Assembly: GCF_014323725.1 (NCBI RefSeq)
Contig: NZ_JABVED010000014.1
Coordinates: forward strand, 1-64,000
DNA length: 64,000 nucleotides
Direction: 5' to 3'
Source of the DNA: Actinokineospora xionganensis
GTDB lineage: Bacteria > Actinomycetota > Actinomycetes > Mycobacteriales > Pseudonocardiaceae
Shown piece by piece: positions 1 through 64,000 of the stretch (position 1 is its first letter; the number at the start of each line of letters is the position of its first letter). The notes below the pieces were generated by a model. The model searched no databases. It worked only from the letters and a program-made list of their open reading frames with translations, and was not told where the DNA came from. A program made the position numbers and the translations under genes.

Positions 1-1
1 C

Positions 2-388
2 GCGGGCTTCATCGGCTCACCCGCCATGAACCTGCTGACCCTGCCGGTCCACGACGGCTCGATGCGCCTGGGCGGCGCCGACATCCCCCTGCCGCGCGCC
101 GTCGGAAGCGGCGTCGAGACGGTCACCGCCGGTATCCGCCCGGAGTCGCTGGAGCTGGCGCCGACGGGCACGGAGAACGGGGTGTCGCTCATCGTCGAAC
201 TGGTCGAGGAACTGGGCGCCGATGCCCTGGTCCACGCCGCCATCCAGGACGACCCCAACACCCCGCGCGTCGTCATGCGGGTCGACGGCCGGACGCCCCC
301 GGTCCTGGCCCAGACCATCACCGCCACGCTGCGCCACCCCGAGGAGATCCACCTGTTCGACTCGACCACCGGCGAGCGCCTGGACTGA
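2..388 (+). CDS. Sugar ABC transporter ATP-binding protein, C-terminal part (UgpC/MalK family)
   Basis: The gene enters from the left edge, so only the last 128 residues are present. The read begins AGFIGSPAMNLL, the motif that follows the ATPase domain in UgpC/MalK/MsmX-type proteins and opens the regulatory OB-fold (TOBE) region. GIRPESL and the closing HLFD..TGERL are also usual for this family. Such proteins power import of sugars or glycerol-3-phosphate at the inner face of the membrane. Walker motifs lie outside the window, so the substrate cannot be judged. It ends with TGA; no partner permease is visible downstream. Confidence 0.9.
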   Translation, partial: AGFIGSPAMNLLTLPVHDGSMRLGGADIPLPRAVGSGVETVTAGIRPESLELAPTGTENGVSLIVELVEELGADALVHAAIQDDPNTPRVVMRVDGRTPPVLAQTITATLRHPEEIHLFDSTTGERLD

Positions 389-432
389 GCCTGGGCCGTG
401 GTGAGCGAGCGAGGACTGTCGGTTGGTCTGGT

Positions 433-438
433 TAGGGT
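433..438 (+). promoter_or_regulatory. -10 box (TAGGGT) for leaderless MDMPI-fold gene
   Basis: TAGGGT lies six bases before the ATG at 445 and there is no Shine-Dalgarno sequence. This is the usual geometry of a leaderless actinobacterial transcript. No clear -35 element is visible. Confidence 0.55.
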
Positions 439-444
439 GTCGGC

Positions 445-1194
445 ATGGATTTCGCCGCCGAGTTAATCGAACAGAACCGCCTTATCGCCGAACTGGCCCG
501 CACCGCCGACCCGGACGCCGAGGTGCCCACCTGCCCCGGCTGGACGCTGCGGCAACTGGTCACCCACATGGGCCGCGGCCACCGGTGGGCAGCCGCCATC
601 GCCGGTGAGCGATCCCAGGCCGTGATCGACCCCAAGACGGTCGCCGACGGCAAACCACCCGCCGACTGGGCGGGTGCGGTCGACTGGATGGCCAACGGCG
701 CCCAACTCATCCTCGACGGCGTCGAGTCGGCCGGGCCGGACACATCGGTCTGGACCTTCACCGGCCCCAAACCGGCCGCTTGGTGGATCCGCCGCAGACT
801 GCACGAGACGGTCGTGCACCGCGCCGACGCAGCCATCGCGGCGGGCGTGCCGTTCGAGGTGGCCCCAGACGTCGCCGCCGACTGCCTCTCGGAGTGGCTC
901 GGCCTGGTAACCGCACGCCCCGCCGCCGCCGACGCCCCGCTCGTCGAGGGAACGTCGCTACACCTACACGCCACCGACGAGGACCTCACCGTCCCCGGCG
1001 AATGGATCCTCCGCTCGGACGGCTCACGGATCACAGTGGAACACGAACACACCAAGGGCACGGCCGCGGTGCGCGGGAAGGCGGCGGACCTGGCTCTGGC
1101 CATGCTGCGCAGACTGCCCGCCGACCACCCCGACCTCACCCTCATCGGCGACCCCGAAGTGTTCACGACCTGGCTGGAACGCACCCAGTTCTAG
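445..1194 (+). CDS. Maleylpyruvate isomerase/MDMPI-family mycothiol-dependent enzyme
   Basis: 249 residues with the DinB-like four-helix MDMPI N-terminal domain (about 1-140) followed by the smaller C-terminal domain. Visible family motifs are the CPGW box at 30-33, His41 of the LVTHMG helix, and the LHETVVHRAD helix with His120, Glu121 and His125; these histidines are the usual divalent-metal ligands. Family members use mycothiol as cofactor for isomerisation or thiol-transfer, but most are uncharacterised and the substrate here is unknown. The gene stands alone between the transporter end and the convergent tmsB. The ATG at 445 is supported by the leaderless -10 box just upstream. Confidence 0.85.
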   Translation: MDFAAELIEQNRLIAELARTADPDAEVPTCPGWTLRQLVTHMGRGHRWAAAIAGERSQAVIDPKTVADGKPPADWAGAVDWMANGAQLILDGVESAGPDTSVWTFTGPKPAAWWIRRRLHETVVHRADAAIAAGVPFEVAPDVAADCLSEWLGLVTARPAAADAPLVEGTSLHLHATDEDLTVPGEWILRSDGSRITVEHEHTKGTAAVRGKAADLALAMLRRLPADHPDLTLIGDPEVFTTWLERTQF

Positions 1195-1360
1195 GGCTGT
1201 CCCCACCAGGAGTCCCGACGAGCGCAAGGGGGCCGGGGCCGGATGAACCGCCCAAGGCCCCACACCGACCGAAGGACGCCTCACGTTCTGAATGTCGAAA
1301 TCATCCGCCGGAAGGGGCGACTCACTTGCCAGAGCGGGCGACTCGCGATTAACCGGTTTG

Positions 1361-1388
1361 GCGATGGGGTGGCTGCGCCCCCCATCGC
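1361..1388. terminator. Hairpin between convergent genes
   Basis: A perfect 9-bp inverted repeat (GCGATGGGG / CCCCATCGC) with a 10-base loop lies in the 282-base gap between the convergent MDMPI gene and tmsB. It could terminate either transcript. There is no T-run, as is common in high-GC genomes. The rest of the gap shows no coding signal. Confidence 0.5.
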
Positions 1389-1476
1389 CAGGGGCTGAAC
1401 CCAAACAGGCACCGTCCCACCGAGCCTGCCTTGCATCCAGGCACCAGCCAACCAAAATCGCGGCCCCGGAGGGAGG

Positions 1477-2730
1477 TCACCAAGTAGGACGCAAAGGCAT
1501 GCCCGAAGCGCCCTTCTCCCCCACCTTCACACCCAACAACTGGTGCAGCTCAAGCTGATGCCGGTCGAACGCCAACTGCGAAGCCGCCATGTACAACGCC
1601 CACACCCGAGCCCGAGCGATCCCGGCGTCCTGGACCGCTTCCTCCCAGTTCTCATCCAAATTGGCGCACCAAGCCGCAAGGGTCTTCGCGTAGTGCTCGC
1701 GTAGGTTCTCGTCGTGGCGGATTTCGAAACCGTTGTCCTGCATGGCCGACGCGATCTCGCCGATGCCTTCCAGTTCGCCGTCCGGGAAGACATAGCGGTC
1801 GAAGAACGGGCCGACCTTGTGTGGCGCCGTGGTGTTCGTCCGCGTGATGCAGTGGTTGAGCAGCCTGCCCTGGGGACGCAGCTTCCCGTAGAGGAAGGTG
1901 AAGTACGCCGGGAGGTTGCGGGCGCCGACGTGCTCCGTGAGGCCGATCGAGGACACCGCGTCGAAGTCGGTTTCGGTGACGTCGCGGTAATCCAGGTGGC
2001 GCACCTCCGCCTTGTCGGACAGGCCGCGGGCGGCGATCTCCTTCTGCGCCCACAGAGCCTGCTCACGCGACAGGGTCACGCCCAGCACGTCCACGCCGTA
2101 GTGCTCGGCGGCGTGCATGGCCATGCCGCCCCAGCCGCAGCCGACGTCGAGGAGGCGCATTCCCGGTTCCAGCGCGAGTTTGCGGCACACCAGGTCGAAC
2201 TTCTGCCACTGCGCCTCTTCGAGAGTGGCGTCCGCGGTCGGGTAGCAGGCGCAGGTGTAGGCCATCGACGGGCCGAGGACCAGTTCGTAGAACCGGTTCG
2301 ACACGTCGTAGTGCCGGGAGATGGCTACGGAATCACGGTTTCTGGAGTGTCGCAGGCCGAGTGCCGCCCGCCTGGCGCGGCCCGGGAGTTCCTCCGGTGG
2401 GGCCTGGACCGGCCGCAGGTGGGTGGGCGCCAACTCGCGCAGCAGTTTGATGCCGTCGCGCAGGTGCAGGTCGTCGATGATGGGCACCAGCACGTCGAGG
2501 AGGTTGTAGAGGCCGCCGGTGATCTTCAGGTGTCCGGTGACGTACGCGCGGGCCAGGCCCAGTTCGCCCGGCGCGGAAAGCAGATAGGTCACCGCTTCCG
2601 GTGTGGACAGTTCCAGTCGGACCGGCGCGTCCGGGTTGCCCGCGACGCTGCCGTCGTAGGCGGTCACGGCCAGCCCGCCGTCGGGCGGGATGATGCCCTC
2701 GAAAGCCGACGCGATTCGCGGTGTGGTCAT
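1477..2730 (-). CDS. tmsB: SAM-dependent fatty-acid methyltransferase, CFA-synthase family (TmsB/BfaB-like)
   Basis: 417 residues, starting at the ATG preceded by GGGGAGAG. It belongs to the cyclopropane-fatty-acid synthase family: SAM-binding motif LLDVGCGWGG at 193-202, and the family block SRHYDVSNRFYELVLG near 138-153 followed by Cys160/Cys162. In mycobacteria and relatives, a CFA-type enzyme encoded beside a FAD-binding oxidase makes 10-methylene and then 10-methyl stearic (tuberculostearic) acid from oleoyl phospholipid. The gene starts 14 bases after the stop of exactly such an oxidase, so this role is preferred over cyclopropanation. That choice rests on context; the enzyme alone could also be a plain CFA synthase. 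Confidence 0.85.
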   Translation of the reverse strand: MTTPRIASAFEGIIPPDGGLAVTAYDGSVAGNPDAPVRLELSTPEAVTYLLSAPGELGLARAYVTGHLKITGGLYNLLDVLVPIIDDLHLRDGIKLLRELAPTHLRPVQAPPEELPGRARRAALGLRHSRNRDSVAISRHYDVSNRFYELVLGPSMAYTCACYPTADATLEEAQWQKFDLVCRKLALEPGMRLLDVGCGWGGMAMHAAEHYGVDVLGVTLSREQALWAQKEIAARGLSDKAEVRHLDYRDVTETDFDAVSSIGLTEHVGARNLPAYFTFLYGKLRPQGRLLNHCITRTNTTAPHKVGPFFDRYVFPDGELEGIGEIASAMQDNGFEIRHDENLREHYAKTLAAWCANLDENWEEAVQDAGIARARVWALYMAASQLAFDRHQLELHQLLGVKVGEKGASGMPLRPTW

Positions 2731-2744
2731 TCGCTCTCCCCTGG

Positions 2745-4127
2745 TCAGCGCCCCCGGACGCATTTGTCGTACAGATCGAGCAGCCTTGCCCCCGGGTCGT
2801 AGCGAGTCTTGAGATCCCGGTAGGCGGGTCCGTTGTAGAGGGACCAGAACTCATCCTCTTCGTGGAAACTGGCGGAGTACAGCGATTTGCGGCCGCGCAT
2901 CTCGGTGACGGTCTTCTCGATGAGCCGGTTGTGGGTGCCCGCGGACTCCCCCGGGTCGAGCGGGACCGACGACCAGAACCCGAAGTTGACGTAGAGCGAG
3001 TCCGGGTCCATGACGTAGAGCGGCCACTGGGTCTTGTCCCGCAGCCGCACCGGGCACACCCAGACCGGGTTGATCGGGATCTCGCGGTGGAAGAACTCGA
3101 GGAACGCGGCGGCTTGGTCGATGGGGACCTCGATGTCCTGCACCACGGTCTCCCGCTCGGGCAGCCCGCGCCACTTGTCGATCCGGGCGGACACGCCGAG
3201 CTTGCGTTCGAGTGCGACGACCTTCCAGTAGACGTCCGAGCGGAGCCGCTTGCGGCCCAGCACCCGCCGGACGAGACGGTTCTGCACGCCGAGGGCGGCC
3301 GAGCACCAGAACCAGTCGGTGTCCCAGCGCCACAGGTAGTCGCGGACGGTGAGGTAGTCGTCGGCGCGGCCCTGGATGGAGCGGTAGTAGATGTCGAGCC
3401 AGGTGTAGTCGCTGGTGTAGGGCGCCTCGTCGGTGAACGTGCCCAGCGTCAGGTACAGCTCGTCGGGTCCGAACACAGTGCCGTCGACGAAGTCGACCTG
3501 GACCCCGCCGTGCTCGCGGGTCTCGCAGACCTCGGCCAGTTCGGCGAAGTAGGCGGTGGCGTCGCGGTGGCGGAGGTGGCGCACGTGGACGTAAGGGCGC
3601 ACCGGTTCGAGTTCGATGGTGAGCCGCAGCGCGTAGCCGAGGGTCCCGTAGGAGTTGGGGAAGCCGTGGAACAGGTCGCGGTGCTCGTTGTCCGGCCGCG
3701 CGACGACGACCTGGCCGTCGCCGGTGAGGACTTCGAGTTCCAGCACCGACTCGTGCGGCATGCCGTTGCGGAAGGACGACGACTCGATACCGAGCCCGGT
3801 GACCGCGCCGCCCAGGGTGATGGTCTTGAGCTGCGGCACGACCAGCGGCATCAGCCCGTGCGGCAGGGTGGCGTCGACCAGCTGCTCGTAGGTGACCATG
3901 CCCTCGACGTCGGCGGTGCGCGCCTCCGGGTCGACGGACAGGACATGGGTGAAGTCGGCGACGTCGATGGTCCCGGCTCCGCCGCGGTCGCGGAACAGGT
4001 TGGAGGTGCGCTTGGCCAGCCGGATCGGCGAGTCCGGCGGCAGGGCGGCGAACCGTTCGCGCAGGCGCTGCACCCGGTCCTGGTGCGCGGTCCCCGCGCT
4101 GGTCGTGGCACCCGTCATACCTGTCAT
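2745..4127 (-). CDS. tmsA: FAD-binding oxidoreductase, partner of the CFA-type enzyme (TmsA/BfaA-like)
   Basis: 460 residues with an N-terminal FAD-binding-4 (VAO-type) domain: the VDPEARTADVEGMVTYEQL strand region and the PQLKTITLGGAVTGLG FAD pyrophosphate loop. A DIMINUTO/DWARF24-like C-terminal substrate domain follows. In TmsA/BfaA this fold reduces the 10-methylene intermediate to the 10-methyl branch. The start at 4127 (MTGMTG) has AGGG five bases upstream; an in-frame ATG at 4118 is possible. The gene is first in a two-gene operon with tmsB and is divergent from the LigD polymerase gene; 139 bases separate the two starts and hold both promoters. A third gene, tmsC, known from some species, is not seen. 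Confidence 0.85.
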   Translation of the reverse strand: MTGMTGATTSAGTAHQDRVQRLRERFAALPPDSPIRLAKRTSNLFRDRGGAGTIDVADFTHVLSVDPEARTADVEGMVTYEQLVDATLPHGLMPLVVPQLKTITLGGAVTGLGIESSSFRNGMPHESVLELEVLTGDGQVVVARPDNEHRDLFHGFPNSYGTLGYALRLTIELEPVRPYVHVRHLRHRDATAYFAELAEVCETREHGGVQVDFVDGTVFGPDELYLTLGTFTDEAPYTSDYTWLDIYYRSIQGRADDYLTVRDYLWRWDTDWFWCSAALGVQNRLVRRVLGRKRLRSDVYWKVVALERKLGVSARIDKWRGLPERETVVQDIEVPIDQAAAFLEFFHREIPINPVWVCPVRLRDKTQWPLYVMDPDSLYVNFGFWSSVPLDPGESAGTHNRLIEKTVTEMRGRKSLYSASFHEEDEFWSLYNGPAYRDLKTRYDPGARLLDLYDKCVRGR

Positions 4128-4266
4128 TCTCACCCTATTCGGCTCGACCGGTACAGCTGTGGCCGACGCGACCCCGTCCTCATCCCTCAGTGATAGTCGA
4201 ACGGAGCGGATTTCGCTCGCGCAAGATCGGAGTTGACGGGACCGCCACGCGTGGGAAGGTGATCGG

Positions 4267-5241
4267 GTGAGCGAGGACGAAGTGCGCGACGGGGTGTCGC
4301 TGACCAATCTCGACCAGCCGCTGTTCGACGGGGCCGAGGCCACGAAACGCGACCTCGTCGACTACCTGGACGCGGTCCGCGACCGGATGATCCCGGTGTT
4401 GCGCGATCGCCCGCTGTCGGTGATGCGGGTGCGGCCAGGCCAGCAGCCGTTCATGCAGAAGAATCTGCCGAAATACACACCGGAATGGGTCCGGCGGGCC
4501 ACGGTGTGGGCGGAGGCGTCCAAACGCGAGATCTCCTACGCGCTCTGCGACGACCGTCGGACCCTGCTGTGGTTCGCGAACCAGCGGTCCATCGAGTACC
4601 ACCCCACCTTGACGGTCCTGTCCCGCCCGGACCATGTCACCCACCTGATCCTCGACCTCGACCCGCCCGCGGGCGACGACAGCTTCGGCGCCGCCGTCCA
4701 GGCCGCCCTGCTGGTGCGGCAGGCCCTGGCCGACTCCGGCCTCACCGGCGTCGCCAAGACCAGCGGCGCGAAGGGCGTCCACGTCTTCGCCCCCGTCGAC
4801 CCGGACGCGTCCATGGAGGACGTCGCCGCAGCCACCCGCGCCATTGCCGCCCGGGCGGAGCGTATCGACCCGGCCCTGGCCACGACGGCCTACATCGTGG
4901 AGGACCGGGCGGGCAAGGTCTTCCTCGACTCCACGCGCTCGGGCGGTGCCACCGTGGTCGCGGCCTACAGTCCCCGCATCCGCCCCGGCACCCCCGTCTC
5001 GTTCCCGGTCGCGTGGGAGGACCTGACCTCGGTCAAACCCGCGGACTTCACCGTGCGAACAGCCCCGGCGCTACTCGGCGACACCGACCCGTGGGCCACC
5101 CGAATGCCCGACCCGCAGCCCTTGGCCGCCGACCTGGTCGCCGAAGGCCACACCATCCCGGTCGCCCGCGTCCAGGCGATGCACGAGGGCAAGCGCCGGG
5201 CGAGGGCCCGCAAGGCGGCGGAGGAGTCCACGTCCGGGTAG
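4267..5241 (+). CDS. Stand-alone LigD-type polymerase (archaeo-eukaryotic primase superfamily)
   Basis: 324 residues, GTG start with GGAAGG eight bases upstream. It matches the polymerase domain of bacterial NHEJ protein LigD: opening block VSLTNLDQPLFDG, RP...R.P.G...FMQKNLP, the metal-binding DLD at 130-132 in LILDLDPP, SGAKGVH at 166-172, and a third acidic residue in FLDSTR near 221. These domains add nucleotides, often ribonucleotides, during end joining, gap filling or base repair. It lacks the ligase and phosphoesterase modules, as in mycobacterial PolD-type proteins. The C-terminus is Lys/Arg-rich. No ku gene is nearby; a PE-POL protein lies at 37.3-38.7 kb. Confidence 0.9.
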   Translation: MSEDEVRDGVSLTNLDQPLFDGAEATKRDLVDYLDAVRDRMIPVLRDRPLSVMRVRPGQQPFMQKNLPKYTPEWVRRATVWAEASKREISYALCDDRRTLLWFANQRSIEYHPTLTVLSRPDHVTHLILDLDPPAGDDSFGAAVQAALLVRQALADSGLTGVAKTSGAKGVHVFAPVDPDASMEDVAAATRAIAARAERIDPALATTAYIVEDRAGKVFLDSTRSGGATVVAAYSPRIRPGTPVSFPVAWEDLTSVKPADFTVRTAPALLGDTDPWATRMPDPQPLAADLVAEGHTIPVARVQAMHEGKRRARARKAAEESTSG

Positions 5242-5300
5242 CGGTCGTTTTGCCGAACGGGGACGGGGGTAGACCTCACCCGTACCCCAGGGAGGCCATC

Positions 5301-5702
5301 ATGAGCGACCGCGACCCCGCCGACACCGGCGCGGAGGACTTGGACGAGGACGCATTGCACGTGGACCCGCTGGAAGAGGGCGTCGAACCCCCCGAACACT
5401 GGTCGGCGGCCGACAAGTACGGCACCACTCCCTCGGAGGCACTCGAGGGCGAGGGCATGGAGCGGAAACTAACAGCCGAACAGGCGGACGTGACCCCGGA
5501 CGACGTCCCGGACACCCCCGTCGCCGCGGCCCCCATCGACGACCTCGACGAATCCGTGGACGCCGCGAACGAGCCCGAGGGCTACGACATGCCCGAACCA
5601 CAACGACAGGTTCCGGACGACGCGGCCCGCAGGGGCCAGTCGGCAGATGAGGCGGGCGGCTCGATGGCCGAGACCATCCGCACACCGCCGGACATCGATT
5701 AG
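5301..5702 (+). CDS. Acidic hypothetical protein, DUF5709-like
   Basis: 133 residues, very rich in Asp, Glu and Pro, with no membrane segment and little predicted hydrophobic core, so probably largely disordered and cytoplasmic. The run LEEGVEPPEHWSAADKYGTT followed by a GEGMERKLTAE segment resembles actinobacterial DUF5709 proteins, whose function is unknown. A GGGAGG Shine-Dalgarno sits seven bases before the ATG. It follows the LigD polymerase by 59 bases on the same strand and may be co-transcribed, but I see no functional link. Confidence 0.75.
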   Translation: MSDRDPADTGAEDLDEDALHVDPLEEGVEPPEHWSAADKYGTTPSEALEGEGMERKLTAEQADVTPDDVPDTPVAAAPIDDLDESVDAANEPEGYDMPEPQRQVPDDAARRGQSADEAGGSMAETIRTPPDID

Positions 5703-6080
5703 ACATCGCGAACAACCGCCGGACCCGTGCGCCCTTTCCCTGCACCCCGTACGCGCAGACCTCCAGGGACGGCCTTTCGCCCTGCAGTTCCTCTGCCCTG
5801 CACCCCGGACGGGGCACCTTCAGGGACGGCTCTTCGCCCTGCACTCCCCGTTGCCCTTGAGCTCCGAACAGGGTCACCTCCAGGGACGGCTCTTCGCCCC
5901 TGCATGGGGGGCGTGGTCGGGCTGTGTTGCTCGGCTGGGTGAGGTGGTTTGTGGCATGCCTAATTCGTGGGCGATTCTGCACGGCCTGGGTGGGTCTATC
6001 GTCTGGCCGTGGGCGGATTGGCTGATCGGGCACGATCCGGGCGTCGGGCAGAACGTGCTGATCGCTAGTACCGTCGATCC
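5703..6080. repeat. Intergenic region with 57/60-bp direct repeats
   Basis: A 378-base gap between the DUF5709 gene and the lipoprotein gene. A core CAGGGACGGCTCTTCGCCC plus TGCA occurs three times, beginning at 5764, 5821 and 5881 (spacing 57 and 60 bases); the first copy has one base difference and the last one extra C. A decayed fourth piece (ccctttccctgca) lies near 5731-5744. Each core has short complementary ends (CAGGG and CCCTG), so each could fold as a small hairpin. Both spacings are multiples of three and one reverse frame is open, but start, codon pattern and homology do not support a gene. Confidence 0.7.
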
Positions 6081-6449
6081 ATGTCGATGAGGCGGGTCGC
6101 TGTGGTGCTCGCTGCCCTGGTGGGTCTCTCAGCTTGTGGGGGCGAGCGGGTTCGGGAGGCGGAGAATGTGGCGCGGGCGTTTCTCGGGGCGTTGGCCGAC
6201 AACCGCACTGAAGAGGCGTGTGCCCTGTTCGGGCCGAGGGTGCTCGCGGACGAGGACTGCGCCGCCGCCCTGGAGAAGTTGACGCCCGCCACCATCGTGG
6301 AAACCGAGGTGTGGGGCGATGGCGCCATCGTCCGCGCCGGGTCGGGGACGCTTTTTCTCAGCGAGTTCAACCGGGGCTGGCTGGTGACCGCCGCCGGGTG
6401 TGTCGACCGCGGTGAGGTTCCCTACGACTGTGCGGTGGGTGGGCCATGA
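6081..6449 (+). CDS. Small secreted lipoprotein of unknown function
   Basis: 122 residues. Residues 1-19 form a lipoprotein signal peptide (Arg4-Arg5, hydrophobic core, lipobox LSAC at 16-19), so the mature protein should be anchored to the outer face of the membrane by Cys19. The mature part has a helical segment resembling the first helix of NTF2-like/DUF4878 lipoproteins (ENVARAFLGALADNRTEEACALF), then a beta-rich half with three further cysteines. TAGTAC at 6065-6070 may be a -10 box of a near-leaderless transcript; a second ATG lies at 6087. The stop codon overlaps the start of the micro-protein that follows. Confidence 0.75.
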   Translation: MSMRRVAVVLAALVGLSACGGERVREAENVARAFLGALADNRTEEACALFGPRVLADEDCAAALEKLTPATIVETEVWGDGAIVRAGSGTLFLSEFNRGWLVTAAGCVDRGEVPYDCAVGGP

Positions 6450-6535
6450 TCGCGCGACTGATGTTCAACCTGACCCTGGTCATCGTGATCGGCGGCTGTG
6501 GTTACTTCATCCTCATCGGACTGCTCCACCGATGA
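6446..6535 (+). CDS. 29-residue membrane micro-protein, translationally coupled on both sides
   Basis: The reading frame begins MIARLMFNLTLVIVIGG and ends LIGLLHR. It is one hydrophobic helix of about 20 residues with an N-terminal Arg and a C-terminal His-Arg, fitting a single-pass inner-membrane protein. Its ATG overlaps the TGA of the lipoprotein gene (ATGA at 6446-6449) and its own TGA overlaps the ATG of the DUF6328 gene (ATGA at 6532-6535). That exact double overlap is hard to explain unless the frame is translated. No function is known. It is short enough to be missed by routine gene callers. Confidence 0.65.
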   Translation: MIARLMFNLTLVIVIGGCGYFILIGLLHR

Positions 6536-6996
6536 CCGACGACGAGAGCGAAGGCGACCGGCTGCGGCGCAACGTCAACGAGCTCCTGCAGGAGCTGCGG
6601 GTGGCTCAGGCGGGGGTGCAGATCCTCTTCGGTTTCCTGCTCGCCGTGACGTTCACCGAGTCCTACGAGCGTGCGACCGGGTTTCAGCAGATGGTTCACC
6701 TGATCACGGTGTTGCTCGCCGTGTTGGCGATCGCGTTGTTCACCGCCCCGGCGGCCTGGCATCGGGTGCTGTTCCGGCAGGGCAGGCGCGACCTGATTGT
6801 CGACAGCGCCAACACCTTCGCCATCGTCGGGTTGGCGACGCTCGCCCTCGCGGTCTCGGGGACGGTCCTACTGCTCACCGATGTGATCATCGGTCAGCCC
6901 GCGGCGGCCATCCTGGCCGCGATCACCGCGGTCGGGTTCGCGACCCTGTGGTTCGCGGTGCCCGCGCGCCACCGGCGCGGCGGTGACGGCGCATAG
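6532..6996 (+). CDS. DUF6328 family membrane protein
   Basis: 154 residues. The N-terminus is charged and cytoplasmic (MTDDESEGDRLRRNVNELLQ) and includes the ELLQELRVAQAGVQILFGFL block typical of DUF6328. About four membrane helices follow (roughly 31-47, 60-80, 100-122, 128-147), with the conserved APAAWHRVLFR loop between the second and third. Function is unknown; the family is common in actinobacteria. It is the last gene of a three-gene coupled unit with the lipoprotein and the micro-protein. Its last 74 bases are overlapped from the opposite strand by the end of the next gene. Confidence 0.85.
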   Translation: MTDDESEGDRLRRNVNELLQELRVAQAGVQILFGFLLAVTFTESYERATGFQQMVHLITVLLAVLAIALFTAPAAWHRVLFRQGRRDLIVDSANTFAIVGLATLALAVSGTVLLLTDVIIGQPAAAILAAITAVGFATLWFAVPARHRRGGDGA

Positions 6997-7546
6997 CGCG
7001 CAGGCCGCGGGCGATCGTGTCGCGCAGGGTGCTCGACGGCGGTTCCGTGGCGGCAATCGTCTCCGCCACCCACGCCACCACTTCGGGCAGACCGAGCGGC
7101 GCGGGCGGCGGCCTGCGCAGGTCCACGTCCTCCTGGGCGGTCCGGAAGCACCGGACCACCGCCCCCTCATCCTCCAGCCCTCTCGCCCACTCACCCCACG
7201 GCGAGTCGGGGGCGCAGGACCGCGGGTCGACGGCGACGAAGGACTTCACCTTCCGCGCCTGCGCACCCGCCACCCACAGGACCGGCTCGGTGGCCGCCCC
7301 GCTGGTGACGATGTGCACGCGCCTGCCCGGGGTCTCGCTCAGGATCGAGGCCAGCGCCGCCAAGCCCGGGCCGTCCGCGGGCAGCCGGACCCAGCCGATC
7401 CGCAGCCGGTCGGTCAGCGGGCGCCAAGTCGCGGGCAGTTCGCCGTGGCTGGCCTCCCCGGCCGGATCGAGCACCACCGCGAGGTCCGCGTCGATCGGTC
7501 CCCGCCACACGATGGCGGGTCCGCGTGCGGCCATGTCCGTCATCAT
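6923..7546 (-). CDS. Hypothetical protein, possible alpha/beta-fold
   Basis: 207 residues, not recognised. The middle (VRLPADGPGLAALASILSE, then RRVHIVTSGAATEPVLWVAG and VKSFVAVDP) alternates strands and helices like an alpha/beta-hydrolase or Rossmann core, but there is no GxSxG nucleophile, so hydrolase activity is doubtful. The C-terminus is Arg-rich and probably disordered. Its ATG overlaps the stop of the upstream gene (ATGA at 7543-7546), so the two are coupled. The end of the frame runs 74 bases into the convergent DUF6328 gene; the true functional end may be earlier. Confidence 0.55.
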   Translation of the reverse strand: MMTDMAARGPAIVWRGPIDADLAVVLDPAGEASHGELPATWRPLTDRLRIGWVRLPADGPGLAALASILSETPGRRVHIVTSGAATEPVLWVAGAQARKVKSFVAVDPRSCAPDSPWGEWARGLEDEGAVVRCFRTAQEDVDLRRPPPAPLGLPEVVAWVAETIAATEPPSSTLRDTIARGLRAMRRHRRAGGARAPRTTGSRTRPR

Positions 7547-8010
7547 CGTCGCCCGGCCTCTCCAGAGTCCTCTGTGGACTCATCGACGCCGACCTGGACG
7601 GCCCAGACCAAGGCGTGCACGAGCATCGACATCCGGTCGTGGCTGTCGCCGGAGTCGATCACCAGCCGGAGCTGGTCGGTGACGTCCTCCGGCCGGTCGT
7701 TGAGCCACGCCAGTTGCGCGCGCAGCACGGCGCGGACCGGCGGGGCGATCGAATCGATGTCGACGGGCAGCCCGTCGGCGTCTTGCACCTCCACGGCGAA
7801 CGCCGCGTCGGGCAGCTGAACCGCCTCGGACTCCAGGATCTTCCTGCCACCCGCACTGATCAGCGCGGTCACGATGGCGAGAAGGTCGGAGTCCGAGGCG
7901 GGTCGGCACCACTGGGCGAGCAGATCGGACACGACGTCGATGTCACGGTCTCGGACCGCGGCCACCAGTGTGTTGATCGCGTCCGCTACGCGAGGGGTGT
8001 GCTCGGCCAT
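7543..8010 (-). CDS. Hypothetical helical protein
   Basis: 155 residues, mostly helical and acidic, with no signal peptide, membrane helix or known motif. The start at 8010 (MAEHTPRV) is chosen because GGAGGGG lies eight bases upstream; the longer in-frame extension lacks a ribosome site. It sits between the channel gene (75 bases upstream) and the gene above, which it overlaps by four bases, suggesting a three-gene operon. No function is assigned. Confidence 0.65.
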   Translation of the reverse strand: MAEHTPRVADAINTLVAAVRDRDIDVVSDLLAQWCRPASDSDLLAIVTALISAGGRKILESEAVQLPDAAFAVEVQDADGLPVDIDSIAPPVRAVLRAQLAWLNDRPEDVTDQLRLVIDSGDSHDRMSMLVHALVWAVQVGVDESTEDSGEAGRR

Positions 8011-8085
8011 GGTCTTGGCCCCTCCGGTCGAATCGGTTACGCCGTCTCGCATGGTGGCTACCCCGGTGACCGGAGGGGAAACCCG

Positions 8086-8946
8086 TCAGGTGCGTCGGTA
8101 ACCGCTCGACGGCGGCATCGGCGCACCGGCGGGCGGAATCGGTGTGGTCGGCGCACTCGGATCCACGGCGCCCGCGGGGACATGGCTCGCGGGCCTGGAC
8201 CCCATCTGGCTCGTTTCCGTGGTGGCGCCGTGTCGCGCCGTTTCCGGGGCGCCCTGTCGCGGCGCGGTGGCCGCGGCCTCGTCGCGCATCTTCGGGATCT
8301 CCTGCTCCGCGCGGTTCAGCCAGCCGTCCCAGCGGTTCTGCATCGGCTTGATGAGACCACCGCCGACGCCGACGATCAGGATGCCCGCGACGGTCGCGAG
8401 GACTGCCACGAGAACCGGGGTGGTGACCGTGGTGGCCACACCGATCTGGTTCAGCGCGGCGATGATTCCCAGGGCCAGGATGAAGACCGAGGCGATCGTG
8501 CCGAGCAGCCGCCCGTAGGACAGCCCGCCCAGCGTGTTGTTGATCAGGTCCTTGACACCGGTGGCGATCGCGCTGGCCACGACCACGATGATGATCGCCA
8601 CGATGGCCCTCGGCAGCCACGCGACAACGGCGGTCAGCAGGTCGGAGACCGGGTTCGGCCCGAACACGCCGAACGCCATCTGCAGGGCGATCAGCAGGAT
8701 CGCATAGTAGACGATCTTCGCGATGATGTCGGAAGCGTCGTACTTGCCGCGGTCCAGCATGCGTTTGATGCCGCCGCGCTCGACCGCACGATCGAATCCG
8801 ACCTTTTCCAGGCCGAAGTCGACGGCTTTGGCGAGCGCCTTGGCGAGAAGCCAACCGATGAACAGAATGACCAGGAACATCAGCAGCTTCGGCACGAAGG
8901 TGATGATCGACGCCCACGCATCGGATAGGCCTTGGCCGAAGTCCAT
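8086..8946 (-). CDS. CmpX/MscS-related small-conductance channel-like membrane protein
   Basis: 286 residues with four to five membrane helices. The first (FVPKLLMFLVILFIGWLLAK) and the DFGLEKVGFDRAVERGG segment are the 'conserved TM helix' repeat found in CmpX-type and mechanosensitive-channel-related proteins; a second such unit follows the AIVAIIIVVVASAIATG helix. The cytoplasmic tail from about residue 225 is Pro/Ala/Thr-rich and probably disordered. The usual MscS beta domain is absent, so a role in osmotic or envelope stress is only an inference. ATG at 8946 has GGAAGGGAGAA upstream. It is first in an apparent operon with the two hypothetical genes. Confidence 0.8.
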   Translation of the reverse strand: MDFGQGLSDAWASIITFVPKLLMFLVILFIGWLLAKALAKAVDFGLEKVGFDRAVERGGIKRMLDRGKYDASDIIAKIVYYAILLIALQMAFGVFGPNPVSDLLTAVVAWLPRAIVAIIIVVVASAIATGVKDLINNTLGGLSYGRLLGTIASVFILALGIIAALNQIGVATTVTTPVLVAVLATVAGILIVGVGGGLIKPMQNRWDGWLNRAEQEIPKMRDEAAATAPRQGAPETARHGATTETSQMGSRPASHVPAGAVDPSAPTTPIPPAGAPMPPSSGYRRT

Positions 8947-9091
8947 GGCGTTCTCCCTTCCAGCAGGGGTCCGCGACGGTTCGCGGCCGCTGGCCGAGGA
9001 GTTACCCACATCTTCGCTCGCTACACATCCGCACTGGTGAGGTCGCCCGGCTACCCCCGCGTTGCCTACCGTTGACCTGGGAGGACTCGCG

Positions 9092-9394
9092 ATGACCTAT
9101 CTCGACGTGTTCCGGCTGGCCAAGGACACGCTCAGCGCGCGGACCGTCTACACCGATCCCTGCGAACGCGACGGGGTCACCGTCATCGCCGCGGCCACCA
9201 TCCACGGCGGCGGTGGCGGCGGGAGCGGCACCGAACTGATCACCGAGGGGGCGGGCTTCGGCGTCTGCGCCCGGCCCGCGGGGGCCTTCGTCATCCGCGG
9301 GTCGTCGGTTCGTTGGCGGCCGGCGATCGATGTCAACCGGCTCATCGGCACCATCGGTGCGGTGGTCATCGCCGTCCTCATCACCCGGCGGTGA
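9092..9394 (+). CDS. GerW/YtfJ-family protein
   Basis: 100 residues. It carries the family pattern: an N-terminal helix, a Gly-run (HGGGGGGSG) in the middle, GVCARPAGAFVIRGSSVRW, then a final WRPAIDVNRLIG and a short hydrophobic C-terminal helix. Bacillus YtfJ/GerW is needed for spore germination; in actinomycetes many paralogues exist and their role is unknown. GGGAGGA lies eight bases before the ATG. The gene ends three bases from the convergent pirin gene. Confidence 0.8.
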   Translation: MTYLDVFRLAKDTLSARTVYTDPCERDGVTVIAAATIHGGGGGGSGTELITEGAGFGVCARPAGAFVIRGSSVRWRPAIDVNRLIGTIGAVVIAVLITRR

Positions 9395-9397
9395 GGG

Positions 9398-10363
9398 TCA
9401 GCCGCGCGACCTCAGCCGGATGTTGGGCAGGACCGGCGCGGGCAGCGTCTCGGCCCACTGCTCGGGGAACTCGCCGTAGCGGCCGGACTCCACGCCGGAG
9501 CGGGCCCGCTGCCACTGCTCGCGGAAAGTGACGATCTCGTCGTGCGAGCGGGCGATGAAGTTCCACCACATGACGATCCGCTCCCCCAGCGGTTCGCCGC
9601 CGAGGACGAGCACCCGCGCCGGTTCGTCGCCCGCTTCGAGGGTGAGTGACGTCGACCCCGTCGGCTGGTAGACCAGCTTCCCGGCGCTCGCGGTGACGCC
9701 CGCGGCATGGACCTCGCCGGTGTCGACGAGCACGCCGTGCTCGAAACCGGCTTCCACGTCCAGGCGCAGGACCTGGCCCGGGCGCAGGGTGATCTCGGCG
9801 CCCAGCAGCGGCGTGTGGGTCGCCACCGGCGACGTGTGTCCGAGCAGGGTCCCGAGGAACACCACGACGCGCGCGCCGTCGTGGGCGTGCACGGGCGGCG
9901 CGTAGTGCTCGAAGGCCGGGTCGACGAACCGGTCGCGATCCGGCAGCGCGATCCACAGCTGCGCGCCATGCAGCACCGAGGTCCCCGGCAGCGAGTGCTC
10001 GGAGTGCGCGATCCCCGAGCCCGCCGTCATCAGGTTGATCTCGCCCGGGCGGACGACCGCGTGCGCCCCGGTGGTGTCGCGGTGCTCGACCTCGCCGCTG
10101 AACAGCCAGGACACGGTCTGCAGCCCGGTGTGCGGGTGGCCCGGCACGGCCATGCCGCCGGTGGCGGAGACGTCGTCCGGGCCGTAGTGGTCGACGAAGC
10201 ACCAGGCGCCGATCAGCGACTGCTCACGCTGCGGCAGCGTCCGGCGCACCATCATCGACCGGGGACCGCCCAGCGGGACCTCGCGCCCGTCGAGCAGTTT
10301 GCCCGCGGGCGCTGTGTCGGCCGAGCAGACGAGCTCGGCAGGCGCCTGCTCCAGGTTGCTCAT
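9398..10363 (-). CDS. Pirin family protein
   Basis: 321 residues with both cupin barrels of the pirin family. The N-terminal barrel has the metal-site signatures HPHTGLQTVSW (two His) and EINLMTAGSGIAHSE (Glu and His), which in pirins bind iron; the C-terminal barrel contains the LLGAEITLRPGQ and PTGSTSLTLEAG strands. Bacterial pirins have been linked to quercetinase activity or redox-dependent regulation; the substrate here is unknown. The ATG at 10363 has a weak GGGAG about 12 bases upstream. Convergent with the GerW gene. Confidence 0.9.
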   Translation of the reverse strand: MSNLEQAPAELVCSADTAPAGKLLDGREVPLGGPRSMMVRRTLPQREQSLIGAWCFVDHYGPDDVSATGGMAVPGHPHTGLQTVSWLFSGEVEHRDTTGAHAVVRPGEINLMTAGSGIAHSEHSLPGTSVLHGAQLWIALPDRDRFVDPAFEHYAPPVHAHDGARVVVFLGTLLGHTSPVATHTPLLGAEITLRPGQVLRLDVEAGFEHGVLVDTGEVHAAGVTASAGKLVYQPTGSTSLTLEAGDEPARVLVLGGEPLGERIVMWWNFIARSHDEIVTFREQWQRARSGVESGRYGEFPEQWAETLPAPVLPNIRLRSRG

Positions 10364-10540
10364 TCACGCACCCACTCCCAGTCGCGTCAGCCCTAGTCCG
10401 ATCAGGCTATCCCGGCACCTATAAATATGGTCCCGGTAGAAGTTCCGCGGGCCGGAATCCGCCAACCGCCCCCGGTTGCGACCATCCGTGCCTGCCTCGA
10501 AACTGTCAGCGACAGGTGTCGGAGAACCGAGAGGTGTTCG

Positions 10541-10843
10541 ATGATCCGAGTTAAGCGCGCGGCCGACGGCCACCAGCGCGTGACGTTCGCGCTGGCGCAG
10601 GACGACCTGCCTGGGATCGCCAAGGCGTCGGTCGTCGGGAACTTCAACGAGTGGGAACCCGGTCGCCACGAGCTGCGCAGGCGCAGCAACGGCACCCTGT
10701 CGACCACCGTGGAGGTGGAAGAGGGGACGACGCTGACGTTCCGCTACCTGGGCGACGACGGCGTGTGGTTCAACGACTCCCAGGCCGAGGTCGACCATCT
10801 GGGCAACTGCCGGTTCACTGTTCCGTCACCCCGGAATTCTTGA
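10541..10843 (+). CDS. Isoamylase early-set (CBM48-like) domain protein
   Basis: 100 residues forming a single CBM48/early-set beta-sandwich: VTFALAQDDLPGIAKASVVG, NFNEWEPGRHELRR, and FRYLGDDGVWFNDSQAE. The NFNEW and WFND motifs match glycogen-binding modules of branching enzymes and AMP-kinase beta subunits. No catalytic domain is attached, so it may bind polysaccharide or act as an accessory subunit. GAGAGG sits six bases before the ATG. The upstream 177-base region contains an AT-rich patch (ctataaatatgg near 10421) that could hold promoters for this gene or the divergent pirin gene. Confidence 0.8.
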   Translation: MIRVKRAADGHQRVTFALAQDDLPGIAKASVVGNFNEWEPGRHELRRRSNGTLSTTVEVEEGTTLTFRYLGDDGVWFNDSQAEVDHLGNCRFTVPSPRNS

Positions 10844-10969
10844 TATTTGGTCACCTGCCGTCTTGCGTGCGGAGTGGTGGTGGCCGTGGTCGGCAGCCGT
10901 CACGGGTCCCCTTGGGTGGCGGCCTGTTGGCGCTGTGTTTCTTCTCTGCGGGCGTCACGCTCAGGTGGC

Positions 10970-11440
10970 GGTGACGTTCGAACACGAAAGCCCAGTGGCC
11001 TTCCAGCACCTGGACCTGGCAGTGCATGACGTCGCCAAGGACCACGGGCCGACGCGCGTCCACGCCTGACGGGTCGGTGATGACCAGGCTCTGATGGCCA
11101 GGCGTGTGGCCGGAAGTCGCCAGCACCCGCACGCCTGGGGCGATCTCGGCGCCGTCCGCGGTGAACTCGACCCGGCCGGACAGGGCGCCATCACCGCGAC
11201 CGGGTGCGCCCGACCACCCCGTCGGTGCCCGCCCAGTGCCGCCACTCCGCTTCCGCCACCAGGTGTCGGGCCTGGCCGAAGGTCAGCCCGAACGGGTCCG
11301 CGGGCTCGGCGCGGGTGCGACGTCGCTGACCCAGCCCACGTGGTCGTGGTGCAGGTGCGTGAAGAACACGGTGTCCACATCGGACGGTGCGAGCCCTTCG
11401 GCAGCCGGCGAGGAGATCAGGTCGCCGCCGCGGAAGTCGG
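10970..11440 (-). pseudogene. Decayed metallo-beta-lactamase-fold hydrolase
   Basis: Pieces of one MBL-fold protein are spread over three minus-strand frames in the right order. Near 11430-11330 is a frame with VDTVFFTHLHHDHVGW (the HxHxDH zinc motif). Near 11300-11190 another frame reads DPFGLTFGQARHLVAEAEWR. Near 11165-10970 a third reads AEIAPGVRVLATSGHTPGHQ and VVLGDVMHCQVQ, the later His and Asp ligands. At least two frameshifts separate them. The N-terminal strands with the start codon are missing, and the C-terminal region stops after WAFVFERH. The gene cannot make an intact enzyme. Bases 10844-10970 show nothing recognisable. Confidence 0.8.
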
Positions 11441-11494
11441 CTGCACATGATGAACCACGGCAGGCTCGACGCGCACATTCCTGGAAGCCGGTGG

Positions 11495-12190
11495 TCACGC
11501 CCGGGTCGCGATCACCACCCGGTTCGACTCGTAGCCGTCCGAGCCGCCGACCCAGCGGCCGCCGCAGGTGACGAGGACCAACCGGTGCGTGCCGCCCTGG
11601 CCGAAGAACTCCTCGGCGCGCGGGGGCAGGTCGCCCTTCGAGACCGTCTCCACCCGCGACACCCGGTAGCTCCAGGTGCGGCCGGCCGCGTCCACCACGG
11701 ACACGGGGTCACCGGTCCGCGCGTTCCACAGTTCGGCGAAGGGACCCGTCTGCCCCTTCCAGTCCACATGCCCGGCGAACACCGTCGCGCCCGTGGCGGC
11801 GTCCAGACCCGCGCCCCACCACGTCGCCTCGCGCACGCCGTTCGGCACCGGCAGGGTCGCGTCCGGGCCCAGTTCCTGGCGCACCAGTGTCGCCGTGCCG
11901 CCCTTGGCCAGCCGGACCGTGCCCGGCCGCTGCCCGACCGGCGCCGCGGTCGGTTCGACGGGTGGGGCACTCGCGGCGGGCGGCGCGGCAGGCGTGGTCG
12001 CCTGCGGTGCTTCGGTGGGCAGCACCCCGCCGATCCCGCCAAGGGCGACCGCCTGCGGTCGCGGCGGCTCATGGGGTCCGGCGACGGCCTGCCCGGACAC
12101 GGTCACCGCGCCGCCGAAGGCCACCGCGACGAACAGACCCGCCCCGCCCGCGACCGCGGGCAGGGCGAGCCACCAACTCTGTCGGGCCAT
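11495..12190 (-). CDS. Class F sortase
   Basis: 231 residues: an N-terminal membrane anchor (about 7-31), a Pro/Ala-rich linker to about 88, then the sortase barrel. The catalytic triad is visible: His141 in FAGHVDW, Cys209 in LVLVTCGG and Arg224 in YESNRVVIA. Class F sortases of actinobacteria are transpeptidases acting outside the membrane on LPxTG-like signals; their physiological substrates are mostly unknown. The gene starts six bases after the stop of a SpaA-like surface protein, its likely partner in the same operon. The ATG at 12190 is the natural start before the membrane helix. Confidence 0.9.
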   Translation of the reverse strand: MARQSWWLALPAVAGGAGLFVAVAFGGAVTVSGQAVAGPHEPPRPQAVALGGIGGVLPTEAPQATTPAAPPAASAPPVEPTAAPVGQRPGTVRLAKGGTATLVRQELGPDATLPVPNGVREATWWGAGLDAATGATVFAGHVDWKGQTGPFAELWNARTGDPVSVVDAAGRTWSYRVSRVETVSKGDLPPRAEEFFGQGGTHRLVLVTCGGRWVGGSDGYESNRVVIATRA

Positions 12191-12196
12191 CCGGGG

Positions 12197-13660
12197 TCAG
12201 CGCCCCCAGTCCCGGCGCATGCCCCGGCCGACCACGACGCGCCTTCGCGACGGTCCGTGGAGCAGGAGCAGGGTCACCAAGGCGCCGCCGATGAGCATCA
12301 GGACACCGAGTCCGACGAGCAGGCCGGTCGACGGGCCGCCGTCGGTCATCGCGGCCGCCGCGGCGGGCTGGCCGCCGCCCGCGGGGATCGTCTTGGGCAC
12401 CGTGGGCACGTTGGGTTTGTTCGCGACCTTGAGCGTGAGCGTCGCCCCCGGGGTGACCTCGCCGCACGCCGCGGGCGGCGCCGCCGGGTCGAACGCCTGC
12501 TCGTACCCGGGCGGTGCGGCGACCTCGATGACGCAGATCTGTTGCGGCGTGCGCAGATTCGGCACGCCCGCCGTGCCGTCCGCGCCGGTCACCACGACCG
12601 AAGGGGTCCCATCCGCGCCGGTCAGCGGCTTGCCGTCCTGGTCCACCGCGGGCTTGGTCTTGTCCGCGGCGGTGATCCGCAGTGACACGCCCGCGATGCC
12701 CTTGCCGGTCTTCTCGTCGACCTTCGCCACCGCGACCTTGCCCGGCGCGGTCACGGCCGTGACGGCCTCGGCCCCGGTCAGCCGCTTCTCGCCGCCGGTG
12801 CTCACCACGCGCTGGGTGTCGACCTGGACCGCCTGGCGCACCACCGGTTTGTCGGCGGGAGCCGCCAGCGAGATCGCGACCTTCGGGTTGGGCCCGGTCG
12901 GCGTGACGCTGAGCGTCAGCGGTCCGCCCGCCTCCGGAGTCGGGAGGATCAGCGTCTTGCGGCCGTCGACAAGAGCGTCGGTGAGGGTGATCGTGACCGG
13001 GACGGTGCCCACGCCCTTGCCCGCGGCGTTGACGACCTTGACGGTCCAGGTGTCGGGTGTGCCGATGACCTGCGGCGCGGTCGGCTTGGTGATGCCGGTC
13101 GTCCACGGGCCCCGGTTGGCGGTGGCGTCGGCTTTGAGCCGATCGACGGCTGCCTTGGCGCTCGCGGGCAGCTTCCCCAGGTGGAAGGGGGCGTCGTAGG
13201 CGATCGTGCGGAATGTATTGGTCGGGAGGAGTTGGCCGGGGTCCTGCGGCGCCGCGGTCCACGAGTGCAGCAGGTGCGCCAGGGCCGCGGCCTCGTCGGC
13301 GCTCTTGGTGGTCGAGTAGCGCAGCAGCAGGTAGGAGATCTGGGCCGCGACGTCCGGGCTCAGCTCCGTCCCCCACTTGGTCTTGAGCGCCTCGCCCGGC
13401 TGGTACTGCTCGTCGGTGTCGGGCGCTAGGTACGCGTACTGCACGCACCAGACCTGCTGGCCGTTGACCAGGTACGACCCGGACCAGTCCGTCTGGTCCG
13501 GGTTGCCTTTGTACGGCTGCGAAGGCGAGGTCTTGTATCCGAGAGCTTCCCGCACGGCCGCAGCCGCGGTGGGCGCGGTGCTCACGAGGAGGGCGCCCGC
13601 CAGCAGCGAGGCACTCGCCACCCCTGCGACCAGCCGGGCGCCGAAATTGGTTCGCCCCAT
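12197..13660 (-). CDS. Secreted SpaA-like/TQXA-type surface protein with C-terminal membrane anchor
   Basis: 487 residues. Residues 1 to about 37 are a signal peptide (GVASASLLAGALLVST, AAAA cleavage region). Then comes a Cys-containing domain (QVWCVQYAYLAPDTDEQYQ) resembling the thioester/TQXA adhesion domain, then immunoglobulin-like and SpaA prealbumin-type repeats (GKGVGTVPVTITL, GKGIAGVSLRITA). The C-terminus has a hydrophobic helix (GLLVGLGVLMLIGGALV) and a basic tail longer than usual. No clear LPxTG precedes the helix, so the sorting signal, if any, is non-canonical. AAGGAG lies 11 bases before the ATG at 13660. It is operon partner of the downstream sortase. Confidence 0.8.
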   Translation of the reverse strand: MGRTNFGARLVAGVASASLLAGALLVSTAPTAAAAVREALGYKTSPSQPYKGNPDQTDWSGSYLVNGQQVWCVQYAYLAPDTDEQYQPGEALKTKWGTELSPDVAAQISYLLLRYSTTKSADEAAALAHLLHSWTAAPQDPGQLLPTNTFRTIAYDAPFHLGKLPASAKAAVDRLKADATANRGPWTTGITKPTAPQVIGTPDTWTVKVVNAAGKGVGTVPVTITLTDALVDGRKTLILPTPEAGGPLTLSVTPTGPNPKVAISLAAPADKPVVRQAVQVDTQRVVSTGGEKRLTGAEAVTAVTAPGKVAVAKVDEKTGKGIAGVSLRITAADKTKPAVDQDGKPLTGADGTPSVVVTGADGTAGVPNLRTPQQICVIEVAAPPGYEQAFDPAAPPAACGEVTPGATLTLKVANKPNVPTVPKTIPAGGGQPAAAAAMTDGGPSTGLLVGLGVLMLIGGALVTLLLLHGPSRRRVVVGRGMRRDWGR

Positions 13661-13961
13661 GGTGATGTCGGCTCCTTGCCGCCGCCGCGTGACGCCGCGA
13701 CGCTGTTTGACGTCGGTGGGTGATTCCCCCGCGAGCCTGGTTTCTCGTCGACCCGCGGGCAATCCGCCACCGGGGCGACTCCGATCGGCGGGTCAGCGGG
13801 ACATCGCCGGGCTCGCTCTCGACATCCACATGATCGTTACCCGCGAATGGCGGATCGGTCCGGTCCATGTGGGTGGCGGTTGGTCACGCAGAGGAGATCC
13901 GGGGCCGTCTCAGCCCCCTGACCAAAGCAGGCCAAGCGGGTGACTTGCCTTACGCACCAGA
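13661..13961. other. 301-base non-coding region upstream of the surface-protein operon
   Basis: The region between the surface protein start and the patatin remnant should hold the promoter of the minus-strand surface protein/sortase operon. I see no convincing gene, repeat or strong promoter match in it. Confidence 0.5.
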
Positions 13962-14027
13962 ATGACAAGAGTGACTCGACGAGCGCTGCTGCTGGGCGGC
14001 GGCGGGGTCGCGGGCATCGCCTGGGAG
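13962..14027 (+). pseudogene. Remnant of a patatin-like phospholipase gene
   Basis: From the ATG at 13962 the first 22 residues read MTRVTRRALLLGGGGVAGIA and then WE. This matches the very N-terminus and the oxyanion-hole glycine loop of patatin-like phospholipases, whose sequence normally continues with a Gly-rich helix and the GxSxG serine. Here the similarity stops abruptly and the frame runs on with no family resemblance, so only about 66 bases of the gene survive. This looks like the scar of a deletion. Confidence 0.65.
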
Positions 14028-14070
14028 AACCGGCGTCCTCACCGGTCTGTGACGGCTGCCGACCACGGTG

Positions 14071-14097
14071 CGCACTGTCCCGCACTGTCCCGCACTG
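14071..14097. repeat. Short tandem repeat
   Basis: CGCACTGTCC is present twice in tandem followed by a third partial copy (CGCACTG). It lies between the patatin remnant and the RibD-like gene and may mark slippage at the deletion scar. Confidence 0.6.
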
Positions 14098-14274
14098 GTG
14101 ACCAACTCTTGAAGTTCCGGGGAGGCGGCACAGTTCCCGCGAAACTCGCGCGGAAAAAATTTGGAAGACGTGTCGATTGCACGACCTCCCGTCCGTCGGT
14201 CAAGTACACGGCGAAGACAGCCGACCAGGAAGAGGTAGCCCCGCGAACCCGCGGGCCGAGACTGGAGGAACACC

Positions 14275-14856
14275 ATGGGCAAGCTCGTTGTCACCGAATT
14301 CATCTCCCTCGACGGCGTCATCGAGGACCCGGGCGGCGCCGAGGGCTTCGAGCACGGCGGTTGGAGCTTCAAGTCCCCTGCTCCGGACGGCGACCAGTTC
14401 AAGTTCGAGGAGCTCATGAACAGTGACGCGCAGCTGTTCGGCAGGCTCACCTATGACGCCTTCGCCGCCGCGTGGCCGGAGATGACCGACGAGGCCGGGT
14501 TCGCCGACAAGATGAACTCGATGCCCAAGTACGTCGTGTCCACGACCCTCGGCGAGGCGAAGTGGAACAACACCACCGTCATCTCCGACAACGTCGCCGA
14601 GGAGGTCGCCAACCTCAAGACCAAGCACGAGGGCGACATCCTCGTCCCGGGCAGCTCGCAGCTCATCGACACCCTGCGCGCGCACGGTCTGATCGACGAG
14701 TACCGGCTGATTGTGCACCCGGTGGTCCTGGGCTCGGGCAAGCGGCTGTTCAACGACGGCGCGGGCGCGTCGGACCTGGAGCTGGTCGAGACGCGCAACG
14801 TCGGCCCCAACGTGCTCCTGCAGACCTACCGCCCGGCCGCGAAGACCGAAGAGTGA
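14275..14856 (+). CDS. Dihydrofolate reductase family protein (RibD C-terminal domain)
   Basis: 193 residues with the DHFR-like fold of the RibD C-terminal domain family: start KLVVTEFISLDGVIEDPGG, the LFGRLTYDAF loop, KYVVSTTLGE, and the final VLGSGKRLF motif. These proteins bind NADPH and reduce pterin- or pyrimidine-like substrates, but in stand-alone members the substrate is unknown; they are not the housekeeping folate enzyme. GGAGG sits eight bases before the ATG. The upstream 177 bases include an AT-rich patch at 14152-14163 (gaaaaaatttgg) that could mark a promoter. Confidence 0.85.
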   Translation: MGKLVVTEFISLDGVIEDPGGAEGFEHGGWSFKSPAPDGDQFKFEELMNSDAQLFGRLTYDAFAAAWPEMTDEAGFADKMNSMPKYVVSTTLGEAKWNNTTVISDNVAEEVANLKTKHEGDILVPGSSQLIDTLRAHGLIDEYRLIVHPVVLGSGKRLFNDGAGASDLELVETRNVGPNVLLQTYRPAAKTEE

Positions 14857-14945
14857 CCGGCTGACGCCGGTGGTCCCGCCTGGGGCGGCGGGATCGCCGG
14901 CGACGACCGGCCGAACAGCCGATCGCCACACCCGGGGGCCGTCGC

Positions 14946-14951
14946 TAGCCT
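14946..14951 (+). promoter_or_regulatory. -10 box (TAGCCT) for leaderless cyclophilin gene
   Basis: TAGCCT is followed by six bases and then the ATG at 14958, with no ribosome-binding site, the geometry of a leaderless transcript. Confidence 0.5.
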
Positions 14952-14957
14952 GGCCCG

Positions 14958-15614
14958 ATGAAGCGAACCATGATCGCCGTCATCACGGCACTTGTCGCTG
15001 GTGTGATCGTCTCGTCGCCCGCCACCGCGGAAACCGGGAAGCCCGCGCGGTGCGAGTTCACACCGACCCCGGACAACCCCGCCGCCCGGCCGGTGCGCGT
15101 TCCCCGCGCGAAAGCGAAGTCGCACGGGACCGTGGATGTCAGCATCTCCACCAACTACGGGACGCTCGACTTGCGGCTCGACCGCGACAACGCGCCCTGC
15201 GCGGTGCACAACCTCGTCCACCTGGCCCGCGCCGACTTCTACGACGACACCCGGTGTTTCCGGCTCACCGACAGCCCGCGGCTGGGTGTCCTGCAGTGCG
15301 GTGACATCTACCGCGCGGAGGAAGGCGGTCCGGGCTACAAGTTCCCGGACGAGGTCACCGGCCAGGAGACGTACCCGCGCGGCACCATCGCGATGGGCAA
15401 CCAGGGGCCGGGAACGAACGGCAGCGAGTGGTTCATCGTGCACTCGGTCGCCAAGATCCGGCCCGTCTACACGGTGATGGGACACGTCACCCGCGGCATC
15501 GAGGTCATGGACCGCATTGTCGCCGCGGGCATCGATCCGGATGGCGCGGTCGACGGAGCGCCCCGGCACCCGGTTGTGATCCACGATGTCCGGGTCGGCC
15601 GTTCGCACGGCTGA
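14958..15614 (+). CDS. Secreted cyclophilin-type peptidyl-prolyl isomerase
   Basis: 218 residues. Residues 1-24 are a Sec signal peptide (MKRTMIAVITALVAGV, cleavage near ATA-ET). The mature part is a short bacterial cyclophilin: STNYGTLDLRLDRDNAPCAV, FYDDTRCFRLTDS, GNQGPGTNGSEWFI, and VMGHVTRGIEVMDRI. The usual active-site Arg/Phe pair region is partly altered (CFRL in place of FHRV), as in other actinobacterial secreted cyclophilins. It probably assists folding of exported proteins. Two cysteines around the active-site loop could form a disulfide outside the cell. Confidence 0.9.
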   Translation: MKRTMIAVITALVAGVIVSSPATAETGKPARCEFTPTPDNPAARPVRVPRAKAKSHGTVDVSISTNYGTLDLRLDRDNAPCAVHNLVHLARADFYDDTRCFRLTDSPRLGVLQCGDIYRAEEGGPGYKFPDEVTGQETYPRGTIAMGNQGPGTNGSEWFIVHSVAKIRPVYTVMGHVTRGIEVMDRIVAAGIDPDGAVDGAPRHPVVIHDVRVGRSHG

Positions 15615-15657
15615 AACCTCGATCAGATAACGAAAGCACCCCGAAACGATCAGCGGG

Positions 15658-15697
15658 CTCCCTCCGTGCCAAGATCCGCTCAGACGCGCGGAGGGAG
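15658..15697 (+). promoter_or_regulatory. Hairpin that could hide the ribosome site of the HNH nuclease gene
   Basis: CTCCCTCCG (15658-15666) can pair with CGGAGGGAG (15689-15697) around a 22-base loop. The right arm contains the GGAGG that is the only Shine-Dalgarno candidate for the ATG at 15707, so the stem would block translation until melted. Confidence 0.4.
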
Positions 15698-15706
15698 TCT
15701 CGGGGG

Positions 15707-16405
15707 ATGGCAAGTGCCGGCCGACGGAAAGCCCGGTCGAAAGCGATCCCGCTGCGGAACCGGCTGTTGTTCGTGCTCGCCGCGCTGGTGGTGCTTGGCC
15801 TGACCGCGATGGCGGTCGGGTGGCTGGAGTCGAAGTCCGCGGGCGCGACACCGGCGGACATCGCGCCCGCCAACGATCCGGGCACCGCCCGAACACAGTT
15901 GGCGGAGTTGGAAGTCCGCCCCGGCCGACCGATGGCGGGGTACTCGCGCGAATCGTTCCCGCACTGGGCAACCGTCGAAGGACAGTGCAACGCCCGCGAG
16001 GCGGTGCTCAAGCGTGACGGTCACGATGTCGTGGTCGACGGCCGCTGCCGCGTGGTGTCCGGCCGCTGGGTCAGCCCCTTCGACGGCGCGACCTGGACCG
16101 AACCGACCGATGTGGACATCGACCACTTGGTGCCGCTGGCCAACGCCTGGCGCAGCGGCGCGGGCGAGTGGTCGAGGGAGCGGCGCCGCGAGTTCGCCAA
16201 CGACATGGTGCGCCCACAGCTGATCGCGGTGACCGACAACGTCAACCAGGCCAAGGGAGATCAGGGACCCGACACCTGGAAGCCGCCGCTGACCAGCACC
16301 TGGTGCGGCTACTCGGTCAACTGGATCGCGGTCAAGCACCACTACAAGCTGTCGGTGAACCCCGCTGAGAAGACCGAACTCGAGAAGATGCTCGACCGCT
16401 GCTGA
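15707..16405 (+). CDS. Membrane-anchored HNH endonuclease family protein (DUF1524/GmrSD C-terminal type)
   Basis: 232 residues. A basic N-terminus and one membrane helix (about 18-42) are followed by an extracytoplasmic domain with the DUF1524 HNH nuclease pattern: DIDHLVPLANAWRSGA, then ANDMVRPQLIAVTDNVNQAKG and WKPP. Secreted members of this family occur widely in actinobacteria and Streptomyces and are thought to be extracellular nucleases, possibly for nutrient DNA. Two cysteine pairs fit an exported protein. The ATG has GGAGGGAG 10-12 bases upstream inside a possible hairpin. Confidence 0.85.
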   Translation: MASAGRRKARSKAIPLRNRLLFVLAALVVLGLTAMAVGWLESKSAGATPADIAPANDPGTARTQLAELEVRPGRPMAGYSRESFPHWATVEGQCNAREAVLKRDGHDVVVDGRCRVVSGRWVSPFDGATWTEPTDVDIDHLVPLANAWRSGAGEWSRERRREFANDMVRPQLIAVTDNVNQAKGDQGPDTWKPPLTSTWCGYSVNWIAVKHHYKLSVNPAEKTELEKMLDRC

Positions 16406-16406
16406 C

Positions 16407-16437
16407 TTGACCTGGAGCGCGCTCCAGGAGATTGACT
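16407..16437 (+). promoter_or_regulatory. MerR-type operator/promoter for the aldo/keto reductase
   Basis: TTGACC (16407-16412) and TTGACT (16432-16437) are spaced by 19 bases, longer than a normal promoter spacer. The spacer is filled by a perfect 18-base palindrome CCTGGAGCGCGCTCCAGG (16411-16428). A dyad inside an over-long spacer is the hallmark of MerR-family activators, which untwist the DNA. The regulator gene is not in the window. Confidence 0.7.
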
Positions 16438-16483
16438 GCTCTCGACGCCCGGAACCACACGGGCCGGTTGAGAGGATCTCCGC

Positions 16484-17485
16484 GTGAAGTACCGCACGAT
16501 CGGCACGGACCCGCGAACCCGCCGCACCGTCAGCGTGCTGAGCCTGGGCGCCATGCTGTTCGGCACGACCACCGACGAAGGGACGTCGTTCGCGATCCTG
16601 GACAGGTATGTCGAGGCGGGCGGGACGTTCATCGACACGTCGAACAACTACGCCTTCTGGGCCGATTCGTCGCAGGGCGGCCAGAGCGAGGCGCTCCTCG
16701 GCCGCTGGCGGCGCAGCCGCGGCGTCGGCGACGAGATCACCGTCGCCACCAAGCTCGGCGGCCGCCCGATCGCCCCGGGCCTCAGCTTCGCCGAAACCGC
16801 GCTGCCGCACAACATCGAGGGCTTGTCCCCCAAGGCGATCCGCGAGTCCGCCGCGCGAAGCGCTGAGGCGCTGGGGATGTCCACGCTGGACTTGCTGTAT
16901 GCCCACGTGGAGGACTATGTGACGCCGATGGAGGAGACCGTGGCGGCCTTCGGGGAACTCGTCACCGAGGGCGCGGTGGGTCTGCTCGGGGTGAGCAACC
17001 ACTGGGCTTGGCGGGTGGAACGGGCCAGGGCGACGAGCGCGGCGGCGGGGCTTGCCTGGTACGAAGTCCTGCAGTACCAGCACAGTTACCTTCGTCCACG
17101 CACTGACCTGCCGGGCAGGCGGTCGGTCGACGGCAACCAGGGCTACCTCAGCGCGGACCTGCGGGCATATCTGCGGACCGAGCCGGACCTGGCGTTGGTG
17201 GCGTACTCACCGTTGCTCGGCGGCGCCTACACCCGCGCCGACAAGCCACTCGGCGTCGACTTCGACCACCCCGGCACGCACTCCCGGCTCGCGGCGGCAC
17301 GCAAGGTGGCCGTGGAGACGGGAGCGACCGTGAACCAGGTCGTGCTGGCGTGGATGATCGGCAACGACATCCCGGCGATCCCGCTGGTCGGTGCGTCCTC
17401 GGTGGCGCAGTTGGACGAGAGTATCGCCGCGGTGGACTTGGAACTGTCGCCCGAGCAGCGCGCGATTCTGGATGAGGCGCGCTGA
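16484..17485 (+). CDS. Aldo/keto reductase
   Basis: 333 residues of the AKR TIM-barrel family. Recognisable catalytic positions are Asp/Tyr in FIDTSNNYAFW, Lys in ATKLGG and His in LLYAHVED; cofactor-binding loops are LGVSNHWAW, ALVAYSPLLGG and IPLVGASSVAQLDE. It should reduce aldehydes or ketones with NADPH in the cytoplasm; the substrate is unknown. The start is a GTG preceded by AGAGGA. Its promoter carries a MerR-type operator (see 16407-16437), so expression is probably induced by a small molecule or stress. It is a single gene ending in a strong hairpin. Confidence 0.9.
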   Translation: MKYRTIGTDPRTRRTVSVLSLGAMLFGTTTDEGTSFAILDRYVEAGGTFIDTSNNYAFWADSSQGGQSEALLGRWRRSRGVGDEITVATKLGGRPIAPGLSFAETALPHNIEGLSPKAIRESAARSAEALGMSTLDLLYAHVEDYVTPMEETVAAFGELVTEGAVGLLGVSNHWAWRVERARATSAAAGLAWYEVLQYQHSYLRPRTDLPGRRSVDGNQGYLSADLRAYLRTEPDLALVAYSPLLGGAYTRADKPLGVDFDHPGTHSRLAAARKVAVETGATVNQVVLAWMIGNDIPAIPLVGASSVAQLDESIAAVDLELSPEQRAILDEAR

Positions 17486-17501
17486 TCGGAAATGTCGAAG
17501 G

Positions 17502-17538
17502 GGCGGGCCGAATAGCCCCCAACACTATTCGGCCCGCC
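17502..17538. terminator. Bidirectional terminator hairpin
   Basis: A perfect 14-bp inverted repeat (GGCGGGCCGAATAG / CTATTCGGCCCGCC) with a 9-base loop lies between the convergent aldo/keto reductase and small secreted protein genes. Confidence 0.8.
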
Positions 17539-17549
17539 ATTCATTCGAA

Positions 17550-17873
17550 TCAGCAGGTCTCACCCTTGTACCAGGCGAACTTGATGATTCCCGCATCCCC
17601 CAGATAGGTGCGGCCCGGTCCGACGCATTCGTCGTACCCACTGAGGCCGTGGTGTCGCTCCACCCGGATCCACACCCACGAGCCCCCGCCGCAGTGGTTG
17701 TAGTAGGCCCGGCCGGACGGGCCGTCCGGGTCCCAACCGCAGGCCAGCGGGCTTTCCGCGATCCGAGGGCTGTTCTGCTCGACGGCAGCGGCGGCCGGCG
17801 CGGCGGCGAGGCCGGCGAAGGACAGGGCGATGGCCAGCGAGGCCAATGGACGCAGACTTACCAGTGAACGCAT
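17550..17873 (-). CDS. Small secreted Cys-rich protein, DUF6355-like
   Basis: 107 residues. The N-terminal 30 or so are a Sec signal peptide (SLAIALSFAGLAAAPAAAA). The mature protein of about 75 residues has four cysteines (ACGWDP, YNHCGGGSWVWIRVE, YDECVGPG, KGETC at the very end) and many aromatic residues, which fits a compact disulfide-bonded extracellular protein. The pattern resembles DUF6355 proteins of actinomycetes; function is unknown. The start at 17873 is chosen for the AAGGGGG eight bases upstream. It is not in an operon. Confidence 0.75.
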   Translation of the reverse strand: MRSLVSLRPLASLAIALSFAGLAAAPAAAAVEQNSPRIAESPLACGWDPDGPSGRAYYNHCGGGSWVWIRVERHHGLSGYDECVGPGRTYLGDAGIIKFAWYKGETC

Positions 17874-17988
17874 TTCATTTCCCCCTTGCCACATGGGGGA
17901 AGTTGATTTCCTCCCCCAAGGAGATTCCAGCGTCGCACAGCAATAAGGTGACGGAGTAGTCCCTGAAAGGGTGAAAACAAAACGAAGA

Positions 17989-18077
17989 CTGTGACATGGC
18001 GCCGGCTCGCCAGCGCGGCTCGGTCGCTTTGTGGTGACCGAGCGGGAAGGATCGCCGAAGGCGGCGCCATGTCACAG
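17989..18077. repeat. Dispersed hairpin repeat, copy 1 (also suf operon terminator)
   Basis: Perfect 15-bp outer arms (CTGTGACATGGCGCC at 17989-18003 and its complement at 18063-18077) enclose a nested hairpin (CTCGGTC / GACCGAG). It ends six bases from the sufT stop codon, so it can terminate the suf operon. The left half, about 50 bases from CTGTGACATGGCGCCG to TGGTGAC, is repeated with few changes at 48475-48524, also right after an operon. Confidence 0.75.
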
Positions 18078-18083
18078 CGCCAT

Positions 18084-18473
18084 CTACACAGTGAAGCCTA
18101 GAGCGCGCAGCTGCTCGCGGCCGTCGTCGGTGATCTTCTCCGGGCCCCACGGGGGCATCCAGACCCAGTTGATCCGGAAGTCGTCGACCAAGCCGCCGCC
18201 GGTCAGCGCCGCGCGGGTCTGGTCTTCGATCACGTCGGTCAGTGGGCAGGCCGCCGACGTCAGGGTCATGTCGATCGTCGCGGTGTTGTCGTCCTCGACC
18301 CGGATGTCGTACACCAGGCCGAGGTCGACGACGTTGATCCCCAACTCGGGGTCGACCACGTCGCGCATGGCCTCTTCGAGGTCGTCCAAGGTGGCCAGGT
18401 CGGCTCGGGGGGCCTGGTCGGGCATCCCCGCGGCGCCGCGCTGGACTTCTTCTGCGTCGTTCTCGGTGCTCAT
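18084..18473 (-). CDS. sufT: Fe-S cluster assembly factor SufT (DUF59/MIP18 family)
   Basis: 129 residues. The first 25 are a poorly conserved acidic leader; the rest is a DUF59 domain: LEEAMRDVVDPELGINVVDL, GLVYDI, TLTSAACPLTDVIEDQ, and VWMPPWGPEKITDDGREQL. The Cys in SAACPL is the conserved reactive position. SufT helps mature or deliver Fe-S clusters and is the usual last gene of actinobacterial suf operons. Its ATG overlaps the sufU stop (ATGA at 18470-18473). A hairpin repeat follows directly downstream. Confidence 0.93.
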   Translation of the reverse strand: MSTENDAEEVQRGAAGMPDQAPRADLATLDDLEEAMRDVVDPELGINVVDLGLVYDIRVEDDNTATIDMTLTSAACPLTDVIEDQTRAALTGGGLVDDFRINWVWMPPWGPEKITDDGREQLRALGFTV

Positions 18474-18919
18474 CGCGCTGTCACTCCTTCGCCCGAACGG
18501 GCAACCGCGTCCTTGAAAGCCATCCAGCCAAGCAGAGCACACTTCACCCGCGCCGGGTACTTGGCCACACCCGCGAAGGCGATGCCGTCCTCCAGCACGT
18601 CCTCATCCGGTTCGACCTGACCCCGGCCCTGCATCAGCTCCACGAACGCGTCCATAGTGGACAGTGCGGCCGCGACGTCCCGGCCGACCACCAGGTCCGT
18701 CAGCACCGACGTGGACGCCTGGCTGATCGAACAGCCCTGCCCCTCGTACGACACGTCCGCGACCTTGTCGCCGTCGAGCTTCACCCGCAGGGTGACCTCG
18801 TCGCCGCAGGTCGGGTTGACCTGGAAGGACTCCGCGTCGAACGGGTCGCGCAGACCCCGTCCGTGTGGGTTCTTGTAGTGGTCCAGGATGATCTCCTGGT
18901 ACATCTGCTGCAGCTGCAT
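18470..18919 (-). CDS. sufU: SufU zinc-dependent sulfurtransferase/scaffold
   Basis: 149 residues from the ATG at 18919. Cys38 (NPTCGDEV, with Asp40), Cys63 (GQGCSISQAS) and Cys127 (RVKCALLGW) are the SufU zinc/sulfur ligands. In actinobacteria SufU accepts persulfide sulfur from SufS and passes it to SufBCD. A GTG one codon earlier (18922) is an alternative start; both overlap the sufS stop codon (GTGATG), so the genes are translationally coupled. Confidence 0.95.
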   Translation of the reverse strand: MQLQQMYQEIILDHYKNPHGRGLRDPFDAESFQVNPTCGDEVTLRVKLDGDKVADVSYEGQGCSISQASTSVLTDLVVGRDVAAALSTMDAFVELMQGRGQVEPDEDVLEDGIAFAGVAKYPARVKCALLGWMAFKDAVARSGEGVTAR

Positions 18920-20175
18920 CACGCCACCCCGAAGAACTTGCGGACCTGGTGCAGCCCCTCGATCATCGCGTCGATCTCGGCCTCGGTGGTGTACAGGTAA
19001 CCGGACACCCGGGTCGAGGACTGCGCGCCGAGCCTGCGGTGCGCGGGCTTGGCGCAGTGGTGCCCTCCGCGCACGGCGATGCCGTACGAGTCGAGCACCT
19101 GGCTGATGTCGTGCGGGTGCAGGCCTTCCATGGTGAAGCTGATCGCCCCGCCGCGGTCGACCATGTCGGTCGGGCCGAGAATCCGCACGCCCGGCACCTC
19201 AAGCATCCGCTCCAGCGCGTAGCCGGTGATCGCCTGCTCGTGCGCGGCCACGTTCTCCATGCCCAGCGCGCTGAGGTAGTCGATCGCCGCGCCCAGCCCG
19301 ATCGCCTGCGCGATCGGGGGGGTGCCCGCCTCGAACTTGTGCGGAGCCGGAGCGTACGTGGAGCGCTCCATCCGGACGTCCTCGATCATCTCGCCGCCAC
19401 CGTGGAACGGGGGCAGCGCCGCGAGCACCTCCGACCGTCCCCACAGGACACCGATGCCGGTGGGACCCAGCAGCTTGTGCCCGGTGAAGCCGATCAGGTC
19501 GGCTCCGGTCTCCATGACGTCGTACGGCAGCTGCGGACCCGCCTGCGCGGCGTCGAGCACGACGAGCGCGCCGACAGCCTTGGCGCGGCGGGCGATCTCG
19601 GCGACCGGGTTGATCGTGCCCAGCATGTTCGACACATGCACGAGGGAGACGACCTTGGTGCGCTCGGTGATCAGCTCGTCGATGTTCGACAGGTCGAGCC
19701 TGCCGTCGTCGGTGATGCCGAACCACTTCAGCGTCGCGCCGGTCCGCTGCGTGAGCAGCTGCCACGGCACGATGTTGGAGTGGTGCTCCATCTCGGTGAC
19801 GACGACCTCGTCGCCGGGGCCTACCCGGTACGGCTCATCGGCCCAGGCCAGCACGTTGGAGACCAGGTTGATCGCCTCGGTGATGCCCCGGGTGAAGATG
19901 ATCTCGTCGCGGCTGGGCGCGCCGATGAACGCCGCGATCTTGTCGCGGGCGCCCTCGAACGCCGCCGTGGACTCCTCGCCGAGTTGGTGCACGGCGCGGG
20001 CCACGTTGGCGTTGTGGCGCTCGTAGTGCTCGGTGAGCGTGTCGATCACCGACTGCGGCTTCTGCGACGTGTTCGCGCTGTCGAGGTAGACCAGCGGCCG
20101 GTCCTCGGCGAGCCTGCGCTGCAGGATCGGGAAGTCCTTGCGGACCTGCTCGACGTCAAACCCGTGGCCGGTCAC
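18919..20175 (-). CDS. sufS: Cysteine desulfurase SufS
   Basis: 418 residues, a group II PLP enzyme that takes sulfur from L-cysteine. The PLP Schiff-base lysine is Lys234 in FTGHKLLGPTG, and the catalytic Cys is Cys374 in RGGHHCAKP. Other motifs: YLDSANTSQKP at the N-terminus, TEMEHHSNIVPW and LDAAQ. The start is a GTG with GGAGAGGGGTG upstream. It lies 37 bases after sufC and overlaps sufU, its sulfur acceptor. Confidence 0.97.
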   Translation of the reverse strand: MTGHGFDVEQVRKDFPILQRRLAEDRPLVYLDSANTSQKPQSVIDTLTEHYERHNANVARAVHQLGEESTAAFEGARDKIAAFIGAPSRDEIIFTRGITEAINLVSNVLAWADEPYRVGPGDEVVVTEMEHHSNIVPWQLLTQRTGATLKWFGITDDGRLDLSNIDELITERTKVVSLVHVSNMLGTINPVAEIARRAKAVGALVVLDAAQAGPQLPYDVMETGADLIGFTGHKLLGPTGIGVLWGRSEVLAALPPFHGGGEMIEDVRMERSTYAPAPHKFEAGTPPIAQAIGLGAAIDYLSALGMENVAAHEQAITGYALERMLEVPGVRILGPTDMVDRGGAISFTMEGLHPHDISQVLDSYGIAVRGGHHCAKPAHRRLGAQSSTRVSGYLYTTEAEIDAMIEGLHQVRKFFGVA

Positions 20176-20212
20176 CTGACACCCCTCTCCGTGGATTCTG
20201 TCCTGTGCAACG

Positions 20213-20986
20213 TCAGGAAGTGGTCGCGGCTTCCTGGATGCCCGCGTATTTCACGTAGCCCTCGGCCTCGAGCTGGTCGGCCAGCTCCTTGCCGCCGGAC
20301 TCGACGATCTTGCCCGCCGCGAAGACGTGCACGAAGTCGGGCGTGATGTGGCGCAGGATGCGGGTGTAGTGCGTGATCAGCAGGACACCGTGCTCGCCGG
20401 AGGCCTGGAACCGGTTGACGCCCTCGGACACGACGCGCAGGGCGTCGACGTCGAGGCCGGAGTCGGTCTCGTCGAGGATGGCGATCTTCGGCTGCAGCAG
20501 CGCGAGCTGCAGGATCTCGTGGCGCTTCTTCTCGCCGCCGGAGAAACCCTCGTTGACGCTGCGCTCGGCGAAGGCCGGGTCGATGTCCAACTCGCCCATG
20601 GCGGCCTTGACCTCCTTGACCCAGGTCCGCAGCTTCGGCGCCTCGCCCCGCACGGCGGTGGCCGCGGTGCGCAGGAAGTTCGACATCGACACGCCGGGAA
20701 CCTCGACCGGGTACTGCATGGCCAGGAACAGGCCCGCGCGGGCGCGCTCGTCCACGCTCATGGCCAGGACGTCCTCGCCGTCGAGCGTGATCGTGCCCGA
20801 GGTCACCTGGTACTTGGGATGACCGGCGATCGCGTAGGACAGGGTGGACTTGCCGGACCCGTTGGGGCCCATGATCGCGTGGGTCTCGCCTGCCTTGATG
20901 GTCAGGTCGACGCCCTTGAGGATCTCCTTGGGACCTTCGTCGGTGTTGACCGAGACGTGCAGGTCCTTGATCTCCAGCGTGGCCAT
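20213..20986 (-). CDS. sufC: Fe-S assembly ATPase SufC
   Basis: 257 residues, an ABC-type ATPase without a membrane partner. Walker A is GPNGSGKST near 40-48, the signature is FSGGEKKR, and Walker B is [10 protein letters not shown], where the Suf-specific ETDSGLD wording is clear. SufC dimerises with SufB and SufD and drives the conformational change needed for cluster assembly. It follows the Rieske gene by 15 bases with AAGGAA ahead of the ATG. Confidence 0.97.
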
Positions 20987-21001
20987 GTCGTGCGGTTTCC
21001 T

Positions 21002-21340
21002 TCAGTTCGTGGTGGTAGTGACGCCTGTATTTGTCACGCGCTGGACGTCCACGTGAACATCCCCATCGATGATCGTCACGGCGTACACATCGACGGGTTC
21101 GGTCGCGGGCGGAGCCGAAGGGGCGCCGGTGCGCAGGTCGAAACACGACCCGTGCAGCCAGCACTCCAGACCCTTGCGGGTCAGCTCCCCTTCGGACAGT
21201 GCCAGTTCGGCGTGCGAGCACTCGTCGCGCAGTGCGTGCACCTCGTCGCCCTGGCGCACAAGCACCACGGAGACATCATCGATCTCGACGGCGTGCGGTT
21301 TGCCGTCGTCCAGATCGGACAGTGCACAGGCGCGACTCAT
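21002..21340 (-). CDS. Rieske [2Fe-2S] ferredoxin within the suf operon
   Basis: 112 residues with a single Rieske domain: the first ligand pair is CSH in DECSHAELALSEGEL and the second CWLH in LECWLHGSCFD. The protein resembles the ferredoxin subunit of non-haem iron oxygenases. In actinobacterial suf operons a gene of this kind is regularly placed between sufD and sufC; it may supply electrons or act as a cluster carrier, which is not proven. Its ATG overlaps the sufD stop (ATGA at 21337-21340). Confidence 0.92.
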   Translation of the reverse strand: MSRACALSDLDDGKPHAVEIDDVSVVLVRQGDEVHALRDECSHAELALSEGELTRKGLECWLHGSCFDLRTGAPSAPPATEPVDVYAVTIIDGDVHVDVQRVTNTGVTTTTN

Positions 21341-22515
21341 ACCCCGACTGCTTCCAGTTCGGCCTCGATCGCCGCCTCAAGGCGCTCGCGCACCTCGGGA
21401 ACGGTGATCTTCATCAGCAACTCGTGGAAGAAGCCGCGCACGACCAGGCGTCGAGCCTGGTCCTCCGGGATTCCCCGCGCCTGCAAGTAGAACAACTGCT
21501 CGTCGTCGAAGCGGCCGGTCGCGCTGGCGTGGCCCGCTCCGGCGATCTCGCCGGTCTCGATCTCCAGGTTCGGCACCGAGTCGGCGCGCGCGCCGTCGGT
21601 CAGCAGGAGGTTCCGGTTGAGCTCGTAGGTCTGCGTGCCCTCGGCCGCCACGCGGATCAGCACGTCGCCGATCCACACGGTGTGCGCGCCCTCGCCCTGC
21701 AGCGCGCCCTTGTACGTCACGTTCGACGTGCAGTTCGGCTGCGCGTGGTCCACAAAGGTCCGGTGCTCGAAGTGCTGTCCGGCGTCGGCGAAGTACAGAC
21801 CGGTGAGGTCGACTTCCCCGCCCCGCTCGGCGAAGTACGCCGTCGGGGACACGCGGACCAGGTCGCCGCCAAGGGTGACGACGGTGTGCTTGAGCACCGC
21901 GTCCTTGCCGATCCTGGCGTGCTGCGCGGACACGTGCACGGCGTCGTCGGCCCAGTCCTGGATGGACACCACAGTGAGCTTGGAGCCCTCGGCGAGCACG
22001 AACTCCACGTTGTCGGCGTAGACACCGGAACCGCGGTGGTCGATGACCACGACGGCTTCGGCGTACAGCTCGGCGCGGATCTGCAGGTGGCCGTAGGCGA
22101 GCTTGCCCTCGCCCGGTCCGGTGACCTTGACGGTCGTCGGAGCGGACGCGCGCTGCTCCTTGGCCGCGGTGAGGATCGTGGCCTCGGCGAACGAGCTGAA
22201 CGCCTGGGCGGCGACCCGGTCGGCGGGCTTGCCCGCTTCTCCGAGCCGCTTGTCGCCGCGGGCGACCGTCTCGACGGTGAACTCGCCGGGCGCGTCGACC
22301 TCGACGGTCGCCGCACCGGTGGCCTCGGCACCCTCGTGCAGGCCGGCCAGCCGCTTCATCGGCGTGAAGCGCCAAATCTCCTCGCGGCCCGTCGGCACCT
22401 CGAACGCGTTGACGTCGTAAGAGGAGAACCAGTCGGCACGCGATGCCTCGGGAACCCGCGCTCCGCCCTCAGAACGCGACTGACTAATTGGTGCGGCAGA
22501 CAGTGACGTTCCCAC
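21337..22515 (-). CDS. sufD: Fe-S cluster assembly protein SufD
   Basis: 392 residues of the SufB/SufD beta-helix family. Typical pieces are EEIWRFTPMKRL near the N-terminus, the long helix of strands through VDLTGLYFADAGQHFEHRTF, HAQPNCTSNVTYKG, and the C-terminal LFYLQARGIPEDQARRL...GFFHEL. It pairs with SufB and SufC as the scaffold complex. The GTG start overlaps the sufB stop by one base (TAGTG). The stop overlaps the Rieske start. Confidence 0.96.
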   Translation of the reverse strand: MGTSLSAAPISQSRSEGGARVPEASRADWFSSYDVNAFEVPTGREEIWRFTPMKRLAGLHEGAEATGAATVEVDAPGEFTVETVARGDKRLGEAGKPADRVAAQAFSSFAEATILTAAKEQRASAPTTVKVTGPGEGKLAYGHLQIRAELYAEAVVVIDHRGSGVYADNVEFVLAEGSKLTVVSIQDWADDAVHVSAQHARIGKDAVLKHTVVTLGGDLVRVSPTAYFAERGGEVDLTGLYFADAGQHFEHRTFVDHAQPNCTSNVTYKGALQGEGAHTVWIGDVLIRVAAEGTQTYELNRNLLLTDGARADSVPNLEIETGEIAGAGHASATGRFDDEQLFYLQARGIPEDQARRLVVRGFFHELLMKITVPEVRERLEAAIEAELEAVGV

Positions 22516-23957
22516 TAGCCGACGGCCCCTTCCATCTGCAGTTCGATCAGGCGGTTCAGTTCAAGCGCGTACTCCATGGGCAGCTCACGCGCGATGGGCT
22601 CGACGAACCCGCGCACGATCATCGCCATGGCCTCGTCCTCGGACAGGCCGCGCGACATCAGGTAGAACAGCTGGTCGTCGCTGACCTTCGACACCGTGGC
22701 CTCGTGGCCCATCTGAACGTCGTCCTCGCGGATGTCGACGTACGGGTAGGTGTCGGAGCGGCTGATCGTGTCGACCAGCAGCGCGTCGCACTTGACCGTG
22801 GACTTCGAGTGGTGCGCCCGCTTGTTGACCTGGACCAGGCCGCGGTAGGACGTGCGGCCGCCGCCGCGCGCCACCGACTTCGACTCGATCTTCGAGGTCG
22901 TGTGCGGCGCGAGGTGGACCATCTTGGCGCCCGCGTCCTGGTGCTGGCCCTCGCCCGCGAAGGCGATGGACAGGACCTCACCGTGGGCGTGCTCGCCCAT
23001 CAGGTAGACGGCCGGGTACTTCATGGTGACCTTGGAGCCGATGTTGCCGTCGATCCACTCCATGGTCGCGCCCTCTTCGGCCTTGGCGCGCTTGGTGACC
23101 AGGTTGTAGACGTTGTTCGACCAGTTCTGGATGGTCGTGTAGCGGCAGCGGCCGCCCTTCTTCACGATGATCTCCACGACCGCGGAGTGCAGCGAGTCGG
23201 AGGAGTAGATCGGGGCGGTGCAGCCCTCGACGTAGTGCACATAGGCACCCTCGTCGACGATGATCAGCGTGCGCTCGAACTGGCCCATGTTCTCGGTGTT
23301 GATCCGGAAGTAGGCCTGCAGCGGGATCTCGACGTGGACGCCCTTGGGCACGTAGATGAACGAGCCACCCGACCACACGGCGCCGTTGAGCGCGGAGAAC
23401 TTGTTGTCCCCGTGCGGGATCACCGAGCCGTAGTACTCGGCGAACAGCTCCGGGTGCTCCTTGAGCGCGGTGTCGGTGTCGAGGAAGATGACACCCTGCT
23501 TCTCGAGCTCCTCGTTGATCTTGTGATAGACCACTTCGGACTCGTACTGCGCGGCGACACCGGACACCAGGCGGGCCTTCTCGGCCTCCGGGATGCCCAG
23601 CTTGTCGTAGGTGTTCTTGATGTCCTCGGGCAGGTCCTCCCAGGACTGGGCCTGCTTCTCCGTGGACCGCACGAAGTACTTGATGTTGTCGAAGTCGATC
23701 CCCGACAGGTCGGCGCCCCAGCTCGGCATGGGCTTGCGGTCGAAAAGCCGCAGACCCTTCAGCCGGGACTCGAGCATCCACTCGGGCTCGCTCTTCTTGG
23801 CCGAGATGTCCCGGACCACGGCCTCCGACAACCCGCGCTGGGCGGCTGCGCCCGCGACGTCGGTGTCGGCCCAGCCGAATTCGTAGCGACCCAGGGAGTC
23901 GATGGTCTCTTCCTGGGTGAGCTGCGTGGTGGTGCGCTGCTCGGCAGCGGCAGTCAT
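22515..23957 (-). CDS. sufB: Fe-S cluster assembly protein SufB
   Basis: 480 residues. Family blocks include [20 protein letters not shown] at the start, [14 protein letters not shown]-like [33 protein letters not shown] with the conserved Cys, [19 protein letters not shown], and the C-terminal [19 protein letters not shown]. SufB is the main scaffold on which the cluster forms. The ATG at 23957 has GAGGGAAG upstream and overlaps the sufR stop (ATGA), so repressor and operon are made from one transcript. Confidence 0.97.
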
Positions 23958-24712
23958 AGGGACTTCCCTCCATTTGGTACTGGTGGCGCGGTAGTCGTGT
24001 GACCCGCACTGCCTGGTGACTGGAGCGGCACGTGCGTGGTGCACGCGGCGTCGCCGTTCGCGATCGTCGCCAGGCGCTGCACGTGGGTGCCGAGAAGCGC
24101 GGCGAACGCCGCCGTCTCGACCTCGCACAGCTGGGGGAACTCCGCCGCGACGTGCGCGACGGGGCAGTGGTGCTGGCAGAGCTGCTCCCCGGCGCCGACA
24201 CTGCGTGTCGACGCAGCGTAACCCTCGCGGGTCAGCGCGACGGCCAGGGCCTGTGCCCGACCCGCCGGGTCCTCCACCGAGGTGATGGCGGCGCGGTGCC
24301 GGTCGACCAGGGTGCCCATCCGGCGCTCCGCGAACGCGCGGACCGCCTGCTCCCCACCGGTCTCGGCCAGGAAGCGCAGGGCGGAGATGGCCAGGTCGTC
24401 GTAGGCGTGGCCGAAGCGGGACCGGCCCGCCTCGGTGAGCAGGAAGAGCTTCGCCGGACGACCGCGGCCGCGGTGGCCCAGGCGCGGGGCCTCACGGGTG
24501 TAGGCCTCCCCGTCGGCCACCAGGGCGTCGAGGTGCCTGCGGACGGCGGCGGGGCTGAGCCCCAGCGCCTCGGCGACAGCGACGGCCGAGATCGGTCCCT
24601 GCTCCAGCAGCAGGCGGGCCACACCAACGCGGGTGCGGCCGTCCTGCTGCCCGACACCAGCGAGACCATGGGTCTCCTCTGGGGTCCGCGGAGCGGGGGC
24701 GGTCTTTTTCAC
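23954..24712 (-). CDS. sufR: SufR, Fe-S-sensing repressor of the suf operon
   Basis: 252 residues from a GTG at 24712. A DeoR/ArsR-like winged helix (HTH about 41-62, [20 protein letters not shown]) and basic wing ([12 protein letters not shown]) are followed by a helical domain with cysteines at 179, 183 and 196 ([19 protein letters not shown] then LCEVE), the ligand region of the 4Fe-4S cluster. Holo-SufR represses suf in cyanobacteria, Streptomyces and Mycobacterium. The GTG is chosen because a SufR operator and -10-like box overlap it, implying a leaderless transcript; longer starts would read through the operator. It is first gene of sufR-B-D-Rieske-C-S-U-T. Confidence 0.93.
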
Positions 24713-24723
24713 AACACAAGTGT
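24709..24723 (-). promoter_or_regulatory. SufR operator overlapping the sufR start codon
   Basis: On the minus strand the sequence ACACTTGTGTTGTGA fits ACACT-N5-TGTGA, the inverted repeat reported for mycobacterial SufR. Its right half contains the GTG start of sufR, and CACACT at its left end is a plausible -10 six bases before that GTG. Bound SufR would therefore cover promoter and start. Confidence 0.7.
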
Positions 24724-24789
24724 GTCTTATTTCCGTCCGAGGGGCAAAGGTGGGGTGCCTTCCGGTGACCGGCCTCACCCGCACCAACC

Positions 24790-24864
24790 CGCGAGTCCCA
24801 CGTTCCCGACAGTGAGTTCAACGTTCACGACGATGAACTCACTGTCGGGAACGTGGGACTCGCG
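24790..24864. repeat. 31-bp perfect inverted repeat
   Basis: Arms at 24790-24820 and 24834-24864 are perfectly complementary over 31 bases, with a 13-base loop that itself contains ACGTTCACG. It lies between the divergent sufR and mptB genes, between their promoters. Its size and perfection suggest a mobile or selfish hairpin, or a structural element, not an ordinary terminator, because neither gene ends here. Confidence 0.85.
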
Positions 24865-24892
24865 TCCGTGCTGACGGGTGGTTGGGGGTGGC

Positions 24893-24898
24893 TAGTCT
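24893..24898 (+). promoter_or_regulatory. -10 box (TAGTCT) for leaderless mptB
   Basis: TAGTCT is followed by seven bases and the GTG at 24906; no ribosome site is present. Confidence 0.5.
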
Positions 24899-24905
24899 TT
24901 CCGTC

Positions 24906-26501
24906 GTGGTGACGGCAGAGGCGGGGCGGCGCGTGCGGGTATCCGATGACGAGGCGGGCGCACTCAACGCGGTGGAGCGCAAGCAGCTCGACATCGTGCG
25001 GCGGTTCGGCACGGTGGGCGCGCTGCTACTCACCGTGGGCTCGCTGGGCGCCGGGGCCGCTCCGGTGTTCAACCCGGTCATCCGGCTCCCGGTGTTCAAC
25101 CTGTTCATCCGGATGACCACCGTGTCGCTCGCGATCGGCTTCACCGGCGTGTTCATGATCGTGGTGGCCTGGCTGGCGCTGGGCAGACTGTCGCGCCCCG
25201 GCCGCGAGCGGGTCGTCTCGGTGCCACAGATGGCCCGGACGCTGGTGATGTGGATCACGCCGCTGGTGTTCACCGTCCCCAGCTTCAGCCGCGACGTCTA
25301 CAGCTACCTGGCCCAGAGCGAGATCGTCGCCCGCGGCATGGACCCGTACACGCTCGGCCCGGCGCAGGCACTCGGGGTCGACCACCCGCTCACCCAGGGT
25401 GTGCCGACGATCTGGCGGGAGACGCCGTCGCCGTACGGCCCGCTGTTCCTCACCCTGGGCAAGGCCATCAACTGGCTCACCGGCGACCACGTCGTCCACG
25501 GGGTGGCACTGCACCGGCTGCTGGCGCTGATCGGCCTGGCGATGATCGTGTGGTCGCTCCCCCGGCTGGCGAAGCGCTTCGGGGTGAGCCCGGTGAGCGC
25601 CCTGTGGCTGGGCGCGGCCAACCCGCTGGTGCTGTTCCACCTGGTCGTGGGCGTGCACAACGAGGCCCTGGCGATCGGCCTGATGCTGGTCGGGTTCGAA
25701 CTGGCGCTGACCCGGATGGCGAAGGTGACTCCGGACGGGCCGTTCCCGCCATGGCAGCGCGGCGAACTGGCCTGGTACGCGATCGGCGGCGCGGTCATCA
25801 CCCTCGGCGCGGCGGTGAAGATCCCGGCGGCGCTGGCGCTGGGCTTCCTGGGAGTGATGATCGCCCGGCGGATGGGCGGGAAGTGGAAACACCTGTTCCA
25901 GGTCGCGGGCGGGCTGGGCGTGGTGTTCCTGGTCGTGCTCACCGCCTGCTCGTTCGGCAGCGGCCTGGGCTACGGCTGGGTCAGCACGCTCAACACCGCG
26001 TCGACCATCAAGAGCTGGCTCGCGCCGATGACCGCGCTCGGCTTCGGCGCCGGCGGCCTGGGCATCATCATGGGCCTGGGCAACCACACCGACGCCGCCA
26101 TCACCGTGGCGCGGCTGTTCGGCGCCATCATCGGCCCGCTGATCGCGGCGAAGCTGCTGCTCGACAGCTTCCGGTGGAAGCTGCGCCCGCTGACCGGGCT
26201 GGGTGTCGCGCTGGGCGCGGTGCTGGTGTTCGGCGCGGCCGTGCACGCCTGGTACCTGCTGTGGGCGGCGCTCCCGCTGGCCGCCGCGGCGGGCAACACC
26301 CGGTTCCGCACGGCGGCGATGGTGATCAGCGCGGGTCTCGCCGTGGTGGTGGCGCCGACCGGGGGGACCTTCGACGGACACATCTTCGTGCTCCCCTACG
26401 CCTACCTCGCCGCGGCGATCACGACCCTCGCGGCGGTCGCCGTGGTGTGGCGGCACCTGCCGTGGCCGCCCGCCCGCCGAGTGACCACCGGCACGCCTTA
26501 G
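24906..26501 (+). CDS. mptB: Alpha-1,6-mannosyltransferase MptB (GT-C, polyprenol-phosphomannose dependent)
   Basis: 531 residues with about a dozen membrane helices. The first extracytoplasmic loop region has the GT-C type acidic motif near PSFSRDVYSYLAQSEIVARG, followed by MDPYTLGP and RETPSPYGPLFL, wording typical of MptA/MptB-like enzymes. These use polyprenyl-phosphate mannose to extend the alpha-1,6 mannan core of lipomannan. The GTG at 24906 is chosen because a -10 box lies seven bases upstream; a second GTG follows at once. Its stop codon overlaps the -10 of the ABC gene. Divergent from sufR. Confidence 0.85.
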   Translation: MVTAEAGRRVRVSDDEAGALNAVERKQLDIVRRFGTVGALLLTVGSLGAGAAPVFNPVIRLPVFNLFIRMTTVSLAIGFTGVFMIVVAWLALGRLSRPGRERVVSVPQMARTLVMWITPLVFTVPSFSRDVYSYLAQSEIVARGMDPYTLGPAQALGVDHPLTQGVPTIWRETPSPYGPLFLTLGKAINWLTGDHVVHGVALHRLLALIGLAMIVWSLPRLAKRFGVSPVSALWLGAANPLVLFHLVVGVHNEALAIGLMLVGFELALTRMAKVTPDGPFPPWQRGELAWYAIGGAVITLGAAVKIPAALALGFLGVMIARRMGGKWKHLFQVAGGLGVVFLVVLTACSFGSGLGYGWVSTLNTASTIKSWLAPMTALGFGAGGLGIIMGLGNHTDAAITVARLFGAIIGPLIAAKLLLDSFRWKLRPLTGLGVALGAVLVFGAAVHAWYLLWAALPLAAAAGNTRFRTAAMVISAGLAVVVAPTGGTFDGHIFVLPYAYLAAAITTLAAVAVVWRHLPWPPARRVTTGTP

Positions 26502-26504
26502 GCT
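26499..26504 (+). promoter_or_regulatory. -10 box (TAGGCT) overlapping the mptB stop
   Basis: The TAG stop of mptB is also the first half of TAGGCT, which lies eight bases before the GTG of the ABC ATPase gene. This suggests a second, leaderless transcript. Confidence 0.45.
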
Positions 26505-26512
26505 TTCGAGTC

Positions 26513-27439
26513 GTGAGTGTGCCCGCCGTCGAGGTGTCCGACCTGGCCAAGAGTTATGGGTCCACCCTTGCCGTCGACGGCATCGGGTTCACCGTGGAAC
26601 GTGGTTCCGTGCTGGCCCTGCTCGGGCCCAACGGCGCGGGCAAGACCACCAGCATCGAGATCTGCGAGGGCTTCCTGCGCCGCGACGGCGGTTCGGTCCG
26701 TGTCCTCGGCCTGGACCCGGCCACCGACGGCGAGAAGCTGCGCCCCCGGATCGGCGTGATGCCGCAGGGCGGCGGCGCCTACCCCGGCGTGCGGGTCGAC
26801 GAGATGCTCACCCTGGTGGCGGCGTGCGCGGCCAACCCCCTCGACCCGGCCTGGCTGCTCGACATCCTCGGGCTCGCGGGCGCGACCCGCACCCCGTACA
26901 AGCGCCTCTCCGGTGGGCAGCAGCAGCGGCTCTCGCTCGCCTGCGCTCTCATCGGCAGGCCCGAGCTGGTGTTCCTCGACGAACCGACCGCCGGGATGGA
27001 CCCCCAGGCCCGCAGGCTGGTCTGGGAGCTGGTGGCCGCGCTGCGCGCCGACGGCGTGAGCGTGCTGCTCACCACCCACCTGATGGAGGAAGCCGAGGCG
27101 CTCGCCGACCAGGTGGTGATCATCGACCACGGCCGGGTGGTGGCCCAGGGCAGCCCGCGCGAGCTCACCGAGCAGGGCGAGGACGAACAGCACCTGAAGT
27201 TCCGCGCCAAGTCGGGGTTGGACACCACGCTCCTGCTGACCGCGCTCCCCCAGGGGTGTCGGGTGAGCGAGCCGATGGCGGGCCACTACCTGGTGACCGG
27301 CACGGTCGATCCCCAGGTCGTCTCGGCGGTGACGTCGTGGTGCGCGCAGCAGGGTGTGCTCGCCCAGGAGCTGCAGGTGGGCAGGCGCAGCCTTGAGGAC
27401 GTCTTCCTCGACCTGACCGGACGGGAGCTGCGCTCGTGA
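26513..27439 (+). CDS. ABC-2 type exporter ATP-binding protein
   Basis: 308 residues from a GTG start. Walker A is GPNGAGKTT, the signature LSGGQQQRLSLA, Walker B VFLDEPTAGMD, and the switch His lies in TTHLMEEAE. The C-terminal 80 residues after the ATPase core end in RRSLEDVFLDLTGRELR, the typical tail of drug/antibiotic or lipid ABC-2 exporters (DrrA-like). It should pair with the membrane protein encoded next, whose GTG overlaps its stop. Substrate unknown. Confidence 0.92.
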   Translation: MSVPAVEVSDLAKSYGSTLAVDGIGFTVERGSVLALLGPNGAGKTTSIEICEGFLRRDGGSVRVLGLDPATDGEKLRPRIGVMPQGGGAYPGVRVDEMLTLVAACAANPLDPAWLLDILGLAGATRTPYKRLSGGQQQRLSLACALIGRPELVFLDEPTAGMDPQARRLVWELVAALRADGVSVLLTTHLMEEAEALADQVVIIDHGRVVAQGSPRELTEQGEDEQHLKFRAKSGLDTTLLLTALPQGCRVSEPMAGHYLVTGTVDPQVVSAVTSWCAQQGVLAQELQVGRRSLEDVFLDLTGRELRS

Positions 27440-28215
27440 CCGCACGATTCGAGGCCGGCACCTTCACCCCGGCGCCGGGGGCGGGCAAGCCCCTGCGGAT
27501 GCTGCTCACGCACGCGCGCACCGAGGCGATGCTGACCCTGCGCAACGGCGAACAGGTCCTGCTGACCGTCCTGATCCCGCTGGCGCTGCTGGTCGGGCTC
27601 AGTGTGCTGAAGATCATCGACATGCCCGAGCCGCGGGTGGACTCGGTGACCCCCCGGATCTTCGCCCTGGCGGTGATGTCGTCGGCGTTCACCGGCCAGG
27701 CGATCGCCCTGGGCTTCGACCGCCGCTACGGCGTCCTCAAGCGGCTGGCCGCCACTGCCCTGCCGCGCTGGCTGCTGGTCGCGGGCCGGGTGCTCGCGGC
27801 GTTGGGCGTGGTTGTCCTGCAGTTGGTGCTGCTGGCACTGACGGCGGCGCTGCTGGGCTGGTCCCCGTCGCCGTCCGGTCTGGTGTGGACGGTGTTGCTG
27901 GTGGTGCTGGGCACCGTGGCGTTCGGGGCCCTCGGCGTCCTGCTCGGCGGCGCGCTGAAGGCCGAGGTCGTGCTGGCGCTGGCCAACATCGTGTGGTTCG
28001 TGCTCCTCCTGGCAGGCGGCATCATCGTCGCCGCCGACTCGCTGCCGGAGGGGATGGCGACAGTGGTTCGGCTGCTGCCGAGCGCGGCACTGACGGAAGG
28101 TCTGACAACGGCCTTGGTCGACGGCAGGGTGCCGGACTGGTCGGTGTTCGCGATCCTCGCGGGCTGGGGCGGCGGCGCGGCGCTGCTGGCCACGCGCACG
28201 ACCAAACTCGTCTGA
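27436..28215 (+). CDS. ABC-2 type exporter permease
   Basis: 259 residues with six membrane helices and an ABC-2 membrane fold (first helix LLTVLIPLALLVGLSVL, an FDRRYGVLKRLAATALPRWL coupling-helix region, last helix followed by TRTTKLV). It forms the pore of the exporter with the ATPase encoded just upstream; start and stop overlap (GTGA at 27436-27439). It may move a drug, lipid or polymer. Confidence 0.9.
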   Translation: MTARFEAGTFTPAPGAGKPLRMLLTHARTEAMLTLRNGEQVLLTVLIPLALLVGLSVLKIIDMPEPRVDSVTPRIFALAVMSSAFTGQAIALGFDRRYGVLKRLAATALPRWLLVAGRVLAALGVVVLQLVLLALTAALLGWSPSPSGLVWTVLLVVLGTVAFGALGVLLGGALKAEVVLALANIVWFVLLLAGGIIVAADSLPEGMATVVRLLPSAALTEGLTTALVDGRVPDWSVFAILAGWGGGAALLATRTTKLV

Positions 28216-28224
28216 CGGGCCCGC

Positions 28225-28596
28225 TCAGAGGTCGCGGTAGCGCTGCCAGGCGACGAGGGCCGCCATCACGAACAGCACGGCGTTGACCGGGAGCATCTTC
28301 ATCTCGCCGCGCCGCAGATGGGTCGCGAAGGCGCCGAGTTGCAGCACGACGAGCCCGAGTGCCGCCAGCGGAGTCAGCACCGGCGCGATACCGGTGAGCC
28401 ACGGGAGGATCAGCCCGACCGCGGCGAGAATCTCCAGCGCGCCGATCGCCTTCACGACGCCGCCGGAGAAATCCTGAGTCCACGCCATGTTCGGATCGGC
28501 CTTGAGCGCTTCATGCGACTTGGCCAGCTTCATGGAGCCCGCGGCCAGGAAGACCGCGGCGAGCACACCCTGCACGATCCACAAGAACACGTTCAC
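28225..28596 (-). CDS. DoxX family membrane protein
   Basis: 123 residues with four membrane helices: VFLWIVQGVLAAVFLAAGSMKL, the GGVVKAIGALEILAAVGLIL helix, TPLAALGLVVLQLGAFATH and NAVLFVMAALVAWQRY. This matches DoxX/SURF4-like proteins, which in mycobacteria link to redox homeostasis. GTG start with GGAGG eight bases upstream. It is convergent with the exporter operon and divergent from ctaA, with 293 bases between starts in which I see only promoter candidates. Confidence 0.85.
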   Translation of the reverse strand: MNVFLWIVQGVLAAVFLAAGSMKLAKSHEALKADPNMAWTQDFSGGVVKAIGALEILAAVGLILPWLTGIAPVLTPLAALGLVVLQLGAFATHLRRGEMKMLPVNAVLFVMAALVAWQRYRDL

Positions 28597-28877
28597 GCGG
28601 CCTCCAGTGATCGTCGTCCGAACCGACGGTAGACCCGTGCCGGGGGATCGACCACTGGACGCTGCCGCCGGCCCTGGTCGAGGGGGGACGCGACCGGGCC
28701 GGCGACAGCTAAGAGAGGCGATGGGGGAGTTCGCCCTCTGACGACTCAGTGTAGTAGCTCATGATCACTGCGTGGGAATGAACGGCGAAGATCGCCGAGG
28801 AACGCCCCGTTCGGCGCACGATGGGAGGCCTGCCACATCGCCGACCGGCCGCGGACGCGCTCTCAGGAGGGCCCGCC

Positions 28878-28883
28878 TACCAT
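28878..28883 (+). promoter_or_regulatory. -10 box (TACCAT) for leaderless ctaA
   Basis: TACCAT is followed by six bases (cgtcgc) and the GTG at 28890; no ribosome site is seen. Confidence 0.5.
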
Positions 28884-28889
28884 CGTCGC

Positions 28890-29849
28890 GTGCTGCCGCA
28901 ATCGTTGAAGGACCGGATCGACCGCCTGCCCGCGCCCAGTGTCCGCACCCAGCGGGCCGTCGCGGTCGCTGTCGTCGTCACGCAGGCGCTGATCGCGGTC
29001 ACCGGGTCGGTGGTCCGGGTGACCGGGTCGGGCCTGGGCTGCACCACGTGGCCGCAGTGCCATCCGGGCAGCATGGTGCCGGTCGACCACCCGGAGTTCG
29101 CCGCCCTGCACCAGTGGATCGAGTTCGGCAACCGGATGCTGACCGGCGTCGTCGGGTTCATCGCGATCGCCGCGTTCTTCCTGGCCTACCTCGACCGCCC
29201 GCACCGCCGCCGCTACCTGCGGCTGGCGCTGATCATGCCGCTCGGGGTGCTGCTGCAGGCGGCCATCGGCGGCGCGACCGTGCGGCTGGACCTGCTGTGG
29301 TGGACGGTGGCGGTGCACTTCATGGTCTCGGCCGTGATGGTGTGGCTGGCCGTGCTGCTCGTCCACGCGGTCGACGAGGGTGACGGCCCGCGGGTCGTCC
29401 GCGGCCCCGCGGGGCTGCGCGGGCTGCTCACCGCCATGATCGTGGTGCTCGCCGGGCTGCTCGTCGTCGGCACCATGGTCACCGGAGCGGGTCCGCACGC
29501 GGGCGACCCGGAGACGCCGCGGCTGGGGCTGCCGGTGGAGACGCTGGCGCACGTGCACGCCGCGTTCCTGTTCGTCTACCTCGGCATGGTGCTCGCGGTC
29601 GGGTTCCTGCTGCACTCGCGCTCGGACCGCTCGCTGTGGCGCCGGTTCTACGCCCTGGTCGCCGTCGTGCTCGCGCAGGGCTCGCTGGGGTTCGTCCAGT
29701 TCTGGACCGGGGTGCCGGAGATGCTGGTGTCGCTGCACGTGCTCGGCGCGATGGCGGTCATCGTCGCCACCGCGAGCCTGTGGTGCGCGACGCGCGACTA
29801 CCCGCGCGCGTCCGTCGAAACGGAAGACGCGCAGGTAATCGCGGTCTAG
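28890..29849 (+). CDS. ctaA: Haem A synthase CtaA (COX15)
   Basis: 319 residues with eight membrane helices. Haem-ligand histidines are visible in ALHQWIEFGNRM, TVAVHFMVSAVM, ETLAHVHAAFLF and VSLHVLGAM, in their expected helices, and the GLGCTTWPQCHPG loop has the paired cysteines of the actinobacterial/Bacillus-type enzyme. It oxidises the C8 methyl of haem O to make haem A for the aa3 cytochrome oxidase. The GTG at 28890 is chosen because of the -10 box six bases ahead. Its partner ctaB lies about 9 kb downstream. Confidence 0.95.
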   Translation: MLPQSLKDRIDRLPAPSVRTQRAVAVAVVVTQALIAVTGSVVRVTGSGLGCTTWPQCHPGSMVPVDHPEFAALHQWIEFGNRMLTGVVGFIAIAAFFLAYLDRPHRRRYLRLALIMPLGVLLQAAIGGATVRLDLLWWTVAVHFMVSAVMVWLAVLLVHAVDEGDGPRVVRGPAGLRGLLTAMIVVLAGLLVVGTMVTGAGPHAGDPETPRLGLPVETLAHVHAAFLFVYLGMVLAVGFLLHSRSDRSLWRRFYALVAVVLAQGSLGFVQFWTGVPEMLVSLHVLGAMAVIVATASLWCATRDYPRASVETEDAQVIAV

Positions 29850-30158
29850 CTAACCCCGGGCCCTGGCGGCCATCTTGCGCCGGTGACCGGCGCCGATCTT
29901 GGTGGCCTCCACGGTCTCGCGGTCCCACTCCGACAGTTCGAGACCCTCGATCTTCGCGACGAGGGCCTCCCCCGCGGCGGGGTCGGGCACGATGATGTCG
30001 CCCATCGCACCGTCGTCGCCGACGAGCACGACGCGCGCGCCGGTGCGCCCGATGTTCTGCACAACGGCCCGACTCGGCTTGCCATGGTCCGCGACGAACG
30101 CGGTGGCGGCCTTGACGGCCTGGGCGGGGACCTGGGGTTCGGTGTTCTCGTCAGCCAC
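29850..30158 (-). CDS. Conserved hypothetical protein
   Basis: 102 residues, soluble. The protein has a helix (QAVKAATAFVADHGKPSRA), a beta core (VQNIGRTGARVVLVGDDGAMGDIIVP) and a basic tail (HRRKMAARARG). I know no function; similar small proteins occur beside ctaA in actinobacteria, judging by recollection only. The GTG start at 30158 has no ribosome site but TAAGCT lies six bases upstream, fitting a leaderless message. It is convergent with ctaA, touching its stop. Confidence 0.65.
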   Translation of the reverse strand: MADENTEPQVPAQAVKAATAFVADHGKPSRAVVQNIGRTGARVVLVGDDGAMGDIIVPDPAAGEALVAKIEGLELSEWDRETVEATKIGAGHRRKMAARARG

Positions 30159-30164
30159 GGACCG

Positions 30165-30170
30165 AGCTTA
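30165..30170 (-). promoter_or_regulatory. -10 box (TAAGCT) for leaderless hypothetical gene
   Basis: On the minus strand TAAGCT is six bases before the GTG at 30158. Confidence 0.5.
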
Positions 30171-30231
30171 GGACCAACCGCGCGGTGGGACCCGTCCACC
30201 GTGAGCGGTTCCACTCGGGCATGCTTGGAAC

Positions 30232-31203
30232 ATGACAAAGGCAGTGGTGGTGACGCGCACCGGTGGCCCCGAAGTACTGACCTACACCGACCGGGAGATC
30301 CCCGCACCAGGCCCCGGCGAGGTACTCGTCCGGGTGAAAGCGGCGGGCGTCAACTACATCGACACCTACCACCGCGACGGCATCTACCCCCTGCCGCTGC
30401 CCTTCGGCCTCGGCCTTGAGGGCGCCGGGACGATCACCGCGGTCGGCGACGACGTCGGCGACCGCGCCGTGGGCGACCGGGTCGCCTGGGCCGACGCGAT
30501 GGGCAGCTACGCCGAACACGTCCTGGTGAAGTCCACGGTCGCGGTCCGCGTTCCCGACGGCGTCGACGACGAGACCGCCGCGGCCACGATGCTGCAGGGA
30601 CTCACCGCCCACTACCTGGTGACCTCGACCTACCCGGCCCGGCCGGTGGACACGGTGCTGGTCCACGCGGCGGCCGGTGGTGTCGGACTGCTGCTCGTGC
30701 AGCTGGCGAAGGCGCGCGGCGCCAGGGTCATCGGCACCGTGTCCACTTCGGACAAGGAGGCCCTCGCCCGGGAAGCGGGCGCCGACGAGGTGATCCGGTA
30801 CACCGAGGAGGACTTCGTGGCCCGGACGCTGGAGCTCACCGACGACGAGGGCGTCGCGGCGGTCTACGACGGTGTCGGGCGCACGACGTTCGACGGCAGC
30901 CTGTCGGTCTTGAAGCGCAGGGGAACGCTGGCCCTGTTCGGCGCGGCGAGTGGGCCGGTGGACCCAGTGGATCCACAGCGGCTCAACAAGGGCGGATCCC
31001 TGTTCCTGACCCGCCCGAAGCTGGCCGATCACGTCGCGACGGAAGAGGAGCTGCGGTGGCGGGCCGACGAGCTGTTCGGCGCGGTCGCCGACGGCAGCCT
31101 GAAGGTGAGCGTCGGTGGGCGATACCCGCTTTCGGAGGCCCGGCGGGCCCATGAGGACCTCCAGGGCAGGCGCACCACCGGAAAGCTCCTGCTGATCCCC
31201 TGA
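30232..31203 (+). CDS. NADPH:quinone oxidoreductase (Qor-type, zinc-free MDR family)
   Basis: 323 residues. The medium-chain dehydrogenase fold is clear: GPGEVLVRVKAAGVNYIDTY, the LEGAGTITAVGDDV strand, and an NADPH Rossmann segment beginning AAAGGVGLLLVQLAKARG. Structural and catalytic zinc ligands are absent, as in Qor. It should carry out one-electron reduction of quinones in the cytoplasm, protecting against redox stress. The N-terminal ATG follows a possible CATGCT -10 box by six bases. It ends before a strong bidirectional terminator. Confidence 0.92.
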   Translation: MTKAVVVTRTGGPEVLTYTDREIPAPGPGEVLVRVKAAGVNYIDTYHRDGIYPLPLPFGLGLEGAGTITAVGDDVGDRAVGDRVAWADAMGSYAEHVLVKSTVAVRVPDGVDDETAAATMLQGLTAHYLVTSTYPARPVDTVLVHAAAGGVGLLLVQLAKARGARVIGTVSTSDKEALAREAGADEVIRYTEEDFVARTLELTDDEGVAAVYDGVGRTTFDGSLSVLKRRGTLALFGAASGPVDPVDPQRLNKGGSLFLTRPKLADHVATEEELRWRADELFGAVADGSLKVSVGGRYPLSEARRAHEDLQGRRTTGKLLLIP

Positions 31204-31245
31204 GTGTCCGTGCCTGAAGTCGCCGTCCCGACACTGGATGAATGG

Positions 31246-31278
31246 GATGTGGCCCACGCCGACGGCGTGGGCCACATC
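31246..31278. terminator. Bidirectional terminator hairpin
   Basis: A perfect 15-bp stem (GATGTGGCCCACGCC / GGCGTGGGCCACATC) with a 3-base loop sits between the convergent quinone oxidoreductase and subtilase genes. Confidence 0.85.
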
Positions 31279-31289
31279 GCGTTGTCCGG

Positions 31290-32516
31290 TCAGAAGGTCG
31301 CCACGTTCAGCAGCTTCTCCTTGATGCCATCCGGGTCCTGGGCAGGCCAGATCCAGTCCGTCATGCCCGCCGACTGGAGGGCGGACTTCACCGAACCGGG
31401 TGAGGCCGAGGGGTTCGTCGCCTTGTACAGGGCCGCGCCGCCTGCCACGTGCGGGCTCGCCATCGACGTGCCCGAGATCGTGCTGTAGCCACCGTCCTTC
31501 CAGGTGGAGTTGATGCACACGCCCGGCGCGATCAGGTCGACGTCGGCGCCGAAGTTGGAGAAGTTGGCCAGCGTGTCGTCCTCGTCGGAGCGGCACGTCG
31601 ACCCGGCGAGGCCGCCGGACTTGCCGTCGAAGTCGGCGAGCGCGCTGACGGTGATCACTTCGTCGTAGGCGGCGGGCACGAAGCCCTTCGCGTCGACGTA
31701 GCTGTTGCCCGCGGCCACCACGTAGGTGACGCCGGCCGCGACGGAGGCGCAGATCGCCTTGTGCATCGCGTCGTTGTTGCTGTTGCCGCAGTTGCCGTCG
31801 TCGGAGCCGCTACCGCCGAGGCTCATGTTGGCGATCTCGATCTTGTCGGCGTTCGCGGTCACGTAGTCGATCCCGCAGACGACCGCCGACCAGCTTCCCG
31901 AGCCGCGGTTGTCGAGCACCCGCACCGGCCAGACCCGCGCGCCGGGAGCCATGCCGACCACTCCCGAGGAGTTGTCGAGCGCGCCGACCGTGCCCGCGAC
32001 GTGCGTGCCGTGCCCGTTGCCGTCGTCGGCGCTCTTTCCCGTGGAGCAGTTCTTGGCGCCCGCGGTGTGCACGTTGAGGTCCGGGTGATCGAGATCGATA
32101 CCGGTGTCGATGATCGCCACATCGACGTTCACCCTTGTGTCCGCGCCGTCGATCGCGGCTGTCGCGCTTTTCTCGGCGTCGGCTCGGTCGATTCCGGTGG
32201 GCATTGTCTGCGCCGTGGTGTGGACCATTCCGTCACGCTGAACGAAACTCACCCGACCATCGCGAGTCAGTGCTTCGACGGCCCTCTCGCTCAATTGAGC
32301 GGAATATCCGCGTAACGCATGGGAATACACGTGTCCCACGGCCGCGCCGTGGGACTCCGCGTGCTCGCGGGCGACGTCGCGGGCGTTCGCCGTGTCGGCC
32401 AGCACCACGATGTAGTTGTCGATCGCTTGCTGGGAGGAGGTTTCCGCGGTCGCGACGGTCGTCGAGACCGCCGCGAGTGCGAGTGCGATGAGAGCCGTGC
32501 CGTAGGTCTTACGCAT
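31290..32516 (-). CDS. Secreted subtilisin-like serine protease (S8 family)
   Basis: 408 residues: signal peptide 1-24 (ALIALALAAVSTTVATA), an inhibitor I9 propeptide to about 107 (NYIVVLADTANARDVA...), then the peptidase domain. The catalytic triad is Asp137 (AIIDTGID), His169 (GNGHGTH) and Ser351 (GTSMASPHVAGG), with oxyanion Asn271 in AAGNS. Cys pairs suggest disulfides as in proteinase K-like enzymes. AAAGGG lies five bases before the ATG at 32516. It is an extracellular degradative enzyme with its own promoter region upstream (AT-rich 32640-32740). Confidence 0.95.
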   Translation of the reverse strand: MRKTYGTALIALALAAVSTTVATAETSSQQAIDNYIVVLADTANARDVAREHAESHGAAVGHVYSHALRGYSAQLSERAVEALTRDGRVSFVQRDGMVHTTAQTMPTGIDRADAEKSATAAIDGADTRVNVDVAIIDTGIDLDHPDLNVHTAGAKNCSTGKSADDGNGHGTHVAGTVGALDNSSGVVGMAPGARVWPVRVLDNRGSGSWSAVVCGIDYVTANADKIEIANMSLGGSGSDDGNCGNSNNDAMHKAICASVAAGVTYVVAAGNSYVDAKGFVPAAYDEVITVSALADFDGKSGGLAGSTCRSDEDDTLANFSNFGADVDLIAPGVCINSTWKDGGYSTISGTSMASPHVAGGAALYKATNPSASPGSVKSALQSAGMTDWIWPAQDPDGIKEKLLNVATF

Positions 32517-32741
32517 CTTGGCCCTTTCTGTGCCACGCCGGGACGGTGTCAGGGGTCCGGCCCGGCGGGGCGTATTCGTTGACGCCCCCACCATAAGCAC
32601 CCAATTGGCCCAGATCATCACTCGTCACTCAAACGGCTCAGCGCCCCCGCCCACTGTCCATTCGGCACTGAAAAGCAAGTGTCGCCGCGATTTTCGATCG
32701 ACGAGATATTCCCAATAATGCCCATTTTGTGGGAACAACCA

Positions 32742-32779
32742 AAACGCCCCGGAGCCGCGTGGCGGCCTCCGGGGCGTTT
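32742..32779. terminator. Terminator hairpin downstream of the FKBP gene
   Basis: A 13-bp stem (AAACGCCCCGGAG / CTCCGGGGCGTTT) with a 12-base loop, ending in T/A tracts on both strands, lies 18 bases beyond the FKBP stop codon. Confidence 0.85.
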
Positions 32780-32796
32780 CGACTGTTCCAGGTGGG

Positions 32797-33384
32797 TCAG
32801 GTGACCTGGACCGCGTCGATCACGAAGACGAGGGTCTCGTTCGCGGCGATGCCGTTGCCGCCCTGGCCGTAGCCCTTGTCCGGGGGAACCACCAGGAGCC
32901 TGCGGCCACCCTGCTTGATGCCGACCAGGCCCTCGTTCCAGCCGTCGATGACCGAGGCCTCGCCGACGCCCTGGAGCGGGAAGGGCTGGTTGCGCTTCCA
33001 GGAGGAGTCCTTCTCGGTCTTGTTCGACCAGGTGACGAGCAGGTAGTGGGTCAGCATGTCGCTGCCCTTCACGACCTCCTTGCCCGTGCCCGGCGTCAAG
33101 TCCTTGACGATGAGCTTCTTGGGCGGCGCGCAGGTGGTGGGGATGGTGATCTCGGGCTTGGAGTTGGCCGCGCCGGTGACCTTGATGTCGTCGGCGGTGC
33201 ACTCGGCGCCGGTGGAGGCGGCCTCGCTGGTCGGTGCGGAGGACTCGCTGGTCTTGGTGGGCTGGGTCGCGCCCGGGGCGCTCGGGCCACTCTGCGGCTG
33301 GGTGGAGGCCTGCTCCGACGGGGCGCAAGCCGTCAGGCCCACCGCCACGGCCGCCGCGATCATGATCTTGCCGACGTTCTGCAT
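32797..33384 (-). CDS. FKBP-type peptidyl-prolyl isomerase, lipoprotein
   Basis: 195 residues. Residues 1-20 are a lipoprotein signal peptide with lipobox LTAC ending at Cys20, then a Ser/Thr/Pro-rich linker to about 64, then an FKBP domain: GTGKEVVKGSDMLTHYLLV, VIDGWNEGLVGIKQGGRR, VVPPDKGYGQGG, LVFVIDAVQV. The FKBP active-site aromatic residues are mostly kept. It probably assists folding of exported proteins on the outer face of the membrane. The ATG has no ribosome site; TAGACT lies eight bases upstream (33393-33398), so the transcript may be leaderless. Confidence 0.92.
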   Translation of the reverse strand: MQNVGKIMIAAAVAVGLTACAPSEQASTQPQSGPSAPGATQPTKTSESSAPTSEAASTGAECTADDIKVTGAANSKPEITIPTTCAPPKKLIVKDLTPGTGKEVVKGSDMLTHYLLVTWSNKTEKDSSWKRNQPFPLQGVGEASVIDGWNEGLVGIKQGGRRLLVVPPDKGYGQGGNGIAANETLVFVIDAVQVT

Positions 33385-33392
33385 GGTCAGCG

Positions 33393-33398
33393 AGTCTA
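33393..33398 (-). promoter_or_regulatory. -10 box (TAGACT) for leaderless FKBP gene
   Basis: On the minus strand TAGACT is eight bases before the ATG at 33384. Confidence 0.5.
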
Positions 33399-33560
33399 GA
33401 AAAGGCCGCCGGACCGGCCGCACCCGGTCCGGCCCAACGTGAATCCTCACCCGAATTTCGCAATCCACCGGCAGGTGATCACGCGTAAAGTGACTGCGCG
33501 CGCCTGATCGGATACTGACCGCGTTCGTCCGTTCGGGTGCGCCCCAAGGAGGTGACCACC

Positions 33561-34565
33561 GTGCCCGCGGATGCCGAAGGCCTCCGCACCCACCCGATCC
33601 AGGAGCTCTTCTGGACCCGAACGGGCCTGTTGCTCCTGATCCTGCTCGTGGTGTCGGGAACGTCGATGTGGACTTCGAGCGGTCTCGACCCGGGCACGGC
33701 CAAGAATCTACTCGCCGCGCTCGGCACCGGGACCATGGTGTCCGCCGTCGTCGGGTTCGGCCAGACGCTGATCACCGCCACGGCCGCCCAGCGGGCGATG
33801 GTGACGCCGGTGATCGAGGAGAGCAGGCGCGCGCTCCGCGAGTTGTCGGCGGAGTACCGGGCCCTCAACCAGGAGTTCTTCCCCACCCACGTCTTCGAGG
33901 CCACGACCGACCCCGACCCGGCGTTCAACGCGCTGATGATGCGCGACCTCAAGGACACCAGGCAGTTCTGCTTCCGCGGCTTCTCCGGCCGCCACGCCGC
34001 GGTGCGGCTGCTGCACTCCCACGCGGAGTGGGAAGTGCGGGCCGTCGTGGCCGATCCTCGGGAGCGCACGGCGATCAGCGGACGCGCCCGGCACCTGGTG
34101 CGCAACGCCGGGGTCGACGCGGACTACGAGGGCATCCAGGCGACGCTGCACGAGGAGATCCGCATCGGGCTCGTCGGCCTCTATCTGGCCCGTGCCCGGT
34201 GTTCGGTGATCGACGTGACCGTCATCGCCGATCCCCCGCTGGACCGCCTGGAGATGTTCGACGACAGCGTGTGGATCACCCTCTACAGCGACGTCGCCGG
34301 GGTCGCCTCGCTCTACCCGCGGACCCTGCGCTTCTCCGAGGGGTCGTTCATCTACTCGATGGAACGCGCCGATTTCGCGCGGCTGCGCGGCGCGCGGGAC
34401 GCGGGGCGGTTCCAGATCACCCCGGACACCACCCGGGCGGAGTTCCTGGCGCACTTCGAGCGGGTCACCGGCACCGCGCTCTCCCAGAAGCGGTTCCAGG
34501 AGCTGGAAGCGAAGTTCCACGCCTTCCGCCACGACTTCTCCGCCAAAGCCGGACTGGAGGGCTGA
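33561..34565 (+). CDS. Two-helix membrane protein with large cytoplasmic domain, unknown (cassette gene 1)
   Basis: 334 residues from a GTG with a near-perfect AAGGAGGTG Shine-Dalgarno seven bases upstream. Two membrane helices (about 18-36 and 50-72) are joined by a short loop; the remaining 260 residues face the cytoplasm if both ends are inside. The segment 85-105 could be a coiled linker (ESRRALRELSAEYRALNQEF). The domain at 130-275 alternates strands and helices (VRAVVADPRERTA, RCSVIDVTVIADPPLDRLEM, DDSVWITLYSD), loosely like phospholipase D-type or sensor proteins, but no HKD motif is present. Not recognised. It starts a run of three same-strand genes with a cupin and an HD hydrolase. 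Confidence 0.7.
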   Translation: MPADAEGLRTHPIQELFWTRTGLLLLILLVVSGTSMWTSSGLDPGTAKNLLAALGTGTMVSAVVGFGQTLITATAAQRAMVTPVIEESRRALRELSAEYRALNQEFFPTHVFEATTDPDPAFNALMMRDLKDTRQFCFRGFSGRHAAVRLLHSHAEWEVRAVVADPRERTAISGRARHLVRNAGVDADYEGIQATLHEEIRIGLVGLYLARARCSVIDVTVIADPPLDRLEMFDDSVWITLYSDVAGVASLYPRTLRFSEGSFIYSMERADFARLRGARDAGRFQITPDTTRAEFLAHFERVTGTALSQKRFQELEAKFHAFRHDFSAKAGLEG

Positions 34566-34570
34566 TTTCG

Positions 34571-35191
34571 TTGTCGACCCCGCTGTCCGAGCTCGCCGAC
34601 AGGATGCGCACCACACCCGCGCGTCGGTGGTCGGCCATGCACGACTGCTTCGGGTCCTGGGTGGACGGTTCGACGCTGAGATCCGTTCTGCGACAACACC
34701 TTCTGAGCCTGGGACCGGACAAGGCAGCGGCCTTGATCGGCCGCTCCCGGGAGACGACGACCCACTTCGCCTGGTGCCTGCGCGACCGCGAGGCCGAGCA
34801 GTTCACCTTCTGGCTGCACGAGTACAAACCGCAGAGCGACTGGCGGCCCGGCTACGCCGACTCCGTGCACAACCACCGCTACCACTTCTGCACGGTCATC
34901 CTGCGCGGCGGCTACCTCCACGAGCGCTACGCCACCACGATCGACCCCGGCACCGGCCTGATCACCGCGGCCACCCTGCTGCGCCGCACCGAATGCCATG
35001 AGGGCGAGTCCGGGTTCCTGCTCGCCGACGAGTTCCACCGCATCCCGGCCGCGGCCGACCACACGATGACGTTCCTGGTGAAATCCCGCCCCGTGAGCCC
35101 CGCCAGCCTGTCGTTCGACCCGGCCACCAAGATCGGCCACCGCCACGTCCCCGTCGAATCCCGACTTGAGGAGCTGACCAGCAGGATCTAA
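34571..35191 (+). CDS. Cupin-fold protein, unknown (cassette gene 2)
   Basis: 206 residues from a TTG start with GGAGGG nine bases upstream; it begins five bases after the previous stop. The middle forms a cupin-like metal site: HNH at 100-102 in SVHNHRYHFCTVILRGG, HE at 118-119, and His156 in ADEFHRIPA. This pattern recalls cysteine-dioxygenase-like and other iron cupins. An N-terminal helical region (about 1-70) is not recognised. Possible roles are a small-molecule oxygenase or a ligand sensor acting with its neighbours; neither is proven. Confidence 0.65.
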   Translation: MSTPLSELADRMRTTPARRWSAMHDCFGSWVDGSTLRSVLRQHLLSLGPDKAAALIGRSRETTTHFAWCLRDREAEQFTFWLHEYKPQSDWRPGYADSVHNHRYHFCTVILRGGYLHERYATTIDPGTGLITAATLLRRTECHEGESGFLLADEFHRIPAAADHTMTFLVKSRPVSPASLSFDPATKIGHRHVPVESRLEELTSRI

Positions 35192-35242
35192 AACCACCTA
35201 CCATCAGCCCCACCCGATTCCACACCGCTCGGGAGGGGTTCC

Positions 35243-35902
35243 ATGTCCACGCCAGTTCTGCCCACCGAAACCGTCGGCGTCGCCGCGATCGCGCAGGTCA
35301 GCCGCCGGGTCCAAGTGCTCTGCGGGCGCTACGCCGACCGGCTGCCGTTCCACGGCTGGCACCACGTCAGCTTCGTGCGCGACAAGGCCGTCGAGTTCGC
35401 CATGCTCAACGGCTCCGACGTCGCCGTCGTGGAGACGGCCGCGCTGGTCCACGATGTCAACTACCTCGTCCGGCGCAACTCCATCGCCGCGGCGGGAAGC
35501 GCGCTGCGCAGGCGCATCCTGGTCGACGCGGGCATCGGCGCGGCGACGGTGGACTGGATCGACGCGCTCGTCGACGAAGCCGAGATGCGCACCCGGCACC
35601 GCGACATCTCCCTGGAGGCGCAGGCGCTCAGCGACGCCGACACGCTTTTCAAGGCGCTGCCGGTGACCCCGGTCGTGTTGGCGCACAAGTACTTGGCGGA
35701 GAACGGCGTGAGCCTGCGCGAACTCGCCGACAAGATCGTCGGCGAACAGCGAGACGTGCACGACGAGGGTTTCTACTTCTACTCCCCCGCCGCCGCCGCG
35801 AGCTATTCGCGCTGGGCCACGGCCAACCTCGAACTGTGGTCCTGCATCAAGGAGTCGCTGAACGACCCGACTGTCGAACGGTTGCTGAGCGCGGTTGGTT
35901 GA
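35243..35902 (+). CDS. HD-domain phosphohydrolase-like protein (cassette gene 3)
   Basis: 219 residues. The HD metal-binding set is present: His37 and His40/41 in FHGWHHVSFV, His70-Asp71 in ALVHDVNY, and Asp131/Asp133 in SDADTLFKAL. HD proteins of this size hydrolyse nucleotides or other phosphoesters. GGGAGGGG precedes the ATG. It lies 51 bases after the cupin gene on the same strand, so the three genes probably form one transcription unit. The substrate is unknown. Confidence 0.8.
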   Translation: MSTPVLPTETVGVAAIAQVSRRVQVLCGRYADRLPFHGWHHVSFVRDKAVEFAMLNGSDVAVVETAALVHDVNYLVRRNSIAAAGSALRRRILVDAGIGAATVDWIDALVDEAEMRTRHRDISLEAQALSDADTLFKALPVTPVVLAHKYLAENGVSLRELADKIVGEQRDVHDEGFYFYSPAAAASYSRWATANLELWSCIKESLNDPTVERLLSAVG

Positions 35903-35974
35903 TCCGACTGGTTTCAACCGCCGCTGAATGGGAAATCCCTGGTCCGACACGGTTGGTCGGCACGGGGAGTGGCC

Positions 35975-36796
35975 ATGCGGATCCTCGGAGGCCGGTTGCA
36001 GCCGCTGATGGCGGCGGTCGACACGGCATTGAGCGAGCACACGCTGCACGCGATCATCACGGGCGTTCCGAGTCTGCTGCGCCACCCCGTGTGGCCCGCG
36101 ACCGACCCGGATCAGGGCAACGGGCAGGGTGTCGTGCTGGTACCCGGTTTCGGCGTCGGCGAATACAGTCTCGCGCTGACCGCGTCCTGGTTGCGCGCCC
36201 GCGGCTACAAGCCCATCGGCGCTCGGATCGGCTTCAACGTCGGCTGCACCACCACCCTCGTCGACCGGATCGTCCAACGCATGACCGAGCACGCGGACGC
36301 CACCGGCGGACCGATCGTCCTCATCGGACAGAGCCGTGGCGGCTGGCTGGCCCGGCTCGCCACGGTCCGCCGCCCGGAACTGGTGCGTGGCTTGGTGATG
36401 CTGGGAAGTCCCGTGCTCGACCCCCTGGGCGCGAACCCGAGCGTCGTCAAGCTCGCCCGCTCACTGGCCCGGCTCTCCACCTACGGGGTGCCGGGCCTGC
36501 TCGACCAGGACTGTTTCGAGGGCGACTGCTATCGCGAGAGCGCCGAAGCGCTCACCATCCCGCTCCCGTCGAGCATCCCGGCGGTGGCGGTGTACTCGCG
36601 ACTGGACCGGATCGCGCCGTGGAAGCTGTGCCGCGACCCCTACGCCCGGTGCGTCGAGGTCCGCAGCTCCCACACCGGGATGGCCTTCGACCCGGAGGTC
36701 TACACCGCACTCGAACCGCGGCTGCGCCGGTGGGCCCGCAACCACGACACGGCAAAGGCCGTCGTGCCGGAACTCCCGCGGCAGCGGGTCAGCTGA
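35975..36796 (+). CDS. Alpha/beta-hydrolase (esterase/lipase-like)
   Basis: 273 residues. Catalytic elements are visible: oxyanion strand VVLVPGFGVGEYS, nucleophile Ser120 in GQSRGGW, Asp in YSRLDRIAPW and His in RSSHTGMAF. The length and the GFNVGCTTT segment fit a cytoplasmic esterase; the substrate is unknown. ATG at 35975 is favoured (GGGGAG six bases upstream); a GTG lies two codons earlier. The end overlaps the convergent gluconokinase gene by eight bases. Confidence 0.85.
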   Translation: MRILGGRLQPLMAAVDTALSEHTLHAIITGVPSLLRHPVWPATDPDQGNGQGVVLVPGFGVGEYSLALTASWLRARGYKPIGARIGFNVGCTTTLVDRIVQRMTEHADATGGPIVLIGQSRGGWLARLATVRRPELVRGLVMLGSPVLDPLGANPSVVKLARSLARLSTYGVPGLLDQDCFEGDCYRESAEALTIPLPSSIPAVAVYSRLDRIAPWKLCRDPYARCVEVRSSHTGMAFDPEVYTALEPRLRRWARNHDTAKAVVPELPRQRVS

Positions 36797-37283
36797 CAGC
36801 GAGCCGCTCGGTCGCGGCGCGCACGATCGACGCCGGATCCAGCCGCACATCGATCTCCGTGCCCTGCTCGTCGACGCCGAGGTGCTCCAGCGTCGCGAGT
36901 TGCGAGTCGAGGAGGGCCACCGTCGCGAAGTGGCCTTGGCGCCGCCGCAGGCGCTCCGCGAGCACCGCGCGATCGCCGCACAGGTGCAGGAACCACAGCG
37001 GCGTCCCGGCCTCGCGCAGTCGGTCGCGATAGCCGCGGGTGAGCGCCGAACACGCCACCACGCACCCCGTGTCCGCGTGGGCGGCGATCCACTCCGCGAC
37101 CGCCGCCAGCCACGGCTCCCGGTCGGCGTCGCGCAGCGGCATCCCGGCCGCCATCCGGGCGACGTTCGTCGGTGAGTGGAAGACGTCGGCGTCGATCCAC
37201 GGCAGTCTGAGCCGCTCGGCGAGCAGCGCGGCGACGGTGCTCTTCCCCGAACCCGCCACACCCATCACGACGACAACCGGCAC
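36789..37283 (-). CDS. gntK: Gluconokinase
   Basis: 164 residues, the usual size for GntK. Walker A is GVAGSGKST near 8-16, followed by DADVFHSPTNVARMAAGMPL (substrate-binding HSP..N..KM motif in its actinobacterial form) and VACSALTRGYRDRLR. It phosphorylates gluconate to 6-phosphogluconate, feeding the pentose phosphate pathway whose operon lies 3 kb away. GTG start with GGGGGAG upstream. It begins 15 bases after the LigD-like gene, so the two may be co-transcribed. Confidence 0.93.
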   Translation of the reverse strand: MPVVVVMGVAGSGKSTVAALLAERLRLPWIDADVFHSPTNVARMAAGMPLRDADREPWLAAVAEWIAAHADTGCVVACSALTRGYRDRLREAGTPLWFLHLCGDRAVLAERLRRRQGHFATVALLDSQLATLEHLGVDEQGTEIDVRLDPASIVRAATERLAVS

Positions 37284-37298
37284 CCGCTCCCCCTTGGT

Positions 37299-38741
37299 CT
37301 ACAGCTCAGGCAGATCCTGCTCCTGTCCGACGAGCGCGGCCAGTGGGTCACCGGCGGTCCGAACCCGTTCCACCACGCCGCGGATGGTCCAGCGGTCCGG
37401 CCGCAGGTCCGGGTCGTCGAGTTCGTCCCAGGTGATCGGGACCGACACCGGCGCCCCCGGCCGGGGCCGGGCGCTGAACGGCGCGACCAGCGTCTTGTTG
37501 ATCGCGTTCTGCGTGTAGTCCAGCCGCGCCAGCCCACGCCTGCGGTCCTTGTACCACTCCCAGCTGACCAGCTCCGGCACGATCCGGCCCACCACCCGCG
37601 ATACTTTGCGCACCCACTCGCGGGTGTCGGCGAAGGTGTAGCCGGCGCGGATGGGCACCCAGATCTGGATCCCACGCCTGCCGGTGACCTTCGGCATAGC
37701 CGTCACGCCCAGGTGCTCCATCGCCGTGCGGTAGAGCCGGGCGAGCGTAAGGACGTCGTCGAATCCGGTCTCGGTGCCCGGGTCGATGTCGATCAGTGCC
37801 CAGGTGGGCTGGTTCACGTCGGGCAGGGCGGAGGTCCAGGGGTGCAGCTCCACCGCGCCGAAGTTCGCCATCCACACCAGCGAGGCGACGCTGTCGATCA
37901 CCGCGTAGCACTGTGTCTCGTCGGCGTCGGCGGCCGTGTTGTGCCACTGGGTGAGCCACTCGGGCGCGTGGTCGGGCACCTCTTTGTGCCAGAACCCCGG
38001 CTTGTCGACCCCATCCGGGTACCGGTGCGCGTTCACCGGGCGCCCGGTCAGATACGGGAGCATGTACGGCGCGAGTTGGTAGTGGTGGCGGATGAGGTCG
38101 CGCTTGGTGAGCGCGGGTTCACCGTCGCGACCGGGGAACAGGACCTTGTCCAGGTTCGTCAGCCGCAGCTCGCGGCCGTCGACGCACCACCGGCCCTCTT
38201 TCCCGAGGTCGTCGAGCGCCGCGAGGTCGTCGGCGGCGCCGGACGCGACCTCGTCGTTGGTCCGGCCGGTCTTCACCGAGCGCGGCAGATCCTCAGGGTC
38301 CCAGCCAGGCGAGGCGTGGTCGTCGTTCTTGTGGATCAGCAGCCACTGCTCTTTGCCCGCTTTGCCCTTGTCCCAGCGGGTGAGCACGAACCGGCCCGCC
38401 AGCTTCTCCCCGCTCACGTCGAAGTGCAGCTCACCGGACTCGATCGCCTTAGCCGCGTCGGTGGTCTTGGCGGGCCGCCAGGTGCCCCAGTCCCAGACGA
38501 TGACGTCGCCGCCGCCGTACTGGCCGCTGGGGATGACGCACTCGAAGTCGAAGTAGTCGATGGAGTGGTCCTCGACGTGGACCGCGAGTTGCTTGGCCTT
38601 GGGGTCGAGCGTCGGTCCCTTGGGGACCGCCCAGCTGACCAGCTTGCCGTCGACCTCGAGCCGCATGTCGTAGTGCAGCCTGCGGGCGCGGTGGCGCTGC
38701 ACGACGAAGCGCAGTTCCTTGTCGTTCGTCCGCGGGCTCAC
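37299..38741 (-). CDS. LigD-like phosphoesterase-polymerase fusion without ligase domain
   Basis: 480 residues. Residues 1 to about 150 are the LigD 3'-phosphoesterase: His17, His23, Asp25 and Arg27 in QRHRARRLHYDMRLEVDG, then WAVPKGPTLDP, ECVIPSGQYGGGDV and WLLIHKND. Residues 185-455 are the primase-like polymerase: ELRLTNLDKVLFPG, Asp318/Asp320 in ALIDIDPG, Asp408 in RLDYTQN. The central ligase of full-length LigD is missing, not interrupted. It may trim and fill DNA ends with a separate ligase. GTG start. It lies just downstream of ctaB (39 bases between the genes). Confidence 0.92.
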   Translation of the reverse strand: MSPRTNDKELRFVVQRHRARRLHYDMRLEVDGKLVSWAVPKGPTLDPKAKQLAVHVEDHSIDYFDFECVIPSGQYGGGDVIVWDWGTWRPAKTTDAAKAIESGELHFDVSGEKLAGRFVLTRWDKGKAGKEQWLLIHKNDDHASPGWDPEDLPRSVKTGRTNDEVASGAADDLAALDDLGKEGRWCVDGRELRLTNLDKVLFPGRDGEPALTKRDLIRHHYQLAPYMLPYLTGRPVNAHRYPDGVDKPGFWHKEVPDHAPEWLTQWHNTAADADETQCYAVIDSVASLVWMANFGAVELHPWTSALPDVNQPTWALIDIDPGTETGFDDVLTLARLYRTAMEHLGVTAMPKVTGRRGIQIWVPIRAGYTFADTREWVRKVSRVVGRIVPELVSWEWYKDRRRGLARLDYTQNAINKTLVAPFSARPRPGAPVSVPITWDELDDPDLRPDRWTIRGVVERVRTAGDPLAALVGQEQDLPEL

Positions 38742-38780
38742 CGCCCACGGCTACCCCGGGGCCTACCTGCGCAAACGAAC

Positions 38781-39725
38781 TTAGAAGGGCCACCCGGTCA
38801 CGGGCAGCGATAGCGCGGAGTCGACCGCGAGGGCCACGAACACCAGCGTCAGGTAGCTGTTCGAGAGGTGGAACAGCTTCATCGGGTTGCCCGGCTCGCC
38901 GCGCCGGATGGCGCCGTTGAGGCGGTGGGCGAAGATCAGGAACCACATCCCGGCCAGCAGCGCGAACGCCGTGTAGACCCAGCCGGTGGCGGGCACCAGC
39001 AGCAGCGTCCACCCGACCATCACCCACGAGTAGATGACGATCTGCTTGGCCACCTGCTGCGGGGTGGCGACCACGGGCAGCATCGGCACACCGGCCGCCG
39101 CGTAGTCGTCGCGGAACTTCATCGCCAGCGCCCAGAAGTGCGGCGGGGTCCAGAAGAAGATCACCCCGAACATGACCAGCGCGGGCCAGCCGATGTCGCC
39201 GGTGACCGCGGACCAGCCGATGACCACCGGCATGCAGCCCGCCGCGCCACCCCACACGATGTTCTGCGCCGTGCGGCGCTTGAGGATCATCGTGTAGACG
39301 AGGACGTAGAACAGGATCGCGCCGACGGCCATCGCCGCGGCGAGGAAGTTCGTGGTGGCCCACAGCCAGGCGAACGACAGCACGCCCAGGACCAGGCCGA
39401 AGATCAGCGCGTTGCGGGCGGGCACGACGTGCTGGGCCAGCGGACGCTGCTTGGTGCGCTTCATCAGCGCGTCGATGTCGGCGTCGACCACGCAGTTGAG
39501 CGCGTTGGCGCTGCCCGCGGCCATCGTGCCGCCGAACAGCGTGGTCAGGACCAGCCACGGCGACGGGATGCCGCGCTCTGCGAGCAGCATCGCCGGGACG
39601 GTCGTGACCAGCAGCAACTCGATGATGCGTGGCTTGGTGAGGGCGACGTAGGCCTTGAAGACCTCGCCGCGGGTCGGCGCTGACGTGGGAACGGCGTCGA
39701 CGGGCACTGGTATCACCGACGACAT
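38781..39725 (-). CDS. ctaB: Protohaem IX farnesyltransferase CtaB (haem O synthase)
   Basis: 314 residues with nine membrane helices, UbiA superfamily. The first prenyl-diphosphate motif is [20 protein letters not shown] (NxxxDxxxD), with the second acidic loop in [16 protein letters not shown]. It joins farnesyl diphosphate to haem B, giving haem O, which CtaA converts to haem A. The ATG at 39725 has GAGGAG upstream. Divergent from tkt, the conserved arrangement in actinobacteria. Confidence 0.97.
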
Positions 39726-40038
39726 CTCGCTCCTCAGATCTGCTCGCGACTCGGCTGAGACGCCGGTCACGGCGGTTGCGTCCGCGCCACGGGGACGCCC
39801 GCGACACCGAGGGAAATGTTAACCGCGAGTCCTACGGGTACCCGTATCGGGTGGCGGCGTGGACGCCGAAGTCGGTCGCGAATCACATCGGCGGCCCCTG
39901 ACGACTACGCTGACCACGGACCAGGGATGGGATGCGGGTCCGGCCAGGTCGCCCCCTACGGTATCGATCTAGAATCCGGGGGCAAAGGGTGATCATGGGC
40001 CGCGAACCCGCCAGACGTGGAAATGGGAGCTCAAGTCC
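39726..40038. promoter_or_regulatory. Divergent promoter region between ctaB and tkt
   Basis: A 313-base gap between the two starts. A good -10 hexamer TAGAAT lies at 39970-39975 on the tkt side; I see no convincing -35. The tkt leader would be about 60 bases. No repeat or gene is seen in the rest. Confidence 0.45.
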
Positions 40039-42156
40039 GTGTCCGTCAGTGAAGTACCCAGTGAATTGACCGAACTCACCACCGCGGTGCTGCCCGAGGA
40101 CTGGACCGACCTCGACAAGCGGGCCGTCGACACGATCCGCGTGCTCGCCGCGGACGCCGTGCAGAACGTGGGCAACGGCCACCCCGGCACGGCCATGAGC
40201 CTGGCGCCGCTGGCCTACTCGCTCTACCAGCGCGCGATGCGCCACGACCCGAGCGACCCCGACTGGATCGGCCGCGACCGGTTCGTGCTGTCCTGCGGGC
40301 ACTCCAGCCTCACCCAGTACCTGCAGCTGTTCCTCTCCGGCTACGGCCTGGAGATCGAGGACATCGCCGCGCTGCGCACCTGGGGCTCCAAGACCCCGGG
40401 CCACCCCGAGCACGGCCACACCAAGGGCGTGGAGATCACCACCGGCCCGCTGGGCCAGGGCCTGGCCTCCGCGGTCGGCATGGCGATGGCCGCCCGCCGC
40501 GAGCGCGGCCTGTTCGACCCGGAGGCCAAGCCGGGCGAGAGTGTCTTCGATCACCACGTCTACGTGATCGCCTCCGACGGCGACATCGCCGAGGGCGTCA
40601 CCTCCGAGGCGTCGGCGATCGCGGGCCGCCAGCAGCTGGGCAACCTGATCGTCTTCTACGACGACAACGAGATCTCGATCGAGGACGACACCAAGATCGC
40701 CATGGCCGAGGACACGGCCATGCGCTACGAGTCCTACGGCTGGCACGTGCAGCGGGTCATCGGCGGCGAGAACGTCACCGGCATCCTCGAGGCGATCGAG
40801 AACGCCAAGGCGGAGACCGGCAAGCCGTCGTTCATCCTGCTGCGCACGGTGATCGGCTACCCGGCGCCGAAGCTGATGAACACCGGCAAGGCGCACGGCG
40901 CCGCGCTGGGCGAGGAAGAGGTCGCCGCGGTCAAGAAGATCCTGGGCTTCGACCCGGAGAAGACTTTTGAGGTCGACCCGACCGTGCTGGCCCACGCCCG
41001 CGAGGTCGCGGAGCGCGGCAAGGCCGCCCGCGCCGACTGGGAGACCGAGTTCGAGAAGTGGGCGCGGGCCAACCCGGAGCGCAAGGCGCTGCTGGACCGG
41101 GCAACCGCCTACAAGCTGCCCGAGGGCTTCGCCGAGGCGCTGCCGAGCTGGGACCCGGACCCCAAGGGCGTCGCCACCCGCAAGGCCTCCGGCGAGGTGC
41201 TCAACGCGATCGGCGACCTGCTGCCCGAGCTGTGGGGCGGTTCAGCCGACCTGGCCGAGAGCAACAACACCACGATCTCCGGCGCCGACTCGTTCGGCCC
41301 GGTCGAGTCGGCCACGAAGCACTGGAACGCGCAGCCCTACGGCCGAACGCTGCACTTCGGTGTCCGCGAGCACGCCATGGGCTCGATCCTCAACGGCATC
41401 GTGCTGCACGGCCCGACCCGCCCCTACGGCGGCACATTCCTGGTGTTCTCCGACTACATGCGCCCGGCAGTGCGGCTCGCCGCGCTGATGAAGCTGCCGG
41501 TCACCTACGTCTGGACGCACGACTCCATCGGCCTCGGCGAGGACGGCCCGACGCACCAGCCGATCGAGCACCTGGCCGCGCTGCGCGCGATCCCGGGTCT
41601 GGTCGTGCTGCGCCCGGGTGACGCCAACGAGACCGCCGCGGCGTGGAAGGCGATCCTGTCGCAGTCCGACGCCCCGGTCGGCCTCGCGCTGACCCGGCAG
41701 AACCTGCCGGTGCTCGAAGGCACCAAGGAACTCGCGGGCGACAACGTCGCCAAGGGCGGCTACGTGCTGGCCGAGGAGACCGGTGGCCCCGCGCAGGTCG
41801 TGCTGATCGGCACCGGCTCGGAACTGCAGCTCGCGGTCGAGGCCCGCAAGGTCCTCGAAGCCGACGGCGTCCCGACCCGCGTTGTTTCCATGCCGTCCAT
41901 GGAGTGGTTCCAGGATCAGGACCAGGCCTACCGCGACACCGTCATCCCGCCGACCGTCAAGGCCCGCGTGGCCGTCGAGGCAGGCATCGCCCAGCCGTGG
42001 CACCGCTACGTCGGCGACACCGGCGAGGTCATCTCGATCGAGCACTTCGGCGCGTCGGCCGACTACCAGACGCTGTTCCGCGAGTTCGGCTTCACGACCG
42101 AGGCGGTCGTGGCAGCGGCCCGTCGATCCCTCACCGCGAATGGAGGCCAGAAGTGA
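40039..42156 (+). CDS. tkt: Transketolase
   Basis: 705 residues, normal length for the enzyme. Start GTG with GGGAG nine bases upstream. Thiamine diphosphate site: [19 protein letters not shown] and the FYDDNEISI segment; sugar-phosphate and cofactor contacts in [28 protein letters not shown] and [19 protein letters not shown]. It moves two-carbon units between sugar phosphates in the non-oxidative pentose phosphate pathway. First gene of the tkt-tal-pgi-zwf-opcA-pgl operon; its stop overlaps the tal start (GTGA). Confidence 0.98.
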
Positions 42157-43283
42157 CTGAGAACTTGAAGGCACTGTCCGACGCGGGTGTGTCCATCTGG
42201 CTCGACGACCTGTCCCGCGAGCGTCTGACCTCGGGCAACCTCGCCGAGATGATCCGGGACCAGCACGTCGTCGGCGTGACGACCAACCCGACGATTTTCG
42301 CCGGGGCACTCTCGGACGGCGAGGCGTACGACTCGCAGGTCCGTGAGCTGGCCGCGCGCGACGCCTCACTCGACGCTGCCGTCCGCGAGCTGACCACCAC
42401 GGACGTGCGCAACGCGTGCGACCTGTTCCGCAGCCACTACTCGGCCTCCGACGGTGTCGACGGCAGGGTCTCGATCGAGGTCGACCCGCGGCTCGCGGCC
42501 GACACCGAGGCCACCGTGGCCGAGGCTGCCGACCTGTGGAAGACCGTCGACCGGCCGAACCTGCTGGTCAAGATCCCGGCCACGATCGAGGGCATCCCCG
42601 CCATCACGCGCACGCTCGCCGAGGGCATCAGCGTCAACGTCACGCTGATCTTCTCCGTGGAGCGCTACCGCGCGGTGATGGAGGCGTACCTGAGCGGTCT
42701 GGAGCAGGCCAAGGAGAACGGCCACGAGCTCAAGACGATCGAGTCGGTCGCGTCCTTCTTCGTGTCCCGTGTGGACAGTGAGATCGACAAGCGCCTGGAA
42801 AAGATCATCGACGACGAGGCTGGATCATCGCGCGGCGAAGCCGCGGGTGCGCTGCGCGGCAAGGCCGCGGTCGCCAACGCGCGGCTGGCGTACGCGGCGT
42901 TCCAGGAGGTCTTCAGCGGTGAGCGCTGGGAAGCGCTGGCCGCCGATGGCGCCCGGCCGCAGCGTCCACTGTGGGCCTCGACCGGGGTCAAGAACCCGGA
43001 ATACCGCGACACGATGTACGTCGACGACCTCGTCGTCGCCGACACGGTCAACACCATGCCCGAGAAGACGCTGCGCGCGGTCGCCGATCACGGCAAGATC
43101 AGCGGTGACACGGTGACCGGCACCGCCGAGCAGGCGCAGGAGGTCTTCGACAAGCTCGTCGAGGTCGGGATCGACCTCGACGACGTCTTCCTGGTCCTGG
43201 AGACCGAGGGCGTCGACAAGTTCGAGAAGTCGTGGACCGAATTGCTGGAAACAGTGCAGGGACAGCTCGACAAGGCGCACTAG
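42153..43283 (+). CDS. tal: Transaldolase
   Basis: 376 residues from a GTG overlapping the tkt stop. This is the long actinobacterial/plant-type transaldolase: [23 protein letters not shown], and Schiff-base lysine Lys140 in NLLVKIPAT, with [17 protein letters not shown] and [16 protein letters not shown] downstream. It transfers a three-carbon unit in the non-oxidative pentose pathway. Sits between tkt and pgi. Confidence 0.97.
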
Positions 43284-43299
43284 GAAAGGCTGACGCCAC

Positions 43300-44922
43300 G
43301 TGGCACACCCCGGAGAGACCGTCGCAGTAACCATCGTCGACCAGCGGCTCACCGAGGAAGCCGCTTCGCTCGTCCAACAACTCGTGGACGAGTCCGTGGC
43401 GTCGAAGCTCGCGGCTCAGGACCCCACGCTGTGGGGTCCTGAGGCCGAGGCCGAGTCGGCGGTCCGACTGGCCTGGACCACGCTGCACGAGAGCTCGCGC
43501 CCACTGCTCGCCGAGATCGATGCCCTCCGCGCGGAACTGCACGCGGAGGGCGTCGACCGGGTGGTCCTCGCGGGCATGGGCGGCTCGTCGCTGGCCCCCG
43601 AGGTCATCACCGGCACGGCGGGTGTCCCGCTCGTCGTGCTCGACACCACCGACCCCGGCCAGGTGGCCGACGCGCTCGCGGGCGATCTGTCCCGCACCGT
43701 GCTGGTGGTGTCGTCGAAGTCGGGGTCCACTGTGGAGACCGACAGCCACCGGCGGATCTTCGCCCAGGCGTTCGCCGACGAGGGCATCGACGCGGCCTCG
43801 CGCATCGTCGTGGTCACCGACCCGGGCTCGCCGATGGAAGCCGCTTCGGTGGAAGCGGGCTACCGCAAGGTCTTCCTGGCCAACCCGAACGTCGGCGGAC
43901 GCTACTCGGCGCTGACCGCGTTCGGCCTGGTGCCCGCCGGGCTCGCGGGCGCGGACATCGCCGAGCTGCTCGACGACGCCGCCGCGGCGGCCCGGATCCT
44001 GGCCAGCGACACGCTCGACAACCCGGCCCTGGTGCTGGCCGCCGCGCTCGGCGCCGCCCACTCGCGGGGTGCGGAGAAGATCGTCATCGCCGACACCGGC
44101 TCCGGCATCAAGGGCTTCGGCGACTGGGCCGAACAGCTCGTCGCCGAGTCCACCGGCAAGGACGGCACAGGTCTGCTGCCTGTGGTCGTCGACGACGCCG
44201 ACTCCCCCGGCTTCGCCGACGCGGGCGAGGACGCGACGCCCATCGCGATCGGCCCGCCGGTGAGCGCCATCGCCACCTCAGGGCCGCTCGGCGGGCAGAT
44301 TCTGCTGTGGGAGTACGCCACCGCGATCGTGGGCAGGCTGCTCGGCATCAACCCGTTCGACCAGCCCGACGTCGAGGCGGCGAAGAAGGCGGCGCGCTCG
44401 CTGCTCGACTCCCCCGACGCGTCAGCCGAGATCGGCCCGTCCTTCGTGGACGGCCAGGTCGAGGCGTACCCGTCCGGCGACTGGCTGCCCGAGGGCGTCG
44501 ACTCGCTCGCGGGCGCGCTGAACGCGCTGCTCGACGCCGCGCCCGAGTTCGGCTATGTGTCCATTCAGGCCTATCTCGACCGGCTCGACGACGCCTCGAC
44601 CGTGCTGCTGCGCTCGGAAATGGCGCGGCGCAGCGGTTTGCAGACCACGTTCGGCTGGGGGCCGCGGTTCCTGCACTCCACCGGGCAGTACCACAAGGGC
44701 GGACACCAGAACGGCGTGTTCCTGCAGATCACCGGCGCGGTGGAGGAAGATCTGCCCGTGCCCGACCGCCCCTACACCCTCGGCGTGCTGCAGCACGCCC
44801 AAGCTCTCGGCGACGGACAGGTCCTCGCCGACCACGGCAGGCCCGTCCTGCGACTGCACTTCACCGATCGCGCCGCGGGGCTCGCGCATCTGGTCAAGGC
44901 TCTAGCGGAGGTCAACAGGTGA
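43300..44922 (+). CDS. pgi: Glucose-6-phosphate isomerase
   Basis: 540 residues. A GTG start 16 bases after tal with AGGAAAGG upstream. Two SIS sugar-isomerase lobes: VVLAGMGGSSLAPEV, VVSSKSGSTVETDSHRR, DTGSGIKGFGDWAEQL, and the catalytic Glu/His region QYHKGGHQNGVFLQI. Interconverts glucose-6-phosphate and fructose-6-phosphate, joining glycolysis to the oxidative pentose branch that follows in the operon. Stop overlaps the zwf start. Confidence 0.95.
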   Translation: MAHPGETVAVTIVDQRLTEEAASLVQQLVDESVASKLAAQDPTLWGPEAEAESAVRLAWTTLHESSRPLLAEIDALRAELHAEGVDRVVLAGMGGSSLAPEVITGTAGVPLVVLDTTDPGQVADALAGDLSRTVLVVSSKSGSTVETDSHRRIFAQAFADEGIDAASRIVVVTDPGSPMEAASVEAGYRKVFLANPNVGGRYSALTAFGLVPAGLAGADIAELLDDAAAAARILASDTLDNPALVLAAALGAAHSRGAEKIVIADTGSGIKGFGDWAEQLVAESTGKDGTGLLPVVVDDADSPGFADAGEDATPIAIGPPVSAIATSGPLGGQILLWEYATAIVGRLLGINPFDQPDVEAAKKAARSLLDSPDASAEIGPSFVDGQVEAYPSGDWLPEGVDSLAGALNALLDAAPEFGYVSIQAYLDRLDDASTVLLRSEMARRSGLQTTFGWGPRFLHSTGQYHKGGHQNGVFLQITGAVEEDLPVPDRPYTLGVLQHAQALGDGQVLADHGRPVLRLHFTDRAAGLAHLVKALAEVNR

Positions 44923-46457
44923 CAACAGCCAAGCAGTGGGCGAACCCGCTGCGGGACGAACGGGACAAGCGGCTGCCGCGGATCGCGGGGCCGTGCGGTC
45001 TGGTGATCTTCGGCGTGACCGGCGACCTGTCGCGCAAGAAGCTCATGCCCGCGATCTACGACCTGTCCAACCGCGGCCTGCTGCCGCCGGGCTTCTCACT
45101 CGTCGGGTTCGCCCGCCGGGACTGGGCGGACCAGGACTTCGGGCAGATCGTCTACGAAGCGGTCAAGCAGCACGCGCGCACGCCGTTCCGTGAGGCCGTG
45201 TGGGACCGGCTGGCCGAGGGTTTCCGGTTCGTGCCGGGCACTTTCGACGACGACACCGCGTTCGACACCCTCGCCACGACCATCGCCGACCTGGACCGCG
45301 AGCGCGGCACCAGCGGCAACCACGCGTTCTACCTGTCGATCCCGCCGGGCGCGTTCCCGGTGGTGACCAAGCAACTCGCCCGCGCCGGGCTGGCCACTCC
45401 GGCCGGGCCGGACGAGTGGCGGCGGGTGGTCATCGAGAAACCGTTCGGCCACGACCTGTCCTCCGCGGTGGCACTGAACAAGGTCGTCAACAAGGTGTTC
45501 CCCGAGGAGTCGGTGTTCCGCATCGACCACTACCTCGGCAAGGAGACCGTGCAGAACCTGTTGGCGCTGCGCTTCGCCAACCAGCTCTTCGAGCCGATCT
45601 GGAACTCCCACTACGTCGACCACGTGCAGATCACCATGGCCGAGGACATCGGCCTGGGCGGGCGCGCAGGGTACTACGACGGCATCGGCGCGGCCCGCGA
45701 CGTCATCCAGAACCACCTGTTGCAGCTGCTGGCGCTGACCGCCATGGAGGAGCCGGTCTCCTTCAACCCGCACGCTCTGCGCACCGAGAAGATCAAGGTG
45801 CTGGAGGCGACCAAGCCGGTCGGTCCGTTCGCCGAGACCACCGCACGCGGGCAGTACCTGGGTGGCTGGCAGGGCGGGCAGAAGGTGCTCGGGCTGCTGC
45901 AGGAGGAGGGCTTCGCGAAGACGTCCACCACGGAGACGTTCGCCGCGATCACCCTGGAGGTGAACACGCGGCGGTGGGCCGGGGTGCCGTTCTACCTGCG
46001 CACCGGCAAGCGGCTGGGGCGTCGCGTCACGGAGATCGCGGTCGTGTTCAAGCGCGCCCCGCACCTGCCCTTCGACGAGACGTCCACTGAGGAGCTCGGG
46101 CAGAACGCGCTGGTGGTGCGGGTGCAGCCGGACGAGGGCATGACGATGCGGTTCGGCTCGAAGGTGCCGGGCAACGCCATGGAGGTCCGGGATGTGTCGA
46201 TGGACTTCAGCTACGGGCACGCCTTCACCGAGTCGTCACCGGAGGCCTACGAACGGCTGATCCTCGACGTGCTCCTCGGCGAGCCGTCGCTGTTCCCGGT
46301 GAACCAGGAGGTCGAGCTGTCCTGGGAGATCCTGGAGCCGGTGCTGAAGTACTGGAAGACCGCGGGCAAGCCTGAGGGCTACGCCGCGGGCACGTGGGGG
46401 CCGGAATCCGCGGACAAGATGATGTCCCGGACCGGCAGGCACTGGAGGCGACCTTGA
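44919..46457 (+). CDS. zwf: Glucose-6-phosphate 1-dehydrogenase
   Basis: 512 residues from a GTG overlapping the pgi stop (GTGA). NADP-binding GVTGDLSRKK at 32-41; substrate/catalytic motif RIDHYLGKE at 201-209 with the active-site His; EKPFGHDL near 173. Commits glucose-6-phosphate to the oxidative pentose pathway and makes NADPH, also used by the mycothiol system. Followed by its partner OpcA, whose TTG overlaps the zwf stop (TTGA at 46454-46457). Confidence 0.97.
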   Translation: MTTAKQWANPLRDERDKRLPRIAGPCGLVIFGVTGDLSRKKLMPAIYDLSNRGLLPPGFSLVGFARRDWADQDFGQIVYEAVKQHARTPFREAVWDRLAEGFRFVPGTFDDDTAFDTLATTIADLDRERGTSGNHAFYLSIPPGAFPVVTKQLARAGLATPAGPDEWRRVVIEKPFGHDLSSAVALNKVVNKVFPEESVFRIDHYLGKETVQNLLALRFANQLFEPIWNSHYVDHVQITMAEDIGLGGRAGYYDGIGAARDVIQNHLLQLLALTAMEEPVSFNPHALRTEKIKVLEATKPVGPFAETTARGQYLGGWQGGQKVLGLLQEEGFAKTSTTETFAAITLEVNTRRWAGVPFYLRTGKRLGRRVTEIAVVFKRAPHLPFDETSTEELGQNALVVRVQPDEGMTMRFGSKVPGNAMEVRDVSMDFSYGHAFTESSPEAYERLILDVLLGEPSLFPVNQEVELSWEILEPVLKYWKTAGKPEGYAAGTWGPESADKMMSRTGRHWRRP

Positions 46458-47698
46458 TCATCGACCTGCCCTCTACGACGACTTCGCAGGTCAACGCCAA
46501 GCTGGTGCACCTGCGTGAGCAGGGTGGCGCGAACACCCTGGGCCGGGTGCTGACCCTGGTGATCGTCACCGACGACGGCGAGCGCGTCGAGGACGCGGTC
46601 GACGCGGCGAACGACGCCAGCCGGGAGCACCCGTGCCGGGTGATCGTCGTGGCCCGGGGCGCGAAGAAGGCCGCGGCGCGGCTGGACGCGCAGATCCGGA
46701 TCGGCGGCGACGCCGGTGCGAGCGAGGTGATCGTGCTGCGCCTCTACGGCCCGTTGGCCGACGAGGGCGCGAGCTGTGTGATCCCGCTGCTGCTCCCGGA
46801 CGCGCCCGTGGTGGCGTGGTGGCCGTTCGAGGCGCCCGCGAGGCCCTCGGACGACCCGATCGGCAGGCTCGCGCAGCGACGGATCACCGACTCGGCGGCC
46901 GAGCGGCACCCGATCAAGGCCCTGCAGACCCGGCAGAAGCAGTACGCCGACGGCGACACCGACCTGGCGTGGACCCGGCTGACCCTGTGGCGGGCGGTGC
47001 TGGCGGCGTCGCTGAACCTGCCGCCGTACGAGAAGGTCACCGCGGCGTCGGTCAGCGGCGGCGGCGACTCGCCGTCGACCGACCTGCTCGCGGCGTGGCT
47101 GGCGACGTTCCTGAAGGTGCCGGTCAAGCGGATCAACGCCGGTGACGGGCACGGGATCGTGTCGGTGGCGATGGAGCGGCGGTCGGGCACGGTGGAGTTG
47201 CAGCGGCCGGACGGCAAGGTCGGCACCCTGACCCAGCCCGGCCAGCCCGCGCGCCGGGTGGCGCTGCAGCGTCGGGAGGTGCGCGACTGCCTGTCGGAGG
47301 AGCTGCGCAGGCTCGACGCGGACGAGATCTACGAGGCCACGCTCAACGGGCTGACGAAGGTCACCCGCGGCCGGGCGACGGCGGCTCGCAAGCCCGTAGC
47401 GGCGCAGTCGGCGAACACACCGAGGCCTTCGGCGAAGGTGGCGGCGAAAACCGCCGCCGCGAACGCCAATGCCAAGGCATCCACGGGAACCCCCGCGACA
47501 AAGTCCTCCTCGAAAACCGCGGCGGCCGACGGCAAAGCCACAACGCCCACGGGAACCTCCGCTACACAGTCGCCCTCGAAAACCGGGGCGGGGGGCCGCG
47601 CGAAGGCCTCGCCAAACGGCTCGCCCTCGAAGCCCCGATCGTCGGCCGCGGGCACCGTGGCGAAGAAGACCGCGCCCAAACGGAAGTCCGCCTCATGA
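46454..47698 (+). CDS. opcA: Glucose-6-phosphate dehydrogenase assembly protein OpcA, with long basic tail
   Basis: 414 residues. Residues 1 to about 303 are the OpcA domain: MIIDLPSTTTSQVNAKLVHL, VLTLVIVTDDGE, CRVIVVARG, PLADEGASCVIPLLLPDAPVVAWWPF. OpcA is needed for activity of Zwf in actinobacteria and cyanobacteria. The TTG start, with GGAGG upstream, overlaps the zwf stop. Unusually, about 110 C-terminal residues (306-414) are a Lys/Ala/Pro/Ser/Thr tail resembling histone H1 (TKSSSKTAAADGK, KKTAPKRKSAS) with near-repeats. Its function is unknown; see findings. Overlaps pgl by four bases. Confidence 0.95.
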   Translation: MIIDLPSTTTSQVNAKLVHLREQGGANTLGRVLTLVIVTDDGERVEDAVDAANDASREHPCRVIVVARGAKKAAARLDAQIRIGGDAGASEVIVLRLYGPLADEGASCVIPLLLPDAPVVAWWPFEAPARPSDDPIGRLAQRRITDSAAERHPIKALQTRQKQYADGDTDLAWTRLTLWRAVLAASLNLPPYEKVTAASVSGGGDSPSTDLLAAWLATFLKVPVKRINAGDGHGIVSVAMERRSGTVELQRPDGKVGTLTQPGQPARRVALQRREVRDCLSEELRRLDADEIYEATLNGLTKVTRGRATAARKPVAAQSANTPRPSAKVAAKTAAANANAKASTGTPATKSSSKTAAADGKATTPTGTSATQSPSKTGAGGRAKASPNGSPSKPRSSAAGTVAKKTAPKRKSAS

Positions 47699-48474
47699 GC
47701 AGCCCCCAGGTCGTCGTCTACCCGAACCCCGCCCTGCTGGCGGCGGCCACGGCGGCCCGCCTGATCACCCGGCTCGTCGATGTGCAGGCCGCCACCGGCT
47801 CGGCGTCGCTGGTGCTGACCGGCGGCGGCACCGGCATCTCGGTGCTGGAACAGTTGCGCGCCACTCCCGCCCGCGACGCGGTGGACTGGTCGAAGGTCGA
47901 CTTGTACTGGGGTGACGAGCGGTTCCTGCCCGCGGGTCACCCCGACCGCAACGAGACCCAGGCCCGAGCGGCGTTGCTCGACCACGTGCCGGTCTCCCCG
48001 GACCGGGTCCACGCGATGGCCCCTTCGGACGGCGAGTTCGGCGACGACCCGGAAGCCGCCGCGGCGGCCTACGCCGAGTTGTTGGCGAACGCGGCGGAGC
48101 CGGAGGACCACGGACCGGTCCCGAAGTTCGACATCTGCCTGCTCGGGGTCGGCGAGGAAGGGCACACGCTCTCGGTGTTCCCGGGTTCCCCCGCGGTGTA
48201 TGAGAAGGAGCGGACGGTGGTGGCCGTGCGCAACTGCCCGAAGCCACCGCCGACCCGGATCAGCCTCACCCTGGCAGCGGCCCGCAGGTCGACCGAGGTG
48301 TGGCTGATGACGACGGGCGAGAACAAGGCTCCCGCTGTGGCGATGGCACTGTCCGGCGCGGGAGAGGTTCAACTGCCGGCCGCGGGTGCTCGTGGCACCC
48401 ACCGGACCTTGTGGCTGCTGGACAAGCCCGCTGCGGCGAAGGTACCGAACGTCTTCACTCCGCCTTTGGCCTGA
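47695..48474 (+). CDS. pgl: 6-phosphogluconolactonase
   Basis: 259 residues: SLVLTGGGTGISVLEQL, DLYWGDERFLPAGHPDRNETQA (the active WGDER-x-V/L motif), FDICLLGVGEEGHTLSVFPGS and TRISLTLAA. Hydrolyses 6-phosphoglucono-lactone made by Zwf. ATG overlaps the opcA stop (ATGA). It is the last gene of the pentose phosphate operon and ends one base before a hairpin repeat. Confidence 0.97.
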   Translation: MSSPQVVVYPNPALLAAATAARLITRLVDVQAATGSASLVLTGGGTGISVLEQLRATPARDAVDWSKVDLYWGDERFLPAGHPDRNETQARAALLDHVPVSPDRVHAMAPSDGEFGDDPEAAAAAYAELLANAAEPEDHGPVPKFDICLLGVGEEGHTLSVFPGSPAVYEKERTVVAVRNCPKPPPTRISLTLAAARRSTEVWLMTTGENKAPAVAMALSGAGEVQLPAAGARGTHRTLWLLDKPAAAKVPNVFTPPLA

Positions 48475-48604
48475 CTGTGACATGGCGCCGCTCCGGGGGC
48501 GCGGCGAGGTCGCCTTGATGGTGACGTTTCGGGGGTTCGAACGAACACTGCCGACTTCGATGGCGTGTTCGTTCGGACCCCCCGAAACGTCACCGCGACC
48601 TCGC
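48475..48604. repeat. Dispersed hairpin repeat, copy 2, and bidirectional terminator
   Basis: It opens with CTGTGACATGGCGCCG, the same 16 bases that open the repeat at 17989, and stays similar for about 50 bases. Then a long imperfect inverted repeat follows: left arm about 48506-48547 (GGTGACGTTTCGGGG, TTCGAACGAACAC), right arm 48565-48602. It lies between the convergent pgl and glycerophosphodiesterase genes and can act as a terminator for both. Confidence 0.7.
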
Positions 48605-48605
48605 G

Positions 48606-50648
48606 TCAGCGCAGGCCGTTGCGGGTGGCGACCCGCACCAGGAGATCCGGGTCGTCGCTGATCAGGCCATCGACCCCAAGGTCGATCACCCGCTGCATCG
48701 TCGCCTCATCGTTCACCGTGTACGGCACCACCTTGAGCCCCCGCCGCTGCAACCCGGCGACCTCCGGCCCGTGGAAATACGCCGGATCCTGTCGCAGGTA
48801 CCAATCCGGCGAAGTGACCTTGCCCTGGGCCGGGTCGTGGACCTGCCAGTTGGCCGACACCGTCGAAGCACCCGCTTGGCGGACCAGCTTCGCGAGGTCT
48901 TGGTGCTTCCACCAGTCCAGTCCCCCGGTCCACGGGCTCTTCACCGAAGGATCGCCGTAGGCCGCCTGGAGCGAGCATTCATCCGCGAGCGCGGCACACT
49001 CGGCCGGGCCGTACTGCCACACCAGAGCCACGGTCCGCACCCGTGGGTCCAGCTCCCGAGCCAGCATGATCGTGCGCCAGTCAAACGACTGCAACGTAGT
49101 CCGAGAAGCGAACCCAGACCGGCCAATCTCGCCAACAACCTTGCGGGTGAACACGTCATAGGGTGCCGTGTCGTCCACCGTCGGGCTGAGCTTCGTCTCG
49201 ATGTTGAACCCGATGTCACCACGCCCACTCGACCGCACCAGGGCGAAGACCTCCGACAGCGTCGGGATGCGCTCGCCCGGCGCGGCCTGCTGGTCCGGGA
49301 ACTCCGGCAGCGTCTTCGACCCGCAGTCGATCGTCTTGACCTGGGCCAGCGTCAGGTCGTGGATCCGCTTCCCCACATAGGGAAACGAAGGGTCACCCGC
49401 CGAAACAGGGGCGGTGTCGACACAATGCGACCCGTTCACCGTCCGGTCATGGATCACCACGACCTGACCGTCCGCGGTGACCCCGGTGTCCAGCTCCAAG
49501 GTGGACACACCGGGATTGCGCAGCGCATGGGCGAAGGCGGCCAGGGTGTTCTCCGGCCGGACCGACCGGGCACCGCGGTGGCCCTGGACGTCGAACGGTG
49601 AGCCGTAGGCACGCGGGAGGCGGTAGCCCCGGGAGGCGAGCAACCCCCGCAGGCGGTCGGGGTAGTCGGTGATCAGGCCGTCGACGCCGTCGTCAAGGAG
49701 CTTGGCCATGGTGGGCACGTCGTTGACTGTCCACGGGATCACCTTGATCCCGTTGCGGTGCGCGTGGTCCACCATCTCCCGGGTCACGTACGGGCGGTAG
49801 CCGGGGTCGGTCACCGAACCGCCCTGCGGAAACCCGTGCACCGGGGAGAACGCCGTGGCCCCGAACGACTTCACCGCCGCGATGGGGTCGCCGCCGAAGT
49901 CGTCGATGTCCAAGCCGCCCAGCCAAGGCGAGGCACCGGGCTTGCCGGTCTGCAGGAAGTCGTAGTTGGTCAGCGCGACCAGCGGCAGTCGCGGCGCGAC
50001 CTCGCGCATCCGCATCAGGGCGCCCCAGTCGAAGCTCTGGACGCTGACCCGGCGCTCCACACCCGCCGCCGCGATCTCCCGGGCGGTGAGCTGGACGAAC
50101 TTCTCGCGCGGGGCGGTCTCGTGCGGGGCGCCCGCCTCGACCTTGGTCTCGACGTTGAACCGGACCTCCTTGGCGCCGTAGCGCCCGGCCAGCGCGAACA
50201 CCTCGCGCAGCAGCGGCATCTTCGAGCCCGGTGCCAACTCCTGTCCTGGCCGGTCGGCGAGCCGGACGGAGCCGCAGTCGAGGGACCGGACCTGGGCGAA
50301 CGACAGCGTGTGGACGAACTTCCCGACGTAGGGGAACTCCGGGTCACCGGCGACGACCGGCGCGGTGTCGCGGCACTTGCGGGCGTCGACCCGGCGGTCG
50401 TGGGTGACCATCACCTGGTCGTCCTCGGTGATCTGGACGTCGAGTTCCACAGTGGACACGCCAAGCCGGAAGGCGTTGCCGAAGGCGCTGAGCGTGCTTT
50501 CCACGCGCAGCCCGAGACCGCCGCGGTGGGCTTGCAGGTCAAAAGCGCGAGGGGGCTCAGCTGAGACGGGAACAGCGGCGGGGACGGCTGAAAGGCAGGC
50601 CGCGGCAAGCGCAACGGCACCTGCCCGGGCTAACCGGGATCGGGTCAT
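48606..50648 (-). CDS. Secreted tandem-domain glycerophosphodiester phosphodiesterase
   Basis: 680 residues: signal peptide about 1-30, then two complete GDPD TIM-barrel domains (about 35-340 and 352-680) that clearly arose by duplication. Each starts with the catalytic HR...E set: His41-Arg42 with Glu50 (HRGGLGLRVEST), and His357-Arg358 with Glu in GHRGARSVRPENT; VELDVQITEDDQVMVTHDR and LELDTGVTADGQVVVIHDR supply the second metal and His. The enzymes cleave glycerophosphodiesters or wall teichoic/lipid head groups outside the cell. No ribosome site is seen at the ATG. It lies 50 bases after pabAB on the same strand. Confidence 0.93.
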   Translation of the reverse strand: MTRSRLARAGAVALAAACLSAVPAAVPVSAEPPRAFDLQAHRGGLGLRVESTLSAFGNAFRLGVSTVELDVQITEDDQVMVTHDRRVDARKCRDTAPVVAGDPEFPYVGKFVHTLSFAQVRSLDCGSVRLADRPGQELAPGSKMPLLREVFALAGRYGAKEVRFNVETKVEAGAPHETAPREKFVQLTAREIAAAGVERRVSVQSFDWGALMRMREVAPRLPLVALTNYDFLQTGKPGASPWLGGLDIDDFGGDPIAAVKSFGATAFSPVHGFPQGGSVTDPGYRPYVTREMVDHAHRNGIKVIPWTVNDVPTMAKLLDDGVDGLITDYPDRLRGLLASRGYRLPRAYGSPFDVQGHRGARSVRPENTLAAFAHALRNPGVSTLELDTGVTADGQVVVIHDRTVNGSHCVDTAPVSAGDPSFPYVGKRIHDLTLAQVKTIDCGSKTLPEFPDQQAAPGERIPTLSEVFALVRSSGRGDIGFNIETKLSPTVDDTAPYDVFTRKVVGEIGRSGFASRTTLQSFDWRTIMLARELDPRVRTVALVWQYGPAECAALADECSLQAAYGDPSVKSPWTGGLDWWKHQDLAKLVRQAGASTVSANWQVHDPAQGKVTSPDWYLRQDPAYFHGPEVAGLQRRGLKVVPYTVNDEATMQRVIDLGVDGLISDDPDLLVRVATRNGLR

Positions 50649-50698
50649 GCGCGGATCGTGGCAAGCCGAGATGGCCTACCGGTGGCCTGCGGGCGAAC

Positions 50699-52741
50699 TC
50701 AGGACGCGCGTACGCGATCCGGGAACTCCGCGCCCAGCAGACCGAGCATCGTGGTCGCCTTGACCGCCGTCTCCTCGTACTCCCCCGCCGGGTCCGACAG
50801 GGCGATGATCGCGCCGCCGACACCGAAGCCGACCTCGCCGGGCCGGGCCACCAGGGTGCGGATCACCATGCTCAGATCGGCCGCGCCGCTCAGCGAGAAG
50901 TAGCCGATCGCTCCTGAGTAGACGCCGCGCGGACCGCGCTCAAGCCGGTCGATGATCTCCATGGTCCGCACCTTGGGCGCACCGGTCATCGAGCCGCCGG
51001 GGAACGCGGCGCGGACGCAGCGCACGGCGGAGACCCCTTCGGACAGTTGCGCGCGAACCGTGCTGACCAGGTGGTGCACGGTCGCGTAGGTCTCGACTTC
51101 GAACAGCCCGGGCACGTGCACCGACCCGATCTCGGCGTAGACGCCCAGGTCGTTGCGGACGAGGTCGACGATCATCAGATTCTCGGCGCGGTCCTTCTCG
51201 TCGGTGGCGAGGTCGTGGCGCAGCGCCTCGTCCTCGGCCTCCGTGCGGCCGCGCGGGCGGGTGCCCTTGATCGGGCGGGACTCCACCTCGCCGGACGCCG
51301 TGACGGACAAGAACCGCTCCGGGGAGGTGCTCAGCACCGACAGCTCACCGAAGCGCAGCAGCGCGCCGAACGGGGCCGGGCTCGTGCGGCGCAAGTACCG
51401 GTAGGCCTGCCACGGGTCGATCGTGGCGCCCGCGGTGAGCACGTTGGTCAGGCAGACCTCGTAGGTCTCGCCGTCGGCGATCGCGGCCTGACACTCGTCG
51501 ATCATCGCCAGGTACGCGGCCCGGTCGTGGCGCGGGGTGAGCGCTCCGGCCACCACCCCGCGCTCGACGGGCGGCGCGGGCGCGGGGGCGGTGGCGAGGT
51601 CGACCAGCCGGGCCGCGGTCTGCTCCGCCCACTCCACGTCGAGGGCCAGCAGGTACACCTCGCCGGTCGCGTGGTCGAACACCACCGCGCGGTCGACGAA
51701 GACCAGTTGGGCGTCCGGGTCGGGCGAGTGGTGGACCCGGTCGGCGCCGCACTCCGCCTTGAGCTCGTAGCCCAGGTAGCCCACCCAGCCCAGGGCGAAG
51801 CCGAACGGCAGGTCCGGGACCTCGACCCGCCACCGAGCCAGGTCGGCGTCGAGCCAGGCCAGGAACTCCTCCCGGACGACCTCGACGCCCGTGCGCGAGG
51901 TGATGGCGACCTGGCCGGTCCACACGTCGGCGGTGGCGACACGGGCCAGCGGGCCCGAGGCGTCGCCGAGGAACGAGAACCGGCCGCCCGTGGCACTGTC
52001 GAGCCAGAAGGCGTGCGCGGAGTCGCGATAGAGGGCGTCGAACGTCTCCTCCGCGGTGACCGGCACCGTCAGCTTGCGGACGTGGACCCGCGCGGCGGGC
52101 GGCGGCTCAGGGTGATGCGCCTCCGGCACCGCGGCGGCGATCACGGTCTCGCGCGGGTGTTCGTCCCACCAGCGACGGGTCAGGTCGGCGAAGTTCGCCA
52201 GCAGGGCGTCGCCGTGTTCGGTGCACACCGACTCCGGGTGGAACTGCACGCCCCACGCGGGCCGCTCGCGGTGGCGCACGCCCATGAGGACGCCGTCCTC
52301 GGCCCACGCGGTCGCTTCCAGCTCCTCGGGCAGGTCTTCGACGGCCAGCGAGTGGTAGCGCACGACCCGCATCGGCGACGGGATGCCCGCGAACAGCTCA
52401 CGGCCGTCGTGGCGGACCTCCGACAGCCTGCCGTGGCGCACCTCGGGCGCCCGGGTGACCTCCGCGCCCGCGAGCAGGCACAGCCCCTGGTGGCCCAGGC
52501 AGACGCCCAGCAGCGGCTGGCGCGCGGCGGCGAGGACGGCGCGGCTCAGGCCGATGTCGCGGTGCACGCCGGGATGGCCCGGGCCGGGCGAGATGACCAC
52601 GTTGTCGAAATCGACCAGTCCGCCGAGATCCCAGTCCTCATCATTTCGGACAACTGTCGGGCGAGCGCCATCGATGGCGGCCAAAGCCTGGTAAAGGTTG
52701 TAGGTGAAGGAGTCGTAGTTGTCGATGATCAGCGTGCGCAA
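50699..52741 (-). CDS. pabAB: Bifunctional aminodeoxychorismate synthase PabA-PabB
   Basis: 680 residues from a TTG with a strong GGAGGAGG upstream. Residues 1-200 are the glutamine amidotransferase: Cys81 in LGVCLGHQG, His168/Glu170 in VQFHPES. Residues from about 225 are chorismate-binding PabB: GETYEVCLTNVL, RFLSV, PIKGTRPRGRTEAED, GSMTGAPKVRTMEIID. It makes 4-amino-4-deoxychorismate for p-aminobenzoate (folate or secondary metabolites). The fused form is common in actinomycetes. Longer in-frame starts upstream lack a ribosome site. Confidence 0.94.
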   Translation of the reverse strand: MRTLIIDNYDSFTYNLYQALAAIDGARPTVVRNDEDWDLGGLVDFDNVVISPGPGHPGVHRDIGLSRAVLAAARQPLLGVCLGHQGLCLLAGAEVTRAPEVRHGRLSEVRHDGRELFAGIPSPMRVVRYHSLAVEDLPEELEATAWAEDGVLMGVRHRERPAWGVQFHPESVCTEHGDALLANFADLTRRWWDEHPRETVIAAAVPEAHHPEPPPAARVHVRKLTVPVTAEETFDALYRDSAHAFWLDSATGGRFSFLGDASGPLARVATADVWTGQVAITSRTGVEVVREEFLAWLDADLARWRVEVPDLPFGFALGWVGYLGYELKAECGADRVHHSPDPDAQLVFVDRAVVFDHATGEVYLLALDVEWAEQTAARLVDLATAPAPAPPVERGVVAGALTPRHDRAAYLAMIDECQAAIADGETYEVCLTNVLTAGATIDPWQAYRYLRRTSPAPFGALLRFGELSVLSTSPERFLSVTASGEVESRPIKGTRPRGRTEAEDEALRHDLATDEKDRAENLMIVDLVRNDLGVYAEIGSVHVPGLFEVETYATVHHLVSTVRAQLSEGVSAVRCVRAAFPGGSMTGAPKVRTMEIIDRLERGPRGVYSGAIGYFSLSGAADLSMVIRTLVARPGEVGFGVGGAIIALSDPAGEYEETAVKATTMLGLLGAEFPDRVRAS

Positions 52742-52884
52742 ATCTCCTCCTCCCTCCCCGCCAAGCTTGTGGCCGGCGATTTGCTCTCGCACAGAATCGG
52801 GCAATACGTCGTCCCGATTTGGGCGATTATCCGTCGTTGTGGGTAGCGAGCCCCGAGAGTGCTCGTGGGCCAGAAAGGCGATCC

Positions 52885-54237
52885 ATGCCACACCTACCGC
52901 GCCGCCCGGGCTCGAACCGCAAGAATGCTACAACCTCGAAGACCGTTCCCGAGCAGCGCGCGGCTTTGCATGACCAGCCTGAGCAGCGAGAAACGGTCTT
53001 GGACACAGCGCTCGTCGATGGAGGTGGCACCCTGGTCGCCCAGATGGTCGTACCGGACGACACCGCGCTCGTGACGCCCGCCCGAACACCCGGGCGGGCG
53101 CGTCGCCGAATCCCCCTGCCGCCAAGACTCACCGAGCTGTGGGCCGACCCCCGGGTCCGGGGAATCGTCTCCGACATCGCCGCCACGGCGATCGCCGCGC
53201 TCGACGTATGGCTGGTCGAGCCGGACGGCGCGCCCGGCTACTCCAGCTGGCTGTCGTGGCTGGCCGTGCTGGCGATGCCGCTGCGCAGGCACGTGCCGTG
53301 TGTGGCGCTGGTGCTGACCATCCCCGGGTTCTTCACCGGATGGGCTCAGCTCGCCGCCATGATCGCCCTCGGGACGCTGGCCAAGCGCTACCTGCTGACC
53401 TGGCGAACGCTCATCGCGGCGTTCCTGGTCGGGCTGTGCAGATTCGTGCTGTGGCCGTGGGCCGACTTCCTCGAACTGACCTGGCGCGAACACTTCCTGG
53501 ACGCCATCTATGCGGTGCTGGTCGCCGGGATGCCCGTGGCCATCGGGATGTTGATCACAGTCCGGCAGGAGCTGTCGGCCCGGATCAACCAGCTCGCCCG
53601 CAGCCGCGCCCGCGAACAGCGGCTGCACGCGCAGACGGTCCGCTCGGCCGAACGGGCCAAACTCGCGCGGGAGATGCACGATGTGGTCTCCCACCAGGTG
53701 ACCCTGATCGCGATGCAGGCCGGGGCGCTGAAGGTGTCGGCCAAGGACGCCGACTCGGTCGAGGCCGCGGAGACGATCCGCGCGCTGAGCACCCGCACGC
53801 TGGAGGAGCTGCGCGAGCTTGTCGGCGTGCTGCGCTCGGGCGGGGACGAGGACGAATACCAGCCCGGCCTGGAGAACATCGGCACGCTTGTCCACGGGTG
53901 CGACGTGTCGGTGACGCTGGCGATGGACGCGTCGCCGGAGCTGCTGCCCGCCCCGGTGTCGCGGGCGGCATACCGCACGGTCCAGGAGTCCCTCACCAAC
54001 GTGCACAAGCACGCGGCGGGCTCGCCCACGACGGTGCGGGTGCGGGCCACCGGGTCCACGCTGGTGGTGGAGATCCGCAACGACCGGCCGAAATGCCGTC
54101 CGTCCGGGCTGCCTTCGGGTGGGCACGGGCTATTGGGACTGCGTGAGCGGGCCGGTCTGCTTGGCGGCAGTTTCACCGCCGGTCCGACAGCGGATGGCGG
54201 ATTCCGGGTGCGCGCCACTTATCCGCTTTCAGTTTAG
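52885..54237 (+). CDS. Sensor histidine kinase (HisKA_3 type)
   Basis: 450 residues from the ATG at 52885 (AAAGG upstream); a start at 53044 is also possible. After a variable N-terminus there are about five membrane helices (roughly 110-245), a short helical dimerisation segment, the phospho-acceptor His in EMHDVVSHQVTL, and an ATPase core (QESLTNVHKHA, GHGLLGLRERAGLLGGSF). This is the NarL-type class that needs a LuxR-type response regulator; none is adjacent on either side, so it is an orphan here. The signal is unknown. Confidence 0.9.
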   Translation: MPHLPRRPGSNRKNATTSKTVPEQRAALHDQPEQRETVLDTALVDGGGTLVAQMVVPDDTALVTPARTPGRARRRIPLPPRLTELWADPRVRGIVSDIAATAIAALDVWLVEPDGAPGYSSWLSWLAVLAMPLRRHVPCVALVLTIPGFFTGWAQLAAMIALGTLAKRYLLTWRTLIAAFLVGLCRFVLWPWADFLELTWREHFLDAIYAVLVAGMPVAIGMLITVRQELSARINQLARSRAREQRLHAQTVRSAERAKLAREMHDVVSHQVTLIAMQAGALKVSAKDADSVEAAETIRALSTRTLEELRELVGVLRSGGDEDEYQPGLENIGTLVHGCDVSVTLAMDASPELLPAPVSRAAYRTVQESLTNVHKHAAGSPTTVRVRATGSTLVVEIRNDRPKCRPSGLPSGGHGLLGLRERAGLLGGSFTAGPTADGGFRVRATYPLSV

Positions 54238-54269
54238 ATTTCAAATAGATTCGGCGGGCCTTCGAGAAC

Positions 54270-54308
54270 GAGAAAGCCACCCCAGGGAATCCCTGGGGTG
54301 GCTTTCTC
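54270..54308. terminator. Bidirectional terminator hairpin
   Basis: A nearly perfect palindrome with 19-base arms (GAGAAAGCCACCCCAGGGA and its complement) lies between the convergent kinase gene and rbpA. Confidence 0.9.
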
Positions 54309-54317
54309 AGCTAAAGG

Positions 54318-54659
54318 TCAGCCTTCGCGGCGGGCGCGGAGCTTGGCCAATGCCTCGGCGAGGATGGCTTCGCCATCGGCGTCCGAGCGGCGCTCCTTCA
54401 CATAAGCGAGGTGCGTCTTGTACGGCTCGTTGCGCGGCGCCTTCGGCGGCTCTTTCTCGTCGAGCCCGGCCGGGAGGCCGCAGCGCGGGCAGTCCCAGGA
54501 CTCGGGGCGCTCCGCGTCGAGGGCGAACGACGGACGCGACTCGTGTCCGTTCGCGCACCAGTAGGAAACTCGTTGCCGAGGGGCGGACTCGCCTCGCTCG
54601 GATTCACCCATGGGACCAGCCCCGACCCGGGTACCCCGGATCGCATTGCCACCGGCCAT
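54318..54659 (-). CDS. rbpA: RNA polymerase-binding protein RbpA
   Basis: 113 residues. The N-terminal tail GNAIRGTRVGAGPMGES and APRQRVSYWCANGHE, then the zinc-type CPRC and the C-terminal sigma-interacting segment (THLAYVKERRSDAD) identify RbpA. Zn ligands are Cys35 and Cys57/Cys60 with a His between. RbpA binds sigma and the polymerase and stabilises the open promoter complex. The ATG has no ribosome site, so the message may have a short or no leader. Confidence 0.93.
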   Translation of the reverse strand: MAGGNAIRGTRVGAGPMGESERGESAPRQRVSYWCANGHESRPSFALDAERPESWDCPRCGLPAGLDEKEPPKAPRNEPYKTHLAYVKERRSDADGEAILAEALAKLRARREG

Positions 54660-54747
54660 TGATGTTCACACCCCCACCACGTGGTTCGTCAGTTTGTCCT
54701 GCGAGCCCCGCCGCCTGGCCCCAGCCCGGCAGCGGGTGAATGCCGAC

Positions 54748-54981
54748 TCAGATGACCTTGACGAGCAGGCCCAAGCCGATGACGCAGATGATCCAAACCG
54801 ACCCGACGAACAGCGTCACACGGTCGAGGTTCTTCTCGACGACGCTGGAGCCGGAGAGGCTGGACTGCATGCCACCGCCGAAAAGCGAGGAAAGGCCACC
54901 GCCGCGACCGCGGTGCAGCAGCACCAACAGGATCAGCAGAAGGCTGGTCACAATAAGTGCGATCTGCAGGGTCAGAACCAT
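54748..54981 (-). CDS. secG: Preprotein translocase subunit SecG
   Basis: 77 residues. Two membrane helices (ALIVTSLLLILLVLLH and FVGSVWIICVIGLGLLV) flank the conserved LHRGRGGGLSSLFGGG loop with its cytoplasmic Gly-rich turn. SecG stimulates protein export with SecYE. The ATG at 54981 has GAGGA upstream. It follows tpiA in the conserved gap-pgk-tpiA-secG order. Confidence 0.96.
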   Translation of the reverse strand: MVLTLQIALIVTSLLLILLVLLHRGRGGGLSSLFGGGMQSSLSGSSVVEKNLDRVTLFVGSVWIICVIGLGLLVKVI

Positions 54982-55111
54982 GTCATCCTCGCTGTCGAAC
55001 GATGGAAGCAACAGGCTACCTGGTGCGGCACACGTCTTCGAGCACCGCCCCGGCCTGAAAGCCTCGAACTGTTACCAGATATCCCAGGCGCCCGCATCCG
55101 CAAGAACGCCG

Positions 55112-55142
55112 CGGGCCGGGCAGCGCAATGCTACCCGGCCCG
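55112..55142. terminator. Hairpin after tpiA
   Basis: CGGGCCGGG (55112-55120) pairs with CCCGGCCCG (55134-55142), with a second small pairing in the loop (AGC/GCT). It lies 17 bases beyond the tpiA stop codon and may end the gap-pgk-tpiA transcript ahead of secG. Confidence 0.6.
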
Positions 55143-55158
55143 GGAAAAGCGTCCTCAC

Positions 55159-55944
55159 CTACGGCAACGGTCCGCCTGCGGCCAGTGCGCAGAGCTTGGT
55201 GAACTCGTCGGCCTGCAGGCTCGCACCGCCGACAAGAGCGCCGTCGATGTCGTCCTGGGCGACCAGTTCGCCAATGCTGCCGGACTTCACCGAGCCGCCG
55301 TAGAGCACGCGCACGGTGTTGGCGACGTCGTCGCCGTACTTCTCCGCCAGCTGCTTGCGCAGAGCGAAGCAGACTTCCTGCGCGTCCTGCGGGGTGGCCA
55401 CCCGGCCGGTGCCGATCGCCCACACGGGCTCGTAGGCGATGACGACCTTGGCGACCTGCTCGGCCTTGAGACCCTTGAGGCCCTCGACGAGCTGCGTGGT
55501 GCAGTGCTCGACGTGGTTTCCGGCCTCGCGGACCTCGATGCGCTCGCCCAGGCACAGGATCGGCGTGATCCCGTGCTTGAGCGCGGCCTTGACCTTCTTG
55601 TTGACCAACTCGTCGGTCTCCGCGTGGTACTCGCGGCGCTCCGAGTGGCCAACGGTGACGTAGCTGCAGCCGAGCTTGGCGAGCATCAGGCCCGACACGT
55701 CGCCGGTGTAGGCGCCGGAGTCGTGCGGGGAGATGTCCTGCGCGCCGTACTTGAGCAGCAGCTTGTCGCCGTCGGTCATGGTTTGGATCGACCGGATGTC
55801 GGTGAACGGCGGCAGCACGGCCACCTCCACCTTCGCGTAGTACTTCTCGGGCAGCGAGAAGGCGATCTTCTGCACCAGGGCGATGGCCTCGAGGTGGTTG
55901 AGGTTCATCTTCCAGTTGCCCGCGATCAGGACTTGCCTAGCCAC
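55159..55944 (-). CDS. tpiA: Triosephosphate isomerase
   Basis: 261 residues from a GTG with GGAGG seven bases upstream. Active-site residues: Lys12 (AGNWKMN), His100 (VGHSERRE) and Glu172 ([11 protein letters not shown]). Interconverts dihydroxyacetone phosphate and glyceraldehyde-3-phosphate. It starts two bases after pgk, so the two are translated together. Confidence 0.97.
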
Positions 55945-55946
55945 GT

Positions 55947-57143
55947 TCAGGCCTCCAGGACCGCTACGCCGGGGAGCTCTTTGCCCTCCAGGTATTCCAG
56001 CGACGCGCCGCCGCCGGTGGAGATGTGGGAGAACCCGTCCTCGGGCAGGCCGAGCAGCCGCACGGCCGCCGCCGAGTCGCCGCCGCCGACGACGGAGAAC
56101 GAGTCGCCGTCGACGATCGCCTGCGCGACACCGCGGGTGCCCGCCGCGAACGGAGCCAGCTCGAACACGCCCATGGGGCCGTTCCAGAAGACCGTTCCCG
56201 CGTCGCGCAGGACCTTGCCGTAGGCGGCGACGCTGTCCGGGCCGATGTCGAGGCCCTTCCAGCCGTCGCGGATCTCCGTGGCGGGCACCGTCTCGACGTT
56301 GGCCTCCGCGGAGAAGTCGTCGGCGATGACGATGTCGGTCGGCAGCACGATCTTGCCGTCCGCGTCGGCCAGCAGCTGCTTGCAGGTGTCGACCATCTCG
56401 GCTTCGAGCAGCGAGTCGCCGATCCCGTGGCCCTGGGCCGCGAGGAAGGTGAAGCACATGCCGCCGCCGACGAGGAGCGTGTCGACCTTGGGCAGCAGCG
56501 ACTCGATCACCGCGAGCTTGTCCGACACCTTGGAGCCGCCCAGCGCGACCACGTACGGCCGCTTGGGCTCGCCCGCGAGCTGCCGGAGCACCTCGACCTC
56601 GGCGAGCACCAGGCCACCGGCGTAGGCCGGGAGCTTGGTGGCGATGTCGTAGACCGAGGCCTGCTCGCGGTGCACCACACCGAATCCGTCGGAGACGAAC
56701 GCGCCGTCTTCGCCGACCAGCGCGGCGAACTCGTCGGCGAGGGCACCGCGCTCGGCGGCGTCCTTGCTCGACTCACGCGCGTCGAAGCGGACGTTCTCCA
56801 GCAGCGCGACGCCGCCGTCGGCCAGGCCGTCCACAGTGGACTTGGCGGACTCCCCCACGACGTCCGTCGCGAGCGCGACGGGCTTGCCGAGTAGTTCGCC
56901 GAGCCGGGTGGCGACGGGGGCGAGGGAGAACTTGGGGTCCGGGCTGCCCTTGGGTCGGCCCAGGTGCGCCGCCACGACGACCTTCGCGCCTGCCTGCGCC
57001 AGCTTGGAGATCGTCGGCAGCGACGCCTGGACGCGGCCGTCGTCGGTGATCTTGTCGCCGTCCAGCGGGACGTTGAGGTCGGAGCGCACGAACACGCGCC
57101 GGCCCGCCACGCCCTCGGCGATCAAATCGTCGAGTGTTTTCAT
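55947..57143 (-). CDS. pgk: Phosphoglycerate kinase
   Basis: 398 residues. [11 protein letters not shown] start with GAAGG upstream; substrate motif [14 protein letters not shown], the [11 protein letters not shown] loop, [18 protein letters not shown], and the nucleotide loop [11 protein letters not shown] and [10 protein letters not shown]. Makes ATP from 1,3-bisphosphoglycerate in glycolysis. In the gap-pgk-tpiA operon. Confidence 0.98.
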
Positions 57144-57175
57144 TGACCAGCCTTCATCTCTCCGAGACAGCCGGC

Positions 57176-58192
<1,017 letters not shown>

Positions 58193-58402
58193 TCATCCCT
58201 TGGGCTGGACTGACTGGTACTCCGATGAACCCTAGCGCCCGGGCGTGGTGCCGCAGGTCAAGAGGTCATCAGACTCTCTTTATCGAATCAGAGAGACGTC
58301 ATGAACACCAGAGGCGTGGCCGGTGCGATTGAGGGCCGGTGACGGAAACACGGCTTTGATGACTGGGTGCGGGTCTCGGCGGGTCTCACGTCGGGTCGGA
58401 GT

Positions 58403-58437
58403 GGAGTCCGCCCGCCCCCACGTCGGGCGGACTCCAG
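58403..58437. terminator. Hairpin downstream of whiA
   Basis: A perfect 13-bp stem (TGGAGTCCGCCCG / CGGGCGGACTCCA) with a 9-base loop. On the minus strand it lies after the uvrC-rapZ-yvcK-whiA operon, but also after the Crp-like site, so it could be an attenuator of gap instead. Confidence 0.65.
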
Positions 58438-58529
58438 TCCGATTCCCCCCTCCGCGGATGCTCCTCCCCCAAGCAGCACCCGCGCTCCCATGAGTTCAAG
58501 TGCGAGGTTTCGGGGTGGGGATACATAGA

Positions 58530-58545
58530 TGTGACGGGGGTCACG
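58530..58545 (-). promoter_or_regulatory. Crp/GlxR-like binding site upstream of gap
   Basis: TGTGA-CGGGGG-TCACG differs from the palindromic actinobacterial Crp consensus TGTGA-N6-TCACA at one outer base. A TATGTAT -10-like element follows about five bases downstream on the minus strand. Confidence 0.5.
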
Positions 58546-58626
58546 ATTCGGGTTCGCGCTACTCCCGAGCGGGTGGCAACCGTTGGGCAACTCGTTGATC
58601 CAGGGCCACGACAACGGCCCCGCGGT

Positions 58627-59613
58627 TCAGGCGTCGGCCTCAAGCATGTCCGGTGTCACGGCGCTCTCCGTGTCCGGCAGGCCCAACTCCTTCGCGCGCT
58701 TGTCGGCCATTGCCAGCAACCTTCGGATGCGGCCCGCGACCGCGTCCTTGGTCATCGGGGGCTCGGAGAGCTGACCCAACTCCTCCAACGACGCCTGCTT
58801 GTTCTTCAACCGCAGCTCACCCGCCGCCGTCAGGTGTTCCGGGGCCTCCGGGCCCAAGATCTCCATGGCGCGCTCTACCCGCGCAGCGGCGGCCACAGCC
58901 GCGCGGGCGCTGCGGCGGAGGTTGGCGTCGTCGAAGTTGGCCAGACGGTTGGCGGTGGCGCGCACTTCGCGGCGCATGCGGCGTTCTTCCCACGCCAGGA
59001 CGCTGGAGTGGGCGCCGAGCCTCGTGAGCATGGCGCCGATGGCGTCGCCGTCGCGGACCACGACCCTGTCCGCGCCGCGGACCTCACGGGACTTGGCCTG
59101 GATGCCCATCCGACGGGCCGCGCCGACGATGGCGAGGGCGGCTTCCGGGCCGGGGCAGGTGATCTCCATCGCCGACGAGCGGCCCGGCTCCGTCAGGCTG
59201 CCGTGGGCCAGGAACGCGCCGCGCCACGCCGCTTCGGCGTCGCAGACGCCGCCGGAGACGACCGGGGCGGGCAGCCCTCGGACCGGGCGGCCGCGCGGGT
59301 CCAGCAGACCCGTCTGGCGGGCCAGGCCGTCGCCGTCCTTCACCACGCGCACCACATATCTCGTGCCCTTGCGCAGACCACCGGAGGTGATCACGTGCAC
59401 ATCCGCGTGGTGCCCGTACAGGTCATGGATGTCCTTGCGCAGGCGACGGGCCGCCGAGCCGGTGTCGAGTTCGGCCTCGACCACCACCCGCCCGGCCACG
59501 ATGTGCAGGCCGCCGGCGAACCGCAGCAGCGACGACACCTCGGCACGCCTGCAACATGTCTTGGACACCGCCAACCTGCTCAGCTCGTCCTTGACCGCGG
59601 CTGTCATCGCCAC
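58627..59613 (-). CDS. whiA: WhiA, sporulation/division regulator (homing-endonuclease-like fold)
   Basis: 328 residues from a GTG ([11 protein letters not shown]) with GAGAGGAG five bases upstream. The N-terminal LAGLIDADG-like part contains [17 protein letters not shown] and [11 protein letters not shown]; the C-terminal helix-turn-helix is [19 protein letters not shown]. WhiA controls sporulation and cell division genes with WhiB in Streptomyces. Last gene of the uvrC-rapZ-yvcK-whiA cluster, the conserved arrangement. Confidence 0.97.
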
Positions 59614-59683
59614 TGGTACTCCTCTCCCTGGCCCGGGATACGGGCCGCCCCGCCGTCTATCCCACCACGACACGCCGAAGGGC

Positions 59684-60649
59684 TCAGCGTCCCCTCACCG
59701 AACCGACGGCGCGTCGCAGGCATTCGGCGAGGGCGTCGGGGTCGTGGCGGTCACCCGCCGGGCCCAAGGCGATGGTATCGAGCAGCAGGTCCGCCCCGAG
59801 CGCCTTCGCCGCACGTCGGAGACGGTCCGGGGTGGACACGGCGTCCGCGTCGGCGACGACCGCGTCGATCCGCAGGCGGGGCGCGTGTTCGCTCAGGACG
59901 TCGAGATGGCGCTCCGGGGAGAACCCGGCGGTTTCCCCCGGTTGGGGGACGAGATTGAGCACGACGACCCGGGTCGCGGCGGTCCGCACGAGCGCGTCGT
60001 GCAGTTCCGGGACGAGCAGGTGCGGCAGGACGCTGGTGAACCACGAGCCCGGACCGAGCAGCACGACGTCGGCGTCGCGGACCGCGGCGACCGCTTCCGG
60101 GCACGCCCTCGGCGGCTGGTCGCGGTGGGCCGCGTTGTGCAGGCGGATGCGGCGGACCCTGCCGGGCGTGGTCGCCACGGCGACCTGCCCGCGGATGCGG
60201 CGGACCGTGCTCGGGTCTTCCTCCAACCCGGTCACGTCGGCCTCGATGTCCAGTGGCTCCAAGGACATCGGCAGCACCCGGCCGGTCACGCCGAGCAGCC
60301 GCGCGGCTTCGGCGAGTGCCACGACCGGGTCGCCGAGCACCTCCAGCAGACCGGCGAGGACGAGGTTGCCGATCGCGTGGCCCGCGAGTGCCCCGGTGCC
60401 GCCGAAGCGGTGTTCGAACACCGCGGCCCACGCCTGGGGACCGGCGAGCGCGGTCAGCGCCTTGCGGAGATCACCCGGAGGGAGCAGGCCGAGTTCGCGG
60501 CGCAGCCTGCCCGACGAGCCCCCGTCGTCGGCGACGGTCACCACGGCGGTGACGTCGTCGGTGAGCAGGCGCAGCGCGGTCAGCGTGGCGTGCAGACCGT
60601 GGCCGCCGCCCAGGGCGACGGCCCGGATGGCCGGTTCCGGTGCGCTCAC
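59684..60649 (-). CDS. yvcK: YvcK/GlmR-type gluconeogenesis factor (CofD-like)
   Basis: 321 residues. [17 protein letters not shown] nucleotide-sugar binding loop, [30 protein letters not shown] and the later [20 protein letters not shown] motif mark YvcK/CuvA. It binds UDP-GlcNAc and stimulates GlmS, coupling carbon flow to wall synthesis; needed on gluconeogenic carbon. Its GTG overlaps the rapZ stop (GTGA at 60646-60649). Confidence 0.96.
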
Positions 60650-61530
60650 TCGCGCCCCAGGTCGCGGTGCACGACCTTCACCGCCATACCGTCCTCATCG
60701 GACAGTCGCCTGGACAGTTCCTCGGAAATCGCGACGCTGCGGTGCTTTCCGCCCGTGCAGCCGACCGCGAGCGTCAGGTAGCGCTTGCCCTCGCGGCGGT
60801 ATCCGGCGCCGATGAGGCGCAGCAGTTCGTGGTAGCGGTCGAGGAACTCGTCGGCGCCTTCCTGGCTGAGCACGTAGTTGCGGACGTCCTCGTCGCGGCC
60901 GGTCTGGTCCTTCAACTCGGGGATCCAGAACGGGTTCGGCAGGAACCGCACGTCCATGACGAGGTCGGCGTCCATCGGCAGGCCGTACTTGTAGCCGAAG
61001 GACAGCACGGTGACCCGGGTGCTGGTGCCCGCGTCGGAGCCGAAGGCGTCCTCGATCTTCGCGCGCAACTGGTGCACCGAGAGGGTCGAGGTGTCGAGGA
61101 TGAGGTCGGCCTCCTCGCGCAGCGGCATGAGCAGGGAGCGCTCGGACTTGATGCCGTCGACGAGCCTGCCCTCGCCCTGCATGGGGTGGCCGCGGCGGAC
61201 GTGCTCGAAGCGGCGCACCAGGACGTCGTCGGTGGCCTCCAGGAACAGCACGCGTGGCTTGTACCCGCGGGCGTCGAGGTCCTTGATGATCGCCGAGAGG
61301 TCTTCGGTGAAGGCGCGGCTGCGCACGTCCATCACGACGGCGACCTTGGAGATCGCGCCGCGAGCCTGCGAGCCCAGCTCGACCATCGTGGAGATCAGCT
61401 CGGGCGGCAGGTTGTCGACGACGAACCAGCCGAGGTCCTCCAGGCACTTGGCGGCCGTGCTTCTGCCCGCTCCGGAAAGTCCGGTGACCACGGCGACCTC
61501 GACGCCGGGTCCAACATGTTCCGTGCTCAC
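60646..61530 (-). CDS. rapZ: RapZ-type nucleotide-binding protein (YvcJ)
   Basis: 294 residues from a GTG with GAGGA upstream. P-loop GLSGAGRST at 17-25 (Arg where most P-loops have Lys, the usual actinobacterial form), then DLGWFVVDNLPPELI and the C-terminal VGCTGGKHRSV motif. RapZ adapts RNase E to GlmZ in Escherichia coli; in Gram-positives its role with the neighbouring YvcK is less clear. In the conserved uvrC-rapZ-yvcK-whiA order. Confidence 0.95.
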   Translation of the reverse strand: MSTEHVGPGVEVAVVTGLSGAGRSTAAKCLEDLGWFVVDNLPPELISTMVELGSQARGAISKVAVVMDVRSRAFTEDLSAIIKDLDARGYKPRVLFLEATDDVLVRRFEHVRRGHPMQGEGRLVDGIKSERSLLMPLREEADLILDTSTLSVHQLRAKIEDAFGSDAGTSTRVTVLSFGYKYGLPMDADLVMDVRFLPNPFWIPELKDQTGRDEDVRNYVLSQEGADEFLDRYHELLRLIGAGYRREGKRYLTLAVGCTGGKHRSVAISEELSRRLSDEDGMAVKVVHRDLGRE

Positions 61531-61594
61531 TTGCCATCCTCGCTGACGCTCGTCGTCGTGCCCACTGTGGTCAATGGTGAACTCGCAAGCTCGT

Positions 61595-63538
61595 TCAACG
61601 TGTGTCCTCGCCCCTGTTCAATGCGGTGTGAACGGCTTTCGCTGTGGCCAGGCCGATGCCCGGCACCTCGATGATCTCCTCGACGGTGGCCGCCTTGAGC
61701 CGCTTCACCGAGCCGAAGTGCTTGATCAGCACCGCCCGGCGACTCTGCCCCAGACCGGGCACATCGTCCAATGCCGACATTGTCATCCGCTTGGCGCGCT
61801 TCTGCCGGTGATAGGCGATCGCGAAGCGGTGGGCCTCGTCACGGACGCGTTGCAGCAGGTAGAGCGCCTCGCTGGTGCGCGGCAGGATGCACGGCTCCGG
61901 TTCGGCGGGCAGCCACACCTCTTCGAGCCGCTTGGCCAGCCCGATCACCGCGACGTCGGTGACGCCGAGGTCGGCCAGCACGTCGGCGGCGGCGTTGGCC
62001 TGCGGGCCCGCGCCGTCGACGACCAGCAGGTTCGGCGGATAGGCGAAGCGGCGGGGTTTGCCCGTGTCCGGGTCGATGCCCGGGGTGCGGTCCTGGCCGC
62101 CGGACTCCCCCGCGTACTTGGCGAACCGGCGGCGCACGACCTCGGCGATGGACGCGACGTCGCCCTCGGTGGCGGCCTCGCGGATGGCGAAGCGCCGGTA
62201 CTCGTTCTTGCGGGCCAGGCCGTCCTCGAACACCACCAGCGAGGCGACGACGTCGCTGCCCTGGATGTGGCTGATGTCGACGCACTCGATGCGCAGCGGC
62301 GCGCTGTCGAGCCCGAGGTTGTCCTGCAACTCCTGCAGGGCGGCCGAGCGGGCCGTCAGGTCGCCCGCGCGGCGCAGTTTGTGCTGGGTGAACGCCTCTT
62401 TGGCGTTGCGCTCGACGGTCTCCATCAGCGCCCGCTTGTCGCCGCGCTGCGGCACCCGGATCTGCACGCGCGAGCCGCGCAGCCCGGTCAGCCACTCGCC
62501 GATCGCGTCGGCGTCGGCGGGCAGCTCGGGGACCAGGACCTCACGCGGAACCGAGTTCACTGTGTCGTCCACGTCGTCGGCGAGGTCGGCCTGGTCGCCG
62601 TAGAACTGGCTGACGAACTGGTCGACGAGCCCGGTGACCGGCGACTCCTCCCCCGCGTCCTCCAGCCGGTCGACGACCCAGCCGCGCTGGCCGCGGACCC
62701 GGCCGCCGCGCACATGGAAGACCTGGACGGCGGCTTCGAGCTCGTCGTAGGCGAAGGACACCACGTCGGCGTCGGTGCCGTCGCCCAGAACGACGGCCTG
62801 CTTCTCCATAGCCCGGCGCAGGGCGGCGATGTCGTCGCGCAGCCGGGCCGCGCGCTCGAACTCCAGCTCGTTCGACGCCTGCGCCATCTCCTTCTCCAGG
62901 CGGCGGACCATGGCGTCGGTCTTGCCGGAGAGGAAGTCGCAGAAGTCTCCCACGATGGCCCGGTGCTCGTCGGCGCTGACCTTGCCCACGCAGGGCGCGG
63001 AGCACTTGTCGATGTAGCCGAGCAGGCAGGGCCGCCCGATCTGGCCGTGGCGGCGGAACACGCCGGTGGAGCAGGTGCGCGCGGGGAAGACCCGCAGCAG
63101 CAGGTCGAGGGTCTCGCGGATGGCCCAGGCGTGGGCGTACGGCCCGAAGTACCGCACCCCCTTCTTGCGCGCGCCGCGGTAGACGTGCAGGCGCGGATAT
63201 TCCTCGTTGAGGGTGACGGCGAGGACCGGGTAGGACTTGTCGTCGCGGTAGCGGACGTTGAACCGCGGGTCGAACTCCTTGATCCAGTTGTACTCCAGCT
63301 GCAGCGCCTCGACCTCTGTGGACACCACGGTCCACTCGACGGCGCCCGCGGTGGTGACCATCTGGCGGGTGCGCGGGTGCAGGGAGGTGATGTCGGCGAA
63401 GTACGAACTCAGCCGCGAGCGCAGGCTCTTGGCCTTGCCCACGTAGACGACCCGGCCACCAGGATCACGGAATTTGTACACGCCAGGCGCGTCCGGGATG
63501 GTGCCGGGAGAAGGTCGGTAGGCGGACGGGTCGGCCAC
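61595..63538 (-). CDS. uvrC: Excinuclease ABC subunit UvrC
   Basis: 647 residues from a GTG. GIY-YIG nuclease at the start ([20 protein letters not shown]), Cys-rich region ([17 protein letters not shown]), UVR helix ([17 protein letters not shown]), RNase H-like nuclease ([21 protein letters not shown] and LVVDGAGPQ) and a C-terminal double HhH ([19 protein letters not shown]). It makes both incisions in nucleotide excision repair. TAGGGT (63546-63551) lies seven bases upstream, so the start may be leaderless. First gene of the cluster. Confidence 0.97.
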
Positions 63539-63545
63539 ATCGACA

Positions 63546-63551
63546 ACCCTA
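63546..63551 (-). promoter_or_regulatory. -10 box (TAGGGT) for leaderless uvrC
   Basis: On the minus strand TAGGGT is seven bases before the GTG at 63538. Confidence 0.5.
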
Positions 63552-63624
63552 CGGCCGAGCACCGACAACGGTCGCGGCCGGGCTCACGCGAGTACGGTGG
63601 GGCAGGCTTGATCAGGACGATGAC

Positions 63625-64000
63625 ATGGGGTTGAACATGGGTGTGCGGACCGCGATGCGGAAGTTGCTCGCGAGCCAATTGGGCAATCCCCGGGGCCCGA
63701 TGGGCAAGATGCTGGCGAAGCGGCTGAACAAGTTCAACCACGCGGCCACCAGCGGCGCCGTCGAGGCGCTCGCGGTCGTGGACGACGAGGTCGTCGCCGA
63801 CCTGGGGTTCGGCGGCGGCGTGGGACTGCGGCTGCTGCTCGACACCCAGGCCGTCGAAGTCCACGGCGTGGACTACTCCCCCACCATGGTGGAGCGCGCC
63901 CGCCGCGAATTCACCGACGACCGACTCCGGCTGCACACCGGATCGATCACCGCGCTACCCCTTCCCGACGACTCGGTCGACGGGCTGATCACCTTGAACA
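63625..64000 (+). CDS. SAM-dependent methyltransferase, class I (partial, N-terminal part)
   Basis: Runs off the right edge. From the ATG at 63625 (a second ATG at 63637 is possible), a helical region leads to the SAM-binding loop VVADLGFGGGVGLRLLL, then the acidic GVDYSPTMVERA and ITALPLPDDSVDGL motifs of class I small-molecule methyltransferases. The substrate cannot be told. It is divergent from uvrC. Confidence 0.85.
   Translation, partial: MGLNMGVRTAMRKLLASQLGNPRGPMGKMLAKRLNKFNHAATSGAVEALAVVDDEVVADLGFGGGVGLRLLLDTQAVEVHGVDYSPTMVERARREFTDDRLRLHTGSITALPLPDDSVDGLITLN

Follow-up and report, generated by a model that had tools for sequence, protein, structure and literature searches.

The window analysed here is a 64,000-nucleotide stretch of Actinokineospora xionganensis (positions 1 to 64,000 of contig NZ_JABVED010000014.1). 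Within it, three intact genes on the same strand, separated by gaps of 5 and 51 bases, encode a membrane protein, a cupin, and an HD phosphohydrolase (Table 1). The initial annotation had pointed to this close packing and to the GTG and TTG starts, and the open reading frame coordinates bear it out, as they do the claim of ribosome sites, since a clear Shine-Dalgarno-like sequence precedes each gene. By eye, a GGAGG for gene 2 lies within the 3' end of gene 1, and a GGGAGG lies upstream of gene 3. The listing of open reading frames puts the start of gene 1 at GTG 33537; the start at 33561 is preferred, because the extra residues (..KEVTT..) are translated Shine-Dalgarno sequence. The metal motifs are also as claimed: H100-N-H102, H117-E118, and H156 in the cupin, and H41, H70-D71, and D133 in the HD protein. 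The spacing suggests that the three genes are probably transcribed together. A lipase gene further downstream (35975-36796) does not belong to the unit, because its family (F34) adjoins the operon in just one other of 28 loci (n = 2).

Table 1. Features of the three-gene cassette and its upstream region (positions in the window)
Feature	Position	Strand	Description
Conserved 44-bp cis-element	33481-33524	+	Imperfect palindrome; core match GTAAAGTGACTGCGCGCGCCTGATCGGATAC at 33485-33515; found upstream in 74/85 loci
Shine-Dalgarno of gene 1	33546-33555	+	AAGGAGGTGA, read from sequence
Gene 1 (membrane protein)	33561-34565	+	GTG start, 334 aa; two predicted TM helices, long helix, and phospholipase-D-like domain without HKD motif; putative ligand-binding
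Gene 2 (cupin)	34571-35191	+	TTG start, 206 aa; predicted thiol-dioxygenase fold; three-His site H100/H102/H156; no Ser-His-Tyr triad
Gene 3 (HD phosphohydrolase)	35243-35902	+	ATG start, 219 aa; YpgQ-type mononuclear ligands H41/H70/D71/D133

The genes do not separate in related genomes, as had been considered possible. Gene 1 is present in 23 of 61 genomes searched, and in all 23 it is followed directly, on that strand, by genes 2 and 3; gene order is kept while the identity of gene 1 ranges from 38 to 98%. Homologs of the cassette genes occur in 23-25 of the 61 genomes, the additional cases being a genome with cupin and HD matches on a contig that begins just upstream of the cupin (G026), a distant cupin match only (G025), and a weak HD match (G050). 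All three genes are found in order at 79 of 80 named loci, and the 80th stops at a contig end. Given the homologs, the constant gene order, and the residues that are invariant across 71-85 sequences of the cassette proteins, these reading frames are not chance. The pairwise distances of the three proteins correlate with an r of 0.85-0.90, a value that includes shared descent.

Within the genus, the cassette is found in 16/16 genomes at one syntenic chromosomal place. Overall, its surroundings fall into at least five groups; L119 shares nine gene families with the FKBP region, and L087, L136, and L163 share seven (within the stretches compared). The order of the genes is kept across these surroundings, as expected if they work together. 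Gene 1 is carried by 15 of the 46 genera sampled. Conservation beyond the group had also been envisaged, and here the result was negative: within the searches made, every complete cassette came from Pseudonocardiaceae, save for two records with apparently wrong labels (L145 and L169). Gene 1 was found in 3/394 class genomes (two from the genus and one weak match with a stop) and in 1/296 phylum genomes, which is its own. In wider searches, the cupin occurred in 5/394 genomes, two from the genus and three of the A5 type described below, and the HD gene in 3/197, its own and two weak matches in other gene settings. A mobile or phage origin was rejected: phages gave no match to gene 1 and plasmids none to the cupin, and the one plasmid match to gene 1, a distant relative (26.7%), comes from Rhodococcus opacus, where neither a cupin nor an HD gene is annotated next to it.

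The 44-bp element upstream of gene 1 is a likely operator or promoter of the operon. It precedes the operon across three gene surroundings, and is missing or weak at 11/85 loci, including 4 of 13 Actinokineospora loci (the 85-locus set counts one locus twice, as L088 and L125). A matrix built from FKBP-region loci alone recognises the element in 26/26 Amycolatopsis-type, 3/3 L136-type, and 2/2 L112-type loci, with scores of 31.9-57.4 against at most -1.4 in 425 shuffles. At three or fewer mismatches, the element pattern occurs once per genome in five of six genomes scanned, always at this operon (no mismatch in four, one mismatch in one; G000 has one copy at this threshold), and is absent from the sixth, G013. 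The reversed pattern gave 0-1 match per genome and four in all six, so chance matches are to be expected at this threshold. Covariation between columns 7 and 36 of the element (MI 0.304) lies below the shuffle maximum of 0.318. For Actinokineospora, raw upstream identity speaks less clearly for conservation: the best 44-base identity with Saccharothrix/Lentzea averages 27.1 before gene 1 and 25.4-26.1 before four other genes.

Two other readings of the element were discarded. A riboswitch was rejected, as Rfam gave no cis-regulatory RNA match at gathering score in 32500-36800 and, of four element sequences folded, a single one (that of L114, z -3.65) folds better than shuffles. For a GlnR-like site, the spacing does not fit.

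Because the three genes are kept together despite differing surroundings and usually share a control sequence, the three probably function as a single, uncharacterised unit, in agreement with the initial annotation; the unit itself is well supported. Against Pfam and NCBIfam, all three proteins fall short of the cut-offs. The literature searched, largely outside subscription journals, held no description of the cassette, consistent with the earlier statement that no such system had been described.

Gene 1 had been described as a two-helix membrane protein with a domain of about 260 residues following the hairpin, and the AF2 model (pLDDT 81.9; helices at 5-40 and 46-106) and hydropathy (two peaks, around 12-42 and 49-76, and a smaller one at 204-223, which falls in the predicted soluble domain) agree on this. 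The protein has no Pfam match at E 1. Residues 105-305 are predicted to adopt a phospholipase-D (PLD)-like fold, with Z values of 9-11 that are only somewhat above those of common arrangements: NucT at 11.0 over 132 residues, TrmB at 10.1 over 129 residues, Nuc at 9.8, and FAM83B (DUF1669) at 9.4. In Foldseek, the top PLD-fold rows have low query-normalised TM-scores (0.22-0.29). Taken together, the model points to a PLD-like alpha/beta domain. The catalytic HKD motif (HxK(x)4D) was found in 0/85 gene 1 proteins, as was HxK, and R144, R149, R211, R229, R257, and R269 are invariant in the alignment. A role as a sensor is plausible, because the predicted domain lacks the catalytic motif and its fold also occurs in TrmB, a structure titled as a sugar-binding regulator. 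Pseudo-PLD domains may also bind proteins, as in FAM83.

Paralogs of gene 1 directly adjoin a HAD hydrolase in 8/9 loci (Pfam-tested in L093 and L256), and in 8/9 loci they lie near a TIR protein of 1.9-2.0 kaa. The TIR protein of one locus that was tested has Pfam TIR_2, NACHT-associated, and WD40 domains, and weak PADLOC TIR/SEFIR matches.

The AF2 model of the cupin (pLDDT 89.9) has thiol dioxygenases as its top Foldseek and VIA-align matches. The closest folds include mercaptosuccinate dioxygenase (8vni; Z 14.2, rmsd 2.9, 161 residues), cysteine dioxygenase (CDO; Z about 13), plant cysteine oxidases, and ADO, which argues for a CDO-type fold. The metal-binding histidines are conserved among 71 aligned sequences, a set that omits the 14 of 85 loci without a cupin gene call: H100 and H102 in 70/71 (one gap) and H156 in 71/71. 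Cys107 is present in 67/70 sequences with a residue there (Ser in three), and sits five residues past the second metal histidine, as Cys93 does in CDO. The Ser-His-Tyr triad was not found in the 71 cassette cupins, where T167, L169, and K171 are present in 71/71 at about its spacing (aligned by spacing, not superposition); in 18 true CDOs of relatives, S145 and H147 are present in all, and Y149 in at least 90%.

It had been considered that the middle gene might match a known housekeeping cupin, and none matched. The protein scores 11.8 bits against Pfam CDO_I, far below the cut-off of 23; with an E limit of 1, six of 21 cupin members match CDO_I, the best with an E of 0.0034, and hhalign gives a probability of 0.3% against the 18 true CDOs. 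An ordinary cysteine dioxygenase was rejected in view of the absent triad and of two ordinary CDO genes elsewhere in the genome. A closer relative by profile is an alignment of five cupins (A5) found beside radical-SAM, PfkB, and NUDIX genes (probability 96.8%, E 2.5e-10, 96 columns). For four A5 cupins, the stretches examined contain no gene 1 or HD homolog, and none is named for the fifth (L092).

Gene 3 matches YpgQ (5dqv) by profile (E 1.2e-8), covering only about residues 36-135. In PMC8177086, YpgQ is a nucleotide pyrophosphohydrolase with metal ligands H29, H58, D59, and D124; in the profile alignment these correspond to H41, H70, D71, and D133 of gene 3, and YpgQ H25 is kept as H37. 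The ligands are conserved in 76/83 (H41, seven gaps), 81/83 (H70 and D71, two gaps), and 82/83 (D133, one gap) sequences. The alignment stops near residue 135 of gene 3, leaving the YpgQ pocket residues R136, F140, and H158 outside it. The retained H ... HD ... D set thus fits the earlier assignment of gene 3 as an HD hydrolase. HD-domain oxygenases (PhnZ/MIOX/TmpB) and YqeK have a six-ligand motif, H ... HD ... H ... H ... D, according to PMC8177086. This motif is not present in gene 3, where H119, found in 41/83 sequences, is the sole histidine between D71 and D133. A PhnY/PhnZ-like pair, with gene 3 as an oxygenase partner for the cupin, was rejected because the extra histidines are missing.

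Our tentative reading is that the cassette is dedicated to a small molecule, probably phosphorylated, which the membrane domain would bind as a ligand and the enzymes would form or remove. Such a small-molecule module would sit at the inner membrane face, with gene 1 anchored by its two-helix hairpin. Its cytoplasmic pseudo-PLD domain, with invariant arginines and no HKD, would bind an anionic metabolite, probably phosphorylated or nucleotide-like. The cupin would be a metal-dependent enzyme on a thiol-dioxygenase scaffold, probably using Fe(II) and O2, that modifies the metabolite or a precursor of it. The HD protein would hydrolyse a phosphate or pyrophosphate of the metabolite. We infer the ligand type, the topology, the direction of each enzyme, and any signalling role.

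Gene 1 could also be a scaffold, with the cupin and HD protein forming a purely metabolic pair. A metabolic or damage-control pathway of this kind, where the cupin and then the HD enzyme act on a phosphorylated, perhaps sulfur-containing, metabolite and gene 1 provides docking at the membrane without signalling, is possible but doubtful. A membrane protein encoded with two enzymes at a single syntenic place throughout the genus would suit it, and some related-family cupins adjoin NUDIX hydrolases, as nucleotide or phosphate metabolism would predict; however, gene 1 is conserved as well as the enzymes although it lacks a catalytic motif, and its paralogs lie near TIR proteins, a typical setting of regulated effectors. 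It seems unlikely that the small-molecule module extends to family-specific signalling, in which the cupin makes and the HD protein destroys a phosphorylated messenger read by the membrane pseudo-PLD receptor, whose fold would also have been recruited into TIR conflict operons with a HAD phosphatase replacing the HD protein.

The same TIR neighbourhoods would fit a conflict or defence module, with gene 1 as a two-helix membrane effector that a nucleotide signal would trigger at a threshold set by the enzymes. In PMC7159879, two-helix SLATT proteins are predicted to act in conflict systems as effectors that respond to nucleotides. Nevertheless, such a role is improbable: PADLOC matched no family to P0001-P0004 at E 1, every genome of the genus carries the cassette at one place, and the searches of plasmids for gene 1 and the cupin and of phages for gene 1 returned only the partnerless gene 1 relative. 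Least probable of all is an oxygen or thiol sensor. Here the substrate oxidised by the cupin would be a low-molecular thiol or a cysteine in a protein, and gene 1 would respond to the product. The nearest folds (plant cysteine oxidases and ADO among them) and the placement of Cys107 speak for it; the replaced triad, the poor profile agreement with true CDOs, and an HD enzyme left unexplained speak against it.

Pseudonocardiaceae are rich in antibiotic producers. With strict co-occurrence, its own control element, and predicted active sites, the operon is directly testable. If gene 1 is a ligand receptor, it would represent a new membrane sensor family that TIR-protein operons share, and phospholipase-D domains that have lost catalysis would be shown to have a function in bacterial membranes.

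Each component resembles a known system only in part. The predicted fold of gene 1 residues 105-305 is like that of NucT, TrmB, and the DUF1669 domain of FAM83B, but NucT has the HKD motif, and gene 1 differs from PLD-fold proteins in being membrane-anchored by two predicted helices. The cupin shares its predicted overall fold and H-x-H ... H site with thiol dioxygenases (CDO, 3MDO, and mercaptosuccinate dioxygenase), and differs from them in the triad and in both profile comparisons. It is homologous to the A5 cupins by profile comparison, with the HNHR motif common to both, whereas the operon differs and A5 belongs to no Pfam family. Gene 3 and YpgQ have four metal ligands alike, but different operon partners. 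The TIR-protein operon, with its HAD, methyltransferase, and gene 1 paralog, was likewise not described in the literature searched. It contains HAD rather than HD, lacks a cupin, and has the large TIR protein in addition, yet in both operons a two-helix pseudo-PLD protein stands beside a small phosphohydrolase.

The initial annotation had placed three packed same-strand genes at 33561-35902, and this was borne out: reading frames, starts, ribosome sites and the gaps of 5 bases (gene 1 to cupin) and 51 bases (cupin to HD gene). Over the loci compared, excluding those with a gene missed by the gene finder, the first gap has a median of 5 bp (71 loci) and the second of 73 bp (69 loci). In the window the cassette lies among core genes, identified by eye: an FKBP-type isomerase, quinone reductase, ctaA, ctaB, transketolase and suf.

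Coordinates of the cassette genes and the upstream element in the window
Feature	Position	Strand	Start	Ribosome site
44-bp element	33481-33524			
Gene 1 (membrane protein)	33561-34565	+	GTG	clear Shine-Dalgarno
Gene 2 (cupin)	34571-35191	+	TTG	clear Shine-Dalgarno
Gene 3 (HD protein)	35243-35902	+	ATG	clear Shine-Dalgarno

The three genes are one unit. A check of whether they stay together, proposed with the initial annotation, was run and they do, both across relatives and in differing loci. Among 61 genomes (the window's own and 60 relatives), 23 have gene 1, 25 the cupin and 25 the HD gene; in all 23 genomes with gene 1, the cupin and HD gene follow it in order on the same strand. The window's genus has the complete cassette in every one of its 16 genomes. 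G026, whose contig starts 7 bases upstream of the cupin match, has the cupin and HD gene; G025 has nothing but a distant cupin of a different type, and G050 has a weak HD match. In G033, the cupin and HD gene lie about 2.9 kb apart; this stretch (L089:7686-10551) holds a possible XRE-type helix-turn-helix gene at 8773-9558, as judged by eye.

When the cupin alignment was used in a pattern-based scan of 84,980 named species, 110 relatives emerged, of which the best 80 were kept. All three genes occur in the same order in 79 of these 80 loci, and the 80th runs into a contig end. The carriers among these best 80 of 110 are Actinokineospora, Amycolatopsis, Actinophytocola, Saccharothrix, Lentzea, Kibdelosporangium, Umezawaea, Labedaea and other Pseudonocardiaceae. 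Counted without regard to its partners, gene 1 occurs across that family in 109 of 292 genomes and in 15 of 46 genera. Two loci labelled Rhodococcus rhodnii (L145) and Nocardia sp. (L169) match Kibdelosporangium and Lentzea in their flanking gene families; the records are probably mislabelled.

To compare surroundings, genes in 85 loci (80 named, four others and the window; L088 and L125 represent one locus) were called with a home-made finder and clustered. The cassette keeps its order across at least five surroundings, namely the FKBP/ctaB/transketolase region, an Amycolatopsis region, L112/L160, L084 and L089, which pairwise have at most two gene families in common within the stretches compared. 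Despite other direct neighbours, L119 has nine and L087/L136/L163 have seven gene families in common with the FKBP region, from which they probably arose by rearrangement.

Upstream of gene 1, 74 of the 85 loci have a 44-bp element (58 distinct sequences; consensus GCGCGTAvAGTRACTCCCCGCRCTCGAWCRGAYAC(n)5GCAT). A matrix built from FKBP-region loci only detects it in 26/26 Amycolatopsis-type, 3/3 L136-type and 2/2 L112-type loci with scores of 31.9-57.4, whereas none of 425 shuffles exceeds -1.4; thus, the element moves together with the cassette. With the full matrix, 256 regions upstream of genes from seven other families give no match. Eleven loci lack the element or have a weak form of it: L084, L089 (held-out score 1.4), L119, L146, L155, L159, L174, and L102, L108, L109 and L117, the last four being among 13 Actinokineospora loci. 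Raw identity points the same way between Saccharothrix/Lentzea and Amycolatopsis, at 32.2 of 44 (shuffled 22.3, maximum 25), while between Actinokineospora and Saccharothrix/Lentzea it is 27.1, hardly above the 25.4-26.1 of other genes. The element forms an imperfect palindrome, with 51% complementarity about its own axis versus 10-35% about nine neighbouring axes. At up to three mismatches, its core occurs once per genome in five of six genomes, each time at this operon, and not in the sixth (G013); an equally loose reversed pattern gives 0-1 match per genome. It is read as a putative operator or promoter of the operon.

The AlphaFold2 model of the gene 1 product (pLDDT 81.9) has two long helices followed by one domain. 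In this predicted model the best structural matches of the domain are phospholipase-D (PLD)-fold proteins (NucT, Z 11.0; TrmB, 10.1; Nuc, 9.8; FAM83B, 9.4). Foldseek places TrmBL2 first (E 6.9e-5), then human BJ-TSA-9 and PLD enzymes, with low TM-scores. The catalytic HxK(x)4D motif, and even HxK, is absent from all 85 gene 1 sequences, and R144, R149, R211, R229, E231, D234, R257, S262 and R269 are invariant; therefore, this is probably a binding domain.

The gene 2 model (pLDDT 89.9) is a cupin, and the metal-site histidines described earlier (H100, H102 and H156) are conserved in cassette cupins. Thiol dioxygenases head its structural matches: mercaptosuccinate dioxygenase (Z 14.2 over 161 residues), cysteine dioxygenase (CDO; about 13), ergothioneine dioxygenase (about 11), and plant cysteine oxidases and ADO (about 10). 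It is not an ordinary member of that family: it scores 11.8 bits against the Pfam CDO cut-off of 23, its profile match probability to 18 true CDOs from relatives is 0.3%, and T167-L169-K171 stand where true CDOs have Ser-His-Tyr. The nearest sequence kin are cupins beside radical-SAM genes, most also with PfkB-like and NUDIX genes (profile probability 96.8%). More weakly related cupins, from three genomes of one genus, g66, have a NUDIX hydrolase and a membrane protein as neighbours (NUDIX by Pfam in L233). Coupling of such cupins to a nucleotide-type hydrolase thus recurs, though numbers are small.

The radical-SAM neighbourhood (L236, L238, L239, L092) is a recurring uncharacterised cluster, to which L236, L239 and L092 add PfkB-like, NUDIX and small kinase-like genes (by eye). 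The g66 loci (L231:6921-9501, L232:7554-10028, L233:6793-9353) encode a TetR-like regulator, a membrane protein whose N terminus has two hydrophobic stretches and whose C-terminal part resembles a cyclase (by eye), a gene 2-like cupin and a NUDIX hydrolase, a second arrangement of membrane protein, cupin and nucleotide-type hydrolase.

Profile searches with gene 3 return YpgQ (5dqv; E 1.2e-8) and other HD hydrolases. The metal set described as intact is so: H41, H70, D71 and D133 align with the YpgQ ligands H29, H58, D59 and D124 reported in PMC8177086, and H37 with H25, as read from the alignment with chain and paper numbering differing by 6. Dinuclear HD enzymes and HD oxygenases have two further histidines, which are absent here; H119 is in 41 of 83 sequences. 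The best call is a predicted mononuclear phosphohydrolase.

These parts fit a membrane-anchored receptor, gene 1, that would bind a ligand on which the two enzymes would act. Nearly as likely is a purely metabolic enzyme pair for which gene 1 is a membrane scaffold. A defence role, towards which the neighbours of gene 1 paralogs point, is less likely because the cassette belongs to the core genes of its genus, PADLOC gives no match for it, and the plasmids searched never carry gene 1 together with the cupin, nor the phages searched gene 1.

These paralogs occur as a second copy, 27-31% identical, in 9 of 292 family genomes. In eight of the nine loci a HAD hydrolase directly adjoins the paralog (overlapping in seven), with a methyltransferase and a TIR protein of 1.9-2.0 kaa nearby, assigned by likeness; the same membrane protein type thus recurs with another small phosphohydrolase. 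Pfam gives HAD, Methyltransf_11, and TIR_2 with a NACHT-associated domain and WD40 at L256, and confirms HAD at L093. The ninth locus, L253, has no HAD in the stretch listed and an integrase-like ORF near (by eye). The conserved operon of the eight (L093, L094, L095, L254-L258; Pseudonocardiaceae) looks like an undescribed conflict system. A gene upstream in L093, with relatives in L094 and L095, has a weak, below-cut-off 2'-5' RNA ligase match. Rhodococcus opacus plasmid NZ_CP095404.2 carries a distant gene 1 relative (26.7% identity; L230:7905-8951), and neither a cupin nor an HD gene is annotated within 8 kb of it.

A literature search returned no description of a membrane-cupin-HD cassette, and the words cupin, PLD, phospholipase D and HD domain are absent from the main text of a conflict-system paper (PMC7159879). 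TrmB, by its title a sugar-binding regulator, has a PLD-like fold as in the gene 1 model.
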